Assembly (NCBI RefSeq): GCF_014237875.1
Contig: NZ_JACJVJ010000001.1
Span: 1,662,501 to 1,726,500, forward strand
DNA from: Parasphingopyxis marina
GTDB taxonomy: Bacteria > Pseudomonadota > Alphaproteobacteria > Sphingomonadales > Sphingomonadaceae
Direction: 5' to 3'
DNA length: 64,000 nucleotides
Position numbers and translations under genes: made by a program. Below the pieces are notes generated by a model. The model was given only the letters and a program-made list of their open reading frames with translations, was not told where the DNA came from and ran no database searches. Positions 1-64,000 of this stretch are shown piece by piece (the first letter of the stretch is position 1; every line of letters begins with the position of its first letter).

Positions 1-93
1 CTGGGCGGCGGAAATGCGCTGGATAGGGTGCGCGGATCCCGGACGCTAGAAAGCCCGAAACGCCTCGTCCGAAATGTCTTAGGTAGAAACGAA

Positions 94-121
94 TGTGCCC
101 GGACCTTTCGATCCGGGCACA
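94..121. repeat. Perfect stem-loop, possible terminator of an upstream gene
   Basis: TGTGCCCGGA at 94-103 is matched exactly by TCCGGGCACA at 112-121 around an 8-base loop. The stem is strong, but no run of T follows, so it may be a factor-dependent terminator, an RNA 3' end or a protein-binding site. Confidence 0.4.
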
Positions 122-125
122 AGCG

Positions 126-141
126 TGACGAATATTCGTCA
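126..141. promoter_or_regulatory. 16-bp perfect palindrome, candidate operator
   Basis: TGACGAATATTCGTCA reads the same on both strands with no central gap. It lies five bases after the stem-loop and about 280 bases before proS. A gapless palindrome of this length is typical of a dimeric repressor site, but I do not recognise the regulator. Confidence 0.35.
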
Positions 142-421
142 GCCCCCTTTGGTTGGCCCCGGTTCGCGCCCAGCTTTTCCCCTCGAAAACGGGCAGCGGG
201 TGGAGCCTCCCTGAACCACGGCCGTTTGGCGCGTAATCCGTAGCGAAACTGCTATGCCAAACCGCAGCCCCTTGTCATGGGGTTAGAGGTAACATGGCCA
301 CATTATCTTTGAATCCGTGTCTATCGCGCAACAGAAGCATGGAGCGCTAGAAGGTTGCGGGCGGCGCAGCGCGGCCCTAGAGACGCGGGTCATCCACGGC
401 CCCATTCGGACCCAAAAACCC

Positions 422-1744
422 ATGCGCCTATCCCGCTATTTTCTGCCCGTTACCAAGGAAACGCCCGCCGACGCTGAAGTGATCAGCCACAAGCTGATGC
501 TGCGCGCCGGGCTCGTCCGCCAGACCTCGGCCGGCATCTATGCCTGGCTACCGCTCGGCTTTCGCGTGCTCAGGAAGATCGAGCAGATCGTGCGCGAGGA
601 ACAGGACCGGGCGGGCGCGATCGAGATGCTGATGCCGACCATCCAGTCGGCCGAGCTGTGGCGCGAAAGCGGCCGTTACGATGCCTATGGCCCCGAAATG
701 CTGCGCATCGCCGATCGTTCGGATCGCGATCTCCTCTATGGCCCGACCAATGAGGAAGTGATCACATCGCTCTTCAAAGATGGCGCGAAAAGCTATCGCG
801 ACCTGCCGCGCAATCTCTATCATATCCAGTGGAAATTTCGCGACGAGCGCCGTCCGCGCTTCGGCGTGATGCGCGGCCGCGAATTCCTGATGAAGGATGC
901 CTATAGCTTCGATCTCGACGAGGCTGGCGGACGGATCAGCTACAACAAGATGTTCGTCGCCTATCTGCGCACTTTCGCGCGGATGGGGCTGCGGGCGATG
1001 CCGATGCAGGCCGATACCGGACCGATCGGCGGTGACCTTAGCCATGAATTCATCGTCCTCGCCCCGTCGGGCGAGAGCGAGGTGTTTTTCCATGAAAGCT
1101 GGGAGCAACCGCGCACAGCCGAGGATTATGCGGTCGATGTCGAAGACAGCGCGGCTCTGCAGGCCTTCGTCGATTCGATGACCGCCGACTATGCCGCGAC
1201 CGACGAAAAGCGCGACGAGGCGCGCGAGGCGGAAATGGGCGATGCGCTGCGCGAATCCCGCGGCGTCGAAGTCGGCCATATCTTCTTCTTCGGCGAAAAA
1301 TATTCCAAGGCGATGGGCCTCAAAGTGTCGGGCCCCGACGGCGACATGGTGACGCCGCTGATGGGCAGCTACGGCATCGGCGTTTCGCGCCTCGTCGGCG
1401 CGATCATCGAGGCGAGCCATGACGATGACGGGATCGTCTGGCCCGAGTCGGTGGCGCCCTACAAGATCGGCCTTATCAACATGCGCGCGGACGACGAGAC
1501 CTGCACGGCGGCTGCCGACGATCTCTATGCGCGGCTGGAAGCCGCCGGAGTCGAGGTCCTGTACGACGATCGCGACGAACGGGGCGGCGCCAAATTCGCC
1601 ACGATGGATGTGATCGGCCTTCCCTGGCAGCTGATCGTCGGCCCCCGAGGGCTGGAAAAGGGCGTGGTCGAGCTCAAGAACCGGGCGACCGGAGAGCGCG
1701 TGGAACTAGCGCCGGAACTCGCCATCGGAAAGCTGTCGGGATGA
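422..1744 (+). CDS. proS: Prolyl-tRNA synthetase (short bacterial type)
   Basis: Cytoplasmic class II aminoacyl-tRNA synthetase that charges tRNA-Pro with proline using ATP. The chosen ATG gives 440 residues starting [10 protein letters not shown]; an upstream in-frame GTG at 317 would add 35 residues without family similarity. Visible motifs are TNEE, the class II motif 2 region with [10 protein letters not shown], and motif 3 GSYGIGVSR, followed by an anticodon-binding domain. The 440-residue length means the editing insertion of the long E. coli form is absent, as is usual in alphaproteobacteria. No good ribosome-binding site precedes the start. The stop codon overlaps the next start as ATGA, so it is cotranscribed with the Lol genes. 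Confidence 0.95.
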
Positions 1745-2991
1745 TCCTCTCCCGCCATGAGCGGATGATAGCGAAGCGCTATCTGCTGCCCGGCAAGGGC
1801 GAGCGTTTCATCTTCGTCGTTGCCTCGATCAGCCTCGTCGCCGTCATGCTCGGCGTCTGGGCCCTGGTCGTCGTGATGAGCGTGATGAACGGATTTCGTG
1901 CCGAGCTGTTTGACAAGACGGTGGGTCTGAACGGCCATGCCGTGGTTCAGGGCTATGGCGGACGCTTGCCCGACTGGGAACTGATTATGGACGAGCTGGA
2001 GGCGACCGAGGGCGTCGTTTCGGCGACTCCGCTGATCGAACAGCCGCTGATGGCGAGCTATGCGGGGCGCGTCGAAGGCGTGCTGGCGCGCGGAATGCGC
2101 ACCGCCGACATTCGTGAGAACGAGGTTTTCAACAGCAATATCATCGAAGGCGACATGCGGGCGCTTACGCCGGGCAGCGGGAATGTCGCGATCGGATCGC
2201 GGCTGGCCGTCTCTCTGGGCGCCGTCGTTGGCGGGCAGATCAGCCTGATTTCACCGCAAGGCCGTTCGACGCCTTTCGGGACCGTCCCGCGCATCGTTTC
2301 CTACAATGTCGGGGCAATATTCGAGGTCGGCGTCTATGATTTCGACAGCGCCTTCGTGCTTATGCCGATGGAGGACGCGCAAACCCTTTTGATGATGAGC
2401 GACACCGTCGGCATGATAGAGATCGACACCGTCGATCCCGACAATGTCCACGCCATCATAGCGCCGATCGCGGCGCGTTGGGCCGGTCAGGCCGTTGTCA
2501 CGGACTGGCGGGAGATGAATAGCGAGTTGTTCGACGCGCTGGAAATCGAACGCGTCGTGATGTTTATCATCCTGTCGCTGATCATCATTGTCGCGGTGTT
2601 CAATATCCTGTCCTCGCTGATAATGCTTGTCAGGGCCAAGAAACGCGACATCGCCATCTTGCGTACCATGGGCGCGACAAGGCGCTCCATGATGAAGATA
2701 TTCCTCACCATCGGCCTCACGACGAGCGCGCTCGGTACCATCGCCGGGCTGCTGCTTGCTTTCGTGACTCTTCGCTACCGTCAGGGCGCCGTCGAAATCG
2801 TGCAGACCCTTACCGGCCAGAATCTCTGGGATCCGTCGATCCGCTTCATCACCGAACTGCCCGCGCGCACCGATCCTTTCGAAGTTCTGGCCATTGTCGG
2901 ACTGGCGATGGGTTCGGCCTTCATCTTCACTCTCTACCCGGCCTACAAGGCGGCCAGCACCGATCCTGTCGAGGTGCTGCGCTATGAGTGA
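1741..2991 (+). CDS. lolC: Lipoprotein-releasing ABC transporter permease (LolC/LolE family)
   Basis: Inner-membrane permease that extracts outer-membrane lipoproteins and hands them to LolA, powered by LolD. The 416-residue protein has a first membrane helix at about 21-45 followed by the family hallmark [14 protein letters not shown] large periplasmic domain follows, then three further helices at about 274-298, 317-340 and 383-403, the four-helix layout of the family. Only one permease gene is present beside lolD, as in many alphaproteobacteria, so it probably works as a homodimer rather than a LolC-LolE pair; this is inference. It overlaps proS by four bases and lolD by eight. Confidence 0.93.
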
Positions 2992-3658
2992 GACGGTTCT
3001 CGCCGTTAAGGCGCTGGCGCGGAGCTTCGAACAGGGCGGCGTCAGGATCGACGTATTGCGCGGTATCGATTTCACCATCGGCCATGGCGAAATCGTCGCG
3101 CTGCTCGGCCCGTCCGGTTCCGGCAAATCGACGATGCTGCAGGCGGTCGGCCTGCTCGAAGGGGGCTTTTCCGGTTCGATCGCAATCGACGGCGAAGAGG
3201 TCGGAAGCCTGGAAAGCGACGCGCGGACCCGCATCCGGCGCGATCATCTGGGTTTCGTCTATCAGTTCCACCATCTTCTTCCCGATTTCTCGGCGAAGGA
3301 GAATGTCGTCATCCCGCAGCTGATCCGCGGCGCGACCTATGCGGATGCCGAAAAGCGCGCAGCATCGCTGCTCAACCGGTTGGGCCTCGGGCATCGGCTC
3401 GAACACCGTCCATCGCAGCTTTCAGGCGGCGAGCAGCAGCGCGTCGCAGTCGGTCGGGCGCTGGCGAACAAACCCTCGCTCGTCCTTGCCGACGAGCCGA
3501 CCGGCAATCTCGACGAAGCCACGGCCGATATCGTTCTCGCCGAATTCCTGAAACTGGTCCGCGAGGAAGGGAGCGCGGCGCTTATCGCGACGCATAATGA
3601 GCGGCTGGCGAAGAAGACGGACCGGCTGGTGCGGTTGCATGAGGGCCGTCTTGAATAA
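2984..3658 (+). CDS. lolD: Lipoprotein-releasing system ATP-binding protein LolD
   Basis: ATPase subunit of the Lol exporter, at the inner face of the cytoplasmic membrane. The 224-residue protein shows Walker A GPSGSGKS at about 43-50, ABC signature LSGGEQQRV near 146 and Walker [13 protein letters not shown] near 166-177, all intact. The ATG at 2984 was preferred because it gives the usual MSETVLAV-type N terminus; longer frames run into the permease gene. Translational overlap with the permease implies coupled synthesis. The next gene starts about 20 bases on. Confidence 0.95.
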
Positions 3659-3677
3659 GGGCGATCCGCAGCCAGTC

Positions 3678-4154
3678 ATGAGCGTGCACGGTTTCGAGGT
3701 GGATCTGCCCGACGGCACGAAACAGGCGCTCGCCGACTATGCGGGCAAGGCGCTGCTCATCGTCAATGTCGCCTCCCAATGCGGATTCACATCGCAATAT
3801 GCCGGGCTCGAGGAACTGTATCGCAAATATAAGGATCGCGGGTTCGAGATATTGGCGTTCCCCTGCAATCAGTTTGGCGGGCAGGAACCGGGCGATGCCG
3901 AGGAAATCCGGAATTTCTGTACGCTCACCTATGACGTGACCTTTCCGCTCTTTGCCAAGATCGCCGTCAACGGGTCCGATGCCGATCCGCTCTGGGTGCA
4001 TCTGCGCGAGCAGGAGCGCGGCCTGGGCACCAACCAGATCAAGTGGAATTTCACCAAATTCCTGGTCGATGCCGACGGCGCGGTCGTCCATCGCTACGCG
4101 CCGACGACGAAGCCCTGGCAGATCGAAAAGGATATCGCGGCGCTGCTGTCCTAG
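3678..4154 (+). CDS. Glutathione peroxidase family thiol peroxidase
   Basis: Reduces hydroperoxides with a cysteine in the active site; bacterial members usually take electrons from thioredoxin or glutathione. The 158-residue protein has the peroxidatic Cys35 in VASQCGFTSQ, the conserved FPCNQFGGQEP stretch with Cys63 and Gln69, and Trp123-Asn124 in KWNFTKFL, so the catalytic tetrad Cys-Gln-Trp-Asn is complete. It uses cysteine, not selenocysteine. An upstream ATG at 3639, inside lolD, would add 13 residues. It follows lolD closely and is probably read with it. Confidence 0.92.
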   Translation: MSVHGFEVDLPDGTKQALADYAGKALLIVNVASQCGFTSQYAGLEELYRKYKDRGFEILAFPCNQFGGQEPGDAEEIRNFCTLTYDVTFPLFAKIAVNGSDADPLWVHLREQERGLGTNQIKWNFTKFLVDADGAVVHRYAPTTKPWQIEKDIAALLS

Positions 4155-4207
4155 GGCGGCTGCATTTGCCAGCAGCCCCGATTCATGGTGGATTGCACCG
4201 GAAGCAT

Positions 4208-5632
4208 ATGACCGGGGGCAAGATGAACCGAATTTTCAAAGCCGGCCGCAAGCATTTTTCTCGCGGCGCGATGGCCGGCCTTGTGGTCGCTATCGCAAGC
4301 CTTTTCGTCCCGCCCGTTGCCGCGCAGGAGACGGCGATCCGCATCGCCCCGGTGCCCGCCGAGGCCATGCCCGATGGCTTCACCTTCGCCGCAGTTGGCG
4401 ATCTCATCTATTTGCGGCCGATTCTGCCGGTTCTGGAGTCGCGCTCGCCCCGGATGCTGGCGTTGCTGCGCGAGGCCGATCTCACCTTCGGCAATTTCGA
4501 GACGATGGCGATCGACATGGCGCATTTCGAGGGGTCGCCCCAGGCGCTGTCGGGCGGTTCATGGATGTATGCCGACCCGCGCGTGGTGGGCGATGTGCGG
4601 GACATGGGCTTCGATATCGTCAGCCTTGCCAATAATCATTCGACAGATTGGGGCGTCGAGGGGCTGGCCGAGACCGAAAGGCGGCTCACCGACGCGGGAC
4701 TGGTGTTCGCGGGCACGGGACCGACCTTGCAGGGCGCGCGATCGCCGCGCTTCCATCATGCGCCTCAGGGCCGGGTGTCGCTTGTCGACGCCGCGTCCAG
4801 TTTCACGGCGATGTCGCCGGCGGGCGATCCGGTCGGCGCGGTGCCGGGCCGTGCTGGGCTCAATCCGCTCCGGGTCGATCGCATCGCTATCGTTCGCCCC
4901 GACCAGCTCGAGCAATTGCGCGCGATCGCCGGGCAGGAGGACGAGGCAGAAACAGTTCGCCTGTTCGGGCGGAGTTTCCGCGCCGGGACGCAGCCCGATG
5001 GTACGCTGGCCTGGACGTTCGAGCCCAACGAAAGCGATGTGGCGGGCAATCTCCTCGCGATCCGCCAGGGCCGACAGTACAGCAATTTCGCGGTTTACAG
5101 CCTGCACAATCACGAGCCCGGCAACGATAGCGATACGCCCGCCGATTTCGCCATCGCCTTTGCGCGCCGGGCGATCGATGCGGGCGCCGACGCCTTTGTC
5201 GGGCATGGGCCGCACATCTTGCGCGGCATCGAGATTTATCGCGGGCGGCCGATCTTCTATTCGCTCGGCAACTTCGCGATGATGAACAATGCGCTCGAGG
5301 CGCTGCCCGGCGATTTCTACGAGCGGCTTGGCATCGAGCCCGGTGAAGCGACGGTCGGCGAGATCCTGCAGGGCAGGGCGGAACGGTCTTTTTCCGATTC
5401 CCGCCAGTTCGAATCGGTGATTGCGGTGTCGCGCTTCGAGGGCGGGCAGGTTGCCGAAATCCGGCTCTATCCGATCGATCTCGGCGTCGATGCGACCGGC
5501 ATCGACCGCGGCGTCCCACGCCTGGCGACCGGCGCCACCGCGCGGCGGATCCTCGAAACGATGCAAAGGCTGTCGGAGCCTTTCGGAACGACCGTCGTCA
5601 TTGCCAACGGCGTCGGGATCATCCGGCCCTGA
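4208..5632 (+). CDS. Exported CapA-family (PGA_cap) metallophosphatase-like protein
   Basis: Member of the CapA/PgsA-like family, whose fold is that of calcineurin-type phosphoesterases; the family is named after poly-gamma-glutamate capsule synthesis, but many members stand alone with unknown substrate. The 474-residue protein begins with a signal peptide ending near PPVAAQE. It then shows the family blocks FAAVGDLIY, GNFET, SLANNHSTDWG and GHGPHILRGIE with YSLGNF. No capB or capC neighbours are present, so capsule synthesis should not be inferred. The start at 4208 has GGAAG upstream; the ATG at 4223 is an alternative. Confidence 0.85.
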   Translation: MTGGKMNRIFKAGRKHFSRGAMAGLVVAIASLFVPPVAAQETAIRIAPVPAEAMPDGFTFAAVGDLIYLRPILPVLESRSPRMLALLREADLTFGNFETMAIDMAHFEGSPQALSGGSWMYADPRVVGDVRDMGFDIVSLANNHSTDWGVEGLAETERRLTDAGLVFAGTGPTLQGARSPRFHHAPQGRVSLVDAASSFTAMSPAGDPVGAVPGRAGLNPLRVDRIAIVRPDQLEQLRAIAGQEDEAETVRLFGRSFRAGTQPDGTLAWTFEPNESDVAGNLLAIRQGRQYSNFAVYSLHNHEPGNDSDTPADFAIAFARRAIDAGADAFVGHGPHILRGIEIYRGRPIFYSLGNFAMMNNALEALPGDFYERLGIEPGEATVGEILQGRAERSFSDSRQFESVIAVSRFEGGQVAEIRLYPIDLGVDATGIDRGVPRLATGATARRILETMQRLSEPFGTTVVIANGVGIIRP

Positions 5633-5711
5633 GACGGCCGCCCATTGGCGATCCACATCGCGGCGGCTTTCCCGCTTTTCCGAATCGCGACGAGTGCCCA
5701 TAGTCGCGGCC

Positions 5712-8700
5712 ATGCCCCATACGCCCTTCGTCCCGCTGCGCGTCTTTTCGGCCTATACGATGCTGGAAGGCGCGATCCAGCCGAAGGATATCGCCAAAAG
5801 GGCCCGCGAACTCGGCTTTCCGGCGGCAGCGCTCATGGACCGGAACGGGCTCTATGCGGCGATGCCCTTTTGCGCGGCGGCGATCGAGAAGGGCGTCCAG
5901 CCGATCATCGGCGCGACCTTGGCGGTGGCACGGCCGGGCCGGCCCGAGGGCGAGGATCCGATCATCGATTGGCTGCCGCTGCTCGTGCAGGACGAAGAGG
6001 GCTATGAAAATCTCTGCGCGCTGGTGTCGCAGGCGCATCTCGATCGGCCGCTCGAGGAACCGCCGCATATCGCCATGGACGCGCTGGAAGGCCGCACCGC
6101 CGGCCTGATAGCGCTGACCGGCGGGGGCGAGGGCGGGCTTGCGCGGCTATACGAGGGAGAGCAGGCGGACGCCGCCAAGGCCTATGCCGACCGGCTATGC
6201 GCGCTGTTCCCCGGCCGTCTCTATGTCGAGATCAGCCGGCGCGGCGATCCGATAGAGGAGGCGAGCGAGGAGGCGCTGCTCGATCTCGCCTATGCGCGCG
6301 ACCTGCCCCTCGTCGCCACCAATCCCGCCTTTTTCCAGAAGCAGGATTTTCATGCGGCGCACGATGCGATGCTGTGTATCGCGGATTCGAACTATGTCGA
6401 AAGCGACGACCGGCGGCAAAGCCCCGAAGAGGGCTGGATGGTGCCCTATGAAGCGATGGAATCGCGTTTCGACGATCTGCCCGAAGCGCTCGAAAATACG
6501 CTCGTCGTCGCCCAGCGCTGCGCTTTTGCCGCGCCGAAGCGCGATCCCATCCTGCCCAGCGTCGCCGGCGATCTCGACGGCGAATCGGCCCAGCTGCGCG
6601 AGGATGCCCGGGCCGGTCTGGAAGCGCGGCTGGTCGCGATCCACGGCGATGCGCTGACCGACGAGATCCGAAAGCCCTATGCCGAGCGGCTCGAATATGA
6701 ACTCGATATCATTATCGAGATGGGTTTCCCCGGCTATTTCCTGATCGTTGCCGATTTCATCAAATGGGCGAAAGCGCAGGACATTCCCGTGGGGCCGGGA
6801 CGCGGCTCGGGCGCGGGTTCGGTCGTCGCCTGGGCACTGACGATCACCGGCCTCGATCCGCTCCAACTGGGCCTGCTTTTCGAACGCTTCCTGAACCCGG
6901 AGCGCGTGTCGATGCCCGATTTCGACATCGATTTCTGCGAAACGCGACGCGGCGAAGTCATCCGCTACGTCCAGCAGAAATATGGCCGCGACCAGGTCGC
7001 CCAGATCATCACCTTCGGAACCATGAAATCGCGCGCCGTGCTGCGCGACGTCGGCCGCGTGCTGCAGATGCCCTATGGCCAGGTCGACCGGCTGACCAAG
7101 ATGGTGCCCAACCATCCGACCGATCCCTGGACGCTGGAACGCACGCTCAACGGCGTCACCGAATTCGCCGCCGAATATAAGGGCGACGGCGATGTGAAGA
7201 AGCTCGTCGACCTCGCGATGAAGCTCGAAGGCCTGCCGCGTCACAGTTCGACCCACGCAGCGGGCGTCGTCATCGGCGACCGGCGGCTCGACAAGCTGGT
7301 GCCGCTCTATCGCGATCCCCGTTCCGACATTCCCGTCACCCAGTTCGATATGAAGAATGTCGAAAAGGCCGGGTTGGTGAAGTTCGACTTTCTCGGCCTC
7401 AAGACGCTTTCGGTTCTGCAAAAGGCCGTGCAGCTCCTCGCGCAGCGCGGGATATCGGTCGATCTCGACCGGCTTGGCTGGGACGACGAACAGGTGTACG
7501 AACTGCTCCAGAAGAGCGACACGGTCGGCGTTTTCCAGCTGGAATCGGAGGGCATGCGGCGGACGCTTGCGGCGGTGAAGCCGACCTGTTTCGAAGACAT
7601 CATCGCGCTCGTCTCGCTCTACCGGCCCGGCCCAATGGACAATATTCCGATGTTCGGCGCGCGCAAGAACGGCGTCGAGCCGATCGAGTATCCGCACCCC
7701 GATCTCGAACCGATCCTGAAGGAAACCTACGGGATCTTCGTCTACCAGGAACAGGTTATGGAGGCGGCGCGGATCCTCGCGGGCTATTCGCTCGGCGACG
7801 CCGACTTGCTCCGCCGCGCAATGGGCAAGAAGATCCAGTCGGAAATGGACGCGCAGCGTGAACGCTTCGTGTCGGGTTGCGCCGGGAACGACATCGGCGC
7901 GCCCAAGGCCAACGAGTTGTTCGACTTGATCGCCAAGTTCGCGGGCTATGGTTTCAACAAGTCCCACGCCGCCGCCTATGCGCTGATCGCCTATCAGACG
8001 GCCTGGTTGAAAGTCCATTATCGCGAGGAATTCTACGCGGCGTCGATGTGCTACGACATGGGCAATACCGACAAGCTCGGCATCTTTACCGAAGACATGC
8101 GCCGTTCGAGCGTCGCATGCCTGCCGCCTTGCGTGAATGCGAGCGAGGCGCTGTTCTCGGTCGAGGAATATCAGGACGAACATGCGGTCCGCTATGCGCT
8201 GGCGGCGCTCAAGGGTGTCGGCTCCAAGGCGATGGAACAGCTGGTCGTGGAGCGCGAGGCGAACGGGGTTTTCGAAAGCCTCGATGATTTCGCAGCGCGC
8301 GTCGATCCGCATCTGCTCAACCGCCGCCAGCTCGAAAGCCTGGCCGGAGCGGGCGCGTTCGACGCTCTCGACGCCAATCGACCGGCGGTCTTCGCGGCGG
8401 CGGAAACCATCCTTTCGATCGCGTCGAGCGAAGCCGATGCACGCGAAACCGGGCAGGGCGGGCTGTTTTCGGAAAGCGAATCCGATATTGCCCATATCCG
8501 CCTGTCGGAGAGCGCACATTGGCCGCTCGCCGAGCGCATGGCGCAGGAAAAGGAGGCGTTCGGCTTCTATTTTTCCGGCCATCCGGTCGACAATTACCAG
8601 CACCTCGCCAAGGCGTTCGGCGCGCAAAGCTATGCCGAACTGTGCGCGCTGCCCGCCCCGGTCGATGGCGGGCGGATGCGCGGGATCGTCATGGCGGGGC

Positions 8701-9224
8701 TCGTCGAAAATGTGCGCAAGCGCACCTCGCGGCGCGGCAACCCGTTCATCACCGCAACCCTTTCCGATTCCTCGGGCCAATATTTCTCCAGCGCGTTCGA
8801 GGAAGGGCCACGCGAGGAGATGGAAGAAGCGGCACGCGACGGCAAATGCGGGTTGCTTCGCGTCGAGCTCGACTGGCAGCCGGGCGAGGAAACGCCGCGC
8901 GTCACCGTCCAGCAATTCCAGCCCTTTGACGGCCTTGCCAATGCCAGCCGGATGACGATGACCATCGAGACCGCGGACCCTGCCTCCCTGGCGCAGCTCC
9001 CCGCGGCGCTGGGCGGGAATGGCGAGGGGCGCGGCACGGTCGTGCTGCGCGCGCCGCTTCCCGGTGGCGGCGAAGCCAATGTGGTTCTCGGCCGCCGCTT
9101 CGCGCTCGATGCCGAACTGGCAGAGACGGTCCGCACTCTTCCCGGCATGATTTCGGCCCAGCTATCGGCGGACAATACCGCCGCACCGGCCGAGCAGCGG
9201 CCGCGCCTCGCCGCCGTTTCCTGA
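5712..9224 (+). CDS. dnaE: DNA polymerase III alpha subunit (replicative, DnaE1 type)
   Basis: Catalytic subunit of the replicative polymerase. The 1170-residue length and layout match DnaE1: N-terminal PHP domain, C-family polymerase core with the aspartates of PDFDIDF near residue 401, the FVYQEQVMEAARI block, helix-hairpin-helix and a C-terminal OB-fold region. The PHP domain starts with LRVFSAYTMLEGA, where the usual metal-binding histidine of HSxYS is Phe, so PHP metal binding is probably lost. The ATG at 5712 is preferred; an open frame upstream overlaps the preceding gene. It stands alone between the CapA-like gene and an acyl-CoA synthetase gene. Confidence 0.96.
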   Translation: MPHTPFVPLRVFSAYTMLEGAIQPKDIAKRARELGFPAAALMDRNGLYAAMPFCAAAIEKGVQPIIGATLAVARPGRPEGEDPIIDWLPLLVQDEEGYENLCALVSQAHLDRPLEEPPHIAMDALEGRTAGLIALTGGGEGGLARLYEGEQADAAKAYADRLCALFPGRLYVEISRRGDPIEEASEEALLDLAYARDLPLVATNPAFFQKQDFHAAHDAMLCIADSNYVESDDRRQSPEEGWMVPYEAMESRFDDLPEALENTLVVAQRCAFAAPKRDPILPSVAGDLDGESAQLREDARAGLEARLVAIHGDALTDEIRKPYAERLEYELDIIIEMGFPGYFLIVADFIKWAKAQDIPVGPGRGSGAGSVVAWALTITGLDPLQLGLLFERFLNPERVSMPDFDIDFCETRRGEVIRYVQQKYGRDQVAQIITFGTMKSRAVLRDVGRVLQMPYGQVDRLTKMVPNHPTDPWTLERTLNGVTEFAAEYKGDGDVKKLVDLAMKLEGLPRHSSTHAAGVVIGDRRLDKLVPLYRDPRSDIPVTQFDMKNVEKAGLVKFDFLGLKTLSVLQKAVQLLAQRGISVDLDRLGWDDEQVYELLQKSDTVGVFQLESEGMRRTLAAVKPTCFEDIIALVSLYRPGPMDNIPMFGARKNGVEPIEYPHPDLEPILKETYGIFVYQEQVMEAARILAGYSLGDADLLRRAMGKKIQSEMDAQRERFVSGCAGNDIGAPKANELFDLIAKFAGYGFNKSHAAAYALIAYQTAWLKVHYREEFYAASMCYDMGNTDKLGIFTEDMRRSSVACLPPCVNASEALFSVEEYQDEHAVRYALAALKGVGSKAMEQLVVEREANGVFESLDDFAARVDPHLLNRRQLESLAGAGAFDALDANRPAVFAAAETILSIASSEADARETGQGGLFSESESDIAHIRLSESAHWPLAERMAQEKEAFGFYFSGHPVDNYQHLAKAFGAQSYAELCALPAPVDGGRMRGIVMAGLVENVRKRTSRRGNPFITATLSDSSGQYFSSAFEEGPREEMEEAARDGKCGLLRVELDWQPGEETPRVTVQQFQPFDGLANASRMTMTIETADPASLAQLPAALGGNGEGRGTVVLRAPLPGGGEANVVLGRRFALDAELAETVRTLPGMISAQLSADNTAAPAEQRPRLAAVS

Positions 9225-9322
9225 TCCGCCCCTTCGGCGCCGCGGCACAGTTTCGGGCTGGACCGCCCGGCGCGCCCGGCTAAGATGGCCGGAAAAAAAG
9301 TCCGAAGGACGAAGGGATAGAC

Positions 9323-10933
9323 ATGCTTGGAGGAATGCAGGACGCGCAGCTGCGGGTGACGAACATCATCGATCACGCCGCGCGCGAACATGGCCATCGC
9401 GAAATCGTGACCTATTGGGCGGACCGGACGATCGGTCGCACCAACTGGGCCGGCATCCATGAAGATGCCCGTAAATGCGCCCAAGCGCTGCTGAAGCTCG
9501 GCATGACGAAGGGGGACCGGATCGCGACCCTGGCGATGAACCATGCGCATCATCTCGCCTCCTGGTACGGGATCGCGGGCATCGGCGGCGTCGTTCACAC
9601 GGTCAATCCGCGGCTGTTCGCCGAACAGCTGATCTACATCATGAACCATGCGGAAGACCGCGTGCTGCTGTTCGACAAGGCGTTCGAACCACTGGTCGAG
9701 GCGATCAAGCCCCAGTTGAAGACGATCGAGCATTTCATCCTGTTCGACGGTCCGATCGACGGCGAGGGCGACTATCCGACCTTCCGCGCGCTGATCGACG
9801 CGGAAGATGGCGACTTCGAATGGGTGACCGGCGACGAGCGCGAACCTTGCGGCCTTTGCTATACGAGCGGCACGACCGGTAATCCCAAGGGCGTGCTTTA
9901 CGAGCATCGCTCCAACGTCATCCACGCGATCACCGAGGGTCAGCCCGATGCGATGAACCTCTCGACGCGCTCGGTGATGCTGCCGATCGTGCCGATGTTC
10001 CATGCCAATGCCTGGGGTCTGCCCTTCGCCTGCGCGGTGACCGGATCGAAGATGGTGTTCTCCGCCGTCAACGAAGGCGAGGTACTGTGCGATCTCGTGC
10101 AGAATGAAGGCGTGACCCATTCGGCGGGCGTGCCGACCGTCTGGCTCGCCATGTTCGCCCATATGGACGCAACCGGGGTCGATTACGGCAAACTGGAAAT
10201 GGTGGTGATCGGCGGCTCGGCCGCGCCGCGCGCGATGATCGAGCGGTTCATGCATGCCGGCGTTTACGTGCTCCACGCCTGGGGCATGACCGAAACCTCG
10301 CCGATCGGCACCATCGGCCAGCGCCCTTACAACTGGGAGGAGCTTTCCTTCGACGAAAAGGTCGACATCATTTGCAAGCAGGGCCGGACTCCGTTCGGCG
10401 TCGAGATCCGCGTCGTCGACGATGACGGTAATGTGCTGCCGCGCGACGGCGAATCCTCGGGTCGGCTCCAGGTGCGCGGCCCCTGGATCCTCGATCAGTA
10501 TTTCCAGGACGAAAGCGGCAAATGCGTCGGCGAGGACAATTGGTTCGACACCGGCGACGTGTCGGTGATCCATCCCGACGGGGTCATGCAGATCACCGAC
10601 CGGGCGAAGGACGTCATCAAATCGGGCGGAGAATGGATCAGCTCGATCGAACTGGAAAACGCCGCTGTGGGCTGCCCGGGCGTTGCCGAGGCGGCGGCGG
10701 TCGGCGTCTATCATCCCAAATGGGACGAGCGGCCCCTGCTGCTGGTCGTGAAAAAAGACGGTGCCGATATCGAGGCCGATGATGTCGTCGGGTATCTGAC
10801 GGACAAGGTCGCCAAATGGTGGCTGCCCGACGAGGTGAAGTTCGTTGACGAGCTGCCGCATACGGCGACCGGCAAGATCCTGAAGCGCGCACTGCGCGAG
10901 GAATATAAGGATTACAAGCTGGAAGGCGTGTGA
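9323..10933 (+). CDS. AMP-dependent fatty acyl-CoA synthetase
   Basis: ANL-superfamily ligase that activates a fatty acid to acyl-AMP and then acyl-CoA. The 536-residue protein has the P-loop [11 protein letters not shown] at about 180-190, the GMTETSP block, the FDTGD motif, and a C-terminal TGKILKR with the catalytic lysine. Overall resemblance is to the medium/long-chain ligases of the AlkK type; chain-length preference cannot be read from sequence. An AAGGACGAAGGGATAG stretch precedes the ATG. It is monocistronic and ends ten bases before the convergent radical SAM gene. Confidence 0.9.
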
Positions 10934-10943
10934 GGGCTTCGCG

Positions 10944-12017
10944 CTAGAAAAGCTCGCCTTGCGGCCCGGCGGGTTTTCGGAACAGGTCGGAACGGGGCAG
11001 GGGGAGCCTTCCGACGATCCCGTGCTTGCGCGCGGCGATCTTGAAGCGCGTACGGATCAGTTCCGCCCAGGGGCCGCTGCCGCGCATACGGCTGAAATAA
11101 TCGGGATCGTTGTCGCGATTCTGCCGGATCGAACGCACGGTGTTCATCACCTTCTCGGCGCGGTCGGGATAATATTCGTCGAGCCAGGCCCGGAACAGCG
11201 GCGCGACCTCGTGCGGGAGGCGCAGCGGGATATACATGACGGCGTTTGCCCCGGCCTCCGCGGCGGCGGCGATCAGATGTTCGATCTCGCTATCGGTGAT
11301 CGCGGGAATGATCGGCGAGATCGAGACGCCGACCGGCACGCCGGCTTGGCTCAGCGCTCTTACGGCAGCGAGGCGCTTTCGCGCGGAGGGCGCGCGCGGC
11401 TCCAGCGTCTGGTGTATCTTGGCATCGAGCGAGGTGATCGAAACCGCCACCGTCGCCAGCCCTTCTCTCGCCATGGCGGCGAGCAAGTCGATATCGCGCA
11501 CGATGCGATCCGACTTGGTGGTGAGCATCAGCGGATGGCGCGTTTCGGCGAGGATCTCGATGCATTGGCGGGTGATCCGGTATTCGCGCTCGATCGGCTG
11601 ATAGGGGTCGGTGTTGGTGCCCATGGCGAGCGGCGCGGGCACATAGCCCGGTTTCGCCAGTTCCGCGCGCAACAGCGCCGGGCCGCTCGGCTTGGCGAAC
11701 AGGCGGGTCTCGAAATCGAGGCCGGGCGAAAGATCGTGAAAGGCGTGGGTCGGCCGCGCGAAGCAATAGATGCAGCCATGCTCGCAGCCGCGATAGGCGT
11801 TGATCGACCGATCGAAGACGATGTCGGGGGAGCGGTTGCGGGCGATGATCGTCTTGGGCCGTTCGATCGTGACCTGTGTGCGTGGGGGCGGGGGGGCGCC
11901 GTCCAGCGTCTCCCGCTCGTCCAGCCAGTCGCCATCCGGCTCGCGCTCCGCCAGGTTGAAGCGCTGCGGTACGGCATTGGCGGTCGCCCCGCGTCCCTTG
12001 GTTTTCGATGAGAACAT
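10944..12017 (-). CDS. PA0069-family radical SAM protein
   Basis: Radical S-adenosylmethionine enzyme related to the SplB fold, function unknown. The 357-residue protein carries the cluster motif CEHGCIYC with Cys78, Cys82 and Cys85, so the spacing is CX3CX2C. It also has the typical family blocks AYRGCEHGC and PLAMGTNTDPYQPIE. It is divergent from the lipoprotein gene at 12079 and convergent with the acyl-CoA synthetase gene. Members are often annotated as DNA-repair photolyase-like, but there is no direct support for that here. Confidence 0.88.
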   Translation of the reverse strand: MFSSKTKGRGATANAVPQRFNLAEREPDGDWLDERETLDGAPPPPRTQVTIERPKTIIARNRSPDIVFDRSINAYRGCEHGCIYCFARPTHAFHDLSPGLDFETRLFAKPSGPALLRAELAKPGYVPAPLAMGTNTDPYQPIEREYRITRQCIEILAETRHPLMLTTKSDRIVRDIDLLAAMAREGLATVAVSITSLDAKIHQTLEPRAPSARKRLAAVRALSQAGVPVGVSISPIIPAITDSEIEHLIAAAAEAGANAVMYIPLRLPHEVAPLFRAWLDEYYPDRAEKVMNTVRSIRQNRDNDPDYFSRMRGSGPWAELIRTRFKIAARKHGIVGRLPLPRSDLFRKPAGPQGELF

Positions 12018-12078
12018 AATAGGAACAACTTGTCATATTCCCGCGATCGGCGCAATGCGGTTTCGAAGGAGAATATCG

Positions 12079-12837
12079 ATGAGATTCGCTGCCGCGCCGT
12101 TGTTGTTCGTCTCGATCGCCGCGCTCGCCGCCTGTTCGGGAGAAGCGCAGTCAGACGCATCGGCAGTGCCGGACGAAACCGCGGTCGAACCGGCGGCGGA
12201 GGCGAACCTTCTGGTGCTCGATCCGACGGTCGGCGAGGGCGGGACGCCGGTCGATTCCGCCGGCGTGAACGAGATATTCGATCCCGAATGCGTGATCACC
12301 GAAGACGGCGTGGCGAATCTCGGCATGCCGGCGACACTGGGCGAATTCGTGGAAGCCTTTCCGGCGCGCACCGTGCTGACCTTCTATCCCAGCTATATGG
12401 TCGATTTCGGTGCCCTGTGCGCGCGTTCGGACGGTGAAGACGCGATCTGCGCGATTTTCGAAAATTACGAGATCGAAAGCTATGCCGGCGGGATCGGGAT
12501 TTCCGCTTTCTCGGTGCAGTCCGATGTCTGCCGCACTGCCGAGGGGGTGGGCCCCGGATCGCCGATCGCCGATGCCGTTGCGGCCTATGGCCCGGCCACT
12601 TTCGGCTTCAACTATGACAATGAAGGCCGCGAATATGTGCGCTTCGAAAACGAGCCCGCCGGCTACGCTTTTCGCGCCGAATCAGCGACCGGTGAAGCGC
12701 TGGAGGGCGATATAGTCCGCGCGCCGGGCCGTCATGGCGGCGATTATGCGGGTGTCAGTGGCGATGGCAGCTATTTCGAGACCGATCGGGCTCAGCCCGA
12801 CGCGACCCTTTGGGAAATATGGATCAATTCTCGGTAA
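12079..12837 (+). CDS. Putative lipoprotein of unknown function
   Basis: Not confidently recognised. The 252-residue product starts with a lipoprotein signal, lipobox LAAC with the acylated Cys near residue 20, followed by an acidic low-complexity linker of about 35 residues. The rest is a globular domain with four further cysteines and the pattern GVGPGSPIADAVAAYG, a loop seen in several periplasmic lipoprotein domains, including the DUF1131-like type; that link is tentative. AAGGAG lies just before the ATG. The 3' end overlaps the convergent moaB gene by 14 bases. Confidence 0.75.
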   Translation: MRFAAAPLLFVSIAALAACSGEAQSDASAVPDETAVEPAAEANLLVLDPTVGEGGTPVDSAGVNEIFDPECVITEDGVANLGMPATLGEFVEAFPARTVLTFYPSYMVDFGALCARSDGEDAICAIFENYEIESYAGGIGISAFSVQSDVCRTAEGVGPGSPIADAVAAYGPATFGFNYDNEGREYVRFENEPAGYAFRAESATGEALEGDIVRAPGRHGGDYAGVSGDGSYFETDRAQPDATLWEIWINSR

Positions 12838-13366
12838 GCCGCGGCATCAGTTCCACGAAATTGCAGGGCTGGTGACGAATATCGAGCTGGCTGGCGAGTA
12901 TCCCGTCCCATCCGTCCTTTACCGCGCCGTTCGAGCCCGGCAGCGCGAAGATATAGGTGCCGCGCGCCACGCAGGCGCAGGCGCGCGACTGAATCGTCGA
13001 CGTTCCGATATGCTCGTAGCTGAGCCATCGGAATAGTTCACCGAAGCCCGGAATCGGCTTGTCCTGGACGCGTTGCAGCGCTTCGGGCGTGATATCCCGC
13101 CCGGTTACCCCGGTGCCGCCGGTGGTGATCACGCAATCGACTTCGGGATTGTCGATCCACGCATGGAGGCGGGAAACGATTTCGGACATGTCGTCGGCAA
13201 CGACGCGCCTGTCTGCCAGGATATGGCCCGCATCCGTCAACCGCTCTTCCAGTATGTCGCCGGACGTGTCGTTGGCGCGCTTCCGGGTATCCGAAATCGT
13301 CAGCAACGCGATTCGGACGGGCAGGAACTCTATGCTCTCGTCAATTGGCAATGCGGGTTCCGCCAT
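12824..13366 (-). CDS. moaB: Molybdenum cofactor biosynthesis protein MoaB
   Basis: MogA/MoaB-family protein that adenylylates molybdopterin during molybdenum cofactor synthesis. The 180-residue protein opens with VRIALLTISDTR and has the family's ITTGGTGVTGRD phosphate-binding loop with following DITPEAL, as well as FALPGSNGAVKDGWDGIL near the end. Its start overlaps the end of the transglycosylase gene by 26 bases, so the two are translated from one message although functionally unrelated. No other molybdenum cofactor gene is in the window. Confidence 0.93.
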   Translation of the reverse strand: MAEPALPIDESIEFLPVRIALLTISDTRKRANDTSGDILEERLTDAGHILADRRVVADDMSEIVSRLHAWIDNPEVDCVITTGGTGVTGRDITPEALQRVQDKPIPGFGELFRWLSYEHIGTSTIQSRACACVARGTYIFALPGSNGAVKDGWDGILASQLDIRHQPCNFVELMPRLTEN

Positions 13367-15098
13367 GGCCGGAAAGACGTACGGCTACCGGTCCCTGGGC
13401 GCCGGGAAAACGCGGCCACATACCCTGGGCGAGCGCGGAAAGGCTCGGCGACGCCTCGCCGGCGTTGCGCTGGTACATCCAGTAGTTGCGCAGGATGATC
13501 GGCACATAGCCGCGGGTTTCCCAGAAAGGGATGCTCTCGATGTAGAGCAGCGGATCGCCGCCGTCGCGCAGCCGGCCCTCCCAGTTCATCACGGCGCCGG
13601 GCCCGGCATTGTAAGAGGCGATCACCTTGGGCAGCAGGCCCTGCATGCCGGGAAAATCGCGCATCCGCTCCATGTAGAACTGGCCATATTCGATATTCAC
13701 TTCGGGCACGTTGAGCCGCGAAGCGTTGACGCTCTCGCCGCGGTCGCGCGCGATGTCGCTTGCCGTGCCGGGCATCAGCTGGAGCAGACCGCGGGCGCCG
13801 GCGGGGCTGACCACATCGGGCCGGAAATTCGATTCCTGCAGCGCATGGGCGAAAACCAGCGACCGATCGACACGCCAGCCGCCGATCGGCTGATAGTCGG
13901 GCGCCGGGAAGCGATCCCGCGCCGAAGGATGGTGGGCAATCGGCAGGTTCTGCGCGACCCACAATTCGGCATTGGGCAGGTGCAACTGGTTGGCGAGATC
14001 GAGCCAGGCATCATGGCTGTGCGGGTTGCCGATGGCGACGCCATGGCGAACATATTGCTCGGCGAGGTTCCGTTCGCCGATTTCGACAAGCGCGATCGCG
14101 CGCTGCGCGTTCGCTTCGTTGCGTATATTTTCCCAGCTATGGGCGAGCCCGGCATGGTCTGCCGTTTCCGGCGCGACGCCGAGCGATTGCGCAGCGAGCA
14201 GGCCGTAAAAGGTTTCGTTCATCTGGGCGGCGGTGCGCAGATATTGCTGCACGTTTTGCGGGCGTCCGCAGCTCATTTCGGCCCGCGCCGTCCAATACAG
14301 ACCGGCGGAACGCAGTTCGCTGTCCGGCGCGCGGCGGCCGACCGCGGAAAAGGCATCGGCCGCTTCCTGGCAGTCGCCCGCGCGGAACGAGGCGAGCCCG
14401 TCTACCCAGTCGGCATGGACGGCCCAGTCGCCGGTGCCGTTGCGGGCCAGCCGAGCCATGCGCTGCGCGTTGCGATCGTCGCCCGAAAGATAATAGGACC
14501 AGGCCACCCGCTGGCGGACCTCGGTCAGGCCGTCGGAGCTGAGGCCGCTGCCAAATTCGTCGATAAGATTTTCCGCTTCGCGCGGGCTGTCCGCCACGAT
14601 CAGCGGCTGGATACGCCCGGTGAGCGCGCGCGTATTGGCATCGTCGCTGACCGGTCGGGCACGACTGCGGCGCGACGGGCTCGGCATCCGGCGCAGTGTT
14701 TGCGCCGAGGGAATACCGGGCGCGCTGTCGACGCCGCGGCCCTGCGCCAGCGTCAGGATACGCGACGCATCGGGAAGGTCGGGCGCATCGCGGAGCAGGT
14801 CACGCAGCGGGTCGCCTTCGACGCGGGGCGATCCGGACGCGAGATACAGTTCGGCGCGGGCGACCGGATAGAGAACGCCGCGCGGCGCATCGTCCAGGCG
14901 CTCCTGTGCGCTCGCCCAGTCCTGGTTGCGGATATCCGCGAAGATCTGGCGATAGGCCTCCCGTTCGCTGCGGCTCAGCACGGCGTCGACGTCGCTGCGG
15001 ACCGAAGGCGCGGACGAGGGGATGTTCGCGCTGTCGGCCAGCGCCGGGGCACTGGAAAGCGCAAGCAGGGCGGTGGCGGTCAGGAGTTTCAGTTTCAC
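13341..15098 (-). CDS. slt: Soluble lytic murein transglycosylase
   Basis: Periplasmic enzyme that cleaves the glycan strands of peptidoglycan, leaving 1,6-anhydro ends. The 585-residue protein has a signal peptide ending at ALADS, a long helical TPR-like superhelical region, then the catalytic lysozyme-like domain. The domain contains ALQESNF, with the catalytic Glu near residue 421, followed by SPAGARGLLQLMPGTA and IASYNAGPGAV. The C terminus is the middle gene of a three-gene minus-strand unit: uracil-DNA glycosylase, transglycosylase, moaB, with short overlaps at both ends. Confidence 0.93.
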   Translation of the reverse strand: MKLKLLTATALLALSSAPALADSANIPSSAPSVRSDVDAVLSRSEREAYRQIFADIRNQDWASAQERLDDAPRGVLYPVARAELYLASGSPRVEGDPLRDLLRDAPDLPDASRILTLAQGRGVDSAPGIPSAQTLRRMPSPSRRSRARPVSDDANTRALTGRIQPLIVADSPREAENLIDEFGSGLSSDGLTEVRQRVAWSYYLSGDDRNAQRMARLARNGTGDWAVHADWVDGLASFRAGDCQEAADAFSAVGRRAPDSELRSAGLYWTARAEMSCGRPQNVQQYLRTAAQMNETFYGLLAAQSLGVAPETADHAGLAHSWENIRNEANAQRAIALVEIGERNLAEQYVRHGVAIGNPHSHDAWLDLANQLHLPNAELWVAQNLPIAHHPSARDRFPAPDYQPIGGWRVDRSLVFAHALQESNFRPDVVSPAGARGLLQLMPGTASDIARDRGESVNASRLNVPEVNIEYGQFYMERMRDFPGMQGLLPKVIASYNAGPGAVMNWEGRLRDGGDPLLYIESIPFWETRGYVPIILRNYWMYQRNAGEASPSLSALAQGMWPRFPGAQGPVAVRLSGHGGTRIAN

Positions 15099-15817
15099 GC
15101 GTTCATTCCTTCGACCAGCATCTGCAAATCCTTCCAGCTCTGGGCCTTGAGCCGCGGCTGCTGGAGAAGGAAGCGCGGATGGAAAGTGGCAATCGCGGAC
15201 ACAGTGCCGCCATCATGGTTAAGGACACGTTGCTTTCCACGTGCCTCGTTGAGGCTGACCCCGCAAAAGGCACGGCTCGGCGCTTCGCCCATCAACAGCA
15301 ACTGGCGCGGCGCGGCGAGCGCGACGTGGCGCTTCGCGGCGTCTGCAAGCGCGGCAAAAGCCGTCTCGTTCAGGGCGCCGCCCAGCACGCGTGCCGGCGA
15401 AAAGGCGGCGAGATAGATTGACGCCCGATCCCGGCCGATCGCCGCCAGCATCCGGTCGAACAGCAGTCCCGCTTCGCCCGAAAGCAGCTTTCCCGCGCTC
15501 TCGTCGCCCTGTTCGGGCATGTCGATCAGCACCATCAAACCGCTCGCCGGATCGCCGGCGGCGTCGAGCCGTGCTTCTCGCGGCGCCTCGATGATCGTCG
15601 CGTCGAGCAGCCAGGGGCGAAATTCCGCCAGCGCGGAGGGCATCGCGACGGGTACGGGCGGCGTATCAACAGCAACGGGAGCGCCTTTTGTCGGCGCTTT
15701 TGGTGCAAGGGGCTTGGATTCGGTGAGCCAGCCGCGCGGTTCGTCGCCGACGATCACATCGGCTCCCGCCTCTCGCCACCAGTCCAGCGCGCTTTCCATT
15801 TCTCCGCCGACAGCCAT
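15095..15817 (-). CDS. Uracil-DNA glycosylase family protein lacking the Fe-S cysteines
   Basis: Member of the uracil-DNA glycosylase superfamily, closest to family 4 (base excision of uracil from DNA). The 240-residue protein has the LLSGEAGLLFDRMLAAIG block, the RQLLLMGEAP core strand and the C-terminal active-site motif HPRFLLQQPRLKAQSWKDL. Family 4 enzymes normally bind a 4Fe-4S cluster through four cysteines, but only one cysteine is present here, so the cluster is missing. The start at 15817 is preceded by GGTGG; ATG at 15799 is also possible. Its stop overlaps the transglycosylase start by four bases. Confidence 0.85.
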   Translation of the reverse strand: MAVGGEMESALDWWREAGADVIVGDEPRGWLTESKPLAPKAPTKGAPVAVDTPPVPVAMPSALAEFRPWLLDATIIEAPREARLDAAGDPASGLMVLIDMPEQGDESAGKLLSGEAGLLFDRMLAAIGRDRASIYLAAFSPARVLGGALNETAFAALADAAKRHVALAAPRQLLLMGEAPSRAFCGVSLNEARGKQRVLNHDGGTVSAIATFHPRFLLQQPRLKAQSWKDLQMLVEGMNA

Positions 15818-15955
15818 TGCCCATCCACCTATAAAGCCCGCATAGAGTCTAAGGTTGACGGCCCGGTCAATCGGCGGGCAGTGACTATATGACAGAATGT
15901 TTGCTGGCCGCGACGATACGAACAAAAAGGCGGTGCAGGGGAGAAAGTGACGAGA

Positions 15956-17608
15956 ATGTCCGAACGGGAATCCATGCCTTATGACGTGGTGATCGTAGGC
16001 GCCGGCCCCGCGGGGCTTTCGGCGGCGATCCGCCTGAAACAGCTTGCCGAGGAAAACGGCAAGGAAATCTCGGTCTGTATCCTCGAAAAAGGGTCCGAGG
16101 TTGGCGCGCACATCCTTTCGGGCGCGGTCGTCGACCCAAGGGCGCTCGACGAACTGTTTCCGGACTGGCGCGAGGCCGACGATGCGCCGCTGACGGTGCC
16201 GGTGACCGAAAACCATCACTGGGTGCTGAGCGCCACGAAGAAATACGAATTCCCGCATTTCGCGATGCCGCCCTTCATGAACAACAAGGGCACCTATACG
16301 GTGAGCCTCGGCAATTTCTGCCGCTGGCTGGCGGGCCGGGCCGAGGGACTGGGCGTCGAGATTTTCCCCGGCTTTGCCGCCGCCGAGATCCTGTGGAACG
16401 AAGACGGATCGGTGAAGGGCGTTGCGACCGGCGATATGGGTATCGCGCGCGATGGCGAGAAGAAGCCCGATTACATGCCGGGCATGGAGCTGCATGCCAA
16501 ATATACCTTCTTCGCAGAAGGCGTGCGCGGCAGCCTTTCGAAACAGCTGATCCGGCAGTTCGATCTCGACAGGGATTCCGAGCCGCAGGTCTATGGTCTC
16601 GGTATCAAGGAGCTTTGGGATATCGAGCCGGGCAAGCATGTGCCGGGCCGCGTGATCCACACCCAGGGCTGGCCGCTCGAAGATGCCAATGGCGGCGGTT
16701 TCCTCTATCATCAGGAAAATGGGCAGGTCGCGCTCGGCTTCGTCACCTGGCTCAACTATGCCAACCCCTGGCTTTCCCCGTTCGAGGAAATGCAGCGCTG
16801 GAAGCAGCACCCGGCGATCCGTTCGATCCTCGAAGGCGGCAAGCGCGTTTCCTACGGAGCGCGCGCGATCAACGATGGCGGCTGGCAATCTGTGCCGAAG
16901 CTTGCCTTCCCGGGCGGCGCGCTGATCGGCTGTTCGGCCGGTTTCGTGAACGTACCGCGCATCAAGGGCAGCCATACCGCGATGAAGACCGGGATGATGG
17001 CCGCCGAGGCCGCGTTCGAGGCGATCGGCGCCGAGCGTTCGGGCGACGAGCTCACCGCTTATGAGGCCGCTTACGAGGATAGCTGGGTCTACAAGGAACT
17101 CCGCAAGGTCCGGAACACGCTGCCGCTGGTCGAGAAATATGGCAATTTTGCCGGGACTATCCTGGCCGGGATGACGATGTGGGCCGAAACGATCGGCATC
17201 CGCATGCCCTTCACCATGGGCCATCACCCGGACAATCAGAGCCTGTGGCGCGCGGACCAGGTCAAGAAGATCGACTATCCCAAGCCCGATGGCGAGATCA
17301 GCTTCGACCGCCTTTCATCGGTGTTCCTCTCCAACACCAATCACGAGGAAGACCAGCCGGTTCATCTGAGGCTCAAGGACCCCGATATACCGATCGACTA
17401 TAACCTTCCGCTTTATGCGGAACCGGCGCAGCGTTATTGCCCGGCGGGTGTGTATGAGGTGGTAGATGACGATGGCGGAAAACCGCGGTTCCAGATCAAC
17501 GCGCAGAACTGCGTCCACTGCAAGACCTGCGACATCAAGGACCCGACCCAGAACATCAACTGGGTGGTTCCCGAAGGCGGGGGAGGACCCAATTATCCCA
17601 ACATGTAA
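15956..17608 (+). CDS. Electron transfer flavoprotein-ubiquinone oxidoreductase
   Basis: Membrane-associated flavoprotein that passes electrons from the electron transfer flavoprotein, and thus from acyl-CoA dehydrogenases, to ubiquinone. The 550-residue protein has the FAD-binding GAGPAGLSAAIRL at about 15-27 and ILEKGSEVGAHILSGAV. The C-terminal 4Fe-4S domain has cysteines in RYCPAG and NCVHCKTCDIKDPTQNI. The start is read as ATG at 15956; a GTG at 15947 in the same frame also lies near the GGGGAG ribosome-binding site. The etfA and etfB genes are not in the window. Its last 17 bases overlap the proposed start of the TPR gene. Confidence 0.95.
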   Translation: MSERESMPYDVVIVGAGPAGLSAAIRLKQLAEENGKEISVCILEKGSEVGAHILSGAVVDPRALDELFPDWREADDAPLTVPVTENHHWVLSATKKYEFPHFAMPPFMNNKGTYTVSLGNFCRWLAGRAEGLGVEIFPGFAAAEILWNEDGSVKGVATGDMGIARDGEKKPDYMPGMELHAKYTFFAEGVRGSLSKQLIRQFDLDRDSEPQVYGLGIKELWDIEPGKHVPGRVIHTQGWPLEDANGGGFLYHQENGQVALGFVTWLNYANPWLSPFEEMQRWKQHPAIRSILEGGKRVSYGARAINDGGWQSVPKLAFPGGALIGCSAGFVNVPRIKGSHTAMKTGMMAAEAAFEAIGAERSGDELTAYEAAYEDSWVYKELRKVRNTLPLVEKYGNFAGTILAGMTMWAETIGIRMPFTMGHHPDNQSLWRADQVKKIDYPKPDGEISFDRLSSVFLSNTNHEEDQPVHLRLKDPDIPIDYNLPLYAEPAQRYCPAGVYEVVDDDGGKPRFQINAQNCVHCKTCDIKDPTQNINWVVPEGGGGPNYPNM

Positions 17609-19253
17609 GCGTATCGCGCGCGCCGCCGCGCTGCTGGCACTGGGCGCGGCATGGAGCGTTCCGGCCCAGGCTTATGACAGCCGCAACGCGCTGGCCGATT
17701 ATGCCCGGGCGCGGGTAGCCGACGCTTCGGGCGAGATCGCGGTTGCAGCGCGCGGCTATGCCGCCGCTCTGGCCGAAGCGCCGTTCGATGAAGCACTGGC
17801 CGCGCGCGCCTATCGCCGCGCCGTCGCCGCCGGTGACCGGACGCTGGCGCTGCAGGCCGCGCGCTCGCTCGATGGCGCCAATGCGCTGCCGCCCGATGGG
17901 CGTTTCCTCTTCCTGATCGAGGCGCTGGAGGATGGCGACTGGGCCGAAGCCCGGCGCGTCGTCGACCGGATCGAGGAAGAACAGCTTTTCGAATCGCTGG
18001 TGCCGGTGCTGCGCGCCTGGATCGCCTATGGCGCGAACGATGGCGATCCGATCGCGATTCTCGATGCCGGGCGCGACGGCGGTACGCCGGCCGCCTATTC
18101 GGCCGAACATCGGGCATTGCTGCTGATCGCGCAGCGCCAGTTCGAGGAGGGTACGGCCGCGATTAGCGGGCTCGCCAGCCTTGGCCCGGCGCGCTTCCTG
18201 CGGGCGCGGCTTTCCGCGGCCTCGCGGCTCGCGCGCAGCCGCCAGCGCGACGAGGCGTTGGCGCTGCTCCCCGGCAACAGCCGCGCGGAAATTGCCGCGC
18301 GCGCGCTGATCCAGCGCGGCCGGACGGTGCCCGGCGCGGCGGACAGCGCGGCGGACGGTATCGCGGAGGTCTTTATCCGCCTCGCCGCCGAAGTGAACCG
18401 GCGCGACGTTTCGGCTCTGGCCTTGACCCTGGCGCGGTTCGCGACCTTCCTCGCGCCCGACAACAGTTCGGGCTGGTTCGTGACGAGCGCGATCCTGGAC
18501 AATGCCGGACAGGACGCGGCAGCGCTTGCCGCGCTCGACCATGTCGACGAACGCGATCCCTTTTTCGCGGACGTGCAGGATATGCGCGTCCAGCTGCTCG
18601 CCGAAACCGAGGACGCGGCCGCTGCGCTGGCGCTTGCGCAGGAGCGGGCCGAAGAAAATGGCGCGAACGCAGCCGACTGGCAGCGGCTGGGCGAACAGCT
18701 GGCGTTGATGGACCGCTATGGCGAGGCGGCCGATGCCTATGGCCGCGCGCTGGCGCTGGCGGGCGGCGAGGACGCGCCCTGGACGGCGTGGATCCTCTAC
18801 GGCGGCGCGCTGCTGGACGGCGGCCAGTGGGAGGATGCCCGGCCGGCGCTCGAACGCGCCGTCGAGCTGGCGCCCGATTCCGCCGTGGCGCTCAACTATC
18901 TCGGCTATGCGCTGCTCGAACGGCGCGAGGATCTCGGCCGCGCCGAGGAGCTCATCCGCCGGGCGGCGGAGCTCGATCCCGGCAGTGCCTCGATCATCGA
19001 TTCGCTCGGCTGGGTTCATTATGTGCAGGGCAATATCGACGAGGCGATCCCGATGCTGGAAAGCGCGGCCCGCGGCGAACCGGCCGAACCGACGATCAAC
19101 GAGCATCTGGGCGATGCCTATTGGACCGTCGGCCGCCGCCGCGACGCGCGCTTTGCCTGGCAGGCGGCGCTGGTTTCCGCCGAAGACGAAGCCGCCGAGC
19201 GTATCCGCGAGAAGCTCGATATCGGCCTGACCGCCGAGACCGCCTCGCCCTGA
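17592..19253 (+). CDS. Exported tetratricopeptide-repeat protein with a probable ATT/ATC start
   Basis: About 553 residues: a signal peptide (KRIARAAALLALG to PAQAYD), then alanine-rich helical repeats of the TPR type, clearest in the last third (LNYLGYALLERR, IDSLGWVHYVQGN). It likely sits in the periplasm or outer membrane as a scaffold; the substrate is unknown. No ATG, GTG or TTG lies just before the signal peptide in this frame. The nearest ATG is at 17466, deep inside the ETF-QO gene. A strong GGGGGAGGA at 17579-17587 stands 5 and 8 bases before ATT (17592) and ATC (17595), so a rare start codon is proposed. ispE follows after 13 bases. Confidence 0.85.
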   Translation: MIPTCKRIARAAALLALGAAWSVPAQAYDSRNALADYARARVADASGEIAVAARGYAAALAEAPFDEALAARAYRRAVAAGDRTLALQAARSLDGANALPPDGRFLFLIEALEDGDWAEARRVVDRIEEEQLFESLVPVLRAWIAYGANDGDPIAILDAGRDGGTPAAYSAEHRALLLIAQRQFEEGTAAISGLASLGPARFLRARLSAASRLARSRQRDEALALLPGNSRAEIAARALIQRGRTVPGAADSAADGIAEVFIRLAAEVNRRDVSALALTLARFATFLAPDNSSGWFVTSAILDNAGQDAAALAALDHVDERDPFFADVQDMRVQLLAETEDAAAALALAQERAEENGANAADWQRLGEQLALMDRYGEAADAYGRALALAGGEDAPWTAWILYGGALLDGGQWEDARPALERAVELAPDSAVALNYLGYALLERREDLGRAEELIRRAAELDPGSASIIDSLGWVHYVQGNIDEAIPMLESAARGEPAEPTINEHLGDAYWTVGRRRDARFAWQAALVSAEDEAAERIREKLDIGLTAETASP

Positions 19254-19266
19254 TGCCGGGCGGGCG

Positions 19267-20112
19267 ATGACAAGGGACACCGGGCCGCTCACGGAAACGG
19301 CCTATGCCAAAATCAACCTGGCGCTGCATGTGCGCGAACGGTTGCCCGACGGCTATCACCGGATCGAGACGCTTTTTGCCTTTTGCGAAGAGGGCGATGT
19401 GCTGGCGGCCGAACCGGCAGGCGATCTCAGCCTGACGATCGACGGCCCGTTCGCCGAAGGGCTTTCCAGCAGGAACGACAATCTGGTGATGCGCGCCGCG
19501 GCTATGGTGCGCGATTATGTGCCGGGAGGGCCAGGCGCCGCAATCCGGCTGACCAAGAATTTGCCCATAGCGTCCGGCATTGGCGGCGGGTCGGCCGATG
19601 CCGCGGCGGCGATCCGCCTGCTCGCGCGGCTGTGGCAGGCCGATCTTGATGCGGCGGTGGCGCATGACATCGCGGCGGATCTTGGCGCGGATGTGCCGGC
19701 GTGCCTCGGTTCAAAAACCGTGATCGGGCGGGGCAGGGGGGACGAGCTCGAAGCGATCGCACTTGCATCCGTGGAAAGCGCGCCGGCGCTGCTCGTCAAT
19801 CCCGGCGTTGCGATCCCGACCGGCCCGGTCTTCCAGCGCTGGGATGGCGAGGATCGCGGGGCTCTGGCCGCCGAGCGCGGAGCCGGCGGCTGGCGCAACG
19901 ATCTGACGCCGCCGGCCATCGCCATCGCGCCGGAAATCGGCGCCGTACTGGCCCTGCTAGACGGGCTGCCGGGCGCATTCTTCGTCCGCATGTCCGGATC
20001 CGGCGCGACCTGTTTTGCCTTGTTCGAGGACATGGAAAAGCGCGCCCAGGCCGCACTTAGCGTCAAATCGGCACATCCGGACTGGTGGGTATGGGAATCC
20101 GCTCTGCGTTAA
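19267..20112 (+). CDS. ispE: 4-diphosphocytidyl-2-C-methyl-D-erythritol kinase
   Basis: GHMP-family kinase of the MEP pathway, phosphorylating CDP-methylerythritol on the way to isoprenoid precursors. The 281-residue protein starts with the substrate-binding AYAKINLALHV, has the ATP-binding loop LPIASGIGGGSADAAAAIR with the expected glycine-serine run near 100, and the C-terminal MSGSGATCFALF. Length and motifs are normal. It follows the TPR gene by 13 bases, so it is probably read from the ETF-QO message, and it ends before a pair of terminator-like hairpins. Confidence 0.95.
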   Translation: MTRDTGPLTETAYAKINLALHVRERLPDGYHRIETLFAFCEEGDVLAAEPAGDLSLTIDGPFAEGLSSRNDNLVMRAAAMVRDYVPGGPGAAIRLTKNLPIASGIGGGSADAAAAIRLLARLWQADLDAAVAHDIAADLGADVPACLGSKTVIGRGRGDELEAIALASVESAPALLVNPGVAIPTGPVFQRWDGEDRGALAAERGAGGWRNDLTPPAIAIAPEIGAVLALLDGLPGAFFVRMSGSGATCFALFEDMEKRAQAALSVKSAHPDWWVWESALR

Positions 20113-20130
20113 CCTTAGAAACCGAGCGTT

Positions 20131-20149
20131 AACCCTGTTTTTCAGGGTT
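20131..20149 (+). terminator. Terminator-like hairpin after ispE
   Basis: AACCCTG and CAGGGTT form a 7-bp stem around five T, followed by TTGG. It lies 19 bases after the ispE stop in the gap between convergent genes. Confidence 0.5.
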
Positions 20150-20247
20150 TTGGTAACCTTTTGCGTCAAAATGGTCAGGGAACGGATCGGGCCCAGCCGG
20201 CACCATCCGCGAATGATCTGCGCTTCTCCTGAACGCGTACGTCATTG

Positions 20248-20285
20248 AAACGGGCAGCCACGCCATGCGGTGCGGCTGTCCGTTT
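20248..20285. terminator. Second hairpin between convergent genes
   Basis: AAACGGGCAGCC pairs with GGCTGTCCGTTT (12 bp with one G-T pair) around a 14-base loop. A- and T-rich ends on both sides fit a bidirectional terminator for ispE and the DUF885 gene. Confidence 0.55.
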
Positions 20286-20309
20286 CGTTTCCGGCATCGG
20301 CGCAGGCGA

Positions 20310-22151
20310 TCAGGCGGCGTCGATACGCTCTGCAACAAGCCGGAGCGGCATCGCCCCCTGGCCAAGCACGAGCGCGTTGAATGCGCGCAGATCGAACGCC
20401 TCGCCCTTGCGGCTCCGCATCTCCTCGCGCATCGCAAGCAGCCTGAGCTGGCCGAGCTTGTAGCCGAGCGCCTGTCCGGGCCAGGCCATATAGCGCTCGA
20501 TCTCCGCGACGCAGGTGCTTTCGGGATTGCCGGTCGCTTCCTGCATAAACCCGATCGCCCTCTCGCGGGCCCAGCGCTTGTGGTGCATGCCGGTATCGAC
20601 GACGAGGCGGACGGCGCGGAACAGCTCGTCCTGCAACCGGCCGAGATCGCCGAAGGGATCGTCTTCATAGGCGCCCAGCTCCCACATCAGCCGTTCGGCA
20701 TACAGCGCCCAGCCTTCCTGATAGGCGTTGAAGCTGGCGATGCGGATGATCAGCGGCGCTTCGCCGAGCCCGCTGGCTATCGCGGTTTGCGTGTGATGGC
20801 CGGGTACGCCCTCGTGATAGCTCAATGTCGGTAGCGCGAAACGGGCGACCGCAGCCATATCGCGCAGGTTGATCCAGTAGGTTCCGGGCCGGGTCCCGTC
20901 GAGCGAGGGGGCGTCGTAATAGCCGCCCGGCGCGCTGTCCTGCGTCGCCACCGGCACGCGGCGCACGCGCATCGGCTGGCGCGGGATGATGTCGGCGGGC
21001 AGGAAGCGCGGATATTGCGCCTCGGCATCGCGGACCTTTCCGCGCACATAATCGAGCACCGCCTCGCGCCCGGCGTTGCTGTCTTCGAACAGCAGCCGGG
21101 GATCGTCGGCCAACGCCAGCATCCGTTCGCCGACGCTGCCCTGGGTCAGGCCCTGCGCGTTTAGCAGCGCCTCCATCTCGGCGGTGATCCGGCGGACTTC
21201 CTCCATACCGATTTCATGGATTTCGTCGGGCGACTGTTCGGTATCGCCGAGCGCGCGAACGTTGGCGGCGTAGAGTTCTTCGCCGAAAGGTTGCGCCCAG
21301 ACGCCCGAATTATCCTGCCCGCGCGGCAGCATATCGGAGACGATCGCGCGCAGCCGGGCATAAGCGGGCCGGGCCTTCGTCTCGAGCGCGGCGATGGCGC
21401 GCTGCAGCGCGGTTTCGCGGAAGCTCTGGTCGATCACGGCATCGGTCATCCCGGCGGAAAGCGCTGCGATCAGTGGGTGCCGTTCCGCCGGGCCTTCGAG
21501 GAACGCATCGAGCACCGGCAGCGTCTTTTCAAGCAGTGCCTTGGGTGGGCGGCAGCCATCGGCCTCGTCGGCGCGAATCTTTTCGGCGACCCCGCCAAAG
21601 GCGGTTTCGAAGCTCTCGAGCTTCTCGATCCAGGCGTCGATTGCTTCGGGCGTGCGCAGCGACTGCTGCGTCGCCATGACCGCCGGGGAATCGATCGCCG
21701 GGCCGCTTATCTGCTGGACGAGATAGGGGAGGTGATTGACGTAGCTGAACGGATCGATGTGGCCATAGGAGATCGAGGAAGATCGTCCGGCATTTTCCAG
21801 CACCGCATCGACAACCGCTGCATGGAGCGCGCCGCTCGTATCCGGTCCGCAATCGAGAGCGGCGATCCGGGTACGGCTGGCCGCTGTTCCGGCGCGCAGG
21901 GCCGCTTCGCCGGCCGGGGAATAATCGGTAAGCCGCCGCGCCAATGGCCCGCCGTCCAGTGCGGCTTCCGCGCCATTATAGGTCGCAACCTCGGGAAGCA
22001 TCGCCAGCAGCCGGTCCGCCTCCATCGAGAGCACGCCGCCAGCGGGGCAGGGGCGCGATCCGCGCTCCATAGTGGCGCAGCCCGGCAGGCTGAGCGCCGT
22101 CGTTGCGGCTAGCCCGGCCAGCGCCTCGCGGCGCGTTACTTCGAAACCCAT
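20310..22151 (-). CDS. Exported DUF885 family putative peptidase/hydrolase
   Basis: Member of DUF885, a family with a zinc-peptidase-like signature. The 613-residue protein begins with a twin-arginine leader (VTRREALAGLAATTALSLPGCA) that ends in a lipobox-like LPGC. It may therefore be exported folded by Tat and perhaps lipidated. The motif YHEGVPGHHTQ in the C-terminal third resembles the HExxH metal site used by the family. The frame extends upstream but the ATG at 22151 gives the only sensible leader. It is divergent from the enoyl-CoA hydratase gene with 61 bases between. Confidence 0.85.
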   Translation of the reverse strand: MGFEVTRREALAGLAATTALSLPGCATMERGSRPCPAGGVLSMEADRLLAMLPEVATYNGAEAALDGGPLARRLTDYSPAGEAALRAGTAASRTRIAALDCGPDTSGALHAAVVDAVLENAGRSSSISYGHIDPFSYVNHLPYLVQQISGPAIDSPAVMATQQSLRTPEAIDAWIEKLESFETAFGGVAEKIRADEADGCRPPKALLEKTLPVLDAFLEGPAERHPLIAALSAGMTDAVIDQSFRETALQRAIAALETKARPAYARLRAIVSDMLPRGQDNSGVWAQPFGEELYAANVRALGDTEQSPDEIHEIGMEEVRRITAEMEALLNAQGLTQGSVGERMLALADDPRLLFEDSNAGREAVLDYVRGKVRDAEAQYPRFLPADIIPRQPMRVRRVPVATQDSAPGGYYDAPSLDGTRPGTYWINLRDMAAVARFALPTLSYHEGVPGHHTQTAIASGLGEAPLIIRIASFNAYQEGWALYAERLMWELGAYEDDPFGDLGRLQDELFRAVRLVVDTGMHHKRWARERAIGFMQEATGNPESTCVAEIERYMAWPGQALGYKLGQLRLLAMREEMRSRKGEAFDLRAFNALVLGQGAMPLRLVAERIDAA

Positions 22152-22212
22152 TGCGACCCTCCTTCTTGCCTTCACTGGTGACATAGCGGGCGCGGCGCGG
22201 CAACTAGGCGGC

Positions 22213-22962
22213 ATGTTCACCCTATCCGTCTCCGATGCGGTCGCCACGATCGCCCTGTCGCCGCCCGGAAAGCTCAACGCTATCGCCCAGGCGCACTGGC
22301 ACCACCTCGCCGGTTGCATCCATAAGGCCGAGGCTGCCGCTGCGCGCGTCATCGTACTGAAATCCGACGATCCGGCGATGTTCAGCGCGGGCGCCGACAT
22401 CACCGAGTTCGAGGCCTTGCAGCGCAACGCGGATGCGCGCGTCGGCTTTCGCATGGCGATGCGCGAAGGGATCGAGGCGCTGGCAAATTCGCCGCTGCCG
22501 ACGATCGCGCTTGTCGAGGCGGGATGCGTCGGCGCGGCGGTCGCCCTGGTGCTGGCCTGCGATATGCGGATTGCGGGCGAGGACGCGCGGTTCGCGGTGA
22601 CGCCCGCCAAGCTTGGTCTCACCTATCAGGTCGAAGATCTGGCCCGGCTTGCCGCCGTCGTCGGGCAGGGTCAGGCGGCGCGGCTTATCTTTTCGGCGCA
22701 ATCGGTGGATGCCGAGGAGGCGATGCGGATCGGGCTCGTGGAAATGACCGGCGGCGCGGCGGCGCTCGAGGCGCTGTGCGCGGCGATCGCCGCCAATTCC
22801 GGCACCAGCGTTCGCGGGCTGAAGGCGTTGCTCAAGGCGGCGGTGGTCGATGAAAGCGGCATCGTGACCGAAAGGCTGTTCGACGACGCGTTCGGCAGCG
22901 CCGATTTCGCCGAGGGGCTGGCCGCATTTCGCGAGCGGCGCAAACCGGATTTCAAAGGATGA
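22213..22962 (+). CDS. Enoyl-CoA hydratase/isomerase family protein
   Basis: Crotonase-fold protein of 249 residues acting on an acyl-CoA. The first oxyanion-hole block FSAGADITEFEAL and the second, CVGAAVALVLACDMRIAG, are clear. The position where hydratases have a catalytic glutamate before LGL reads PAKLGLTYQVEDL, so classical hydration is doubtful and isomerase, decarboxylase or hydrolase activity is possible. It is the first gene of a plus-strand run and overlaps the amidohydrolase gene by four bases (ATGA). Confidence 0.85.
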   Translation: MFTLSVSDAVATIALSPPGKLNAIAQAHWHHLAGCIHKAEAAAARVIVLKSDDPAMFSAGADITEFEALQRNADARVGFRMAMREGIEALANSPLPTIALVEAGCVGAAVALVLACDMRIAGEDARFAVTPAKLGLTYQVEDLARLAAVVGQGQAARLIFSAQSVDAEEAMRIGLVEMTGGAAALEALCAAIAANSGTSVRGLKALLKAAVVDESGIVTERLFDDAFGSADFAEGLAAFRERRKPDFKG

Positions 22963-23681
22963 GCGATGTCTGCACGGAGATTGCGGGCGATTCCGATTCG
23001 GGCCTGCTGCTGATCGCCGATCATGCGTCGGACCGGGTGCCCGGCGATATCGATCTCGGCGTCGATCCGGCGGTGATGCAAAAGCATATCGCCGTCGATA
23101 TCGGTATTGCCACGCTGGCGCCGCTGGTCGCGGCTCGGCTCGGTTGCCCGGCGCTGCTCGCCAATGTTTCGCGGCTGGTTGTCGATCTTCACCGCGAAGC
23201 CGATAACCCCGCTGTTATTCCCGTGACGAGCGATGGTTACGAGATACCCGCCAATGCCGCGCTGAACGCGGCGGGCCGGGCGGCGCGCATCGATCGTTTC
23301 TGGAAGCCCTATCATGCGCGGGCGGCGGAACTGATCGAGGCTCATGCGCCCAGGATGCTCTTCACCCTGCACAGCTTCACTCCCTCGCTGGAATCCGCGC
23401 CTGCGGACCGCCCCTGGCAGATCGGCATTCTCTACAATGCGGACGAGCGCGCGCCGCGTATCGCGATCCCGAAGCTCGAAGCGCTCGGCCTCGTCGTCGG
23501 CGACAACGAGCCTTATTCGGGCAAGCTTCTGAACGCGACGATGAACTTCCATGCCGAGGCGCGCGGCCTCCCTTATCTGGCGATAGAGGTCAGGAATGAC
23601 TTGATCGACACGCCCGAAGGCGCAAGGGAATGGGCCGAATTGCTCGCGCCCGTCATCGCGGCGGTGCGCGACGCGCTCTAG
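22959..23681 (+). CDS. N-formylglutamate amidohydrolase family protein
   Basis: Zinc-dependent amidohydrolase family related to HutG, which releases formate from N-formylglutamate in histidine breakdown. The 240-residue protein shows IADHASDRVPGDIDLG, VDLHREADNPAVIP and FTLHSFTPSLE, the histidine-bearing blocks of the family. No other hut gene is near, and the gene is coupled to a crotonase-family gene, so the real substrate may be different. The start overlaps the previous stop; the dehydratase gene follows after 24 bases. Confidence 0.87.
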   Translation: MSDVCTEIAGDSDSGLLLIADHASDRVPGDIDLGVDPAVMQKHIAVDIGIATLAPLVAARLGCPALLANVSRLVVDLHREADNPAVIPVTSDGYEIPANAALNAAGRAARIDRFWKPYHARAAELIEAHAPRMLFTLHSFTPSLESAPADRPWQIGILYNADERAPRIAIPKLEALGLVVGDNEPYSGKLLNATMNFHAEARGLPYLAIEVRNDLIDTPEGAREWAELLAPVIAAVRDAL

Positions 23682-23705
23682 GATGAATGTGTAACAAGGA
23701 AGATC

Positions 23706-25427
23706 ATGTCCAATCGTTTCGACAAGGCGAAATTGCCGAGCCGCCATGTTTCGCTGGGTCCGTCGCGGGCGCCGCACCGTTCCTATTATTACGCGATGGG
23801 AATGACCGAGGAGGAGATCAACCGTCCCTTCGTTGCCGTGGCGAGCGCCGGAAACGACAGCGCGCCTTGCAACACCCTGCTCGATAGCCAGGCGAATATC
23901 TGCCGCGAGGGCGTGATCGCGGGCGGCGGCCTGCCGCGCCGGTTCAACACGATCACCGTCACCGACGGCATCGCCATGGGCCATCAGGGGATGAAATCCT
24001 CGCTCGTCAGCCGCGAGGTGATCGCCGATTCGGTCGAGCTTTCGGTGCGCGGCCATTGCTATGATGCGCTCGTTGCCTTTGCCGGCTGCGACAAATCGCT
24101 GCCCGGCATGATGATGGCGATGCTGCGGCTCAACGTGCCGTCGATCTTCGTTTACGGCGGCTCGATCCTGCCCGGCCATTTCCACGGCGACGATGTGACC
24201 GTGGTCGACGTGTTCGAGGCGGTGGGACGCTACGAAGCCGACAATTGCCCGCTGCAGGAGCTGATCGAGCTCGAAAAGGTCGCCTGTCCCGGTCATGGCG
24301 CGTGCGGCGGACAGTTTACCGCCAACACCATGGCCTGTGTCGGCGAGGCGATCGGGCTTTCGCTCCCCAACAGCAACATGGTGCCCGCGCCGTACGAATC
24401 CAACGCGGATATCGCCCGGGCGGCGGGCGAGCAGGTGATGAACCTGCTCGAAGCCAATATTCGCCCGCGCGACATCTGCACGAAAGAGGCTTTCCAGAAC
24501 GCCGCCAGGGTCGTCGCTGCGACCGGGGGGTCGACCAACGGCGCGCTGCACCTGCCGGCCATGGCGAACGAGTGCGGGATCGATTTCGACCTTTTCGACG
24601 TCGCCGAGATGTTCAAGTCGACGCCCTATATCGCCGACCTGAAACCCGGCGGGAAATATGTCGCCAAGGACATGTATGAAGCGGGCGGCGTCTACATGCT
24701 GATGAAGACCCTGCTGACGAACGACCTGCTCGACGGCAACTGCCTGACCGTGACCGGCAAGACGCTGGGCGAGAATATCGACGAGATCACCTGGAACCCG
24801 AACCAGAAGGTCATCTATTCGGTCGAACGGCCGCTTTCGCCGACGGGCGGGGTTGTCGGCCTCAAAGGCTCGCTCGCCCCCGACGGCGCGATCGTGAAGG
24901 TGGCCGGCATGGCGCGGCTGCAGTTCGAGGGGCCCGCGCGCTGTTTCGACAGCGAGGAAGACTGTTTCCACGCCGTGGAGACGCGCGATATCGCCGAAGG
25001 TTCGGTGATCGTCATCCGCTATGAAGGCCCCAAGGGCGGCCCCGGTATGCGCGAGATGCTCTCGACGACCGCCGCGCTGTACGGCCAGGGGATGGGCGAG
25101 AAGGTCGCGCTGATCACCGACGGCCGCTTCTCGGGTGCGACACGCGGCTTCTGCATCGGCCATGTCGGGCCCGAAGCCGCCGAGGGCGGACCGATCGGGC
25201 TGGTCGAGGATGGCGATATCATCCGCATCGATGCCGAGGCCGGGACGATCGACCTCGATGTCGACGCGGAAACGCTCAAGGCGCGGCGCGAGGCCTGGCA
25301 GCCGCGGACCAACGACTATCAGGCGGGCACGCTGTGGCGCTACGCCCAGAATGTCGGCCCCGCCCGCACCGGCGCCGTCACCCATCCCGGCGCCAAGGCC
25401 GAAACCCATGTCTATGCGGATATCTAG
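23706..25427 (+). CDS. ilvD: Dihydroxy-acid dehydratase
   Basis: Fe-S dehydratase of valine, leucine and isoleucine synthesis, converting dihydroxy acids to 2-keto acids. The 573-residue protein has the three cluster cysteines in [17 protein letters not shown] and [14 protein letters not shown], and the C-terminal [17 protein letters not shown]. The length is that of the shorter of the two IlvD classes. The start ATG is preceded by AAGGAAG. Because the gene is read with genes of unrelated function, its branched-chain role rests on family identity; other IlvD/Edd members act on sugar acids, but the sequence matches IlvD better. Confidence 0.93.
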
Positions 25428-25800
25428 CGCGCTTCTGGTCACCGTTTCGCTGGCCGCGTGCGGCACGGCCGATCCCGCCGCGAACAACGAGGCGCTGCTC
25501 GAATCCGAAGCCCAGACGCGCAGCGAACTGGCCGAAAGCGGCCGCGTCTATTGCGCGGTCAACGGCGGCGAGGGCTTCCGCCCCGAATGCCAGATCGAGC
25601 GGACCCAGGGCAGCGAAGGGCTGGTGCTGACGATGCGCCATCCCGATGGCGGCTTCCGCCGGCTGCTCGTGACCAATGACGGGCGCGGGCTGATCGCCGC
25701 CGACGGTTCGGAACCCGCCATCGTCACCCCGGTGTCCGAACGCGAGGTCGAGGTCTCGATCGGCTTCGACCGCTATCGCCTGCCGGCGACGGTGCGGTGA
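25414..25800 (+). CDS. Small putative lipoprotein
   Basis: A 128-residue product not recognised by family. It begins [20 protein letters not shown], a classical lipoprotein signal with lipobox LAAC. The mature part is charged and has two cysteines ([17 protein letters not shown]) that could form a disulfide, then a beta-rich domain with [11 protein letters not shown]. It starts 14 bases inside the end of ilvD and its stop overlaps the GTG start of the next gene, so expression is tied to both neighbours. Confidence 0.8.
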
Positions 25801-27194
25801 TCCCCCGGGCGATCCTGACCGCCGCCGAGATGAAGGCGGCCGAGGACGCCACCATGGCGAGCGGCGTTTCGGTCGACCAATTGATGGAACGGGCGGGGCG
25901 CGCCGCGGCCGATATCGCCTGGCGGATGGCCGGCAAGGCGCACGTGCTTGTTCTTTGCGGCCCCGGCAACAATGGCGGCGACGGCTATGTGGTTGCGCGT
26001 CTGCTCGCCGAACGCGGTTGCGAGGTGCAGGTTGCGGCGCTCGCCGACCCGGCGACCGATGCCGCGAGAAACGCCCGCGCGCAATGGCCGGGCCCCGTCG
26101 ATGCGATAGGCGATGCGCGTCCCGCGCCGATGGTCGTCGATGCGCTGTTCGGAACCGGGCTGGCGCGGCCGCTCGGCGCCGATCTTTCCGCCGCGCTCTG
26201 CGATCTCGTCCGCAAGGCGCGGCACAGCCTTGCCGTCGACCTGCCGAGCGGGATCGAAACCGATAGCGGGGCGCTGCTCTCGCCGGTTCCTTTTTTCGAC
26301 GCGACGATCGCGCTGGGATCGCTGAAGCCCGCGCACCTGCTCCAGCCCGCGGCGGGTTTCATGGGGATGACGCTGGTCGGCGAGATCGGCATTGCCGCGG
26401 AGAGCGCGCTGCTGGAAATCGGCCGGCCGACCCTCGTACCGCCGCTGCCTTCGGCGCATAAATATTCGCGCGGCTATGTGCTGGTCGCGGGGGGAGCGAT
26501 GGCGGGGGCGGCGAGCCTTGCCGCCGACGCCGCGATCCGCGCGGGGGCCGGCTATGTCGCGCTGGCCGGCCCCGAGCATGGCGAAGGGCCGCTGGCGCTC
26601 GTCCAGCGCCTTGCCGTCGATCCACGCACGCTGGCGGATCTGCTGGCCGATGAGCGGGTCGATGTCGCCGTGGCCGGGCCGGGCCTCGGGCTCAACGACA
26701 AGGCCGAAGCGCGGCTCGAGAGCGTGCTGGCAGCGGGCAAGCGGCTGGTGCTCGATGCCGATGCGTTGACGCTGATCGCCAAGCGGGGCGCAGAGACGCT
26801 GGCTGGTCTCGATGCTCCGCCGATCCTGACGCCGCACGAGGGCGAGTTCGCCCGGCTGTTCGGCGACATATCCGGCAACAAGGTCGAGCGCGCGCGCGAA
26901 GCGGCCCGGCGGTCCGGGTCGGTTATCATCTACAAGGGCAATGACAGCGTGGTCGCTTCGCCGGACGGCCGCGCCGCCATCGCGCCGCCGGCACCGAGCT
27001 GGCTGGCGACGGCGGGCACCGGAGACGTGCTCACCGGCATCGCGGCGGCGCGCTATGCCGCGACCGGCGATCCGTTCGAAGCGGCCTGCGAGGCCGTCTG
27101 GCTGCACGGCGCGGCGGCGCGCATGGCAGGGCCTTTCCTGATCGCGGACGATCTGATCGAAGCCCTGCCGCGCGCGCTTGCGGCCTGTCTCTAG
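25797..27194 (+). CDS. nnrD: Bifunctional NAD(P)H-hydrate epimerase / ADP-dependent dehydratase
   Basis: Metabolite-repair enzyme that epimerises and dehydrates damaged NAD(P)H hydrates. The 465-residue fusion has an N-terminal YjeF_N epimerase domain (LCGPGNNGGDGYVVARLL near 55, VDALFGTG, VDLPSGIETDSG). The C-terminal ribokinase-like dehydratase domain has AGPGLGLNDKA, LTPHEGEFARLFG and the anion-hole TAGTGDVLTGIAAA. The start is a GTG that overlaps the previous TGA (GTGA). Both halves look intact. Confidence 0.94.
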   Translation: MIPRAILTAAEMKAAEDATMASGVSVDQLMERAGRAAADIAWRMAGKAHVLVLCGPGNNGGDGYVVARLLAERGCEVQVAALADPATDAARNARAQWPGPVDAIGDARPAPMVVDALFGTGLARPLGADLSAALCDLVRKARHSLAVDLPSGIETDSGALLSPVPFFDATIALGSLKPAHLLQPAAGFMGMTLVGEIGIAAESALLEIGRPTLVPPLPSAHKYSRGYVLVAGGAMAGAASLAADAAIRAGAGYVALAGPEHGEGPLALVQRLAVDPRTLADLLADERVDVAVAGPGLGLNDKAEARLESVLAAGKRLVLDADALTLIAKRGAETLAGLDAPPILTPHEGEFARLFGDISGNKVERAREAARRSGSVIIYKGNDSVVASPDGRAAIAPPAPSWLATAGTGDVLTGIAAARYAATGDPFEAACEAVWLHGAAARMAGPFLIADDLIEALPRALAACL

Positions 27195-27206
27195 ACCGGA
27201 ACGCTT

Positions 27207-27644
27207 CTAGCCCTGAAAGGCGATCAGCGCCGCGTTGATTGCCAGCCAGATCAGCACGATGCTCGACAGCGCAAAGACCATGAAGCGGAACATCACCCGG
27301 TTCACCGTCGCCTGGATCAGGCTGTGCAGCACCCGCAGGCCGACATAGATCCACGCGAGCGTCACGTTGAAGCCCAGGCCCGCGCCGAGCAGGGCCAGGC
27401 TCAGGCAGATTGCGTAGAACAGTGTCGGTTCGGTCAGCAGGTGGTTGTAGTTGTGCGCCTTCCACTGGACATTGGGCGGCAGGATGGCGTCGAGATCCGC
27501 GCCTTTGCCGCCGACCATCTTGTTCGCGTCGATATCGGCCTTCTGCATCGCCGGAATGCGCGTGACGTACATCCACAGCCACATGATCATCGTCCAAAGC
27601 ACCAGCGCGATAACCGGCTGTAAAATGGTATTGGTTCCCATCAT
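27207..27644 (-). CDS. MAPEG family membrane protein, copy 2
   Basis: 145-residue integral membrane protein of the MAPEG family (membrane-associated proteins in eicosanoid and glutathione metabolism); bacterial members are of uncertain function, some with glutathione transferase activity. Four hydrophobic helices are seen, at about 7-27, 73-95, 98-115 and 122-142. The NYNHLLTEPTLFYAICL and VGLRVLHSLIQ blocks are typical. It is a paralogue of the gene at 27668, which lies upstream with a 23-base gap, so the two are one transcript. Confidence 0.87.
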   Translation of the reverse strand: MMGTNTILQPVIALVLWTMIMWLWMYVTRIPAMQKADIDANKMVGGKGADLDAILPPNVQWKAHNYNHLLTEPTLFYAICLSLALLGAGLGFNVTLAWIYVGLRVLHSLIQATVNRVMFRFMVFALSSIVLIWLAINAALIAFQG

Positions 27645-27667
27645 TGCTCTCCTCTATTTTATAGGGC

Positions 27668-28105
27668 TCAGGCGAATTGCCAGGCGATGACCAGCGCGTG
27701 CAGCGACAGCAGCAACAGGCAGATCGTAGCCAGGGTGAACACCACGAAACGCACGGGCACATAATTCCAGAGCAGCTGGATCAGGCTGTGGACGATGCGC
27801 AGCCCGACATAGGCCCAGGCCAGCCAGACGTTGATCCAGACGTTGCCGGTGCCGGTCAGCGCGATGATGAACACCGCCGCGTAGAAGATCGTGGGCTGTT
27901 CGGCGAGATGGGCGTAGTTGTGCGAAGGCCAGTTCGCCTTGTCGGGCAGCACCCCTTCGAGATTCTGTCCGCGTCCGCCGGGCTGGGCGCCCATGTCGAT
28001 CCCGGCTTTTTTCATCGCCGGCAGCCGCGTGACGACGAGCCAGAGCAATATGATGAGCGTCCAGACGACGAGGACCGCCGCCGGCGCGAGTATTTGGCTT
28101 TGCAT
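27668..28105 (-). CDS. MAPEG family membrane protein, copy 1
   Basis: 145-residue paralogue of the downstream gene, equal in length and with the same blocks (NYAHLAEQPTIFYAAVF, AYVGLRIVHSLIQ) and four membrane helices. MAPEG proteins usually form trimers, so the pair could make hetero-oligomers; this is inference. The promoter lies in the 118-base gap shared with the divergent dehydratase gene at 28224. Substrate unknown. Confidence 0.87.
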   Translation of the reverse strand: MQSQILAPAAVLVVWTLIILLWLVVTRLPAMKKAGIDMGAQPGGRGQNLEGVLPDKANWPSHNYAHLAEQPTIFYAAVFIIALTGTGNVWINVWLAWAYVGLRIVHSLIQLLWNYVPVRFVVFTLATICLLLLSLHALVIAWQFA

Positions 28106-28223
28106 GAATCCGCTCCCCTCTATTTTATTGTGCAGGGAGACTGGAACAGGCCCAAAAAGTTGTCAATTGCAACGGGACTTTCGCGCAATTGTGGGGCAGG
28201 GAAAGCCGAGCTAGGGGAGCGCC

Positions 28224-29192
28224 ATGAACGCACAATCACAACGCACACCGACCATCGAAGGCATCAGGGAAGCCGCGGCGCGCATCGCCGAGATTGTGCC
28301 GCCGACCCCGTTGATCCCGTTCGAAACGCCGCACGGCAAAGTCTGGCTCAAATGCGAGAATCTCCAGCCGATCGGCGCTTTCAAGGTACGCGGCGGCTAT
28401 CACCGGCTCGCCGCGATGAGCGATGAAGAGCGCAAGGGCGGTGTCGTCGCCTTTTCCTCCGGCAACCATGCGCAAGGCGTTGCCTTTGCCGCCAGGCGGC
28501 TCGGGATGCCGGCGCTGATCGTGATGCCCGAGGATGCGCCCAAGGCGAAGCTCGAAGCCACGAAAGCGCTGGGCGCGGAAGTGGTGCTTTACGACCGGAT
28601 GAGCGAAGGCCGCGAGGCGCTGGCGGCCGGTCTCGCTGCCGAACGCGGCGCGGTTCTGGTGCCAAGCTTCGACGATCCCTGGGTCGTCGAAGGGCAGGGG
28701 ACGGCGGCGCTCGAAGCCGTGGACCAGATGATCCAGCTTGCCGGCGGGCCGCCCGACAGCGCGGTCACCTGTTGCGGCGGCGGTGGTCTTTCCGCTGGCA
28801 CCGCGCTGGTCCTGCCCGATGCCGAGATCACCATCGTCGAGCCGGAAGGCTGGGACGATATGACCCGCTCGCTGGCCAACGGCGCGATCGAACCGGTCGG
28901 CCCGAACCCGCCGCCGACGCGCTGCGATGCGCTCCAGACGATGCGGGTCGCGCCGATCACTTTCGATATCCTCAAGAGCCATGGCGCGACCGGCGTCGCG
29001 GTGAGCGAGGAAGAGGTTGCGCACGCGATGCGCACGGCCTTTTCGAAGCTCCAGCTCGTCGTCGAACCGGGCGGGGCGGTGGCGCTCGCGGCCGTGCTGG
29101 CAGGGAAGGTAACGCCGAAAGAGCGCGCGATGGTCACCCTTTCAGGCGGCAATGTCGATCCCGCGGTTTTCGCGGCGATCATTCAGGGCTAG
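28224..29192 (+). CDS. Threonine/serine dehydratase-like PLP enzyme
   Basis: Fold-type II pyridoxal phosphate enzyme of 322 residues; family members deaminate threonine or serine to 2-keto acids. Seen are the PLP lysine block GAFKVRGGYHRL near residue 53, the substrate loop SSGNHAQGVAFAA near 75-87, and the phosphate-binding glycine run CCGGGGLSAG near 185. No C-terminal ACT regulatory domain is present, so it resembles the catabolic or racemase-like short form rather than biosynthetic IlvA. Exact substrate is not decided. A small membrane protein gene follows after nine bases. Confidence 0.88.
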   Translation: MNAQSQRTPTIEGIREAAARIAEIVPPTPLIPFETPHGKVWLKCENLQPIGAFKVRGGYHRLAAMSDEERKGGVVAFSSGNHAQGVAFAARRLGMPALIVMPEDAPKAKLEATKALGAEVVLYDRMSEGREALAAGLAAERGAVLVPSFDDPWVVEGQGTAALEAVDQMIQLAGGPPDSAVTCCGGGGLSAGTALVLPDAEITIVEPEGWDDMTRSLANGAIEPVGPNPPPTRCDALQTMRVAPITFDILKSHGATGVAVSEEEVAHAMRTAFSKLQLVVEPGGAVALAAVLAGKVTPKERAMVTLSGGNVDPAVFAAIIQG

Positions 29193-29201
29193 GCTGCGCC
29201 G

Positions 29202-29381
29202 ATGCTGCTCGCCGCCAATATCGCCCTCTCGATCGCCATGCTCGCCGTCTTCGCGCTGGCGTTCGGTGGGATATTCCTCTGGACGAAGCGCGGCGACAGG
29301 AAACGCGGCCTGCTGATGCTGGCCGCGTCTTTCGTCATCCTCGTCAACGTGCTGATCTGGACGCTGCCCAATCCGAGCTGA
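29202..29381 (+). CDS. Small two-helix membrane protein
   Basis: A 59-residue product. Residues about 5-27 and 37-55 are hydrophobic helices separated by the basic turn WTKRGDRKRG, so both ends probably face the same side of the inner membrane. It starts nine bases after the dehydratase stop and is likely cotranscribed. I do not recognise a family. The clean hydrophobic-basic pattern and spacing support a real gene, despite its size. Confidence 0.6.
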   Translation: MLLAANIALSIAMLAVFALAFGGIFLWTKRGDRKRGLLMLAASFVILVNVLIWTLPNPS

Positions 29382-29409
29382 TTGCCGAATCGACCTATCG
29401 GTCGAGCGC

Positions 29410-29483
29410 CGCACCGGCCCGCACCCGGCCTGCCATCTAGGACATACTGAATGGGAGGCCGGGTGCGGGTGCGGGCCGGTGCG
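29410..29483. terminator. Large GC-rich hairpin between convergent genes
   Basis: The left arm 29410-29436 matches the right arm 29451-29483 over about 26 base pairs, with one mismatch and a 6-base bulge caused by a repeated CGGGTG unit. The 14-base loop lies at 29437-29450. It sits between the convergent stops at 29381 and 29520. It lacks a T run, but its size suggests a bidirectional transcription stop or an mRNA 3' end. Confidence 0.5.
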
Positions 29484-29519
29484 GGGAACTTCCGTCAGGA
29501 AGTTTCTGACCAAGAAAAC

Positions 29520-30176
29520 CTACTTAATCGGGCAGTCCGGATCGAGGCGCATGTCGAGATAGTCGTCGACCGACTTCATCAGCGGCGTCATTTCCCGTTC
29601 GAAGAAATGGTTGGCGCCGGGGATCATGTCGTGCTGGATCGTGATGTGCTTTTGCGTGCGCAGCTTGTCGACCAGCTTCTGCGTGCCCGAGGGCGTCGCG
29701 ACTTCGTCGGCATCGCCCTGGATGATCACGCCCGACGCCGGGCACGGCGCGAGGAAGCTGAAATCATACATGTTCGCGGGCGGCGCGATGGTGATGAAGC
29801 CGCGGATTTCCGGGCGGCGCATCAGCAGCTGCATGCCGATCAGCGAACCGAAGGAAAAGCCCGCGATCCAGGTGGTTTCGGCCTCGGGATGGAAGCTCTG
29901 CACCCAATCGAGCGCGGCGGCCGCATCGGAAAGCTCGCCGACACCGTTGTCGAACTCGCCCTGGCTCTTGCCGACGCCGCGAAAATTGAAGCGCAGGGTC
30001 GCGAAGCCGCGGCGCACGAACGTCTTGTAAAGCGCCTGGACGATGGCATTGTTCATCGTCCCGCCGCCTTGCGGATGCGGATGGAGGATCATGGCAACCG
30101 GCGCGCGCGGGCGCGGCGGCGGGGAAAAACGGCCTTCGAGGCGGCCGTCGGGACCGGGAAAAATAACTTCTGGCAT
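29520..30176 (-). CDS. Alpha/beta hydrolase
   Basis: 218-residue alpha/beta-hydrolase fold protein of the short dienelactone-hydrolase-like type seen in many proteobacteria. The oxyanion region HPHPQGGGTMNN lies near residue 32-43, the nucleophile serine is in GFSFGSLIG near 108, the acid in QGDADEVATP, and the histidine in GANHFFERE near 194, giving a complete triad. There is no signal peptide. It is divergent from the cysteine desulfurase operon. Substrate unknown. Confidence 0.88.
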   Translation of the reverse strand: MPEVIFPGPDGRLEGRFSPPPRPRAPVAMILHPHPQGGGTMNNAIVQALYKTFVRRGFATLRFNFRGVGKSQGEFDNGVGELSDAAAALDWVQSFHPEAETTWIAGFSFGSLIGMQLLMRRPEIRGFITIAPPANMYDFSFLAPCPASGVIIQGDADEVATPSGTQKLVDKLRTQKHITIQHDMIPGANHFFEREMTPLMKSVDDYLDMRLDPDCPIK

Positions 30177-30295
30177 AATATGTTCGGTTCAACCCATGGC
30201 TGGAAACGGCAGGGAATCGGGCTTATGCGGGCACAAGCGAGTGGCGCGCTATATAGGATGCGCGGGCTTTTCCGCAACAAAAACCGGATAAGTGC

Positions 30296-31369
30296 TTGAA
30301 AGAACGCCTTTATCTAGATCATGCGGCGACCACGCCGATGCTTGCCGAAGCGCGTGAGGCGATGACGGCGGCCTTTGCGGACTGGGCCAACCCCTCGTCG
30401 CCGCACGGCGAGGGGCGCAGCGCGCGAGCCGCGCTGGAGGATGCGCGCGAGCGGACCAAGGCGGCGCTGGACTGGACCGGCGAGCTGATCTTCACGAGCG
30501 GCGCGAGCGAGGCGATTGCGCTCGCCATATCCTGCGCCAAGGCCGAACGGGTGATTGTCGGCGCGACCGAGCATGACGCGGTGCTGCGTGCGGCCGGCGA
30601 TGTCGAGCGGGTGCCGGTCGACAGCGAGGGCCGGATCGACGGCGGCAAGCTGAACTGGATGCTGGCGGGCGCCGGGGAGCGCGCGCTGGTCGCGGTCCAG
30701 TCTGCGAACAGCGAAACCGGCGTGCTGCAGGATCTGGAGGATCTCGGCGAACGCGTGCATGTGGGCGGCAATCTTCTGCTCGCCGATTGCAGCCAGTCGG
30801 CGGGAAAATTGCCGCTGCCGAGCGCAGATTTCGTCGTCGTTTCGGCGCACAAGCTGGGCGGGCCTCCGGGTATCGGCGCGCTGCTCGTGAAAGATCTGGC
30901 GGACCTTCATGCGCTGGGCGGGCAGGAGCGGGGCTATCGGCCCGGCACGGAAAATCTGCCGGCGGCGCTGGGCTTTGCGGCGGCGGTCGAGGCGCCGCAC
31001 GGCTGGATGGATCGCGCCTCGCAGCTGCGCGAGCATCTCGACAAGGCAATCGAGGCCGAGGGCGGCACGGTCGTCGCCGGCGATGCGAAGCGGATCCCGA
31101 CCATCGCCTCCTACCGGATGCCCGGCATGGCCGCGAACGCGCAGCTGATCCAGTTCGACATGGCGGGGATCGCGGTGTCGGCGGGATCGGCCTGTTCCTC
31201 GGGCAGCCTCAAGCCCAGCCATGTCCTCGCCGCGATGGGTTGGGACGATGCGGACGCCGGCGAGGTGGTGCGCGTCAGCCTGGGGCCGGCCACCAGCCGC
31301 AAGGACGTCTACCGCTTCGTCGATGTCTGGAAGCGGCTCGCGAAAGAGGCGAAAGCCCGCGCGGCATGA
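30296..31369 (+). CDS. Cysteine desulfurase family protein, copy A
   Basis: Class V aminotransferase-fold PLP enzyme of the IscS/NifS type, which takes sulfur from cysteine for Fe-S clusters or thio-modifications. The 357-residue protein starts with YLDHAATTPM, carries the PLP lysine in SAHKLGGPPG near 186 and the persulfide cysteine in GSACSSGSLKPSHVL near 300. The start is a TTG, the only start codon that suits the family N terminus. It is the first of four overlapping genes. It is more divergent in the middle than copy B, so a specialised role is possible. Confidence 0.9.
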   Translation: MKERLYLDHAATTPMLAEAREAMTAAFADWANPSSPHGEGRSARAALEDARERTKAALDWTGELIFTSGASEAIALAISCAKAERVIVGATEHDAVLRAAGDVERVPVDSEGRIDGGKLNWMLAGAGERALVAVQSANSETGVLQDLEDLGERVHVGGNLLLADCSQSAGKLPLPSADFVVVSAHKLGGPPGIGALLVKDLADLHALGGQERGYRPGTENLPAALGFAAAVEAPHGWMDRASQLREHLDKAIEAEGGTVVAGDAKRIPTIASYRMPGMAANAQLIQFDMAGIAVSAGSACSSGSLKPSHVLAAMGWDDADAGEVVRVSLGPATSRKDVYRFVDVWKRLAKEAKARAA

Positions 31370-32556
31370 GCGATCCCATCTATCTCGATTATCAGGCGAC
31401 GACGCCGCTTGCCCCCGAGGCGCGCGAGGCGATGCTGCCCTATATGAGCGAAAAATTCGGCAATCCGCATTCCCCGCACAAGATGGGCCGGGAGGCCGCC
31501 GCCGCCGTCGAACTGGCGCGCGAGAGGGTGATGGAATGTCTCGGCGCCGATACGGGAAGCCTCTATTTCACCAGCGGCGCGACCGAGGCCGCCAACTGGG
31601 CGATCAAGGGCGCCCTCGCCAATGCGCCCAAAGAGCGCAACCGTATCGTGACGGTGGCGACCGAACATGCCGCGGTGCTCGACAGCTGCGAATATCTGAA
31701 AGGGCAGGGCTATGAACTGACCGTGCTCGACGTGTCCGAGGAAGGCCTTGTCGATCCGATGGCGGTGGACGCGGCGCTCGGCGAGGATGTCGCACTGGTC
31801 GCCGTGATGATGGTCAATAACGAGATCGGCGTCACCCAGCGCGTTTCGGAAATCGCCCCGGTCGTGAAAAATGCCGGGGCGCTGCTGTTCTGCGACGGCG
31901 TGCAGGCGCTGGGCCGGGTGGAGATACCCGCCGCGCAATGCGACATGATCGCGCTCTCGAGCCACAAGATTCACGGCCCCAAGGGCATCGGCGCGCTATG
32001 GTGCGCGGACGGGGTGAAGCCCGCGCCGCTGATGCATGGCGGGGGGCAGGAGGGCGGTCTGCGTTCCGGCACGCTCGCCCCGGCGCTATGCGCGGGCTTC
32101 GGCGCGGCGGCCGCGCTGATGAAGGAGCGGGGCTTCGACGATTATGCCCATGTCGAGGGGCTCTGGGCGCTGGCGGTCGAAAAGTTCGGCGATCGCTGGA
32201 CGATCAATGGATCGGATTGCGCCCGCTATCCGGGCAACCTCAATATCCGCCTCGACGGGCTGGACGCGGGGCGGCTGATCTCGGAAACGCGCGGCGTTGC
32301 CTTTTCCGCCGGATCGGCCTGCGCCAGCGGTTCGGGGCGGCCCAGCCATGTGCTCTCGGCGCTCGGGCTTTCCAAGGCGCAGGCGCAATCGAGCATCCGG
32401 CTCGGCTATGGCCGCTATACGAGCGAGGAGGAGCTTGAAAAGGCCATCGATCTGATTATCGATTCCGCGCACAGCCAGCTCCCGAATCGACCGGTTTCAG
32501 GCGACGAGCCCCACCCGGAAGACAATATCCAGCTCCGCGAACAGGATAGCGAATGA
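31366..32556 (+). CDS. Cysteine desulfurase family protein, copy B
   Basis: Second IscS/NifS-type enzyme, 396 residues, with YLDYQATTPLAP at the N terminus, PLP lysine in SSHKIHGPKG near 201 and active cysteine in GSACASGSGRPSHVL near 318. A charged C-terminal tail follows. The start overlaps the stop of copy A (ATGA), and the ferredoxin gene overlaps its end in the same way. Two desulfurases in tandem with a ferredoxin suggests cluster assembly, but the scaffold and chaperone genes are absent from this locus. Confidence 0.92.
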   Translation: MSDPIYLDYQATTPLAPEAREAMLPYMSEKFGNPHSPHKMGREAAAAVELARERVMECLGADTGSLYFTSGATEAANWAIKGALANAPKERNRIVTVATEHAAVLDSCEYLKGQGYELTVLDVSEEGLVDPMAVDAALGEDVALVAVMMVNNEIGVTQRVSEIAPVVKNAGALLFCDGVQALGRVEIPAAQCDMIALSSHKIHGPKGIGALWCADGVKPAPLMHGGGQEGGLRSGTLAPALCAGFGAAAALMKERGFDDYAHVEGLWALAVEKFGDRWTINGSDCARYPGNLNIRLDGLDAGRLISETRGVAFSAGSACASGSGRPSHVLSALGLSKAQAQSSIRLGYGRYTSEEELEKAIDLIIDSAHSQLPNRPVSGDEPHPEDNIQLREQDSE

Positions 32557-32891
32557 TCAGGATCCGCTTCATTTCGGCCAATGGACAATCGATGAGCGAG
32601 GTCGAGGGCAAGCCCGGCGACCGGCTGCTCGATCTCGCTCAGGCCGACGACCAGCCGCTCGAGGGAACGTGCGAAGGGCAGATGGCCTGCTCGACCTGCC
32701 ACGTCCATGTCGATGCCGACGATATCGCCAAGCTGAAACCGGCGACCGAGATGGAGGAGGACATGCTCGATCTTGCCGCCGATGTCGGACGCTACAGCCG
32801 GCTCGCCTGTCAGATTTTCCTGACCGAGGAGATGGACAGCCTGACGGTGAAGATCCCCGGGGCGGTTCACAATATGCAGGGGCGCCAGTGA
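32553..32891 (+). CDS. 2Fe-2S ferredoxin, adrenodoxin type
   Basis: 112-residue electron carrier. The cluster cysteines are Cys40, Cys46, Cys49 and Cys86 in the pattern CX5CX2C...C (GTCEGQMACSTCH, SRLACQ), the signature of the ISC-type vertebrate ferredoxins rather than plant types. In ISC systems this protein supplies electrons for cluster building, which fits the two desulfurase genes directly before it. It overlaps both neighbours: ATGA with copy B and TGATG with the beta-lactamase gene. Confidence 0.93.
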   Translation: MIRIRFISANGQSMSEVEGKPGDRLLDLAQADDQPLEGTCEGQMACSTCHVHVDADDIAKLKPATEMEEDMLDLAADVGRYSRLACQIFLTEEMDSLTVKIPGAVHNMQGRQ

Positions 32892-33802
32892 TGGACTGGA
32901 AGGTAACCGGCGCGCTGTTGCTCGCCCTGGCGCTCGGAAGCGCCTGTTCGTCGGGCGCGCAGGAAGGCGAAACCGCGAGCGAAGCGCCGGCGAGTGCGCT
33001 GACCGAAGCCGCGATCGCGGAAATCGAGGAGCGGATCGGCGGCCGGGTCGGCGTTGCGCTGGTCGGCGCGGACGGGCGTATTCTTCACAGCTATCGGGGC
33101 GGTGAACGCTTCGCGATGTGTTCGACCTTCAAGCTGGCGCTGTCGGCGGCGGTGCTGGAGCAGGTCGAAGCCGGCACCCTGGAGATGGACCGCGCCGTCG
33201 AGTTTGCCGAAAGCGACCTGCTCGATTACGCGCCCGCCGCGCGCGAGCATTTCGACGAGGCCATGGGCGCCGGGCAGATGACCATCGCCGAGATGGCCGA
33301 GGCGATCAGCACGCTGAGCGACAACACGGCGGCGAACCTGCTGCTGCAGATGATCGGCGGGCCGCAGGAAATGACGGCCTTTTTCCGGCGGCATGGCGAC
33401 GAAACGACCCGCCTCGACCGGATGGAGCCCGAACTCAACGAAAACGCGGCGGGCGATCCCCGCGACACGACGACCCCGCAGGCGATGGCCGGGCTCGTCC
33501 AGCGCCTCGTCCTCGGCGATGCGCTGTCGGCGGAAGGGCGCGAACAGCTTGCCGCCTGGACCGTCGCCAACCGCACCGGCGACGACCGCATCCGCGCCGG
33601 CATCCCCGAAGGCTGGCGGGTCGGCGACAAGACCGGCAGCTGCGGCACGGCCTATAACGATATCGGCATCGTCTGGCCGCCCGAACGCGAGCCGTTCGTT
33701 CTTACGGTTTACGTGGATCGCCCGACGGCGGAAGCGGGCGAGGTGGATGCCGCAATCGCGGAGATCGGAAGGCTGGCGGCGGAGCGGCGGGGCGGGGGCT
33801 AG
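32891..33802 (+). CDS. Class A beta-lactamase with carbapenemase-type residues
   Basis: Serine hydrolase of 303 residues that opens beta-lactam rings. A signal with a possible lipobox cysteine at residue 19 precedes a Ser/Glu/Ala-rich linker. Catalytic elements are complete: CSTFK (Ser78, Lys81), SDN (143-145), EPELN (Glu179, Asn183) and KTG (247-249). By Ambler numbering Cys77 and Cys251 are Cys69 and Cys238, Arg233 is Arg220 and Ser250 is Ser237. The Cys69-Cys238 pair, Arg220 and Ser/Thr237 are found together in KPC/SME/NMC-A-like enzymes. Actual spectrum is not shown. It shares one base with the ferredoxin stop, so it is the last gene of the operon. Confidence 0.92.
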   Translation: MDWKVTGALLLALALGSACSSGAQEGETASEAPASALTEAAIAEIEERIGGRVGVALVGADGRILHSYRGGERFAMCSTFKLALSAAVLEQVEAGTLEMDRAVEFAESDLLDYAPAAREHFDEAMGAGQMTIAEMAEAISTLSDNTAANLLLQMIGGPQEMTAFFRRHGDETTRLDRMEPELNENAAGDPRDTTTPQAMAGLVQRLVLGDALSAEGREQLAAWTVANRTGDDRIRAGIPEGWRVGDKTGSCGTAYNDIGIVWPPEREPFVLTVYVDRPTAEAGEVDAAIAEIGRLAAERRGGG

Positions 33803-33831
33803 GCTGGCCAGAATCAGCCCTTAGGACTGGT

Positions 33832-34731
33832 CTAATATGGTGATGCCTCTAGCAGATCTTCACGGTCGTGAACTTGTCTGGGTTGTCCGATATTCCAAGC
33901 TAAACCGCATCTCTGTAGAAGTTTAATTAATGACCAGCCTGGGTCGGTTTGCCTTGGATAAAGGCCGATTTGAGCAGATTCGGGAAAGGCATGATGATTG
34001 TTATGCCAGCATTCGCCGTACGTCAGCAGGCCGAGACCAGGTACGTTCGATGCCTGAACTGCAGCGTTTCGAACAGTCCATCGACCTGGCCCCGGATTAT
34101 GACAAAAATAGGTGATGGTCCAATGCCCGGCCGCACTGACAAACACTCTTGCGCAGATACCCCAGACAACCCATCCCCAGCCACCGAAGAAATAAAACGC
34201 TGTAGCGAGAGGTAGTTGATGCCAACGCCAACTCCAATCGAGGAACCGATAAAATGAATCATCCGCGAAATGGGATTCAATGGTGAGTTTAGGTGGTCGA
34301 TTGAACCTGAATCGAAAAGCCAATTGCCAAAGCAAATCTAGCGGCAAAGATTTCGTGTGAGCGAAAAAATCGTGGCAGCGAGATTGTCGTTGGGCCCAAT
34401 CACGCGTGTCGTGAATGCCGATAATTCCAAATGGACCAGCAACGCCAACAAGAACTCCCACATATATCAGAGTGCGTTCAACAGGCTTGGCGCACTCGAA
34501 TGTTCGATGAATCATTAATCGGTGCATGCCAACACTGTGGCCCACGAGCAGGCTCACATATGTCGTAATCAAGAAAAGCGCGAATGCACTCCAAGTGAAT
34601 AATGCCCCTGCTAACGCTACGGTCGCAAATAGCATACCGCCGTTCCAAACAGCCTTTGGAAAATCCAGCACAGGTTTACCGGACTCGGCGCATGCGCTGC
34701 TACCATCAATCCGAAGGACCGGTTTCATCAT
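33832..34731 (-). CDS. Fatty acid desaturase (acyl-CoA Delta9-type), atypical composition
   Basis: Membrane di-iron desaturase of about 299 residues that introduces a double bond into an acyl chain. Histidines expected for the metal sites are visible: GHSVGMHR (His65, His70), HDTRDW with His107, CHDFFAH (His120, His125) and WHNNHH (His243, His246, His247). Hydrophobic spans lie at about 33-62, 85-104 and 175-200. The frame opens at 34887 but that part runs into the SRP RNA gene; ATG ATG at 34731 is preferred. Base composition is close to half A+T, unlike its neighbours, suggesting recent transfer. Confidence 0.85.
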   Translation of the reverse strand: MMKPVLRIDGSSACAESGKPVLDFPKAVWNGGMLFATVALAGALFTWSAFALFLITTYVSLLVGHSVGMHRLMIHRTFECAKPVERTLIYVGVLVGVAGPFGIIGIHDTRDWAQRQSRCHDFFAHTKSLPLDLLWQLAFRFRFNRPPKLTIESHFADDSFYRFLDWSWRWHQLPLATAFYFFGGWGWVVWGICARVFVSAAGHWTITYFCHNPGPGRWTVRNAAVQASNVPGLGLLTYGECWHNNHHAFPESAQIGLYPRQTDPGWSLIKLLQRCGLAWNIGQPRQVHDREDLLEASPY

Positions 34732-34822
34732 GGCGTAGGACTCCAAGCTTCCACATACATTCTTAGAACTTGTATCTGCAATGTGGTGTCGCGGGAGACA
34801 GCCGCTCACTTTTCCCGCCGAG

Positions 34823-34852
34823 TTTGCATTTCCCCCCCAACATCGCCATATG
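34823..34852 (+). promoter_or_regulatory. Probable promoter of the SRP RNA gene
   Basis: TTTGCA at 34823-34828 and CATATG at 34847-34852 are separated by 18 bases, and the RNA is predicted to begin about seven bases later. The match to consensus is moderate. Confidence 0.4.
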
Positions 34853-34856
34853 CGCC

Positions 34857-34950
34857 CCGGGAGTCGGGCGGACGTGGCATTCGCCAACCCGGTCAGGTCC
34901 GGAAGGAAGCAGCCGCAACGATTTCGCCGCGGGTCGTTCCGGCTCCCACC
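34857..34950 (+). ncRNA. ffs: Signal recognition particle RNA (small bacterial form)
   Basis: The universally conserved apical loop GTCAGGTCCGGAAGGAAGCA is present at about 34902-34921. The flanks GGGAGTCGG (34859-34867) and CCGGCTCCC (34939-34947) close the hairpin with one G-T pair. The resulting length of about 94 nt fits the 4.5S-type RNA. Its partners Ffh and the receptor FtsY are both encoded in the same window. Ends are estimated from the pairing and may shift by a few bases. Confidence 0.93.
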
Positions 34951-34969
34951 TCCAGCGAATATAGATCGA

Positions 34970-35075
34970 CGTCATTGCGAGCGGAGCGAAGCAATCCAGA
35001 GCCGCAAACGATACTGTCTGCCGCTCTGGATTGCTTCGTCGCCCCGAAACAAGTTCGGGCCTCCTCGCAATGACG
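34970..35075. repeat. REP-like interspersed inverted repeat
   Basis: A 106-base element bounded by CGTCATTGCGAG and its complement CTCGCAATGACG. Inside, GAAGCAATCCAGAGC is paired with GCTCTGGATTGCTTC. This long imperfect hairpin has the look of a dispersed intergenic repeat found in many alphaproteobacterial genomes. It lies right after the SRP RNA gene. Confidence 0.6.
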
Positions 35076-35186
35076 GCGTGGCGGAATCCCGCTTTCCTAT
35101 TCAGCCGCCTTGCGCTATCGTTCTCTTTATGTTCTTGTCGGCGACCCCTGCACGAAATCCTGCGCGGCCGGTTTCTGGGCCGATCC

Positions 35187-35290
35187 GTGTCAACGAGTGT
35201 CAACCTAAGGTCACACCGCCGCACCGATTTCGGCCATCGCCGCGCCCGTCTACCCCGGACCTGTGTCAACCGGTGTCAACCACTGTGAAC
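35187..35290. promoter_or_regulatory. Phased GTGTCAAC repeats before dnaX
   Basis: GTGTCAAC occurs at 35187, 35197, 35263 and 35273, with a degenerate CTGTGAAC at 35283. Within each group the spacing is exactly 10 bases, one helical turn, so a protein could bind side by side on one face. The last copy ends 60 bases before the dnaX start. I do not recognise the binding protein. Confidence 0.45.
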
Positions 35291-35350
35291 TTTGCGCGAA
35301 CCGTCGATAACCGCTTCGACTTATCGGCGCGCCGGGGCTAGGTTGGTCCG

Positions 35351-37015
35351 ATGTCCGATTCCCATGACACGATGACCGAAACGCCCGTCGACGAGGGGCC
35401 GGGACTGGGTCTCGACGCGCCATCGCAGCCGGCGGCTGTCGAAACCGAATATCGCGTGCTGGCGCGCAAATACCGGCCGCAGAGCTTCACCCAGCTGATC
35501 GGGCAGGACGCGATGGTCCAGACGCTGGGCAACGCGATCAAGCGCGACCGGCTGGCCCATGCCTTCCTGCTCACAGGGGTCCGCGGTGTCGGCAAGACGT
35601 CGACGGCGCGGCTGATCGCCAAGGCCTTGAACTGTATCGGACCGGACGGGGAGGGCGGACCGACGATTTCTCCCTGCGGCGAATGCGAGCCCTGCGTCGC
35701 GATTTCCGAGGGGCGGCATATCGACGTTGTCGAGATGGATGCCGCCTCGCATACCGGTGTCGACGATGTCCGCGAGATTATCGAGGCCGTGCGCTATTCG
35801 GCGGTGTCGGCGCGCTTCAAGGTCTACATCATCGACGAAGTTCACATGCTCTCGAAGAACGCCTTCAATGCATTGCTGAAAACGCTCGAAGAGCCGCCGC
35901 CGCATGTCAAGTTCCTGTTCGCGACCACCGAAGTGAACAAGGTGCCGGTGACGGTGCTTTCACGCTGCCAGCGCTTCGATCTGCGCCGCATTCCGGCCGA
36001 ACGGCTCGTCGAGCATTTCCGCTGGGTGGTCGGCGAAGAGGGCGCGGAGTCCGACGAGGAAGCGTTGGCGCTGATCGCGCGCGCGGCCGAGGGATCGGTG
36101 CGCGACGGGCTTTCGATCCTCGACCAGGCGATCGCGCACGGCACCGGCGGCATTACCGCCCAGCAGGTGCGCGATATGCTCGGGCTTTCGGATCGCGGCG
36201 CGGTGCGACGGCTGTTCGGGCAGTTGCTCGAAGGCGATGCGCAGGCAGTGCTGGCGACGGTTCAGGAACAGCATGATCTCGGCACCGATCCTGCGGCGCT
36301 GTTTCGCGGGCTGCTGGAAACCTGCCACGGCATCGTCCGGTCCAAGGTCGGCGGAGCCGCCGATCCGGCGCTCTCGTCCGAGGAACGCGCCGCTTATGCG
36401 GATTGGGCGGCAGGGCTCGGTTTCGGCGCACTTCACCGGATCTGGCAGCTCCTCCTGAAGGGCCTGCACGAGGTCGAGACCGCGCCGATGCCGATCGAAG
36501 CGGCGGAGATGGCGCTGCTGCGTATCGTTCATGCCGCCGGGATGCCCGATCCGGGCGAACTGGCGAAGAAGCTGGAAAATGGCGAGATCGCGGCGGCTTC
36601 GGCTCCCGCGGCGCCGGGTGGGGCGCCGGGTGCCGGTCCTGAAGGCGCCATGCCGGCCGATTTTCCTGCGCTGATCGCCTTTCTGGAGGCCCAGGGCGCG
36701 CATATGATGGCGGTCCGGCTGCACGATCAGGTTGGGCTGGTGCGCTATGCGCCGCCCGCGCTCGTCATCAAGCCGCTTCAGCCGATGGGCGAGGACGAAT
36801 TGCGCGAGATTGCGGCCCTTCTCAAGGACAAGACGGGCGCGCACTGGACCGTCGAAACGAGCGATGGCCCGGCCGAACCCTCGCTGCTGGAACGCGAAAA
36901 GGCGGCGATCGATGCCGAGCGCCAGTCGGTGCTGGATTCGCCGATGGTGAAGGCCGCGTTCGAGGCCTTTCCCGACGCCGAACTGACCGACTACAAGCTG
37001 GCCCAGGGCCGTTAA
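35351..37015 (+). CDS. dnaX: DNA polymerase III subunit gamma/tau
   Basis: Clamp-loader ATPase that assembles the sliding clamp and couples the replicase. The 554-residue protein has a 40-residue acidic N-terminal extension before [12 protein letters not shown]. Walker [10 protein letters not shown] is at 76-84, the zinc module cysteines at 95, 109, 112 and 115, then IIDEVHML and the sensor SRCQRFDLR. The C-terminal tau part has the AMLIAFLE-like polymerase-binding region. I saw no A-rich slippery site, so a gamma form by frameshift is not evident. It is followed by ybaB after 22 bases. Confidence 0.95.
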
Positions 37016-37037
37016 TTCCCGACAGGAGCTATTCCCC

Positions 37038-37361
37038 GTGAAGAATTTCGACGACATCATGAAAGCCGCGCAGAATGTTCAGGAAGAGCTGCAAAAGGCG
37101 CAGGCGAGCCTCGAGAATATCGAGGTCGAGGGCGTTTCGGGCGGCGGGCTCGTCAAGGTTCGCGCGAGCGCCAAGGGCACGATCCTGGGCGTCGAGATCG
37201 ACGAGACGCTGCTCGTGCCTTCCGAAAAGCAGGTGCTTGAGGATCTGGTCACCGCCGCGTTCAACGATGCGCGCGGCAAGGCCGATGCGGCCAGCCAGGA
37301 AGAAATGGCCAAGATGACCAGCGGTCTGCCGCTGCCGCCGGGTTTCAAACTGCCTTTTTAG
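37038..37361 (+). CDS. ybaB: YbaB/EbfC family nucleoid-associated protein
   Basis: 107-residue DNA-binding protein that forms a tweezer-like dimer. The [21 protein letters not shown] helix, then [12 protein letters not shown] and the C-terminal [15 protein letters not shown] are the family's standard blocks. The start is a GTG at 37038 with CAGGAG upstream. It follows dnaX, as in most bacteria. The recR gene that normally comes next is not here; a small membrane protein gene follows. Confidence 0.95.
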
Positions 37362-37447
37362 AGCCCGGTTTCGAAGGCTTGGTTTCTTCTCCGGAACCAT
37401 TGCGCTCTCCCGGCCGTTTTTAGCGGCAGTAAAGGGAGACACAGTCC

Positions 37448-37768
37448 ATGACCGAAGAACGGATTACCGAACGCGACGACGGGGTTACCACCGAACGCAC
37501 CGTCGAACGCGGCACGGACGACAGCCATACCGTTGTCGTCGAACGGCGCAGCGGTGCCGGCATGTGGGTGCTCGCGCTCGTCATTCTCGTGGCGATCGGC
37601 GCCGGTATCTATGTGTTCAACGAAACCAACGCCCGGGAGGCGGTGGAGACTGAAGCGCTTACCGATGCCGCATCCGAAGTCGGCGATGCTGCCCGCAATA
37701 TGGGCGATGCGGCCCAGCAGGCCGGCGATGCCGCCGAAGAGGCCGTCGACGGTATGAACGGCGAATAG
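37448..37768 (+). CDS. Small one-helix membrane protein
   Basis: 106 residues, no family recognised. The first 38 residues are strongly charged and rich in Glu, Arg and Thr. A single membrane helix lies at about 39-58 (MWVLALVILVAIGAGIYVF), followed by an alanine- and acid-rich helical tail with repeated GDAA units (positions about 79-100), likely a coiled coil. Its start follows AAGGGAGACACAGTCC, a clear ribosome-binding site. Spacing from ybaB (86 bases) suggests a separate or weakly linked transcript. Confidence 0.75.
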   Translation: MTEERITERDDGVTTERTVERGTDDSHTVVVERRSGAGMWVLALVILVAIGAGIYVFNETNAREAVETEALTDAASEVGDAARNMGDAAQQAGDAAEEAVDGMNGE

Positions 37769-37780
37769 CCGCCGGACGGG

Positions 37781-38467
37781 CTAGATGCAGTCGTCGAGCG
37801 GGCTGGCGCGGACCTGCCGCATGCGCGCGGCGATCCGCCCCGCATAGCGGGAGGTCCAGCCGCCGCTCGGGCTGCGCGATTGCGGGGCCGGGAACACGGC
37901 GATCATCCGCGCCGCCTCCAGGTCCGAGAGCCGGCTCGCGTCATGGCCGAAATAGCGCTGGGCACCGGCCTCTACGCCATAGGTGCCGATGCCGGTCTCG
38001 GCGACGTTGAGATAGACTTCCATGATCCGGTTCTTGCCCCAGATCAGCTCGATCAGCACCGTGAAATAGGCTTCCAGGCCTTTGCGGAACCAGCCGCCGC
38101 CTTGCCACAGGAAGACATTCTTCGCCGTCTGCTGGCTGATCGAGGAGCCGCCGCGCTGCCGCCGGCCCGATTGCCGCTCTTCCCAGGCCTGTTCGATCGC
38201 TTCGAAATCGAAGCCGTTATGCAGGCAGAAATTGCCGTCCTCCGCCGCGATCGCCGCGACCGCCATCGACCGGTCGATATTGCCCATGCTCGTCCAGTCC
38301 CGTGTCGCGCCATGCTCGTCCATCAGCATCGTCGCGGTGATCGGCACCGGCACGAAACGCAGTATGACGACCCACAGGATGGTGATCGCGAGGAACCAGA
38401 GCAGCGCCTTGAACAGCAAGACGAGGATGCGGAGGGGAAATGAGCGTTTGCGCGCAGCTTGGGCCAT
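37781..38467 (-). CDS. mtgA: Monofunctional biosynthetic peptidoglycan transglycosylase
   Basis: Glycosyltransferase family 51 enzyme that polymerises glycan strands from lipid II on the outer face of the inner membrane. The 228-residue protein has a membrane helix at about 12-38 and the catalytic Glu76 in AAEDGNFCLHNGFDF. It also has RGGSSISQQTAKNVFLW, KNRIMEVYLNVAETG and a C-terminal EAARMIAVFPAPQ. No penicillin-binding transpeptidase domain follows, which defines the monofunctional type. It lies downstream of the rpoH terminator. Confidence 0.95.
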   Translation of the reverse strand: MAQAARKRSFPLRILVLLFKALLWFLAITILWVVILRFVPVPITATMLMDEHGATRDWTSMGNIDRSMAVAAIAAEDGNFCLHNGFDFEAIEQAWEERQSGRRQRGGSSISQQTAKNVFLWQGGGWFRKGLEAYFTVLIELIWGKNRIMEVYLNVAETGIGTYGVEAGAQRYFGHDASRLSDLEAARMIAVFPAPQSRSPSGGWTSRYAGRIAARMRQVRASPLDDCI

Positions 38468-38487
38468 GGACCGGCTTTATCGGGCCC

Positions 38488-38525
38488 AAAGAAAAACGCC
38501 ATCCCCGTTTGTGGCGGGAATGGCG
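38488..38525 (-). terminator. Rho-independent terminator of rpoH
   Basis: On the minus strand CGCCATTCCCG pairs with CGGGGATGGCG (one G-T pair) around a 7-base loop and is followed by TTTTTCTTT. It lies 25 bases after the rpoH stop, before mtgA. Confidence 0.85.
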
Positions 38526-38549
38526 CTTGGATAGGGTATCGGAAAAAGC

Positions 38550-39446
38550 TCAAGCGGCGGGAAGCAGCTTTTTATCCTCGGCGATCCGCATCATCGCCTT
38601 TTGCAGCTTTTCGAATGCGCGCACCTCGATCTGGCGGATACGCTCGCGCGATACGCCGTAAACCTGGGAGAGTTCCTCCAGCGTCTGCGGATCGTCGGTC
38701 AGCTTGCGCTCGGTCAGGATGTGCTGCTCACGCTCGTTGAGTTCGCCCATCGCTTCCATCAGCATGGTGCGGCGCACGTCGGACTCTTCGGCTTCTGCGA
38801 CCATTTCGTCCTGCAGCGGCTCTTCCGCGACCAGCCAATCCTGCCACTGGCCTTCGCCGTCCTCGCGCATCGGCACGTTGAGCGAGGTATCGCCGCCCAT
38901 TGCCATGCGACGGTTCATCGAGACGACTTCGGCCTCGGTCACGCCGAGATCGGTGGCGATCTTTTCGACGTCTTCGGGCTTGAGATCGCCATCCTCGAAC
39001 GCGTTGAGGCGGGATTTCATCTTGCGCAGATTGAAGAACAGCTTCTTCTGCGCCGCCGTGGTGCCCATTTTGACGAGGCTCCACGAACGCAGGATATATT
39101 CCTGGATCGAGGCGCGGATCCACCACATTGCATAGGTGGCGAGCCTGAAGCCGCGTTCGGCCTCGAACTTCTTCACGCCCTGCATCAGGCCGATATTGCC
39201 TTCCGAGATAAGCTCGGCGACGGGCAGCCCATAACCGCGATAACCCATCGCGATCTTCGCCACGAGGCGCAGATGCGAGGTTACGAGCTTCTGGGCCGCT
39301 TCGAGGTCGTCATGCTCCTCGTAGCGCTTGGCGAGCATATATTCCTCTTCCTGCGACAGGATCGGGAATTTCTTGATCTCGGTCATGTAGCGATTGAGGC
39401 CTGCCTCGCCTCCGATCGCCGGGATAGTTGCAACGGCATTTGCCAT
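38550..39446 (-). CDS. rpoH: RNA polymerase heat-shock sigma factor (sigma-32)
   Basis: Sigma factor that directs transcription of heat-shock genes. The 298-residue protein has region 2 (YGLPVAELISEGNIGLMQ, RLATYAMWWIRASIQEYIL), the RpoH-specific box QKKLFFNLRK near 133, and region 4 with the helix-turn-helix LEELSQVYGVSRERIRQIE. GGGGAGG lies just before the ATG. Homology to alphaproteobacterial RpoH is clear. It follows rluD by 63 bases and ends in a strong terminator. Confidence 0.96.
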   Translation of the reverse strand: MANAVATIPAIGGEAGLNRYMTEIKKFPILSQEEEYMLAKRYEEHDDLEAAQKLVTSHLRLVAKIAMGYRGYGLPVAELISEGNIGLMQGVKKFEAERGFRLATYAMWWIRASIQEYILRSWSLVKMGTTAAQKKLFFNLRKMKSRLNAFEDGDLKPEDVEKIATDLGVTEAEVVSMNRRMAMGGDTSLNVPMREDGEGQWQDWLVAEEPLQDEMVAEAEESDVRRTMLMEAMGELNEREQHILTERKLTDDPQTLEELSQVYGVSRERIRQIEVRAFEKLQKAMMRIAEDKKLLPAA

Positions 39447-39509
39447 TAGGGGAGGTGCTCCTTGAACCTTGTGTTTCTCCCGGATTTCCGAGGGAAACCG
39501 TTATATTAT

Positions 39510-40466
39510 CTATACGTTTAATGCCCTTAATAGTTCCTGTATGTCGAGGGGTAATTCGCTTTCAAAGGTCAAAGCGTTTCTTGTCACAGGATGGACGAAT
39601 CCCAGCCTTTTAGCATGTAGGGCCTGACGACGGAAATCCAAGCTTTCCAGGATGGCCCGGTGAGCCTTTTTCGTCCTGCCGTAAAAGGGGTCCCCGAGCA
39701 GCGAATGGCCGATATGTGCCATGTGCACGCGCACCTGGTGGGTGCGCCCGGTTTCGAGCCGGCATTCGACATGGGTGGCCTCGTTGAGTGCCACGATCCG
39801 CCGGAAATGCGTAACGGCATGTTTGCCGCGCGGCGGCTCGACAACCGCCATTTTCTGGCGGTTTTGCGTGGAACGGGCGAGATTGCCTTCGATCCGTCCT
39901 TCGGGTTCCATGACAATTCCAGCTGCTACTGCGCTGTAAATACGGTCTATACTGTGCGCCGCGAACTGCTTGGCGAGGCCGATATGGGCCTTGTCGGTCT
40001 TCGCCGCGACGATCAGGCCCGATGTGTCCTTGTCGATCCGGTGGACGATGCCGGGTCGCGCAACGCCCCCGATCCCGGACAGATTGCCCGCACAATGGTG
40101 AAGCAGGGCGTTGACCAGCGTGCCGTCGGCATTTCCGGCAGCCGGATGCACGACCAGTCCGGCCGGTTTGTCGACGACAATAAGATAGTCGTCTTCGAAG
40201 ACGACGGTCAGCGGAATATTCTGAGCGGTGGCTTCTGCGGGTTCGGGTTCGGGCACCGAAACCGTGAATTTCTGCCCTTGTGCGGCGCTGGCCTTGGCGT
40301 CGCGCACCGCGGTGCCGTCCGATGCCAGGACATGGCCCGACGCAATCAGCTTTTTCAACCTTTCGCGTGAAAATTGCGGAAGGGCGGCGGCGAGCGCACG
40401 GTCGAGCCGCCAGCCGTCAGCTTCTGCGGGTATCCGCGCAACCAATGTCGACAAGTCCCCCGCCAT
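39510..40466 (-). CDS. rluD: RluA-family 23S rRNA pseudouridine synthase
   Basis: Converts specific uridines of large-subunit rRNA to pseudouridine. The 318-residue protein has an N-terminal S4 RNA-binding domain (about 18-75) and the catalytic domain with Asp145 in GIVHRIDKDTSGLIV. The usual RLD reads RID here, which is common. Gene order with rpoH supports the RluD assignment over RluC. It is divergent from the JAMM protease gene, with only 17 bases between the proposed starts. Confidence 0.9.
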   Translation of the reverse strand: MAGDLSTLVARIPAEADGWRLDRALAAALPQFSRERLKKLIASGHVLASDGTAVRDAKASAAQGQKFTVSVPEPEPAEATAQNIPLTVVFEDDYLIVVDKPAGLVVHPAAGNADGTLVNALLHHCAGNLSGIGGVARPGIVHRIDKDTSGLIVAAKTDKAHIGLAKQFAAHSIDRIYSAVAAGIVMEPEGRIEGNLARSTQNRQKMAVVEPPRGKHAVTHFRRIVALNEATHVECRLETGRTHQVRVHMAHIGHSLLGDPFYGRTKKAHRAILESLDFRRQALHAKRLGFVHPVTRNALTFESELPLDIQELLRALNV

Positions 40467-40483
40467 TGCTTAGCAATTTGGGG

Positions 40484-40897
40484 GTGAGCGTCACGATATC
40501 AAGAGCGGCCAAGGCCCGCATTTTGGGGCATGCTGCGGAATCTCTCCACTTCGAGGCATGCGGTTTGCTATTTGGCGACGAGGGGACGATTACGCGCGTC
40601 CAAGCGGCGGAAAATGTTGCCGATGCGCCGGAACATCGGTTCGAGATCGACCCCGAAGCCCTGTTTTCCGCTATTCGGTCTGAACGGCAGGGCGGCGAGC
40701 GAATGATCGGCCATTATCATTCGCACCCCCGGGGACCGTCTGAACCGTCCGAACATGACGCAGCGATGGCGCTTGACGTCGGGAGGCTCTGGCTGATCGT
40801 CGCGGACGGTGAAATGCGGTTGTGGCGGGTCGTCGAGCGGCATCGGTTCGTGGCTGTGGAGCTAAGCCTTGCCAGCGACGGGCTCAATCGACATTAG
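40484..40897 (+). CDS. JAMM/M67-family metalloprotease
   Basis: Zinc isopeptidase-like protein of 137 residues. The JAMM motif is complete: Glu24 in HFEACGLLF, then HSHPRGPSEPSEHD with His79, His81, Ser89 and Asp92. Bacterial members act on C-terminal tails of small ubiquitin-like or sulfur-carrier proteins, but the target is unknown here. The GTG at 40484 gives the typical MSVTISRAA start; an ATG at 40445 would overlap the divergent rluD start. It is followed by chpT after 39 bases. Confidence 0.85.
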   Translation: MSVTISRAAKARILGHAAESLHFEACGLLFGDEGTITRVQAAENVADAPEHRFEIDPEALFSAIRSERQGGERMIGHYHSHPRGPSEPSEHDAAMALDVGRLWLIVADGEMRLWRVVERHRFVAVELSLASDGLNRH

Positions 40898-40936
40898 GGG
40901 CCTGCGCGGCGCAGGCAATACGGGAATCGCCAGAAT

Positions 40937-41566
40937 ATGGACAGCAAAAGCATTGAATTTGCGAGCCTATTGGCGTCGCGGCTATGCCATGACCTGCTGA
41001 GCCCGATCGGGGCGCTCAACAACGGCATTGAACTGATGGCCGACGAGCATGATCCTGAGATGCGCGCCCGCTGCCTCGAGCTCCTCGCCGAAAGCGCCCA
41101 AACGTCCGCCGCCAAGCTCAAATTCTTCCGCCTGGCCTTTGGCGCGGCCGGCGGCTTCGACGACGAGATCGATACGCGCGAAGCGAAAACCGCGATCGAG
41201 GGGCTGATTGGCACGCAAGGCCGGGTGTCGCTGAACTGGATGGTCGACCAGGCGACGATGCCGAAATCGCAGATCAAGATCCTCCTGAACCTGGCGCTTA
41301 TCGCCGCAGATGCGCTGGTTCGCGGCGGCACGTTGCTGGTCGGCGCAGAAGGAAACGAGATCGTCGTTCGCGCCGAGGGCGAGCGGCTGGTGCTCGATCC
41401 CGAACTCAAGACCGCGCTGCTCGGCAAGACCGGCGAGGACGCGCTTACGCCGCGCGCAGCGGCGGCCTGGCTTGTCCATGTTCTCGTCACCGAGGGCGGG
41501 GGCGAAGTGCAGGTGTCGGAGCCCGAGGAACATATGCTGCTGTTTGGTGTGGTGTTTGCCGCATAA
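40937..41566 (+). CDS. chpT: Histidine phosphotransferase ChpT
   Basis: In Caulobacter relatives ChpT passes phosphate from the hybrid kinase CckA to CtrA and CpdR. The 209-residue protein has the phospho-accepting His18 in SRLCHDLLSPIGALNNG and the degenerate ATPase-like C-terminal half seen in ChpT. Its first part resembles a histidine kinase dimerisation helix, not a kinase. It stands in front of the che genes, 83 bases before cheA. It could serve the cell-cycle relay, the chemotaxis regulators, or both. Confidence 0.88.
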   Translation: MDSKSIEFASLLASRLCHDLLSPIGALNNGIELMADEHDPEMRARCLELLAESAQTSAAKLKFFRLAFGAAGGFDDEIDTREAKTAIEGLIGTQGRVSLNWMVDQATMPKSQIKILLNLALIAADALVRGGTLLVGAEGNEIVVRAEGERLVLDPELKTALLGKTGEDALTPRAAAAWLVHVLVTEGGGEVQVSEPEEHMLLFGVVFAA

Positions 41567-41588
41567 ACGCGGGGGAAACGCGCCCGGA

Positions 41589-41603
41589 TAAACCACAATT
41601 TAA
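41589..41603 (+). promoter_or_regulatory. CtrA-like box in front of cheA
   Basis: TAAA-N7-TTAA lies 47 bases before the cheA start. The consensus CtrA site is TTAA-N7-TTAA; one base differs. The right half continues as TTAACCAT, a form also common in CtrA-controlled promoters. This is motif matching only. Confidence 0.5.
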
Positions 41604-41649
41604 CCATCAGGCCCCATCAGGGGTGCCCAGCATATGCAGGACGGGGCCG

Positions 41650-43980
41650 ATGGACGAACTTCTTGCCGAATTTATCGCCGAAACGCGCGAATCCCTCGAA
41701 ACGATTGCCGGCGAGATCGTCGCCTGGGAAGCCAATCCGACGGACCGCGAACGGCTCGACCTGGTTTTCCGGTTCGTTCATACGGTCAAGGGTAGCTGCG
41801 GCTTTCTCGACCTCAACCGGTTACAGCGCCTCAGCCACGAAGCCGAAAGTGCGCTGCAGGAGCTTCGCGACGGCAAGCTCGAACCCAATCCTGCCCTCGT
41901 CAGCACCATCCTCGCCATCATCGATCGCATCGGCGTGCTCGTCGATGCGCTGGAATCGGGCGCCGCAATCGAGGAAAGCGTCGATGAAGCGCTGATCGCC
42001 GCGCTCGCAATCAATGCGAAAGGCGGCGATGAGGTTGCGGCGCCGATACAGGCCGCCACGCCTGATCAACGCAATCCCGCGCGCAGCATTCGCGTCCCGG
42101 TCGAACTGCTCGACCGGTTGATGAGCGGCGTTTCGGATCTTGTGCTCGCGCGCAACGAGCTGTCGCGCCAGTTGCGCCGCGTCCAGGGCGATCACAATGT
42201 CGAGACAGCATTTGAGCGGATGTCGGGCTGCGTGGCGGATATGCGCGATGCGATTACCTGGACCCGCATGCAGCGGATCGAAAGCCTGTTCCAAGCGCTC
42301 CCCCGGCTCGTTCGCGATCTTTCCGCCGATCTGGGCAAGTCCGTCGCGCTCGAAGTCGACGGCGCGGATGTCGAGCTCGATCGCGAGATGATCGAGATGC
42401 TGCGCGACCCGCTGACCCATATCGTGCGCAATGCGCTCGATCATGGCATCGAAAGCCCCGACGATCGGCGGAACGCCGGCAAGGATGTGAACGGCGCGCT
42501 GCGCATCGCGGCCCGGCAATCGGGCAACCAGATCCAGATCAGCATTACCGACGATGGCCGGGGTATCGATCCCGACAAGCTTGTCGAGCGGGCCGTGGCC
42601 GCCGGCTGTATCGACCCGCTCGCCGCCGAGCAGCTGAGCGATGAACATGCGCTGGAACTGATCTTTCAGCCCGGCTTGTCGACGGCCAAGGAAATCAGCG
42701 CGATTTCCGGTCGCGGCGTTGGGATGGATGTCGTGCGTTCCAACGTCGAACGCATCGGCGGTACGATAGAGATCGAAAGTGTGAAGGGCGAGGGGACGAC
42801 CCTGGTCCTGAGCGTGCCGTTGACGCTCACCATCATTCCAGCCCTGATATTCGGCACGGCGAGCGGGCAGTTCGCGATTTCGCGCGCCGGCATCGAAGAA
42901 ATCGTTTCGCTCAACACCGGCAGCGCCAGGCTTGAATCGGTCGGCGGTACCGAAATTGCCGAAGTCCGCGGGCGCAGAATTCCCGTAGTCCGCCTGGCCG
43001 CGATGCTGGGTGCCGGAGCCAGCGAAGAGGCGGATGCCAAGCATCTGGCGATCCTCCGGTCGAGCCGGCGGGAGCGCTTTGCGCTGGTGGTGTCGGACGT
43101 GTTCGATCACGAAGAACTCGTCGTGAAGCCTGCTGCTCCCTGCATCATGGCTTCAGGTGTCTATGCGGGCACAGCCTTGCCCGACAATGGCCGCCCGCTA
43201 TTGCTGCTCGACATTGCAGGGCTGGCGGCTGCGGCAGGCCTGCGCCTCTCGCTGGCGCGCCAGACCGAGGGCGAAGGCGAGAAGGGCGAACGCAAGGCGA
43301 CTGCCGGCGATGCGCTGATCTTCGAGGATCTTGACGGCAAGCGAAGGGCCGTCCGCATGGGGCTCGTTGAGCGAATCATCGACGCTGATGTTTCGCAGAT
43401 TGCCGAGAGCGCGGGTGCGCTTCGCCTTACCCGGGACGATGAGACCGTTCGGGTCGTTGCCAATGGCACGCTGCCGGACGAAGGGATCGTCCGTATATTG
43501 CGCCTGAACGACGGCAGCCGGACGCTCGCTTATGCGGTCAAGCCGGGCCTCGTGGATGTTATTCCTTTTCCCGCCACCTTCGAACCCGCTTCGGCGGCCG
43601 GCCCCGTGTCCGGCGTCGCCGTGATCGAGGGATCGCCGGTCGAGATTGTCGATCCGCACTTCCTGTTTGCCAATAACGGCGCGGCGGCGGTGCACAAGGA
43701 ACGGCCGCGCTGCTTGGTGCTGGGCGGCGACGATCTGTGGCGGCATGAAATGTTGGCACCGCTGATCGAAGCCGCGGGGTACACGGTGAGTTTCGATGAA
43801 AGCGATCAGGAGGCAGCGGTTGTCATCGATGCGAGCGACGCCTCGGCCGCCGGCGTTTCCGACGCCGACAATGTCGTTCGCCTAACCGCGGATCCGGCGG
43901 GCGAAAACGGCCATGTCTACCGGTACGACCGGACGGGTATCTTCGCTGCGCTCGACGCGCGGCTCAAGGCGCAGGGATAG
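41650..43980 (+). CDS. cheA: Chemotaxis histidine kinase CheA with extra C-terminal domains
   Basis: Central chemotaxis kinase of 776 residues. In order: a phosphotransfer domain with His44 in FVHTVKGSCGFLD, a dimerisation region and a GHKL ATPase domain (HIVRNALDHGIESP, SITDDGRGIDPDKL, SGRGVGMDVVRSNVERIGG). A CheW-like domain starts near residue 395. A second CheW-like segment lies at about 560-680 (FEDLDGKRRAVRMGLVERIID). The last 90 residues look like a degenerate receiver domain (CLVLGGDD, VVIDASD). The recognised P2 domain is not obvious. The start is ATG 41650; a longer frame to 41623 is not convincing. cheW follows after five bases. Confidence 0.93.
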   Translation: MDELLAEFIAETRESLETIAGEIVAWEANPTDRERLDLVFRFVHTVKGSCGFLDLNRLQRLSHEAESALQELRDGKLEPNPALVSTILAIIDRIGVLVDALESGAAIEESVDEALIAALAINAKGGDEVAAPIQAATPDQRNPARSIRVPVELLDRLMSGVSDLVLARNELSRQLRRVQGDHNVETAFERMSGCVADMRDAITWTRMQRIESLFQALPRLVRDLSADLGKSVALEVDGADVELDREMIEMLRDPLTHIVRNALDHGIESPDDRRNAGKDVNGALRIAARQSGNQIQISITDDGRGIDPDKLVERAVAAGCIDPLAAEQLSDEHALELIFQPGLSTAKEISAISGRGVGMDVVRSNVERIGGTIEIESVKGEGTTLVLSVPLTLTIIPALIFGTASGQFAISRAGIEEIVSLNTGSARLESVGGTEIAEVRGRRIPVVRLAAMLGAGASEEADAKHLAILRSSRRERFALVVSDVFDHEELVVKPAAPCIMASGVYAGTALPDNGRPLLLLDIAGLAAAAGLRLSLARQTEGEGEKGERKATAGDALIFEDLDGKRRAVRMGLVERIIDADVSQIAESAGALRLTRDDETVRVVANGTLPDEGIVRILRLNDGSRTLAYAVKPGLVDVIPFPATFEPASAAGPVSGVAVIEGSPVEIVDPHFLFANNGAAAVHKERPRCLVLGGDDLWRHEMLAPLIEAAGYTVSFDESDQEAAVVIDASDASAAGVSDADNVVRLTADPAGENGHVYRYDRTGIFAALDARLKAQG

Positions 43981-43985
43981 GGATA

Positions 43986-44420
43986 ATGGAAAAGCTGTAT
44001 CTTCTCGCAGAAGCCGATGGCTCGACCTTCGCCATCTCCGCCGACGCCATCGAATCCGTGGTTACCGCGGGCGAGATCGTTCCCGTGCCGCTCGCCGCAT
44101 CCTGGGTCGCCGGGCTGACGGCCCTGCGCAGCCGGGTGATCACCGTCGTCGACACCATCGCCTCCATCTATCAGCGCGAGGCGGAAATTCGCGACGGCCA
44201 ATCGCTGGTCGTCGTCAATGTCGACGGCAATCTCTACGGGCTCGCCGTCGACGAGGTGCACGATGTTTGCGAATATTCGATCGAGCTCGAACGCCTGGGC
44301 GCATCTTTCGATTCCGGGTGGCGCCGCGTTTCCTCGGGCATGATCGAGGCAGATGGCGCGGCGGTGATCGTGGTCGATCCCGCCATCCTGGTGCTGCCCG
44401 AGACGGCAATCGCCGCATGA
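43986..44420 (+). CDS. cheW: Chemotaxis coupling protein CheW
   Basis: 144-residue adaptor that links receptors to CheA. The sequence fits the CheW fold: ISADAIESVVTAGEIVPVP, WVAGLTALRSRVITVVD and LVVVNVDGNLYGLAVDEVHDV. It has the typical start EKLYLLAEADGSTFAI. It follows cheA by five bases and precedes cheY by 88 bases, a gap that contains GTTAAC and a short stem. Confidence 0.9.
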   Translation: MEKLYLLAEADGSTFAISADAIESVVTAGEIVPVPLAASWVAGLTALRSRVITVVDTIASIYQREAEIRDGQSLVVVNVDGNLYGLAVDEVHDVCEYSIELERLGASFDSGWRRVSSGMIEADGAAVIVVDPAILVLPETAIAA

Positions 44421-44508
44421 CCGTCCAATTCCGAATAACAGCGTTAACGCGGAAGTTACCGCGGGCGGTTAGAGCCCGGGCGATAACAAGGATAATCGGA
44501 GAGTTTTC

Positions 44509-44874
44509 GTGAAGAAGTGTCTCGTCGTCGATGATTCCAAGGTCATCCGAAAGGTTGCCTGCCACATTCTCGAAACGCTCGATTTCACGGTCGCCGAAGC
44601 CGAGGATGGCAGCCAGGCGCTCGAGGCCGTACAAAGTGAATCCCCCGATGTCGTGTTGCTCGACTGGAACATGCCCGTCATGGACGGAATGCAGTTCCTG
44701 AAGGCGCTGGGAGAGCTGACCCTCGAAAAGCGTCCCAAGGTCATTTTTTGCACCACGGAAAACGGCGTCGAACATATTCGCGAGGCCATCGATGCCGGCG
44801 CCGACGAATATATAATGAAGCCGTTCGATCGGGAGACGCTGCAGAGCAAACTTCAAATCGTCGAACTGGGTTAG
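44509..44874 (+). CDS. cheY: Single-domain response regulator CheY
   Basis: 121-residue receiver-only protein. Conserved residues are Asp8-Asp9, phospho-accepting Asp52 in VVLLDWNMPVMDG, the Thr pair in FCTTENG and Lys104 in EYIMKPFD. The start is GTG at 44509 with GGAGAG upstream. Neighbouring cheA would supply the phosphate. It could control a motor, or feed phosphate to another pathway in this organism, because no flagellar gene is present here. Confidence 0.93.
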   Translation: MKKCLVVDDSKVIRKVACHILETLDFTVAEAEDGSQALEAVQSESPDVVLLDWNMPVMDGMQFLKALGELTLEKRPKVIFCTTENGVEHIREAIDAGADEYIMKPFDRETLQSKLQIVELG

Positions 44875-44879
44875 GGTTT

Positions 44880-45986
44880 ATGGCAAGTCGGCCTGGTGCC
44901 TTCAGTTCCACGCTCCGGGCGCAGCCGGAAAAATGTCGTGTGCTCGTGGTCGACGATTCCGCCGTCGCACGGCTCGTCGTCCAGCGCATCATCAACGAGA
45001 CCGATCGGTTCGCCGTCGCCGGACAGGCGGCGAGCGCGCAGGAAGCCTTTGACAAGCTCGACAGCATCGCTGTCGACCTGATCATCCTCGATATCGAAAT
45101 GCCCGGGATGGATGGCATCGAAGCGATCCCGCACTTGCTGCGGCGGAGCGGCGACGCGCCTATTCTCGTCGTTTCCTCACATTGTCGCGAAGATGCCGAA
45201 GCATCGGTGCAGGCGATGGCGATGGGCGCGAGCGACATTATCCTGAAGCCCGAAAATCGCGGGTTGACCGAACGGTTCGCGAAATCGCTCAAGAACAAGA
45301 TGATCCGGCTCACCGATCCCGACGCGGCGGCCAAGGAGGCCCATGTCGAGATAAGCGATCCCGAGCCGCTCCATCTCGCGCCGAAGCCGGCGGAGGGGCA
45401 TCCGGTGCGCTGCCTCGCAATCGGTGCATCAACGGGCGGGATTCACGCGCTGAGCACCTTCTTTGCCGCGCTTCCACGCGATCTCGACATGCCGATCTTC
45501 GTCACCCAGCATCTGCCGCCCGATTTCATCGTCTATTTTGCACGGCAGCTGAAACTTATTACGGGGCGCGACACATTTCCGGCGCGCGATGGCCAGCGCG
45601 TCAAGGCCGGCGAAGTTCTCGTTGCGCCCGGCGATGCCCATCTGACGGTGCGCGATACCGACGGTTATGTACGGATCGTCTTTTCCGACGAACGGACGCC
45701 GGGAGGTTTCCGTCCGTCGGTCGATCCGATGCTTTCCAGCGTGGCCCGGGTCTACGGCGCAGATGCCGTCGGCGTGGTGCTGACCGGCATGGGCCGCGAC
45801 GGCGCGGACGGCGCCAAGGAATTGGCCGATGCGGGTGGCGAACTGCTTGTTCAGGATCGCGCCAGCTCGGTCATCTGGGGCATGCCCGGCGCCGTCGCCG
45901 CGCAAAATATCGCCAATCTCATCGCGCCGCCGCCGGAATTGGCCGCCTATGTCGACGAGCGCGCGAGGACGTTCGGATGGAGATAA
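44880..45986 (+). CDS. cheB: Chemotaxis response regulator protein-glutamate methylesterase CheB
   Basis: 368-residue two-domain enzyme that removes methyl groups from chemoreceptors. The N-terminal receiver has Asp71 in LIILDIEMPGMDG. The C-terminal esterase has the serine in AIGASTGGIHALS, histidine in VTQHLPPDF and aspartate in TGMGRDGADG. The start is ATG 44880, five bases after the cheY stop. It overlaps cheR by ten bases. Confidence 0.95.
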   Translation: MASRPGAFSSTLRAQPEKCRVLVVDDSAVARLVVQRIINETDRFAVAGQAASAQEAFDKLDSIAVDLIILDIEMPGMDGIEAIPHLLRRSGDAPILVVSSHCREDAEASVQAMAMGASDIILKPENRGLTERFAKSLKNKMIRLTDPDAAAKEAHVEISDPEPLHLAPKPAEGHPVRCLAIGASTGGIHALSTFFAALPRDLDMPIFVTQHLPPDFIVYFARQLKLITGRDTFPARDGQRVKAGEVLVAPGDAHLTVRDTDGYVRIVFSDERTPGGFRPSVDPMLSSVARVYGADAVGVVLTGMGRDGADGAKELADAGGELLVQDRASSVIWGMPGAVAAQNIANLIAPPPELAAYVDERARTFGWR

Positions 45987-46819
45987 GCCCCTCCGCCCTG
46001 CGCGCCCTGTCCTCGATCCTGGAGGAGCGGACGGGCCAGCGTCTCAACGAAGGCCGGCAATGGCGCGTCGAGCTGGCACTGCGGCCGATCCTGAAGCTGC
46101 ACGATATCGACAGCTGCGAAACCCTGGCCGTCCGGTTGACCGAGCCGGGCAGTGAATCCCTGCGTGACGAAACCGTCGATGCCTTGCTCAACAACGAAAC
46201 CTATTTCTTCCGCGATACCGATGCCTTTTCGACGCTACCGCAAATCATCGAAGCGATTGCAGCGCATCGCGAGAACACCAAAAAGCTCAAAATCTGGAGC
46301 GCGGGGTGCTCCACCGGCCAGGAAATCTATTCGCTCGCGATGCAGTTTCGCGAAGACAGGCGCCGCTGGGAGGGTTGGACGCTCGACCTGCTGGGCACGG
46401 ACATTTCGCGCAAGGCGATCGCGCGCGGACAAGAGGCGGTCTACAGCCAGTTCGAGATTCAGCGCGGCCTGCCGGCCAAGCACATGCTGCAATGGTTCGA
46501 GCAGCGCGGCGAGCGCTGGCACGCGCATGACGATCTGCGCAGGATGGTCCATTTCCGGCGGCAGAATATTCTCGAGGCTCCGCCGCCCGGGATGTTCGAT
46601 CTGATCTTGTGCCGCAACGTGCTCCTCTATTTTCCGGCCGCCAACCGCAGCAAGGCGCTCGACTGGATGTCGCGGGTGCTGGCGCCGGACGGCGCGCTCA
46701 TGCTGGGCGCCGGAGAAACCGTGCTCGGCTATTGCGACCGGTTCGAAATTCTGCCGGGTGCGCGTTCCCTCTATCGTCTCGCCCCGCCCGAAAAGCACCA
46801 GCTCGCCATCGGCGCTTGA
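45977..46819 (+). CDS. cheR: Chemotaxis protein methyltransferase CheR
   Basis: 280-residue S-adenosylmethionine-dependent methyltransferase for chemoreceptor glutamates. Blocks include NNETYFFRD near residue 72, the SAM-binding SAGCSTGQEIYSLAM near 107, LGTDISRKAI and FDLILCRNVLLYF near 210. The start lies within the 3' end of cheB. It ends the che operon; no receptor gene (methyl-accepting protein), cheD or cheX is in the window. Confidence 0.95.
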   Translation: MEISPSALRALSSILEERTGQRLNEGRQWRVELALRPILKLHDIDSCETLAVRLTEPGSESLRDETVDALLNNETYFFRDTDAFSTLPQIIEAIAAHRENTKKLKIWSAGCSTGQEIYSLAMQFREDRRRWEGWTLDLLGTDISRKAIARGQEAVYSQFEIQRGLPAKHMLQWFEQRGERWHAHDDLRRMVHFRRQNILEAPPPGMFDLILCRNVLLYFPAANRSKALDWMSRVLAPDGALMLGAGETVLGYCDRFEILPGARSLYRLAPPEKHQLAIGA

Positions 46820-46919
46820 TGGCCCGGGGACTGACGGGGCTTGACCTCGCCCCGGAAATTGGGCCGTATCGGCCCATGGACCGGCCGCCCCATCGACCAT
46901 TTGCAGGAAACCGGTGGGC

Positions 46920-47612
46920 ATGAGCGTGATCGAGACACCTTCGCCGAATTTCAACGATCGCCAACTGCCGGTATCGATGCTCGTGCTTCACTATACGGGC
47001 ATGCAGGATGCGGCATCAGCGATCGAACGGCTGACGGACCCCGAAGCCTCGGTATCCGCCCATTATGTCGTCAACGAGGATGGGACAGTGTTGCGGCTCG
47101 TCGACGAGGGTAAACGGGCCTGGCACGCCGGTGCGTCCTATTGGCGCGGCATCACCGATGTGAACTCGGCGAGCATCGGTATAGAGATCGTCAATCCCGG
47201 TCACGAATTCGGCTATCGTCCGTTTCCAGACGATCAGGTTGCGGCCGTCGTCCGTCTCGTTTCGGAAATCCTGAAGCGGCACGATATTCCGCGTGCCAAT
47301 GTGGTGGGCCATTCCGATGTCGCCCCGGCGCGCAAGCAGGATCCGGGCGAACTCTTTCCCTGGGGCAAGTTGGCGCGCCTCAACCTTGCCCTGGCACGGC
47401 CCGACAGTGCGATCACCGATCCGGGCTGGACCGACAGCGCTTTTCTGATCGCACTGGAACGGTTCGGCTACGATATCGAAGACAAGCTTGCCGCCGTCGT
47501 TGCCTTTCAACGTCGTTTCCGCTCCGAATTGATCGACGGAGAGATCGACGGGCAGTGCCGTGCGATCCTTTTCCAGCTGCTCTTGGATCGCGAGCAAGGA
47601 AGCGCTAGATAG
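46920..47612 (+). CDS. N-acetylmuramoyl-L-alanine amidase (AmpD-like)
   Basis: Amidase_2 family zinc hydrolase, 230 residues, that cuts between muramic acid and the stem peptide in peptidoglycan recycling. Zinc ligands are visible: His24 in LVLHYTG and the GHSDVAPARKQDPG block with His and Asp. Other typical stretches are SAHYVVNEDGTV and SIGIEIVNPGHEF. A C-terminal peptidoglycan-binding-like segment (about 165-225) follows. No signal peptide is seen. A GTG at 46914 is an alternative start nearer the AGGAAA site. RNase P RNA begins about five bases after its stop. Confidence 0.9.
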   Translation: MSVIETPSPNFNDRQLPVSMLVLHYTGMQDAASAIERLTDPEASVSAHYVVNEDGTVLRLVDEGKRAWHAGASYWRGITDVNSASIGIEIVNPGHEFGYRPFPDDQVAAVVRLVSEILKRHDIPRANVVGHSDVAPARKQDPGELFPWGKLARLNLALARPDSAITDPGWTDSAFLIALERFGYDIEDKLAAVVAFQRRFRSELIDGEIDGQCRAILFQLLLDREQGSAR

Positions 47613-47616
47613 GCCG

Positions 47617-47983
<367 letters not shown>

Positions 47984-47985
47984 CT

Positions 47986-48069
47986 AACAATATTGGCTCG
48001 ACACTTGATATTGTTGCATCTTTGTTCGAGCCTAAGGGGCCTGAGCCGTTTGCGAATCGAAGACGGCTC
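47986..48069 (+). promoter_or_regulatory. Structured leader with interleaved stems (possible pseudoknot)
   Basis: AACAATAT (47986-47993) pairs with ATATTGTT (48008-48015), while GGCTCGA (47995-48001), which lies in its loop, pairs with TCGAGCC (48026-48032). This is the order of an H-type pseudoknot. A third stem, GAGCCGT with ACGGCTC (48043-48069), follows. It lies between RNase P RNA and the DUF4282 gene. No known riboswitch was recognised. Confidence 0.4.
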
Positions 48070-48096
48070 TCATCAGAGACGAGAAGGGGGTATTCA

Positions 48097-48360
48097 ATGG
48101 AATCCTATCTTAAGTTCGAAAAATTCATTACGCCGACGTTCATTCAGGTGATCTTCTGGATCGGAGTCGCCGGTATCACGATTTTCGCACTTTTGTCGGT
48201 GGTTGGCATGATGAGCTATCAGCCGGCCATGGCCATTTTGGTCCTGTTGATCGGGTTGCCGCTGTATCTCATTTTCTGGCGTGTCTATTGTGAGGTAATG
48301 CTCGTACTCTTCCGCATTCTGGGGGAATTGCAGGCGATCAAACAACAAGGCGAATCATAA
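48097..48360 (+). CDS. DUF4282 domain small membrane protein
   Basis: 87-residue membrane protein of a family of unknown function. Two helices lie at about 14-40 (FIQVIFWIGVAGITIFALLS) and 47-75 (AMAILVLLIGLPLYLIFWRVYCEVMLVLF). A short polar tail, LGELQAIKQQGES, ends the protein. The ATG at 48097 follows GAAGGGGG. A longer frame exists but runs back into RNase P RNA. A T-rich terminator follows the stop. Confidence 0.8.
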   Translation: MESYLKFEKFITPTFIQVIFWIGVAGITIFALLSVVGMMSYQPAMAILVLLIGLPLYLIFWRVYCEVMLVLFRILGELQAIKQQGES

Positions 48361-48371
48361 GGTAAGGATGC

Positions 48372-48411
48372 TGGGAAGGCGTGGCATCTGGTCATGCCTC
48401 CCACTTTTTTT
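48372..48411 (+). terminator. Rho-independent terminator after the DUF4282 gene
   Basis: TGGGAAGGCGTGG pairs with TCATGCCTCCCA with one bulged A and a wobble pair, followed by seven T. It lies 12 bases after the stop. Confidence 0.8.
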
Positions 48412-48460
48412 GAGCGGCTAGGCGGGCATCCGGCTTCGGCCACCGGCTGGGACATACGTG

Positions 48461-49027
48461 ATGACAATCAACAGCTTGCTCGACATGATACGCAGGCCAG
48501 CCCAATTTTGGGATTCCCTGAGCGCGCGCGAAACGGAAGAACCGATTCCGGCGATCCGTCTGGCCCTGCTTTTTGCTCTGATACCGGCCGTTTGCCGCCT
48601 TTGCGGCATCCAGCTGCACTATGCCGACAATGCCTATGTGAACACGACGCTGTTCTCGACAGCGCTTGTCGCCATCAAAACATATGTGCTGTTCCTGGTG
48701 ACGCCATTGCTGCTCGCCCGGCTGCTCTTATGGGTCGTGCCGCTGTTCAAGGGAGAGGCGGATCTCGAGGCGACCACAAGGCTCGCTATCTATGGCGCTG
48801 TACCGGTGTGGATTGCCGGCCTGCTGTTTCTTCTCGCACCCTATTTCGATCCGCTCGTGCTGATCGTCGGGCTGGGCGCGGCGAGTTATCTCTTCTATCT
48901 CGGATGTCAGAAGCTGCTCGGTATCGGCATCGACATGGCAGTCGGTCTTACCATCATTCACGGCGCAGCATGGCTCATCGTGTATTTCACGCTGTATTTC
49001 GTGATAATGGCGCTAGGTATCCGATAG
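48461..49027 (+). CDS. Yip1-family membrane protein
   Basis: 188-residue integral membrane protein, similar to the YIP1 domain family, function unknown in bacteria. The first helix is at about 29-45 (IRLALLFALIPAVCRL), followed by four more at about 63-88, 100-125, 129-150 and 160-185. The start ATG has no obvious ribosome-binding site; a GTG one codon before is equally possible. It follows the terminator of the DUF4282 gene, so it may have its own promoter. Confidence 0.75.
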   Translation: MTINSLLDMIRRPAQFWDSLSARETEEPIPAIRLALLFALIPAVCRLCGIQLHYADNAYVNTTLFSTALVAIKTYVLFLVTPLLLARLLLWVVPLFKGEADLEATTRLAIYGAVPVWIAGLLFLLAPYFDPLVLIVGLGAASYLFYLGCQKLLGIGIDMAVGLTIIHGAAWLIVYFTLYFVIMALGIR

Positions 49028-49097
49028 GCGGGTTTCGAAAATCCCGTTGCCGGATGAACGGTCTCGACGGGACAGCGAATAGCGAAAGTTGGCACAG

Positions 49098-49625
49098 GTG
49101 AAACGATCCAACGACTGGGGATTTCCGCGCTGGCGCGGCTATGGTTCGTCGCGCGAAGCGACGGAGGTGCGGCTCTGCGACCGCCATGGCTGCAGCGAGC
49201 CCGGAGACCGGCCTGCGCCGAAATCGCCGAATAGCCCCGAGCGCTGGTATTTCTGCGAGAAACACGCCGCCGAATATAACCGCAACTGGAACTATTTCGA
49301 AGGGCTGACCAAGGAGCAGCGCGAGGAGCGCGAGCGCGATGAACAGCGCAGTGCCGAGGGCTATACCGAATCCTCCCATTATGGCTGGGGTGGGCCCGGC
49401 GATGGCAGCCGCAGCGCCGACGAGATGCGCGCACTCGAGATATTCGAACTCGATCCTGACGCCGAATTCGACGCGGTCAAAAAGGCCTGGCGCCAGCTCG
49501 CCAAGGCAAATCATCCCGATGTGAAACCCGACGATGCCGAGGCGGCCAAACGCTTTGCGGCGGGGCAGGCGGCCTGGGAAGTGTTGCGCGCGGCCGAGGA
49601 ACGGCGCGAATGGAAGGGCGGCTAG
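49098..49625 (+). CDS. J-domain protein with N-terminal Cys/His module
   Basis: Co-chaperone-like protein of 175 residues. The C-terminal part has a J domain with the HPD motif in AKANHPDVKPDD near 141, preceded by ALEIFELDPDAEFDAVKKAWRQL. The N-terminal half carries a possible zinc site: VRLCDRHGC, then YFCEKHAAEYN, giving the CxxHxC...CxxH pattern near residues 28-64. The start is GTG 49098; a TTG at 49089 is another choice. Its last bases overlap the convergent sufE gene by four. It would act with DnaK. Confidence 0.85.
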   Translation: MKRSNDWGFPRWRGYGSSREATEVRLCDRHGCSEPGDRPAPKSPNSPERWYFCEKHAAEYNRNWNYFEGLTKEQREERERDEQRSAEGYTESSHYGWGGPGDGSRSADEMRALEIFELDPDAEFDAVKKAWRQLAKANHPDVKPDDAEAAKRFAAGQAAWEVLRAAEERREWKGG

Positions 49626-50044
49626 GCGTAGCGTGCAGCGGTTTCTCGGATCAGCGAAATCATGTTCGGGATACCCTGGGTCCGGTTCGAACTCAGCTGG
49701 TTCTTGAGGTCGAAGGGCGCGAGCGCGTCCCCTATATCCGTTTCGAGAATTTCTCCCGCCGACCGGTCCTGCACGGTTGTCAGTACGAGCGCGATAATAC
49801 CCTTGGTGATCGCTGCATTGCTGTCTGCCAGGAAATGCAGCCGGCCGTCTTCCTGCCGTGTCGGATAGACCCAGACTGCCGCCGAGCACCCCCGCACCAG
49901 CGTCGCATCGGTTTTGAGGGCATCGGGCATGTCTTCGAGCTGCCGCCCGAGATCGATCAGCAGGCGATAGCGATCGTCGGCTTCGAGAAAATCATATTCG
50001 TCGCGGATCGCGTCGAGCGATGTGGGCAATGTCATGCCGGTCAT
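49622..50044 (-). CDS. sufE: SufE family sulfur transfer protein
   Basis: 140-residue protein that accepts sulfur from the desulfurase SufS and passes it to SufB. The acceptor cysteine is Cys53 in TLVRGCSAAVWVYP, and other family blocks are LIDLGRQLEDMP and the C-terminal LSSNRTQGIPNMISLI. No sufS or sufBCD is in the window; two cysteine desulfurases at 30.3-32.6 kb are of the IscS/NifS type, so its partner is probably elsewhere. The start is MTGMTLP or three codons later. Confidence 0.92.
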   Translation of the reverse strand: MTGMTLPTSLDAIRDEYDFLEADDRYRLLIDLGRQLEDMPDALKTDATLVRGCSAAVWVYPTRQEDGRLHFLADSNAAITKGIIALVLTTVQDRSAGEILETDIGDALAPFDLKNQLSSNRTQGIPNMISLIRETAARYA

Positions 50045-50064
50045 TTAGGGGCTGGCCGGCCCGA

Positions 50065-50148
50065 CGTCACCCCGGCAAGTGCCGGGGCCCCTTCGGGTAG
50101 GAGTTTCGGGCCGATCCGAAGAGATTCCGGGGGGCAACCGGAATGACG
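50065..50148. repeat. Second interspersed-repeat-like element
   Basis: An 84-base stretch bounded by CGTCA and TGACG, with the pairs CCCCGG / CCGGAA near the ends and an inner GGCAAGTGCC palindrome. It resembles the class of short GC-rich intergenic repeats of sphingomonads. It differs from the repeat at 34970. Confidence 0.4.
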
Positions 50149-50179
50149 ATCCTGGTGTAGGTAGCGAGACGCGGGCGTC

Positions 50180-50422
50180 TTAGAGTTCGATTCCGGCGGC
50201 GATTGCTTCGAGCTTGCGGACGCGTTCCTTGAGGTCGGCGACCTCAATGCGCGAACCGGTGCTGGGTACCGTCACATCGCCGGCGGTGCCGGTCAATTGC
50301 TGGATTTCGAGCCGCTTGAGTTCGAGCCATCCCCGCCACCCGTTAAGGGCCGTCAGGCTGGCGATCGCGATGCCGATCAGTGCGGCCGCGGCGGTTGCCA
50401 ATGTCGCTATTTGGTCTTGCAT
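50180..50422 (-). CDS. Psp-cluster small membrane protein 5
   Basis: 80-residue last gene of the psp unit. A hydrophobic helix at about 10-27 (TAAAALIGIAIASLTALN) is followed by a linker and a C-terminal coiled segment RIEVADLKERVRKLEAIAAGIEL (58-80). The C-terminal part is a degenerate form of the ERIxxLExI motif shared by its neighbours. Function is unknown; the position and architecture suggest association with PspB/PspC. Confidence 0.7.
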   Translation of the reverse strand: MQDQIATLATAAAALIGIAIASLTALNGWRGWLELKRLEIQQLTGTAGDVTVPSTGSRIEVADLKERVRKLEAIAAGIEL

Positions 50423-50461
50423 GGCTTTACCTTCCCGTTCCTGAACCTTCTTTTCCCTAAC

Positions 50462-50731
50462 CTAATGCTGGCGTTCGTCGCGCAGCGCCTCGATTTCCTG
50501 TTCGAGCCGGTTGCTTTTGTCCGTTGCGATCCGTTCGAGCACGACGATGCGTTCCTTCAGACCCCGGATCTCTTCGCGCATCCGATCGGCATCGGGATCG
50601 CGGATCAGCCGCGTCTCGCCCTTGTCGTCGTCGAACACGCCGTGCTCGGCCTTGTATTTGGCCCTCAGCACGCCCGCGATGGCGGTAATCAGTACAATCG
50701 CCACGACCATCGAAAACGGGTTGTCGAACAT
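50462..50731 (-). CDS. Psp-cluster small coiled-coil membrane protein 4
   Basis: 89 residues. One membrane helix at about 6-22, a charged middle, and a C-terminal coiled coil with RIVVLERIATDK and LEQEIEALR (61-84). Four small proteins in this operon carry a closely matching version, and PspB has a variant in RIQALESI-like form. AGGTTCAGGAG lies before the ATG. It is probably a membrane-anchored partner in the Psp response; no known family name. Confidence 0.75.
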   Translation of the reverse strand: MFDNPFSMVVAIVLITAIAGVLRAKYKAEHGVFDDDKGETRLIRDPDADRMREEIRGLKERIVVLERIATDKSNRLEQEIEALRDERQH

Positions 50732-50763
50732 CTCCTGAACCTTTCTTCCCTGTTTCTGCCGCT

Positions 50764-51027
50764 CTAGTTGAGCGGTTTTTCCCTGAGGCCTTCAATCTCT
50801 TCCGACAATGTGGTCGAGCGATCGGTGAGGATGCGCTCCAGCGTCGCCACCCGCTGCTCGAGCCGTTCGGTCTTGGCGGCATATTGTGCCGCTTTCTCGG
50901 CCGTCATCGCCGCGTTGGCGTGAGCCTCTGCCTTGCGCCAGGCGAACCATTTGTTTCCGAAAATCCAGAAGGTGACGGCACAAATCGGGAGGGCGACGGT
51001 GATGAGCAGAATGGCAATCGTTTCCAT
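50764..51027 (-). CDS. Psp-cluster small coiled-coil membrane protein 3
   Basis: 87 residues with a membrane helix at about 4-24 (IAILLITVALPICAVTFWIF), a short aromatic-basic step WFAWRK, and a coiled coil ending in RVATLERILTDR and LSEEIEGLR (59-82). The layout matches PspB in size and order: N-terminal helix, then a leucine-repeat coil. It is one of five such genes downstream of pspC. Confidence 0.75.
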   Translation of the reverse strand: METIAILLITVALPICAVTFWIFGNKWFAWRKAEAHANAAMTAEKAAQYAAKTERLEQRVATLERILTDRSTTLSEEIEGLREKPLN

Positions 51028-51038
51028 GATCGAAACCC

Positions 51039-51368
51039 CTAGTTCGACTTGGAGCCACGGAGGCTCTCAATTTCCTGTTCGAGGACGTAACCACCGTCGG
51101 TCACGATCCGCTCGACATTGGCGAGCCGGTCCTTGATCGCGCCCAACTCGGCGCGCAGTTGGGCATTTTCCTGGCTCAGCAGCTTGATGCGTTCGGCCGC
51201 TTCCTGATCGGTCTTCGGATAGACGGCCTGTCCCCAGCTGCTTTCGAGCGGATAGCCGTTCTTGACGCGCAGCCAGGTTGTCACGACCCAGCCGGCGATA
51301 CCGAGGATGCCGATCACGCCGATAAGCGGGACGAGTGCGGAGATGGTTTCAATCTTGTCCGGATCCAT
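51039..51368 (-). CDS. Psp-cluster small coiled-coil membrane protein 2
   Basis: 109 residues, one helix at about 9-32 (ISALVPLIGVIGILGIAGWVV). The following KNGYPLESSWG stretch (36-46) is shared with the next gene at 51396 and marks the two as close paralogues. The coil carries RLANVERIVTDG and LEQEIESLR (81-104). AAGGAACG stands before the ATG. No enzyme motif is present, so an accessory or scaffold role is likely. Confidence 0.75.
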   Translation of the reverse strand: MDPDKIETISALVPLIGVIGILGIAGWVVTTWLRVKNGYPLESSWGQAVYPKTDQEAAERIKLLSQENAQLRAELGAIKDRLANVERIVTDGGYVLEQEIESLRGSKSN

Positions 51369-51395
51369 CGTCTTCGTTCCTTTCTTCTGGGCCGG

Positions 51396-51698
51396 CTATT
51401 CAGCCGGGCTGCGCAGATTCTCGATCTCGTCTGAGAGCCGTGCGCTCTTGTCGGTGGCGATCCGTTCCAGAACCGAGATCCGCTCTTCGAGCCTGCCGAT
51501 CTTGTCCTTCAATTCGCCATTTTCGTTCGAAAGCAGTTCGATCTTGCGATTGTTTTCCGGATCGTCGCGGTGGGTCGTACCGCCCCATTCGCCTTCCAGC
51601 GGATAGCCGTGCTTGGCGCGAATGGCCGTGGTGATGATCCAGCCGATCATGCTCATGCCGATGATCGCGAGTACAAATTGCGGGCCACCCCAACTCAT
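51396..51698 (-). CDS. Psp-cluster small coiled-coil membrane protein 1
   Basis: 100 residues, one helix at about 7-27 (QFVLAIIGMSMIGWIITTAI), the KHGYPLEGEWG element (29-39), and the coiled coil RISVLERIATDK with LSDEIENLR (73-96). It is the first of the five small genes after pspC. AGGGAGAAAT before the start is a good ribosome-binding site. The same motif terminates PspC in this operon. Confidence 0.75.
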   Translation of the reverse strand: MSWGGPQFVLAIIGMSMIGWIITTAIRAKHGYPLEGEWGGTTHRDDPENNRKIELLSNENGELKDKIGRLEERISVLERIATDKSARLSDEIENLRSPAE

Positions 51699-51729
51699 GA
51701 TATTTCTCCCTGAACCTTGTTTCTATTAT

Positions 51730-52107
51730 CTAGCGCAGCGCTTCGATCTCGTCGGCCAGGCGCTGGTTGCGGCTGGTGACCAGCAGCTCGACATCGGCGA
51801 GCCGGCGATCGACATCGCGAAAGCGCGAGCGGATCTCGTTGACCGAGCGGCGCGGGTTGGCGCGCGTGCCCTGCCAGAATTTCTCTTCTTCCTTGTTGTC
51901 GTAGAGGCCGAGCGGCTTTTTCGGCGCCAGCCAGCCGACCACGAAATAGAGCGGAATCAGCGGCGGAAAGGCGAAGATCGTCGTGAAAACAGCGCCGACG
52001 CGGACCCAGAGTACATCGATGCCGGTATAATCGGCGACACCCGAACAGACGCCCAGAAATTTCGCATTCTGCTTGTCGAGGTAGAATTTCGTCCGGCGGT
52101 CGTGCAT
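51730..52107 (-). CDS. pspC: Phage shock protein PspC
   Basis: Membrane regulator of the Psp response, 125 residues. The PspC domain comprises KFYLDKQNAKFLGVCSGVADY, then a helix at about 38-62. The C-terminal tail ends in RLADVELLVTSRNQRLADEIEALR-like coil (102-125), the motif found in the downstream small proteins. The ATG at 52107 has AGGAG eight bases upstream; ATGs at 52113 and 52128 are in frame. In E. coli PspC, together with PspB, draws PspA to the membrane and frees PspF. Confidence 0.9.
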   Translation of the reverse strand: MHDRRTKFYLDKQNAKFLGVCSGVADYTGIDVLWVRVGAVFTTIFAFPPLIPLYFVVGWLAPKKPLGLYDNKEEEKFWQGTRANPRRSVNEIRSRFRDVDRRLADVELLVTSRNQRLADEIEALR

Positions 52108-52137
52108 TTTCATAACTCCTGTTTTCACCCCTTGCCG

Positions 52138-52440
52138 TTACGAACGGCGGATCGGGGTGGCCTCTTCTTCGCTTTGCGTCAGCCGATCGCTCGGCAGCTG
52201 CTGTTCGGCAGTCAGATGCTGCCGGCCCCATTCCGGATTGTCGGCCGCGATGATCCGTTCGATCGTGTTCATCCGGTCATCGAGCCGCCGCCCCAGTTCG
52301 TAGAGCTCGTCCAGCAGGTCTTCGTCTTCGCGGCTGATCGTGCCGGCGCGTTTCCATTGCGTCGAATAGTGGAGGATCAACCAGGGAAGCCCGATGAAGA
52401 GCATCCCGACGACGCCGATGGGGACGAGGATATCTTCCAT
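52138..52440 (-). CDS. pspB: Phage shock protein PspB
   Basis: 100-residue single-helix membrane protein. The helix at about 6-24 (VPIGVVGMLFIGLPWLIL) is followed by HYSTQWKR, and a leucine-repeat coil LDELYELGRRLDDRMNTIERIIAADNPEW ends near residue 71, the standard PspB layout. The NPEW end is like the HPNW of E. coli PspB. The last 30 residues are polar. It is followed by pspC after a short gap and overlaps nothing. It partners PspC in sensing. Confidence 0.9.
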   Translation of the reverse strand: MEDILVPIGVVGMLFIGLPWLILHYSTQWKRAGTISREDEDLLDELYELGRRLDDRMNTIERIIAADNPEWGRQHLTAEQQLPSDRLTQSEEEATPIRRS

Positions 52441-52443
52441 GGG

Positions 52444-53133
52444 CTACGCCTCCTTCGCCGGATCGCCGGCCTTCTTGCCGCCGGCCTTCTTCATAGCGGC
52501 GAGTTCGGCTTCGATCTTGTCGCTGGTTTCGAGTTCGTTGATCTCTTCCTCGAGCGTCTTGGGCTGGCTGCCGAGGCTCAGCGCATCGGCACGGCCTTCG
52601 GCCATGTCGACGCGGCGTTCGAGCATCTCGAAGCGCTCAAAAGCATCCTGGACACGCTCGCCATCGTAGAGATCGCGAAGCTTGATGCGGTTTTCGGCGC
52701 TTTCGAGCCGGGCCGAGATGCTGGACTGGCGGCTGCGTGCTTCGCGCAGCTTGCCCTGGAGCTTGGAAATATCATGCTCGTAACCGGAAAGGGCTTCGTC
52801 CAGCACCGCGATCTCGCCGTTCAGCCGGTCGGCCATGTCGCCGGCCTTCTGCTTTTCGACGAGCGCCTGCTTGGCAAGGTCTTCGCGATCCTTGGAAAGC
52901 GCGAGTTCGGCTTTTTCCTTCCAGCCTTCCTGCAGCTGCTCAAGCTTGGTGATCGAGCGGCGCATTTCCTTCTGGTCCGCAATGGTGCGGGCAGCGGACG
53001 CGCGAACCTCGACCAGCGTTTCCTCCATCTCGAGGATGATCATGCGGACCATCTTGGCCGGATCTTCGGCCTTGTCGAGAATGTCGGTCACGTTGGCGGC
53101 AATGATGTCGCGAGTGCGGGAGAAAATTCCCAT
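52444..53133 (-). CDS. pspA: Phage shock protein PspA
   Basis: 229-residue peripheral membrane protein of the IM30/Vipp1 family. The protein is almost all coiled coil after the family N terminus MGIFSRTRDIIAANVTDILD, with MVRMIILEMEETLVEVR and an alanine- and lysine-rich tail. It binds stressed membrane and in the resting state holds PspF inactive. The start has AGGAG seven bases before the ATG. A strong hairpin lies between it and the preceding small peptide gene. Gene order and sigma-54 promoter confirm the role. Confidence 0.95.
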   Translation of the reverse strand: MGIFSRTRDIIAANVTDILDKAEDPAKMVRMIILEMEETLVEVRASAARTIADQKEMRRSITKLEQLQEGWKEKAELALSKDREDLAKQALVEKQKAGDMADRLNGEIAVLDEALSGYEHDISKLQGKLREARSRQSSISARLESAENRIKLRDLYDGERVQDAFERFEMLERRVDMAEGRADALSLGSQPKTLEEEINELETSDKIEAELAAMKKAGGKKAGDPAKEA

Positions 53134-53165
53134 GGTTGTACTCCTATCCCTCGAACAATTTTGTG

Positions 53166-53201
53166 GGCCGGGGAGGGGGAGGGGCAGCCGCCTCCCCGGC
53201 C
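53166..53201 (-). other. Perfect 11-bp hairpin between the leader peptide and pspA
   Basis: GGCCGGGGAGG at 53166-53176 is matched exactly by CCTCCCCGGCC at 53191-53201, with a 14-base loop. No T run follows on the minus strand, so it looks like a processing or attenuation element that could raise the first product over PspA. Confidence 0.55.
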
Positions 53202-53210
53202 AAGTTCCGG

Positions 53211-53387
53211 CTAGGCGAGCTGGCCGGTCATAACTGCGGTCGTTGCATATTGAGTTTGCAGCTGAACCGGCTGGGCCGTGTCGCTGCCCTCGATCGGGCC
53301 GACCGCTCCCAGGATGCAGGCGCTGCTGAGAACCAGAGCGGCGACGGCGGCGATGACATTCTGGTGAAGGGCGATGTTGTTGGTCAT
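53211..53387 (-). CDS. Short exported or membrane peptide, first gene of the psp operon
   Basis: 58-residue product. Polar N terminus, then the hydrophobic stretch VIAAVAALVLSSACILGAVG (11-30), with Cys24 that could be a weak lipobox (LSSAC), and a polar tail. An AGGAG three to seven bases before the ATG makes the start convincing. It lies directly downstream of the sigma-54 promoter, before pspA. I do not recognise a family; it may be a small secreted or anchored peptide of the Psp response. Confidence 0.65.
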   Translation of the reverse strand: MTNNIALHQNVIAAVAALVLSSACILGAVGPIEGSDTAQPVQLQTQYATTAVMTGQLA

Positions 53388-53477
53388 TTTCGGTCTCCTG
53401 AACCTTGGCCTTATCCTGATGCCCTTGCGGGCTGCGAAACTTGGTGCGATCCTTTGATCGTTCACAGCCCATTCATT

Positions 53478-53492
53478 GCATCGAGCGTGCCA
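53478..53492 (-). promoter_or_regulatory. Sigma-54 promoter of the psp operon
   Basis: On the minus strand the sequence reads TGGCACGCTCGATGC, with GG at -24 and GC at -12 at the right distance of ten bases between them; the consensus is TGGCAC-N5-TTGC, so only one base differs. Transcription would start near 53466, about 79 bases before the small peptide gene. PspF, the cognate activator, is encoded next door. Confidence 0.88.
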
Positions 53493-53511
53493 GTTTTTGA
53501 ATATATAGCAA

Positions 53512-53524
53512 AAACAATGCGTTA
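53512..53524. promoter_or_regulatory. IHF-like site upstream of the psp promoter
   Basis: AAACAATGCGTTA matches the IHF consensus WATCAA-N4-TTR at all but one specified base. It lies between the sigma-54 promoter and the palindrome at 53531, where bending would be needed for activator contact, inside an A+T-rich stretch. Confidence 0.45.
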
Positions 53525-53530
53525 GCGAAA

Positions 53531-53542
53531 TTTTCCGGAAAA
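53531..53542. promoter_or_regulatory. Perfect palindrome, candidate PspF enhancer site
   Basis: TTTTCCGGAAAA is a perfect 12-bp palindrome centred about 70 bases upstream of the predicted psp start, so it is placed like an enhancer for PspF. A further half site GGAAAA occurs near 53571. The binding specificity of this PspF is not known. Confidence 0.4.
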
Positions 53543-53593
53543 AACGCACGGTGCATATTGCCAGAATTTGGGAAAATATCCTAAAAGTTGGAA

Positions 53594-54601
53594 ATGGAAC
53601 GGGAATCGCAATTCGTCGGAGAATCAGGCGCCTTTCTCGACGCTGTCGAGCAGGCCAGCCGCGCCGCGCCGCTGGACAGGCCGGTGCTCGTCATCGGCGA
53701 GCGGGGCACGGGCAAGGAGTTGATAGCCGAACGGCTTCACCGGTTGAGCCAGCGCTGGGAGGGGCCACTCATCACCCTCAACTGTGCGGCGCTTCCCGAA
53801 ACGCTGATCGAAGCCGAACTGTTCGGACACGAGGCCGGCGCCTTTACCGGCGCGACGCGCGCGCGGGCCGGTGCGTTCGAGGAAGCCGATAACGGTACGC
53901 TGTTCCTCGACGAACTGGCGACGCTGTCCGCCGCCGCCCAGGAACGCCTGCTCCGCGCCGTCGAATATGGCCAGGTCAGCCGCATCGGTTCGAACCGGCC
54001 GATACGTGTCGATGTTCGTATCGTCGCCGCCACCAATGAAAATCTGCCCGATCTTGTCGAGCGCAACAAATTTCGCGCCGACCTGCTTGATCGTCTGTCG
54101 TTCGAGGTCGTGACCCTGCCGCCTCTGCGCGTGCGGGAAGGGGATATCCTGATCCTCGCCGACTATTTCGGGCGGCGAATGGCGGTGGAGCTCGACTGGC
54201 CCGGCTGGCAGGGCTTTGGCGATAATGCCGTGAAGGCGCTGCTCACACATGACTGGCCGGGCAATGTTCGCGAACTCCGTAATGTGGTGGAACGCGCCAT
54301 CTACCGCTGGACCGCGCCCGGCGAGCCGGTCGACACGATCCAGCTCGACCCGTTCGACTCTCCTTGGCAGATGCCGGCCACGACGGCGGCACCGACAGGC
54401 GATACGGCGGCCGAAGCCGCGCCTGCTGCTCCGCGGAGGGTCGTTTCGGATTTCAAGGCGGCGGTCGAAAGCTATGAGCGCGAGATCCTGGAGGCTGCGC
54501 TCGAACGCGCGCGGTATAACCAGCGGCAGACGGCCAAGGCGCTGGGCCTCAGTTACGATCAACTGCGGCACGCGCTTAAGCGGCACGACATGATCGGCTG
54601 A
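53594..54601 (+). CDS. pspF: Psp operon transcriptional activator PspF
   Basis: 335-residue sigma-54 activator with no N-terminal receiver, like E. coli PspF. The AAA+ domain has Walker A GERGTGKE near residue 34-41, the sigma-54-contacting GAFTGAT near 82, Walker B TLFLDELA and the arginine region. A linker rich in Ala, Pro and Thr (about 250-285) leads to a Fis-type helix-turn-helix NQRQTAKALGLSYDQLRHALKRH. PspA binds and inhibits this type of protein. A TTG two codons upstream is also possible; ATG 53594 is preferred. Divergent from the psp operon. Confidence 0.94.
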   Translation: MERESQFVGESGAFLDAVEQASRAAPLDRPVLVIGERGTGKELIAERLHRLSQRWEGPLITLNCAALPETLIEAELFGHEAGAFTGATRARAGAFEEADNGTLFLDELATLSAAAQERLLRAVEYGQVSRIGSNRPIRVDVRIVAATNENLPDLVERNKFRADLLDRLSFEVVTLPPLRVREGDILILADYFGRRMAVELDWPGWQGFGDNAVKALLTHDWPGNVRELRNVVERAIYRWTAPGEPVDTIQLDPFDSPWQMPATTAAPTGDTAAEAAPAAPRRVVSDFKAAVESYEREILEAALERARYNQRQTAKALGLSYDQLRHALKRHDMIG

Positions 54602-54654
54602 TTCGCAAAAAATGCCGAAATAACGTATGTTCCTCCCATAACGGGAGACGGATC

Positions 54655-55221
54655 ATGCGTGGACCGACTGTGTTTCTCTCTGTTGCCGCCAGTTTGGGCC
54701 TGGCAAGCGCCGCGCCGGCGGCGATCACCGTTTTCGGCAACAGCAATGCGCGCAGCTGCTACGAGGCGGCCCGTGCCGAACGAACCGGGCCAACGCATAT
54801 ACGGCATTGCACCCGGGCGCTCGAAGACCGCACATTGGCGAGCAATGATCGTGTGGCGACCTATGTTAATCGCGGCATATTGCACGTCTATAACGGCGAT
54901 TTCGAGAGCGGCATCGCCGATTATGACCGGGCGATCGCCCTCGATGCGAGCGAACCCGATGCCTATCTCAACAAGGCGCTCGCGCTTCTGCACAACCAGA
55001 ATGACCTGCCGCAGATTATTTCGCTGCTGACGACCGCACTCGAATTTGGCACGCGTGAGCCCGCACTCGCCTATTACGGCCGCGGCCTTGCCTATGAACT
55101 GAGCGGCGATATTCCATCGGCCTATTATGACATTCAGCGCGCCGTCGAAACCGATCCCGGTTGGGAGCTTCCGGCCCGGGAATTGACGCGTTTCCGAGTC
55201 GTGGGCGGCGAAGACAGCTGA
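54655..55221 (+). CDS. Exported tetratricopeptide-repeat protein A
   Basis: 188-residue protein with a signal peptide (cleavage after APAAI or so) and then two or three TPR-like repeats (ATYVNRGILHVYNGDFESGIADYDRAIALDAS, AYYGRGLAYELSGDIPSAYYDIQRAVETDP). The region SNARSCYEAA near residue 31 has a conserved cysteine pair with THIRHCTRAL. A small hairpin CTCCC/GGGAG at 54633-54647 overlaps the ribosome-binding site, which may limit translation. It is a paralogue of the next gene. Function unknown. Confidence 0.8.
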   Translation: MRGPTVFLSVAASLGLASAAPAAITVFGNSNARSCYEAARAERTGPTHIRHCTRALEDRTLASNDRVATYVNRGILHVYNGDFESGIADYDRAIALDASEPDAYLNKALALLHNQNDLPQIISLLTTALEFGTREPALAYYGRGLAYELSGDIPSAYYDIQRAVETDPGWELPARELTRFRVVGGEDS

Positions 55222-55366
55222 TCGGCCGGTGCTTGGCGATCGTCGTTAATCGTCGGGGAACACCCGTTGGACGAATATATCGGTCGAATCCGGCCCCCGA
55301 TTTATGCGTTTATGACTGCGTCTGATAATATGCAGCTGACGCAATAGCGCATCAGGGGAGGTTGTT

Positions 55367-55930
55367 ATGAAGACATGCACCGGAATTGCGGCAGCGGCGA
55401 TCGCGACCGCGCTGGCCGCCTCGGCCGCCCAGAGCGGCATCATGGTGGCCGGCAATAGCTCTGCGCGTATCTGTTACGCGGCGGCGGCGCGCCAGTCGGA
55501 CAATCGCGTAGACCTGCGGCCCTGCAGCCTGGCGCTTGATCACGACGCGCTGACGACGCGCGATCGCGTCGCGACGCTGGTCAATCGCGGTATCATCTAT
55601 TTCCACCGCGCCGATTGGGACCAGGCGCTCGCGGATTTCGATGCCGCGCTGGCGATCGACAACAATCAGCCCGAAGCGATGTTGAACAAGGCGCTCACCC
55701 TGCTGCGCCGGGATCGCTCGGGCGAGAACGCCATTCCCTATTTCACCCGTGCGCTGGAACTGGGCACGGAAGCGCCGGCGGTTGCGCATTATGGCCGCGG
55801 ACTCGCGCACCAGCTCGATGGCGATCTGACCGACGCCTATATCGATATTCGCCGTGCGTCCGATCTCGATCCGGAATGGGATGCACCGCGCAACGATCTA
55901 TCCAACTTCATCGTCCAACCCGTCGGCTGA
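55367..55930 (+). CDS. Exported tetratricopeptide-repeat protein B
   Basis: 187-residue paralogue of the preceding gene, with the same signal peptide style and blocks: SSARICYAAA, RPCSLALDHDALTTRDRVATLVNRGIIYFHRADWDQALADFD-like repeats and AHYGRGLAHQLDGDLTDAYIDIRRASDLDP. The two shared cysteines probably form a disulfide in the periplasm. Tandem duplication downstream of pspF is evident. A terminator-like stem follows its stop. Confidence 0.82.
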   Translation: MKTCTGIAAAAIATALAASAAQSGIMVAGNSSARICYAAAARQSDNRVDLRPCSLALDHDALTTRDRVATLVNRGIIYFHRADWDQALADFDAALAIDNNQPEAMLNKALTLLRRDRSGENAIPYFTRALELGTEAPAVAHYGRGLAHQLDGDLTDAYIDIRRASDLDPEWDAPRNDLSNFIVQPVG

Positions 55931-55974
55931 CGCCCTTGCGGGGCCCGCCCCGGCGGGTGCGAAACATGGAAAGT

Positions 55975-56008
55975 CGGGCCGTTTCCCCAAGGAGGCGGCC
56001 CGTTTCGT
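55975..56008 (+). terminator. Terminator-like hairpin before sodB
   Basis: CGGGCCG (55975-55981) pairs with CGGCCCG (55996-56002) and is followed by TTTCGTT. It lies 45 bases after the TPR gene. Confidence 0.6.
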
Positions 56009-56102
56009 TCCTACGGTCGAAAATCGCTGAAACGCTAGGGATACCCTTGATGGGTCGGTGCGTTCCCTTCATTATACCCCAGACCAACAGGAGACTATTT
56101 TC

Positions 56103-56720
56103 ATGGCATTCGAACTCCCCGCCCTTCCGTACAGCAAAGAGGCGTTCGGCGAGATCATTTCGTCCCAGACATTCGATTTTCACCACGGCAAGCACCACAA
56201 GGCCTATGTCGACAAGACGAACGCCGCGATAGAGGGCACCGACCTTTCCGGCGCAAAGCTCTCCGAAGTGATCGCGTCGGCCCGGGAAAACGGTAACACA
56301 GGTCTGTTCAACAATGCCGCGCAGGTGTGGAACCACAGCTTCTACTGGCAATGCCTGAGCCCGGACTCGCAAAAGCCGGGCGGCAAGCTTTCCGCGCATA
56401 TCGAGGAATGTTTCGGTTCGACCGGCGAGATGCTCGAAGCGTTCAAGACGGAAGCCGCCGGCCATTTTGCGAGCGGCTGGGCCTGGCTCATCCTCGATGG
56501 CGACGAGCTCAAGATCACCTCGCTGCACGACGCCGATACGCCCGTCGCCCATGAAGGGATGCAGCCGCTGCTCACGCTCGACGTCTGGGAGCATGCCTAT
56601 TATCTCGATTACCAGAATGACCGCGGCGCCTATCTCGACGCGCTGCTCGATCATGTGAACTGGGAATTCGTGGCGCAGAACCTGGATGGTGCGGGCGTTA
56701 AACGGGCCGATCAGGGCTGA
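56103..56720 (+). CDS. sodB: Superoxide dismutase, Fe/Mn family
   Basis: 205-residue enzyme that turns superoxide into oxygen and hydrogen peroxide. Metal ligands are the first histidine in DFHHGKHHKAYV, the second in QVWNHSFYW, and Asp and His in LLTLDVWEHAYYLDYQN. The GWAWL block and the FNNAAQVWNHSFYW stretch favour iron over manganese. No signal peptide is seen. AGGAGA precedes the start. It is followed by the convergent yciB gene. Confidence 0.95.
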   Translation: MAFELPALPYSKEAFGEIISSQTFDFHHGKHHKAYVDKTNAAIEGTDLSGAKLSEVIASARENGNTGLFNNAAQVWNHSFYWQCLSPDSQKPGGKLSAHIEECFGSTGEMLEAFKTEAAGHFASGWAWLILDGDELKITSLHDADTPVAHEGMQPLLTLDVWEHAYYLDYQNDRGAYLDALLDHVNWEFVAQNLDGAGVKRADQG

Positions 56721-56731
56721 TCTGACGAGTT

Positions 56732-57373
56732 TTATTCGCCGCCTGCGGGCGGCGCCGCCGCTTCCGATGCTTCCTCAAGCGTAAAGCCGTGTTTGAGGAG
56801 CATCGGGATATTGGCGATGCCGAACAGCAGCGAAAGGACGGTAAGACCCCAGGTCTTGACCGTTAGCCACATCTCGAACGAAAGCGATGCCCGCATAGCT
56901 TCGTTGGCGAGCGCCATGAAGACGAAGAACAAACCCCAATTGCGTGAAAGCTTGAGCCAGCCTTTCTCGGTTAGCCCTTGGAAGGCGGCGGCAAAGGCGT
57001 AGCGCAACATCGGCGTGCCGCGCAGCCAGCCGCCAAGCAATAGCGCGGCGAAACCAAGGTAGATTATCGTCGGCTTGATCTGGATGAAGACCGGATCATG
57101 CAGATACACAGTCAGCGCGCCGAAACCGAGAATCAACACAGCGGAGATCCACTGCATCGGCGTCACCTTCTTGTAAGCGATCACCGAGAAGACGATCGCT
57201 GCGGTAATCGCCACCATGAAGGTGATCGTGCCGATCAGGATGCCCTGAAAGGGATCTTCGTCGGACTGGGCCAGCTTGAAAGCTGTGAAGAAGGCAACCA
57301 ACGGTCCGAAATCCAGCAGGAAAGATATCCAGCCGGATTGCGCCTTTGACTTGGAAGGTTCCGCGTCGGTCAT
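56732..57373 (-). CDS. yciB: Inner membrane-spanning protein YciB (septation protein A)
   Basis: 213-residue polytopic membrane protein of the intracellular septation protein A family, involved in envelope maintenance and cell division. The typical block LLDFGPLVAFFTAFK lies near residue 19. Several helices follow, and the GWLKLSRNWGLFFVFMALANEAMR region is conserved. An acidic C-terminal tail follows. Its start overlaps the ftsY stop by four bases, so it is the last gene of a unit dapF-mtaB-ftsY-yciB. Confidence 0.92.
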   Translation of the reverse strand: MTDAEPSKSKAQSGWISFLLDFGPLVAFFTAFKLAQSDEDPFQGILIGTITFMVAITAAIVFSVIAYKKVTPMQWISAVLILGFGALTVYLHDPVFIQIKPTIIYLGFAALLLGGWLRGTPMLRYAFAAAFQGLTEKGWLKLSRNWGLFFVFMALANEAMRASLSFEMWLTVKTWGLTVLSLLFGIANIPMLLKHGFTLEEASEAAAPPAGGE

Positions 57374-58317
57374 GTCTTTACCTCGTCGAATTCGTCGGCG
57401 CCGGCTATTGCGCGGGCGACGGCGCGCGGATCGAAGGGGCGAAGGTCTTCCAAGGTTTCGCCGACGCCGATCGCGTGGATCGGCAGCCCGTATTTTTCGG
57501 CCGCCGCGACGAGAACGCCGCCGCGCGCCGTGCCGTCGAGCTTGGTCATGACAAGGCCGGTGACGTTGGCGACTTCCTTGAACACCTCGATCTGGGACAG
57601 CGCATTCTGGCCGGTGGTGGCGTCGAGGACAAGGATCACGTCATGGGGTGCCGCCTCGTTGAGCCGGCCGAGCACGCGGCGGATTTTCGAAAGTTCGTCC
57701 ATCAGGTGGCTTTTGTTCTGCAAGCGTCCGGCCGTGTCGACGATCAGCACGTCGGTGCCGATTTCGGTGCCGCGCTTCACGCCTTCGAACACCAGGCTCG
57801 CCGCATCGCCCCCTTCCTCGCCGGAAATGATCGGCACGCCGATCCGGTCCGCCCAAATCTTGAGCTGGCCGATTGCGGCGGCGCGGAACGTGTCTCCGGC
57901 AACCAGCATGACGTTGTAATCGTCTTCGAGGAACAGATGACCGAGTTTCGCGATCGTCGTCGTCTTGCCCGATCCGTTGACGCCAATGACGAGCATCACC
58001 TGCGGCCGGGGGAAGGCGTCGATTTCGAGCGGGACGGCGACGGGTGTGAGGATTTTCTCGAGCTCGTCGGCCACGATCTCGCGGATATCGAGTTCGGAAA
58101 GATGGCGTTCGAACCGCCCGTCGGCGAGCCGGTCGCGGATCCGCGCTGCGACCGTGGGGCCGAGATCTGTGGCGATCAGCGCTTCCTCGATATCGTCGAG
58201 CGTCTCTTCGTCGAGCTTTTCCTTGGTGATCAGGCCGGTGAGATTGCCGCCGAGCCGATCCGAGGTCCGTTTGAAGCCCAGTCGCAGCTTGTCGCCCCAG
58301 CTTTTCCGCTCGCTCAT
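57370..58317 (-). CDS. ftsY: Signal recognition particle receptor FtsY
   Basis: SRP receptor GTPase, 315 residues, that docks Ffh-ribosome complexes at the inner membrane. The N domain starts with RTSDRLGGNLTGLIT, followed by the G domain: GVNGSGKTTTIAKLG (about 115-129), DTFRAAAIGQL, DTAGRLQNKSHLMDEL, TKLDGTARGG. The acidic A domain of E. coli is almost absent, as in many alphaproteobacteria. It overlaps mtaB and yciB. The ribonucleoprotein partner genes ffh and ffs are both in the window. Confidence 0.95.
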   Translation of the reverse strand: MSERKSWGDKLRLGFKRTSDRLGGNLTGLITKEKLDEETLDDIEEALIATDLGPTVAARIRDRLADGRFERHLSELDIREIVADELEKILTPVAVPLEIDAFPRPQVMLVIGVNGSGKTTTIAKLGHLFLEDDYNVMLVAGDTFRAAAIGQLKIWADRIGVPIISGEEGGDAASLVFEGVKRGTEIGTDVLIVDTAGRLQNKSHLMDELSKIRRVLGRLNEAAPHDVILVLDATTGQNALSQIEVFKEVANVTGLVMTKLDGTARGGVLVAAAEKYGLPIHAIGVGETLEDLRPFDPRAVARAIAGADEFDEVKT

Positions 58318-59546
58318 GCTGCCTCTCCGATCAGGCCGCCGTTTTCGGCGCCGGTCACCCGCACTTCGACGACGGAGCCGGGCACCGGCGAGCCGGCGAT
58401 CTGCACTTCGGCAAAACTTTCTCCATGGCCGGTGCCGTCCCCGCGCTCGACGAGCACACGCTGGCGGGAACCGACCAGGCCCTCCAGCCATGCCGTTTTC
58501 CGCCGGGCGCAGGCTTCACGCAGTTTCTGCGCGCGTTCGCGGCGTACCGGCATGGGCATCTGCGGCATCTTCGCGGCCGGCGTGCCCGTCCGTGCCGAAT
58601 AGGGGAAGATATGGCCATGGACGATGTCGCAATCGTCGACGAGCCGCAGCGTGTTTTCCGCCATCGCTTCGGTCTCGGTCGGGAAGCCCGCGATCATATC
58701 CGCGCCGATCGCGATTTCCGGCCGGGCGTCTTTCAGCTTCGCGACCATCTCGACCGATTGTTCGCGGCTGTGCCGGCGTTTCATGCGCTTGAGGATCATG
58801 TCGTCGCCTGCCTGCAGCGAAAGGTGGAGGTGCGGCATGAAGCGCGGTTCGCCGGTGATGATGGCGAACAGACGCTCGTCGATCTCGATGGAATCGAGTG
58901 AAGAGAGGCGCAGCCGCCGCAGCGTGGGCACGCCTTTGAGGATACGCTCGACGAGCATGCCGAGGCTGGGGCTACCGGGGAGGTCGGGCCCATAGCTGGT
59001 GACGTCGACACCGGTCAGCACGACCTCCTGAAAGCCTTCGTCGACCAGCGCCTTGATCCGCTCGACGACCAGCCCGGCGGGCACCGAGCGGCTGTTTCCG
59101 CGGCCATAGGGGATGACACAGAAGGTGCAGCGATGATCGCAGCCATTCTGCACCTCGACAAAGGCGCGGGCGCGATCGGCAAAGCCGGTCACGAGATGCG
59201 GTGCCGTTTCCCGCACGGCCATGATGTCGGAGACCAGGTCGCGCTCGGCGGCAAAGCTTTCGGGCAGCATCTTTTCGCGGTTGCCCAACACTCGCGTCAC
59301 TTCGGGCATCGCGGAAAAGCTGCCGGGGTCGATCTGCGCCGCGCAGCCCGTGACAACGATCTCAGCGTCGGGCCGCGCCTTTTTCGCCTTGCGGATCTGC
59401 TGGCGCGTCTTTCGCACGGCTTCGCCCGTCACCGCGCAGCTGTTGACGATGACGAGGTCGTCGCGGTTTCCGGCAAGCGTGCGCATCGCTTCGCTCTCTG
59501 CGAAGTTCAGGCGGCAGCCCAGGGTGATAAGCTCGGGGCCGCTCAC
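58314..59546 (-). CDS. mtaB: tRNA t6A37 methylthiotransferase MtaB
   Basis: Radical SAM enzyme that adds a methylthio group to t6A at position 37 of tRNA. The 410-residue protein has the N-terminal cluster cysteines in TLGCRLNFAES, VNSCAVTGEA and VTGCAAQID. The radical SAM motif is CDHRCTFC near residue 140. A C-terminal TRAM-like domain follows. The chosen GTG at 59546 gives a family-like N terminus, and its G overlaps the dapF stop (GTGA). It ends four bases into ftsY. Confidence 0.93.
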   Translation of the reverse strand: MSGPELITLGCRLNFAESEAMRTLAGNRDDLVIVNSCAVTGEAVRKTRQQIRKAKKARPDAEIVVTGCAAQIDPGSFSAMPEVTRVLGNREKMLPESFAAERDLVSDIMAVRETAPHLVTGFADRARAFVEVQNGCDHRCTFCVIPYGRGNSRSVPAGLVVERIKALVDEGFQEVVLTGVDVTSYGPDLPGSPSLGMLVERILKGVPTLRRLRLSSLDSIEIDERLFAIITGEPRFMPHLHLSLQAGDDMILKRMKRRHSREQSVEMVAKLKDARPEIAIGADMIAGFPTETEAMAENTLRLVDDCDIVHGHIFPYSARTGTPAAKMPQMPMPVRRERAQKLREACARRKTAWLEGLVGSRQRVLVERGDGTGHGESFAEVQIAGSPVPGSVVEVRVTGAENGGLIGEAA

Positions 59547-60364
59547 AGAAGCATCTCGATGTCGATTTCGGCGGAAAAAACATGGATCGCGGGGCCGGTC
59601 ATCCGGATCGCCTCGCCGGGCGTCCAGGCGATCGACAGCGCGCCGCCGGGCAAACGGACGACCGTTTCGCCGTCGACCAGCTTGCGGCGGACAGCCGCGA
59701 CCATCGTTGCGCAGGCGCCGGTTCCGCACGCTCGCGTCAGGCCGACGCCGCGTTCCCAGACATGCAGTTTCAGGCTGCCATCGGGCTCGACGCTGGCAAC
59801 GTTCACGTTGACGCGATCTGGGAACAGCGGGTCATGCTCGATGATCGGCCCCAGCCGCGCAAGATCGACCGTGTCGGCATTGTCCACGAAGAATACCAGG
59901 TGGGGATTGCCGACATTGACGGCCACCGGATTTTCCAGCGCGTCCCAGCCGACGGGCATGTCGAGCGTGTCCATCGCATAGGCGAGGGGGATGGCGTCCC
60001 AGTCGAGGCGCGGCTGGCCCATGTCGAGCGTCGCGCCGCCGCCTTCGCTCTTCCCGTAGATCGTACCGCCGGGGGTTTCGATCATGGCTTCCGCGCCGAT
60101 CAACTGCGTCACGCAGCGGGCCGCATTGCCGCAGGCTTCGACTTCGCTGCCGTCCGCATTGAAGATGCGCATAGCGATATCGGCGGTGTCCGAGGGCTCC
60201 AGCAGGATCAATTGATCGCAGCCGATACCGGTGTGCCGATCGGCCAGTGCGCGCGCCAGGCCCTCCGTCATCGTGACGGATTGCACGCGCGCGTCGATAA
60301 CGACGAAGTCGTTGCCGAGGCCGTGCATCTTGTGAAAGGCCAATTTGGGAGAAACGGGGCGCAT
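59543..60364 (-). CDS. dapF: Diaminopimelate epimerase
   Basis: PLP-independent epimerase converting LL- to meso-diaminopimelate for lysine and peptidoglycan. The 273-residue protein has the two catalytic cysteines in VEACGNAARCV near residue 76 and TRACGTGACATMVAAV near 218, plus MHGLGNDFVVID at the N terminus. Both halves of the symmetrical fold are present. It is the first gene of the dapF-mtaB-ftsY-yciB unit. Confidence 0.96.
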   Translation of the reverse strand: MRPVSPKLAFHKMHGLGNDFVVIDARVQSVTMTEGLARALADRHTGIGCDQLILLEPSDTADIAMRIFNADGSEVEACGNAARCVTQLIGAEAMIETPGGTIYGKSEGGGATLDMGQPRLDWDAIPLAYAMDTLDMPVGWDALENPVAVNVGNPHLVFFVDNADTVDLARLGPIIEHDPLFPDRVNVNVASVEPDGSLKLHVWERGVGLTRACGTGACATMVAAVRRKLVDGETVVRLPGGALSIAWTPGEAIRMTGPAIHVFSAEIDIEMLL

Positions 60365-60440
60365 GGCGCGCGATTTAGGGATGGCGGGGGCCGCTGTCCA
60401 CTTGGGTTTCGGCTTTTGCAGGCGTTGCGAAGAAAGGCGT

Positions 60441-62096
60441 TCAGCCTGTCCGACGAAGCTTGCGGAGTTCCTCCATCGCTTCCTTGGCGATTTCCTCGCT
60501 CGAACGCGCGGTCAGCATGTCCAGATCGGCCAGCATCCTGCGGGTCTTGCCGATCGCCATCGGCTTGCCGAAATGCCAGCCCTGGCCCGCCATGTTGCCG
60601 AGGCCTTTCAGGATATCGGCGATCTTTTCGTCCTCGATGCCCTCGGCCGTGATCGGCATGCCGAGACTGGTGCCGAGACGGGTGATCGCGTCGACGATTG
60701 CCGCGCTTTCGCTGTCCTTGTTGATCGAGGTGACGAAGCTGCGATCGATCTTGATCCGGTCGAAGGGCAGGGCGCGCAGATGCGCAAGGCTGGAATAGCC
60801 GGTGCCGAAATCGTCGAGCGCAACGCGGATGCCCTGATTTTTGAGGCTGGTGATGATCGACTGGGCGATGCCGAGATTGTCGAACAGCGCGGTTTCGGTG
60901 ATCTCGATCTCGAGCCGGTTGGCCGGGAAGTTGGTTTCCGTCAGCAGCTTGATGATCTTCTGGGCGAGCCAGGGATCCTTGAGCTGCGCCGGCGAAATAT
61001 TGACCGAAAGCGAAATTTGCGGGTCCCAGTCGCGGCCTTCGATAAAGGCGCGGCGCATCACGCATTCGGAAAGCTCCGCGATCAGGCCGCATTCTTCCGC
61101 AACGGTGATGAACTGGTCGGGCATGATCACGCCCTGTTCGGGATGTTCCCAACGGGCGAGCACTTCGAAACCGTGCAGGCGGCCGGTCATCAGATCGACC
61201 TGCGGCTCGTAATAGGGCGCGAACTCGCCGGCCGGAATGCCCTGGCGCATGCCCGCTTCGACGCGGTTGCGCTCTTCGAGCAGCCTTTCCATGCTGCCGT
61301 CGAACCAGACGGCGCGGTTCTTGCCCTGCCGCTTGGCCGCGTACATGGCGATATCGGCGCGGCGCAGAAGCGTCTCGACGCTGTTGCAATCATGATCCGA
61401 CCGCGCGACGCCCACCGACGCGCTCGTCTGGATCGACTGGTTTTCGATCATGAAGGGCTGCGAAACACGTTCGATCAGTTCGTCCGCGATCGCATCGACG
61501 GCGGAGGGATTGGCGGCGTCGAACTGGAAGGCTGCCGCAAACTCGTCGCCGCCCAGCCGGGCGCAGAGCGCCGATCCCGGCATCGTTTCGACGATCCGTT
61601 TGCCGACCTCGCGGAGCAGGAAATCGCCGATATGGTGGCCGTTGAGATCGTTGACATATTTGAAGCTGTCGAGATCGATCACGAACATCGCGACGACCTT
61701 GTTGCGCGCACCGGCCTTGTTGATGAGGTCGCCCGCTTCGCTGGCGAGCGCCCGGCGATTGAGGAAACCAGTCAGCGGGTCGCGCGAAGCCAGCAGTTTT
61801 GCACGCTTCGCCGCTTCGGCATGTTCGGCGATCTGTTCGGTCACTTCGTTATGGTGACGCCAGCCGATCAGGATCAGCGCGATATTGAGGAGCAGCGCGA
61901 CCGCAAGAATGGGATCGCGCTTGGTGGCGGTGCCGGCGATGATGTTGCCGACGACTTCGCCGCCGAGCGCGGCGAACATGAGGATCGCCGCCATCGCGAT
62001 GGCGGCGGATATGAGGCTGCGGGGCTGTTCTTCAACAGCGACAGGGTCCACCGGTGCCGGTTCGGGAACCGGCTCTGAAGTCTCGGCGTCGCTCAT
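60441..62096 (-). CDS. Membrane GGDEF-EAL c-di-GMP enzyme
   Basis: 551-residue protein with two membrane helices (about 29-52 and 62-78), a cytoplasmic diguanylate cyclase domain with intact GGDEF at 182-186, and an EAL phosphodiesterase domain (EVLARWEHP near 316, DDFGTGYSSL, KIDRSFV). Both sets of active residues look intact, so either activity is possible; there is no RxxD inhibitory site just before the GGDEF. No sensor domain is present apart from the membrane part. Divergent from ffh. Confidence 0.92.
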   Translation of the reverse strand: MSDAETSEPVPEPAPVDPVAVEEQPRSLISAAIAMAAILMFAALGGEVVGNIIAGTATKRDPILAVALLLNIALILIGWRHHNEVTEQIAEHAEAAKRAKLLASRDPLTGFLNRRALASEAGDLINKAGARNKVVAMFVIDLDSFKYVNDLNGHHIGDFLLREVGKRIVETMPGSALCARLGGDEFAAAFQFDAANPSAVDAIADELIERVSQPFMIENQSIQTSASVGVARSDHDCNSVETLLRRADIAMYAAKRQGKNRAVWFDGSMERLLEERNRVEAGMRQGIPAGEFAPYYEPQVDLMTGRLHGFEVLARWEHPEQGVIMPDQFITVAEECGLIAELSECVMRRAFIEGRDWDPQISLSVNISPAQLKDPWLAQKIIKLLTETNFPANRLEIEITETALFDNLGIAQSIITSLKNQGIRVALDDFGTGYSSLAHLRALPFDRIKIDRSFVTSINKDSESAAIVDAITRLGTSLGMPITAEGIEDEKIADILKGLGNMAGQGWHFGKPMAIGKTRRMLADLDMLTARSSEEIAKEAMEELRKLRRTG

Positions 62097-62258
62097 ATAC
62101 TTTTGTCCCCATTCGAAGGGGGATATGTGGCATAAACGGAGTGAAGACCGGGTTAATATCGGGAAAATGCGCCAGGGCCTTGTAAAAGGCTGGAATCGGC
62201 AGTATTTGGCCGCCATCAGTTCCGTCAGGAATGCATTGGAAGCGCCATAGGCGCGCGC

Positions 62259-62291
62259 TGGCCGGCGAGGTTTCGCCCGCTGGCGTTTTTT
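62259..62291 (+). terminator. Terminator-like hairpin in the ffh leader
   Basis: GGCCGGCGAGG and CCCGCTGGC form an imperfect stem around TTTCG, followed by six T at 62286-62291, just 33 bases before the ffh start. The position suggests an attenuator, but the stem has a mismatch. Confidence 0.35.
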
Positions 62292-62323
62292 GCGTTTCGC
62301 CCGGAACGGGAAGGATAGAAGCG

Positions 62324-63778
62324 ATGTTCGACAGTCTCAGCGACCGGCTTGGCGGCGTATTCGACCGCCTGAAGGGCCGTGGTGCGCTCAGCGAAGCCGA
62401 TGTCCGCGCGGCGATGCGCGAAGTCCGCATCGCGCTGCTCGAAGCCGATGTCGCGCTGCCCGTCGCCCGCGACTTCGTTGAAAACGTCACCGAACAGGCG
62501 GTCGGCCAGCAGGTTCTGAAATCGGTCACGCCGGGCCAGCAGGTTGTGAAGATCGTCAACGATGCGCTGGTCGCGATGCTCGGCGCGGAAGCCGTGGAAC
62601 TCAATCTCGCGGGTACCCCGCCCAATGTCATCATGATGGTCGGGCTCCAGGGTTCGGGCAAGACGACCACGACCGCGAAGATCGCCAAGCGGCTCACTGA
62701 AAAGGACCGCAAGAAGGTCATGATGGCGTCGCTCGACGTCAATCGCCCGGCCGCGCAGGAGCAGCTTGCCGTGCTTGGCACGCAGACCGAAGTCGCGACC
62801 CTTCCGATCGTCCAGGGCCAGACGCCCGTCGACATCGCCAAGCGCGCGCTTCAGGCGGCAAAGCTTCAGGGCTTTGACGTCGTTCTGCTCGATACCGCGG
62901 GCCGCCTTCACGTCGACCAGCAGCTGATGAACGAGATGAAGGCGGTGGCCGACGTTTCCGAGCCGGAGGAAATCCTGCTCGTCGTCGATGCGCTGACCGG
63001 CCAGGATGCGGTCAACGTCGCGCAGAACTTTACCGAGCAGGTACCGCTCTCGGGTGTCGTGCTGACCCGTATGGACGGCGATGCGCGGGGCGGTGCGGCG
63101 CTTTCGATGCGCGCGGTTACCGGCAAGCCGATCAAGTTCGTGGGCACCGGCGAAAAGCTCGACGGGCTCGAGCAATTCCATCCCGAACGCGTCGCTGGCC
63201 GCATCCTTGGCATGGGCGACGTCGTCAGCCTCGTCGAAAGGGCGGCCGAAACGGTCGAGAAAGACGAGGCCGAAGCGTTCGCCAAGAAGATGGCGAAGGG
63301 CCAGTTCGACATGAACGACCTGCGCACCCAGCTTCAGCAGATGCAGCGGATGGGCGGCCTTGGCGCGCTGGCCGGCATGCTGCCAGGGATGAAAAAGGCG
63401 CAGGCCGCGATGGCGCAGTCGAATATGGACGACAAGGTGCTCGTCCATATGGATGCGATGATCGGGTCGATGACCCGGGAAGAACGCTCGAAACCGGCGC
63501 TTCTCAACGCCAAGCGCAAGATCCGGATCGCCAAGGGCTCGGGCACGACCGTCCAGGAAGTGAACAAGCTCCTCAAGATGCACAAGGAAATGTCGACGGC
63601 GATGAAGCGCATCAAGAAGATGGGCGGCCTCAAGGGGCTCATGAAGATGTTCGGCGGCGGCGCGATGCCCGAAGCCGGGGAAGGCGGCGGCCAGATGCCG
63701 CAGGGCGGTATGCCCGGCCTTCCCGGAATGCCGGGGCAGGGCATTCCTCCCGGGCTCGACAAATTATTGAAGCGATAG
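62324..63778 (+). CDS. ffh: Signal recognition particle protein Ffh
   Basis: Protein subunit of SRP, 484 residues, binding signal peptides and the SRP RNA. The NG domain has [15 protein letters not shown] near 105, [24 protein letters not shown] and [13 protein letters not shown]. The M domain is methionine-rich ([29 protein letters not shown]), with a Gly/Pro/Met-rich tail. Its RNA partner is at 34857 and its receptor at 57370. rpsP follows after 40 bases, the usual order. Confidence 0.96.
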
Positions 63779-63818
63779 ATTTTTTACAGTTCAGTTCAGA
63801 TCAGAAGGAAACAAGACA

Positions 63819-64000
63819 ATGGCAGTTGCAATCCGGCTTTCGCGCGGTGGCGCGAAGAAGCGGCCTTATTACAAGATCGTCGTTACCGACTCGCGCAAGG
63901 CGCGCGACGGCAAGTTCATCGAGCGTATCGGCAGCTACAACCCGCTGCTCGGCAAGGACGATCCCGATCGCGTGAAGCTCGATACGGATCGCGCCAAGCA
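63819..64000 (+). CDS. rpsP: Ribosomal protein S16, 5' part
   Basis: The first 60 or so residues of small-subunit protein S16 are visible: [26 protein letters not shown]..., the highly conserved start. AAGGAAACAAGACA precedes the ATG. The gene runs off the right edge, so its end is not seen. It follows ffh, a common arrangement with rimM and trmD expected next. Confidence 0.93.

Follow-up and report, generated by a model that had tools for sequence, protein, structure and literature searches.

How a membrane-damage signal travels from PspB and PspC to PspA is still a matter of debate. The psp operon of Escherichia coli contains a single copy each of PspB and PspC. PspB (TIGR02976, PF06667) has one N-terminal membrane helix followed by a cytoplasmic R-h-x-x-h-E zipper, and the tail of PspC (TIGR02978) consists of a zipper, a T[SD] turn and an L..EI..LR end. 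In E. coli K-12, the motif takes the form RIQALE in PspB and RLREME, with Met at position d, in PspC. PspD and PspG are further small products of the PspF regulon in E. coli, and PspD lacks the zipper motif. The C-terminal cytoplasmic domain of PspC is reported to bind PspA in the on state (PMC5596341), and zipper mutants of E. coli PspC are described as failing to bind PspA and to induce psp fully (PMC3068692). The E. coli PspB zipper is reported to be dispensable for PspB-PspC binding and to contact ArcB (PMC3068692). A recent survey mentions PspB duplicates in psp operons in a single clause with one example accession and does not go into their number, classes, motif or mechanism (Ravi et al., 2024; PMC11237479). 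This clause was the only earlier description found in the open-licence literature, outside which most subscription papers lie.

The psp locus of Parasphingopyxis marina

A stretch of 64,000 nucleotides from P. marina (the window) carries a psp locus in which pspA, pspB and pspC are followed by an array of five small genes, s1 to s5. The features of this locus are as follows.

53588..54601, + strand: pspF, sigma-54 activator, divergent from the psp operon (TIGR02974, 2.1e-144, exceeding the cut-off)
53477..53492, - strand: sigma-54 (-24/-12)-like site TGGCACGCTCGATGCA preceding the operon (consensus scan and conserved place)
53211..53387, - strand: small first operon gene P0009, 58 aa, one hydrophobic segment
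52444..53133, - strand: pspA (TIGR02977, 4.3e-83)
52138..52440, - strand: pspB, zipper motif R-M-N-T-I-E (TIGR02976, 1.6e-21)
51730..52113, - strand: pspC, C-terminal zipper R-L-A-D-V-E-L-L-V-T-S...L..EIEALR (TIGR02978, 2.6e-33)
51396..51698, - strand: s1, 100 aa, TM helix, KHGYPLE linker and zipper (ORF, profile and family loci)
51039..51368, - strand: s2, 109 aa, TM helix, KNGYPLE linker and zipper (ORF, profile and family loci)
50764..51027, - strand: s3, 87 aa, TM helix, AEKAAQYA linker and zipper, closest of the array to PspB (TIGR02976, 2.5e-6)
50462..50731, - strand: s4, 89 aa, core class, TM helix and zipper (ORF, profile and family loci)
50180..50422, - strand: s5, 80 aa, last gene, TM helix and ..RIEVADLKERVRKLEAIAAGIEL (ORF; kin of s4)

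The start of PspC was set at 52113, which has a ribosome-binding site in front, in place of the GTG listed further upstream for this ORF. The five consecutive small genes that the original prediction had placed behind pspA-pspB-pspC on one strand are all present as ORFs in that place, on the - strand. A gene resembling P0009 occurs in nine of 34 family loci, the window included.

The genes look like part of the psp operon, as had also been predicted. Across the family, intergenic gaps have a median of 22 nt and are 50 nt or shorter in 138/149, and none of the six terminator-like sites found in 49600-53700 lies on the - strand. The sigma-54-like consensus has two matches in the window against 0.9 expected, which by itself is not significant; the site upstream of pspA draws its weight from its place and its conservation, since 47 of 49 loci carry such a site there (chance, 0.8%). 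Judged from the sequence, s1-s5 lie in an operon-like row on a single strand, headed by a conserved sigma-54-like site. A sigma-70-like site directly before s1 (51725-51697, - strand) is at chance level (one found, 1.2 expected) and may provide a separate promoter for the array.

Comparison with PspB and PspC

Like PspB, the array proteins combine a single N-terminal membrane helix with a cytoplasmic R-h-x-x-h-E zipper and are probably encoded in the same operon. Unlike PspB, they lack its signatures. The HY pair near the membrane helix is present in 33 of 34 PspB proteins, the P..HY signature in 32 and the NPxW-type end in 27, and each is absent from all 149 array proteins of the family; in the PspB alignment (A5), P, H and Y are invariant and a later P is nearly so. 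The curated PspB cut-offs are 51.7 bits for TIGR02976 and 25.6 bits for PF06667. The best array scores, those of s3, are 27.7 and 18.1 bits; s1 reaches 15.3 bits on TIGR02976, and no PspB match was listed for s2, s4 or s5 in Pfam and NCBIfam. No array protein of the window reached the curated cut-off for PspB or PspC, or that of any other family in these two collections, and weak matches to ZapB, bZIP, holin and similar families were taken as generic coil or TM noise. Hence, the array proteins are not PspB, and the term 'PspB-like', as first applied to them, does not hold for the whole proteins.

The resemblance to the PspC tail extends through the zipper, the T[SD] turn and the L..EI..LR end. 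In contrast to PspC, a single membrane helix stands in front, and none of s1-s5 matched the PspC domain (PF04024) at E up to 1. Like PspD and PspG, they are small products, but unlike PspD they carry the zipper motif. The original statement that no description of such a set was known proved too strong; given the recorded PspB duplicates, the array is a new, large variant and not a new kind.

Topology and the shared zipper

Each of s1-s5 contains one strongly hydrophobic N-terminal stretch, in agreement with the membrane helix first proposed for it. Hydropathy revealed a TM segment in 147 of 149 array proteins; Lys and Arg are in excess after it in 145 of these 147 and equal in two. The array products are therefore predicted to have a single membrane helix, an N-out/C-in orientation and a cytoplasmic zipper. 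An AlphaFold2 model of s1, of modest confidence (mean pLDDT 70.6), has helices at 6-30 and 47-96, and a low-confidence model (pLDDT 61.8) presents the PspC tail as a helix with a break.

The predicted coil motif, ...ERI.TD....L..EIE.LR, occurs in four of the five proteins, s5 retaining the zipper part only. Profile comparison matched s1-s4 with the PspC tail at E 8.3e-8 to 6.6e-6 (about 1e-7 for s1 and s2) and with PspB at E 6.9e-7 to 3.0e-5. None of 60 shuffles that preserved the heptad register reached the score in any of the eight comparisons, the narrowest margin being that of s4 with PspC (29.2 vs 27.0 for the best shuffle). The zippers of s1-s4 are thus related to those of the PspC tail and PspB beyond coil periodicity, as far as sequence can tell, and chance or convergent coils are unlikely for these four. 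The kinship originally claimed for the whole set did not extend directly to s5, which was not separable from shuffles against PspC (14/60) or PspB (4/60) and is tied to the set only via s4. The direct match between the PspC and PspB tails is likewise weak, being reached by four of 60 shuffles. A search of solved structures returned only generic zippers for s1 (E 0.07-1) and nothing at E up to 0.1 for the PspB and PspC profiles.

A relaxed R-h-x-x-h-E motif is present in all 217 proteins compared (34 PspB, 34 PspC and 121 + 28 array proteins), and R[ILVM]xx[LIVM]E in 215, vs 7.5% in register shuffles. Beyond this set, it matches once in PspA of the window and, in relaxed form, twice in E. coli PspA. 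Asn is frequent at an a position in s1 and s2; Asn at a favours dimers. The register is Arg(g)-h(a)-x-x-h(d)-Glu(e), and the definition given in PMC3653964 does not include Met at d. The motif is described there as one of parallel trimerization that is not exclusive to trimers.

The coils of s1-s4 are mutually related at 1e-15 or better. Among the ten pairs of front halves in s1-s5, clear kinship was found only for s1-s2 (E 7.1e-17) and s1-s4 (3.6e-7), with a weak match for s2-s4 (6.3e-4). By these comparisons, the zipper is constant and the front half class-specific. Alignments of s1 and s2 contain invariant juxtamembrane residues.

Conservation within and outside Sphingomonadaceae

The original prediction would have fallen had the array been absent from the psp loci of relatives. 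Among 36 Sphingomonadaceae genomes sampled, it was found in all 34 with full-length PspC, and s5 alone occurs in one further genome. The 34 loci hold 149 array genes, one to eight each (median 5), although arrays or operons may be cut in L063 and L066, which lie at contig ends. A script selected the start codons and shortened several ORFs that had been too long. The 80 named loci were retrieved with s1 and form a biased set; in large genome searches the best 15-18 candidates per genome were scored, so that copy numbers from these were not used.

The classes are common to the family and their order is nearly fixed. The core class s4, assigned by best-scoring class, is present in 34/34 loci, and an s5-type gene in 28, six having none. 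Two loci (L039 and L084) have a single array gene, of the s4 class, and one of them matches published primers for pspABC of Zymomonas mobilis. Recent local duplication as the mere source of the arrays was ruled out for s1-s5, whose classes span genera in both tree and gene order; the tree (108 columns, strong support on 23 of 162 inner branches) was used for classes only. Local duplications also occur on top of the shared classes. In 35 within-genus orthologue comparisons (without L062), dN/dS was approximately 0.06-0.37, with dS often near saturation, which points to purifying selection. Chance ORFs are unlikely because of the family-wide conservation and, for s1-s4, the heptad-register column shuffles.

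Beyond Sphingomonadaceae, most of the array relatives whose surroundings were inspected are single genes or pairs without linkage to psp. No PspA, PspB, PspC or PspF match was detected in 17/17 stretches of 6-7 kb around unlinked relatives in other families and classes; an array-type protein can thus act without adjoining PspABC. The 22 regions upstream of relatives outside psp contained no clear sigma-54 site (best, 9/11 consensus positions) and gave no support for these relatives as PspF regulon members, so the protein family has a role independent of PspF.

Possible roles of the array proteins

The comparisons suggest that the array is an expanded set of docking partners of which hardly any description exists. 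We tentatively regard it, with somewhat less than even confidence, as a sphingomonad extension of psp in which extra anchors reuse the PspC/PspB zipper in mixed coils and tune PspA docking. Under membrane stress, the whole set would be made via PspF and sigma-54. PspC, PspB and array members could then form mixed parallel coils, probably trimers; such coils are plausible, given that the interhelical R(g)-E(e') code is common to all members. Since contact between PspC and PspA depends on the PspC zipper in E. coli, the array may provide this contact with additional anchors in the membrane, or with competitors, and would set the amount and place of membrane-held PspA. The differing front halves might direct the individual anchors to separate membrane sites or inputs. 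A bolder version, rather unlikely in our view, is a combinatorial zipper code, in which as many as eight anchored partners join PspB and the PspC tail, through the R-h-x-x-h-E site that all of them carry, in mixed parallel trimers. The make-up of these trimers would determine the docking site of PspA and the stress to which the cell responds.

The array proteins could instead be input adaptors, each coupling a distinct partner or stress to PspC through its own membrane or juxtamembrane part, PspA docking not being their job. Class-specific front halves on related s1-s4 coils, the invariant residues of s1 and s2 and the reported contact between the PspB zipper and ArcB (PMC3068692) all agree with such a role, but no candidate partners were found and one s4-class gene suffices in L039 and L084, and we consider it fairly unlikely. 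Alternatively, a late-induced array might titrate the PspC tail or PspB as a negative feedback sponge, ending the response or keeping PspC silent. This fits genes that follow pspC and share its zipper in s1-s4, as well as a 2016 Yersinia paper whose title states that cytoplasmic PspB-PspC interactions silence the response; distinct, ordered classes kept family-wide would, however, be needless for a sponge, which makes it distinctly unlikely. It is very unlikely that the proteins are effectors outside signalling, that is, scaffolds or membrane stabilisers transcribed together with psp in the manner of PspD and PspG, with coils that only self-associate: relatives unlinked to psp speak for it, but the s1-s4 zippers are specifically related to those of PspC and PspB, and every sampled family psp locus has an array. 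Coils that arose by chance or convergence and are tied to Psp proteins neither by descent nor by function are scarcely credible in view of the register-preserving shuffles for s1-s4, the universal motif and the synteny, even though coils match coils easily, as the generic zippers found with s1 illustrate, and s5 is not separable from shuffles.

Significance

With the array, a signalling zipper has been multiplied into one to eight separately anchored proteins, which offer natural variants for the study of zipper function. The strictly kept Arg/Glu pair allows the role of the zipper to be tested by mutation of two residues, and the single-array-gene locus that matches the Z. mobilis primers offers a simple, ethanol-responsive model. 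If the combinatorial code were true, its occurrence in PspB and PspC of E. coli would mark the motif as a general, overlooked element of the Psp switch.

Gene content and layout of the psp locus

Five consecutive small genes on one strand behind pspA, pspB and pspC were the core of the original prediction, and this observation was confirmed by open reading frames, NCBIfam profiles and dN/dS values. The genes (s1-s5, here termed the array) each encode a membrane helix followed by a coil, or zipper, predicted to be cytoplasmic. The locus is composed as follows.

53588-54601, + strand: pspF, divergent to the operon, above the curated NCBIfam cut-off
53211-53387, - strand: 58-aa gene, the first of the operon, with one hydrophobic segment, between a sigma-54-like site and pspA
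Downstream of the 58-aa gene, - strand: pspA, pspB and pspC, above the curated NCBIfam cut-offs
Behind pspC, - strand: s1-s5, five small genes reaching no Pfam or NCBIfam cut-off

The next ORF (49622-50044) is presumably SufE-like. Beside pspF are two ORFs (54655-55221 and 55367-55930) that look alike and, by eye, have a signal-peptide-like start and TPR-like text. Genes resembling the 58-aa gene occur in nine of 34 family loci, the window counted in and loci without a recognised pspA ORF skipped. In the Zymomonas papers, the neighbour gene of pspA, ZMO1062, is termed hypothetical or pspD. Two more PspC-domain matches are found elsewhere in the genome (G000:C1:390727-390900 and 1116415-1116567). 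At some loci a second PspC match adjoins pspC (B-C-C patterns), and that at L230:1040-1276 is a short gene without a zipper tail.

The array genes s1-s5 yielded dN/dS of about 0.06-0.37 in 35 comparisons with genus orthologues, dS often being near saturation. Across the 34 family loci, the median gap between genes from pspC to the end of the array is 22 nt, and 138 of 149 gaps are at most 50 nt. None of the six terminator-like sites in 49600-53700 is on the operon strand. One sigma-70-like site stands directly before s1, no more than chance would give (1.2 expected). Of the 49 loci with a recognised pspA, 47 have a sigma-54-like site ahead of that gene (all but L051 and L065), and shuffled bases yield such a site at 0.8%. 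Judged from its layout, the row from pspA to s5 is operon-like, with putative co-transcription.

Relation of the zippers to PspB and PspC

The designation 'PspB-like' did not hold for family profiles, as none of the five proteins passed any Pfam or NCBIfam cut-off. The nearest match was s3 to PspB in NCBIfam (2.5e-6; 27.7 bits vs. a cut-off of 51.7). Coil halves were compared by profile, and the control was 60 shuffles in which columns changed places only within their own heptad register. The predicted kinship of the coils with PspB and PspC stood for s1-s4, which scored above 60/60 shuffles against both the PspC tail and PspB (8/8 tests; narrowest margin s4-PspC, 29.2 vs. 27.0). It failed for s5, which gave no match beyond the control (14/60 and 4/60 shuffles reaching the score for the PspC tail and PspB respectively) and is linked to s4 only (0/60). 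The PspC tail itself matches PspB weakly (4/60).

All 217 PspB, PspC and array proteins carry the relaxed motif R[ILVMAT]xx[LIVM]E, which places Arg at a g position and Glu at the e position after it. The stricter R[ILVM]xx[LIVM]E is present in 215/217 vs. 7.5% after register shuffles. In other families of the order, the relaxed motif was found in 15/15 PspB, 13/16 PspC and 2/2 linked array genes. In E. coli K-12, the motif is present in PspB and, with Met in the d position, in PspC, and is absent from PspD. The motif alone is not specific, because PspA of E. coli (two matches) and of the window (one) also match the relaxed form. R-hxxhE is described as determining parallel trimer formation, though not in every case (PMC3653964).

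In 121 array proteins aligned at the core motif, the a positions hold N, A, I, L or V, and the d positions as far as the motif hold mainly L. Clear kinship between front halves is confined to s1-s2 and s1-s4. The zipper is the constant part among array classes and the front the changing one. A strongly kept juxtamembrane stretch, K-H/N-G-Y-P-L-E..W, is common to s1 and s2 (51039-51698) and is likely a partner or lipid contact. AlphaFold2 predicts helices 6-30 and 47-96 in s1; its low-confidence model of PspC has two helices in the tail, 91-113 and 117-126, separated by a break.

Distribution within the family

PspC rather than the array served to pick the loci; of 60 genomes searched, own included, 54 matched. 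Full-length PspC was present in 34/36 genomes of the family taken as Sphingomonadaceae among those matched or searched (G003, partial match only; G026, none). Array genes are present at all 34 of these loci (1-8 genes, median 5, total 149). A further family genome looked at later, G293, has B-C-s5 only. No s2-type match was obtained in G003, G026 and G290 (family genomes without full-length PspC) or in G293 (with PspC), in a search that had no positive control.

By best score, s4 occurs at 34 of the 34 loci, s5 at 28, s3 at 25, s1 and s2 at 24 each, and s6, a further class, at six. Most pairs keep an almost invariable order: s1 precedes s2 in 21/21, s4 precedes s5 in 28/28 and s2 precedes s4 in 23/24. 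The position of s3 shifts (s1 ahead in 14/21, s2 ahead in 12/21). The classes were recovered in a 165-row tree with strong support for just 23/162 inner branches. Relatives of s1 are encoded by 386 stretches in named genomes, and the best 80 carry titles of sphingomonads or of Alphaproteobacteria not placed more finely. The layout seen most often is B-C-s1-s2-s3-s4-s5 (28/81 loci including the window, in a sample chosen by s1). At L071, L073, L074, L075, L077 and L082, several array proteins per locus share a similar extra tail (..GVPL..), which looks as if copied between neighbouring array genes.

Relatives beyond the family

PspC matches were found in 19 genomes of the order's other families, and two of the 16 loci fetched have a linked array gene (L041, L042). 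The s4 profile matches 267/296 genomes of the order, 7/289 of the class (four from the family) and 43/349 of the phylum. The last comprise 15 from the family, two from the same order, four from the same class and 22 others, three of these 22 being weak (E 3e-4 to 9e-4). Ten other-family genomes were looked at, with hits placed in all but G088 and G080; those of G057, G041, G045, G036, G039 and G049 lie away from pspC. G048 and G058 each have one hit away from pspC, and copies in both follow an ORF that we take to be rpoD-like. Two adjacent copies occur in G080, G499 and G817. No PspA, PspB, PspC or PspF match was found around unlinked copies in 17 fetched stretches (L213-L229), nor a good sigma-54 site in 22 upstream regions. 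The s4-related single-TM zipper genes at L088-L097 and L213-L229 are single or paired, in other families and classes, and their neighbours vary save for the rpoD-like ORF in two genomes. The simplest reading would be that the sphingomonad line recruited an old unlinked gene to its psp operon and multiplied it there.

Prior reports and possible function

Ravi et al. (2024) describe fusions of PspC with a divergent PspB at the C-terminal end, and a single clause with one accession mentions PspB duplicates in the operon (PMC11237479). A 2022 phyletic survey reports multiple PspA and PspC, and the parts found do not mention such arrays (PMC9239133). No account of the array, of its division into classes or of the motif turned up in the open-licence literature searched. 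One genome (L039) matches exactly 6/6 published primers for pspABC of Zymomonas mobilis, genes which are reported to be upregulated under ethanol stress (PMC3495753). The L039 array is one gene, of which no report was found.

According to PMC3068692, E. coli PspC zipper mutants do not bind PspA and psp is not fully inducible in them. The PspB zipper touches ArcB and is dispensable for PspB-PspC binding, and the membrane side of the PspC C-terminus is debated as switchable. In the on state, PspA is bound by the C-terminal cytoplasmic domain of PspC (PMC5596341). By analogy with these PspC-PspA data, a zipper reused on several membrane anchors would most likely alter PspA docking or compete for it; the choice between the two, and the oligomer type, we infer. 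Of the original prediction as a whole, the observation is secure and the interpretation was borne out in part, for the s1-s4 zippers and for psp loci across the family. The array is a new, sizeable variant of the Psp system, within which the shared zipper offers a testable pairing code.
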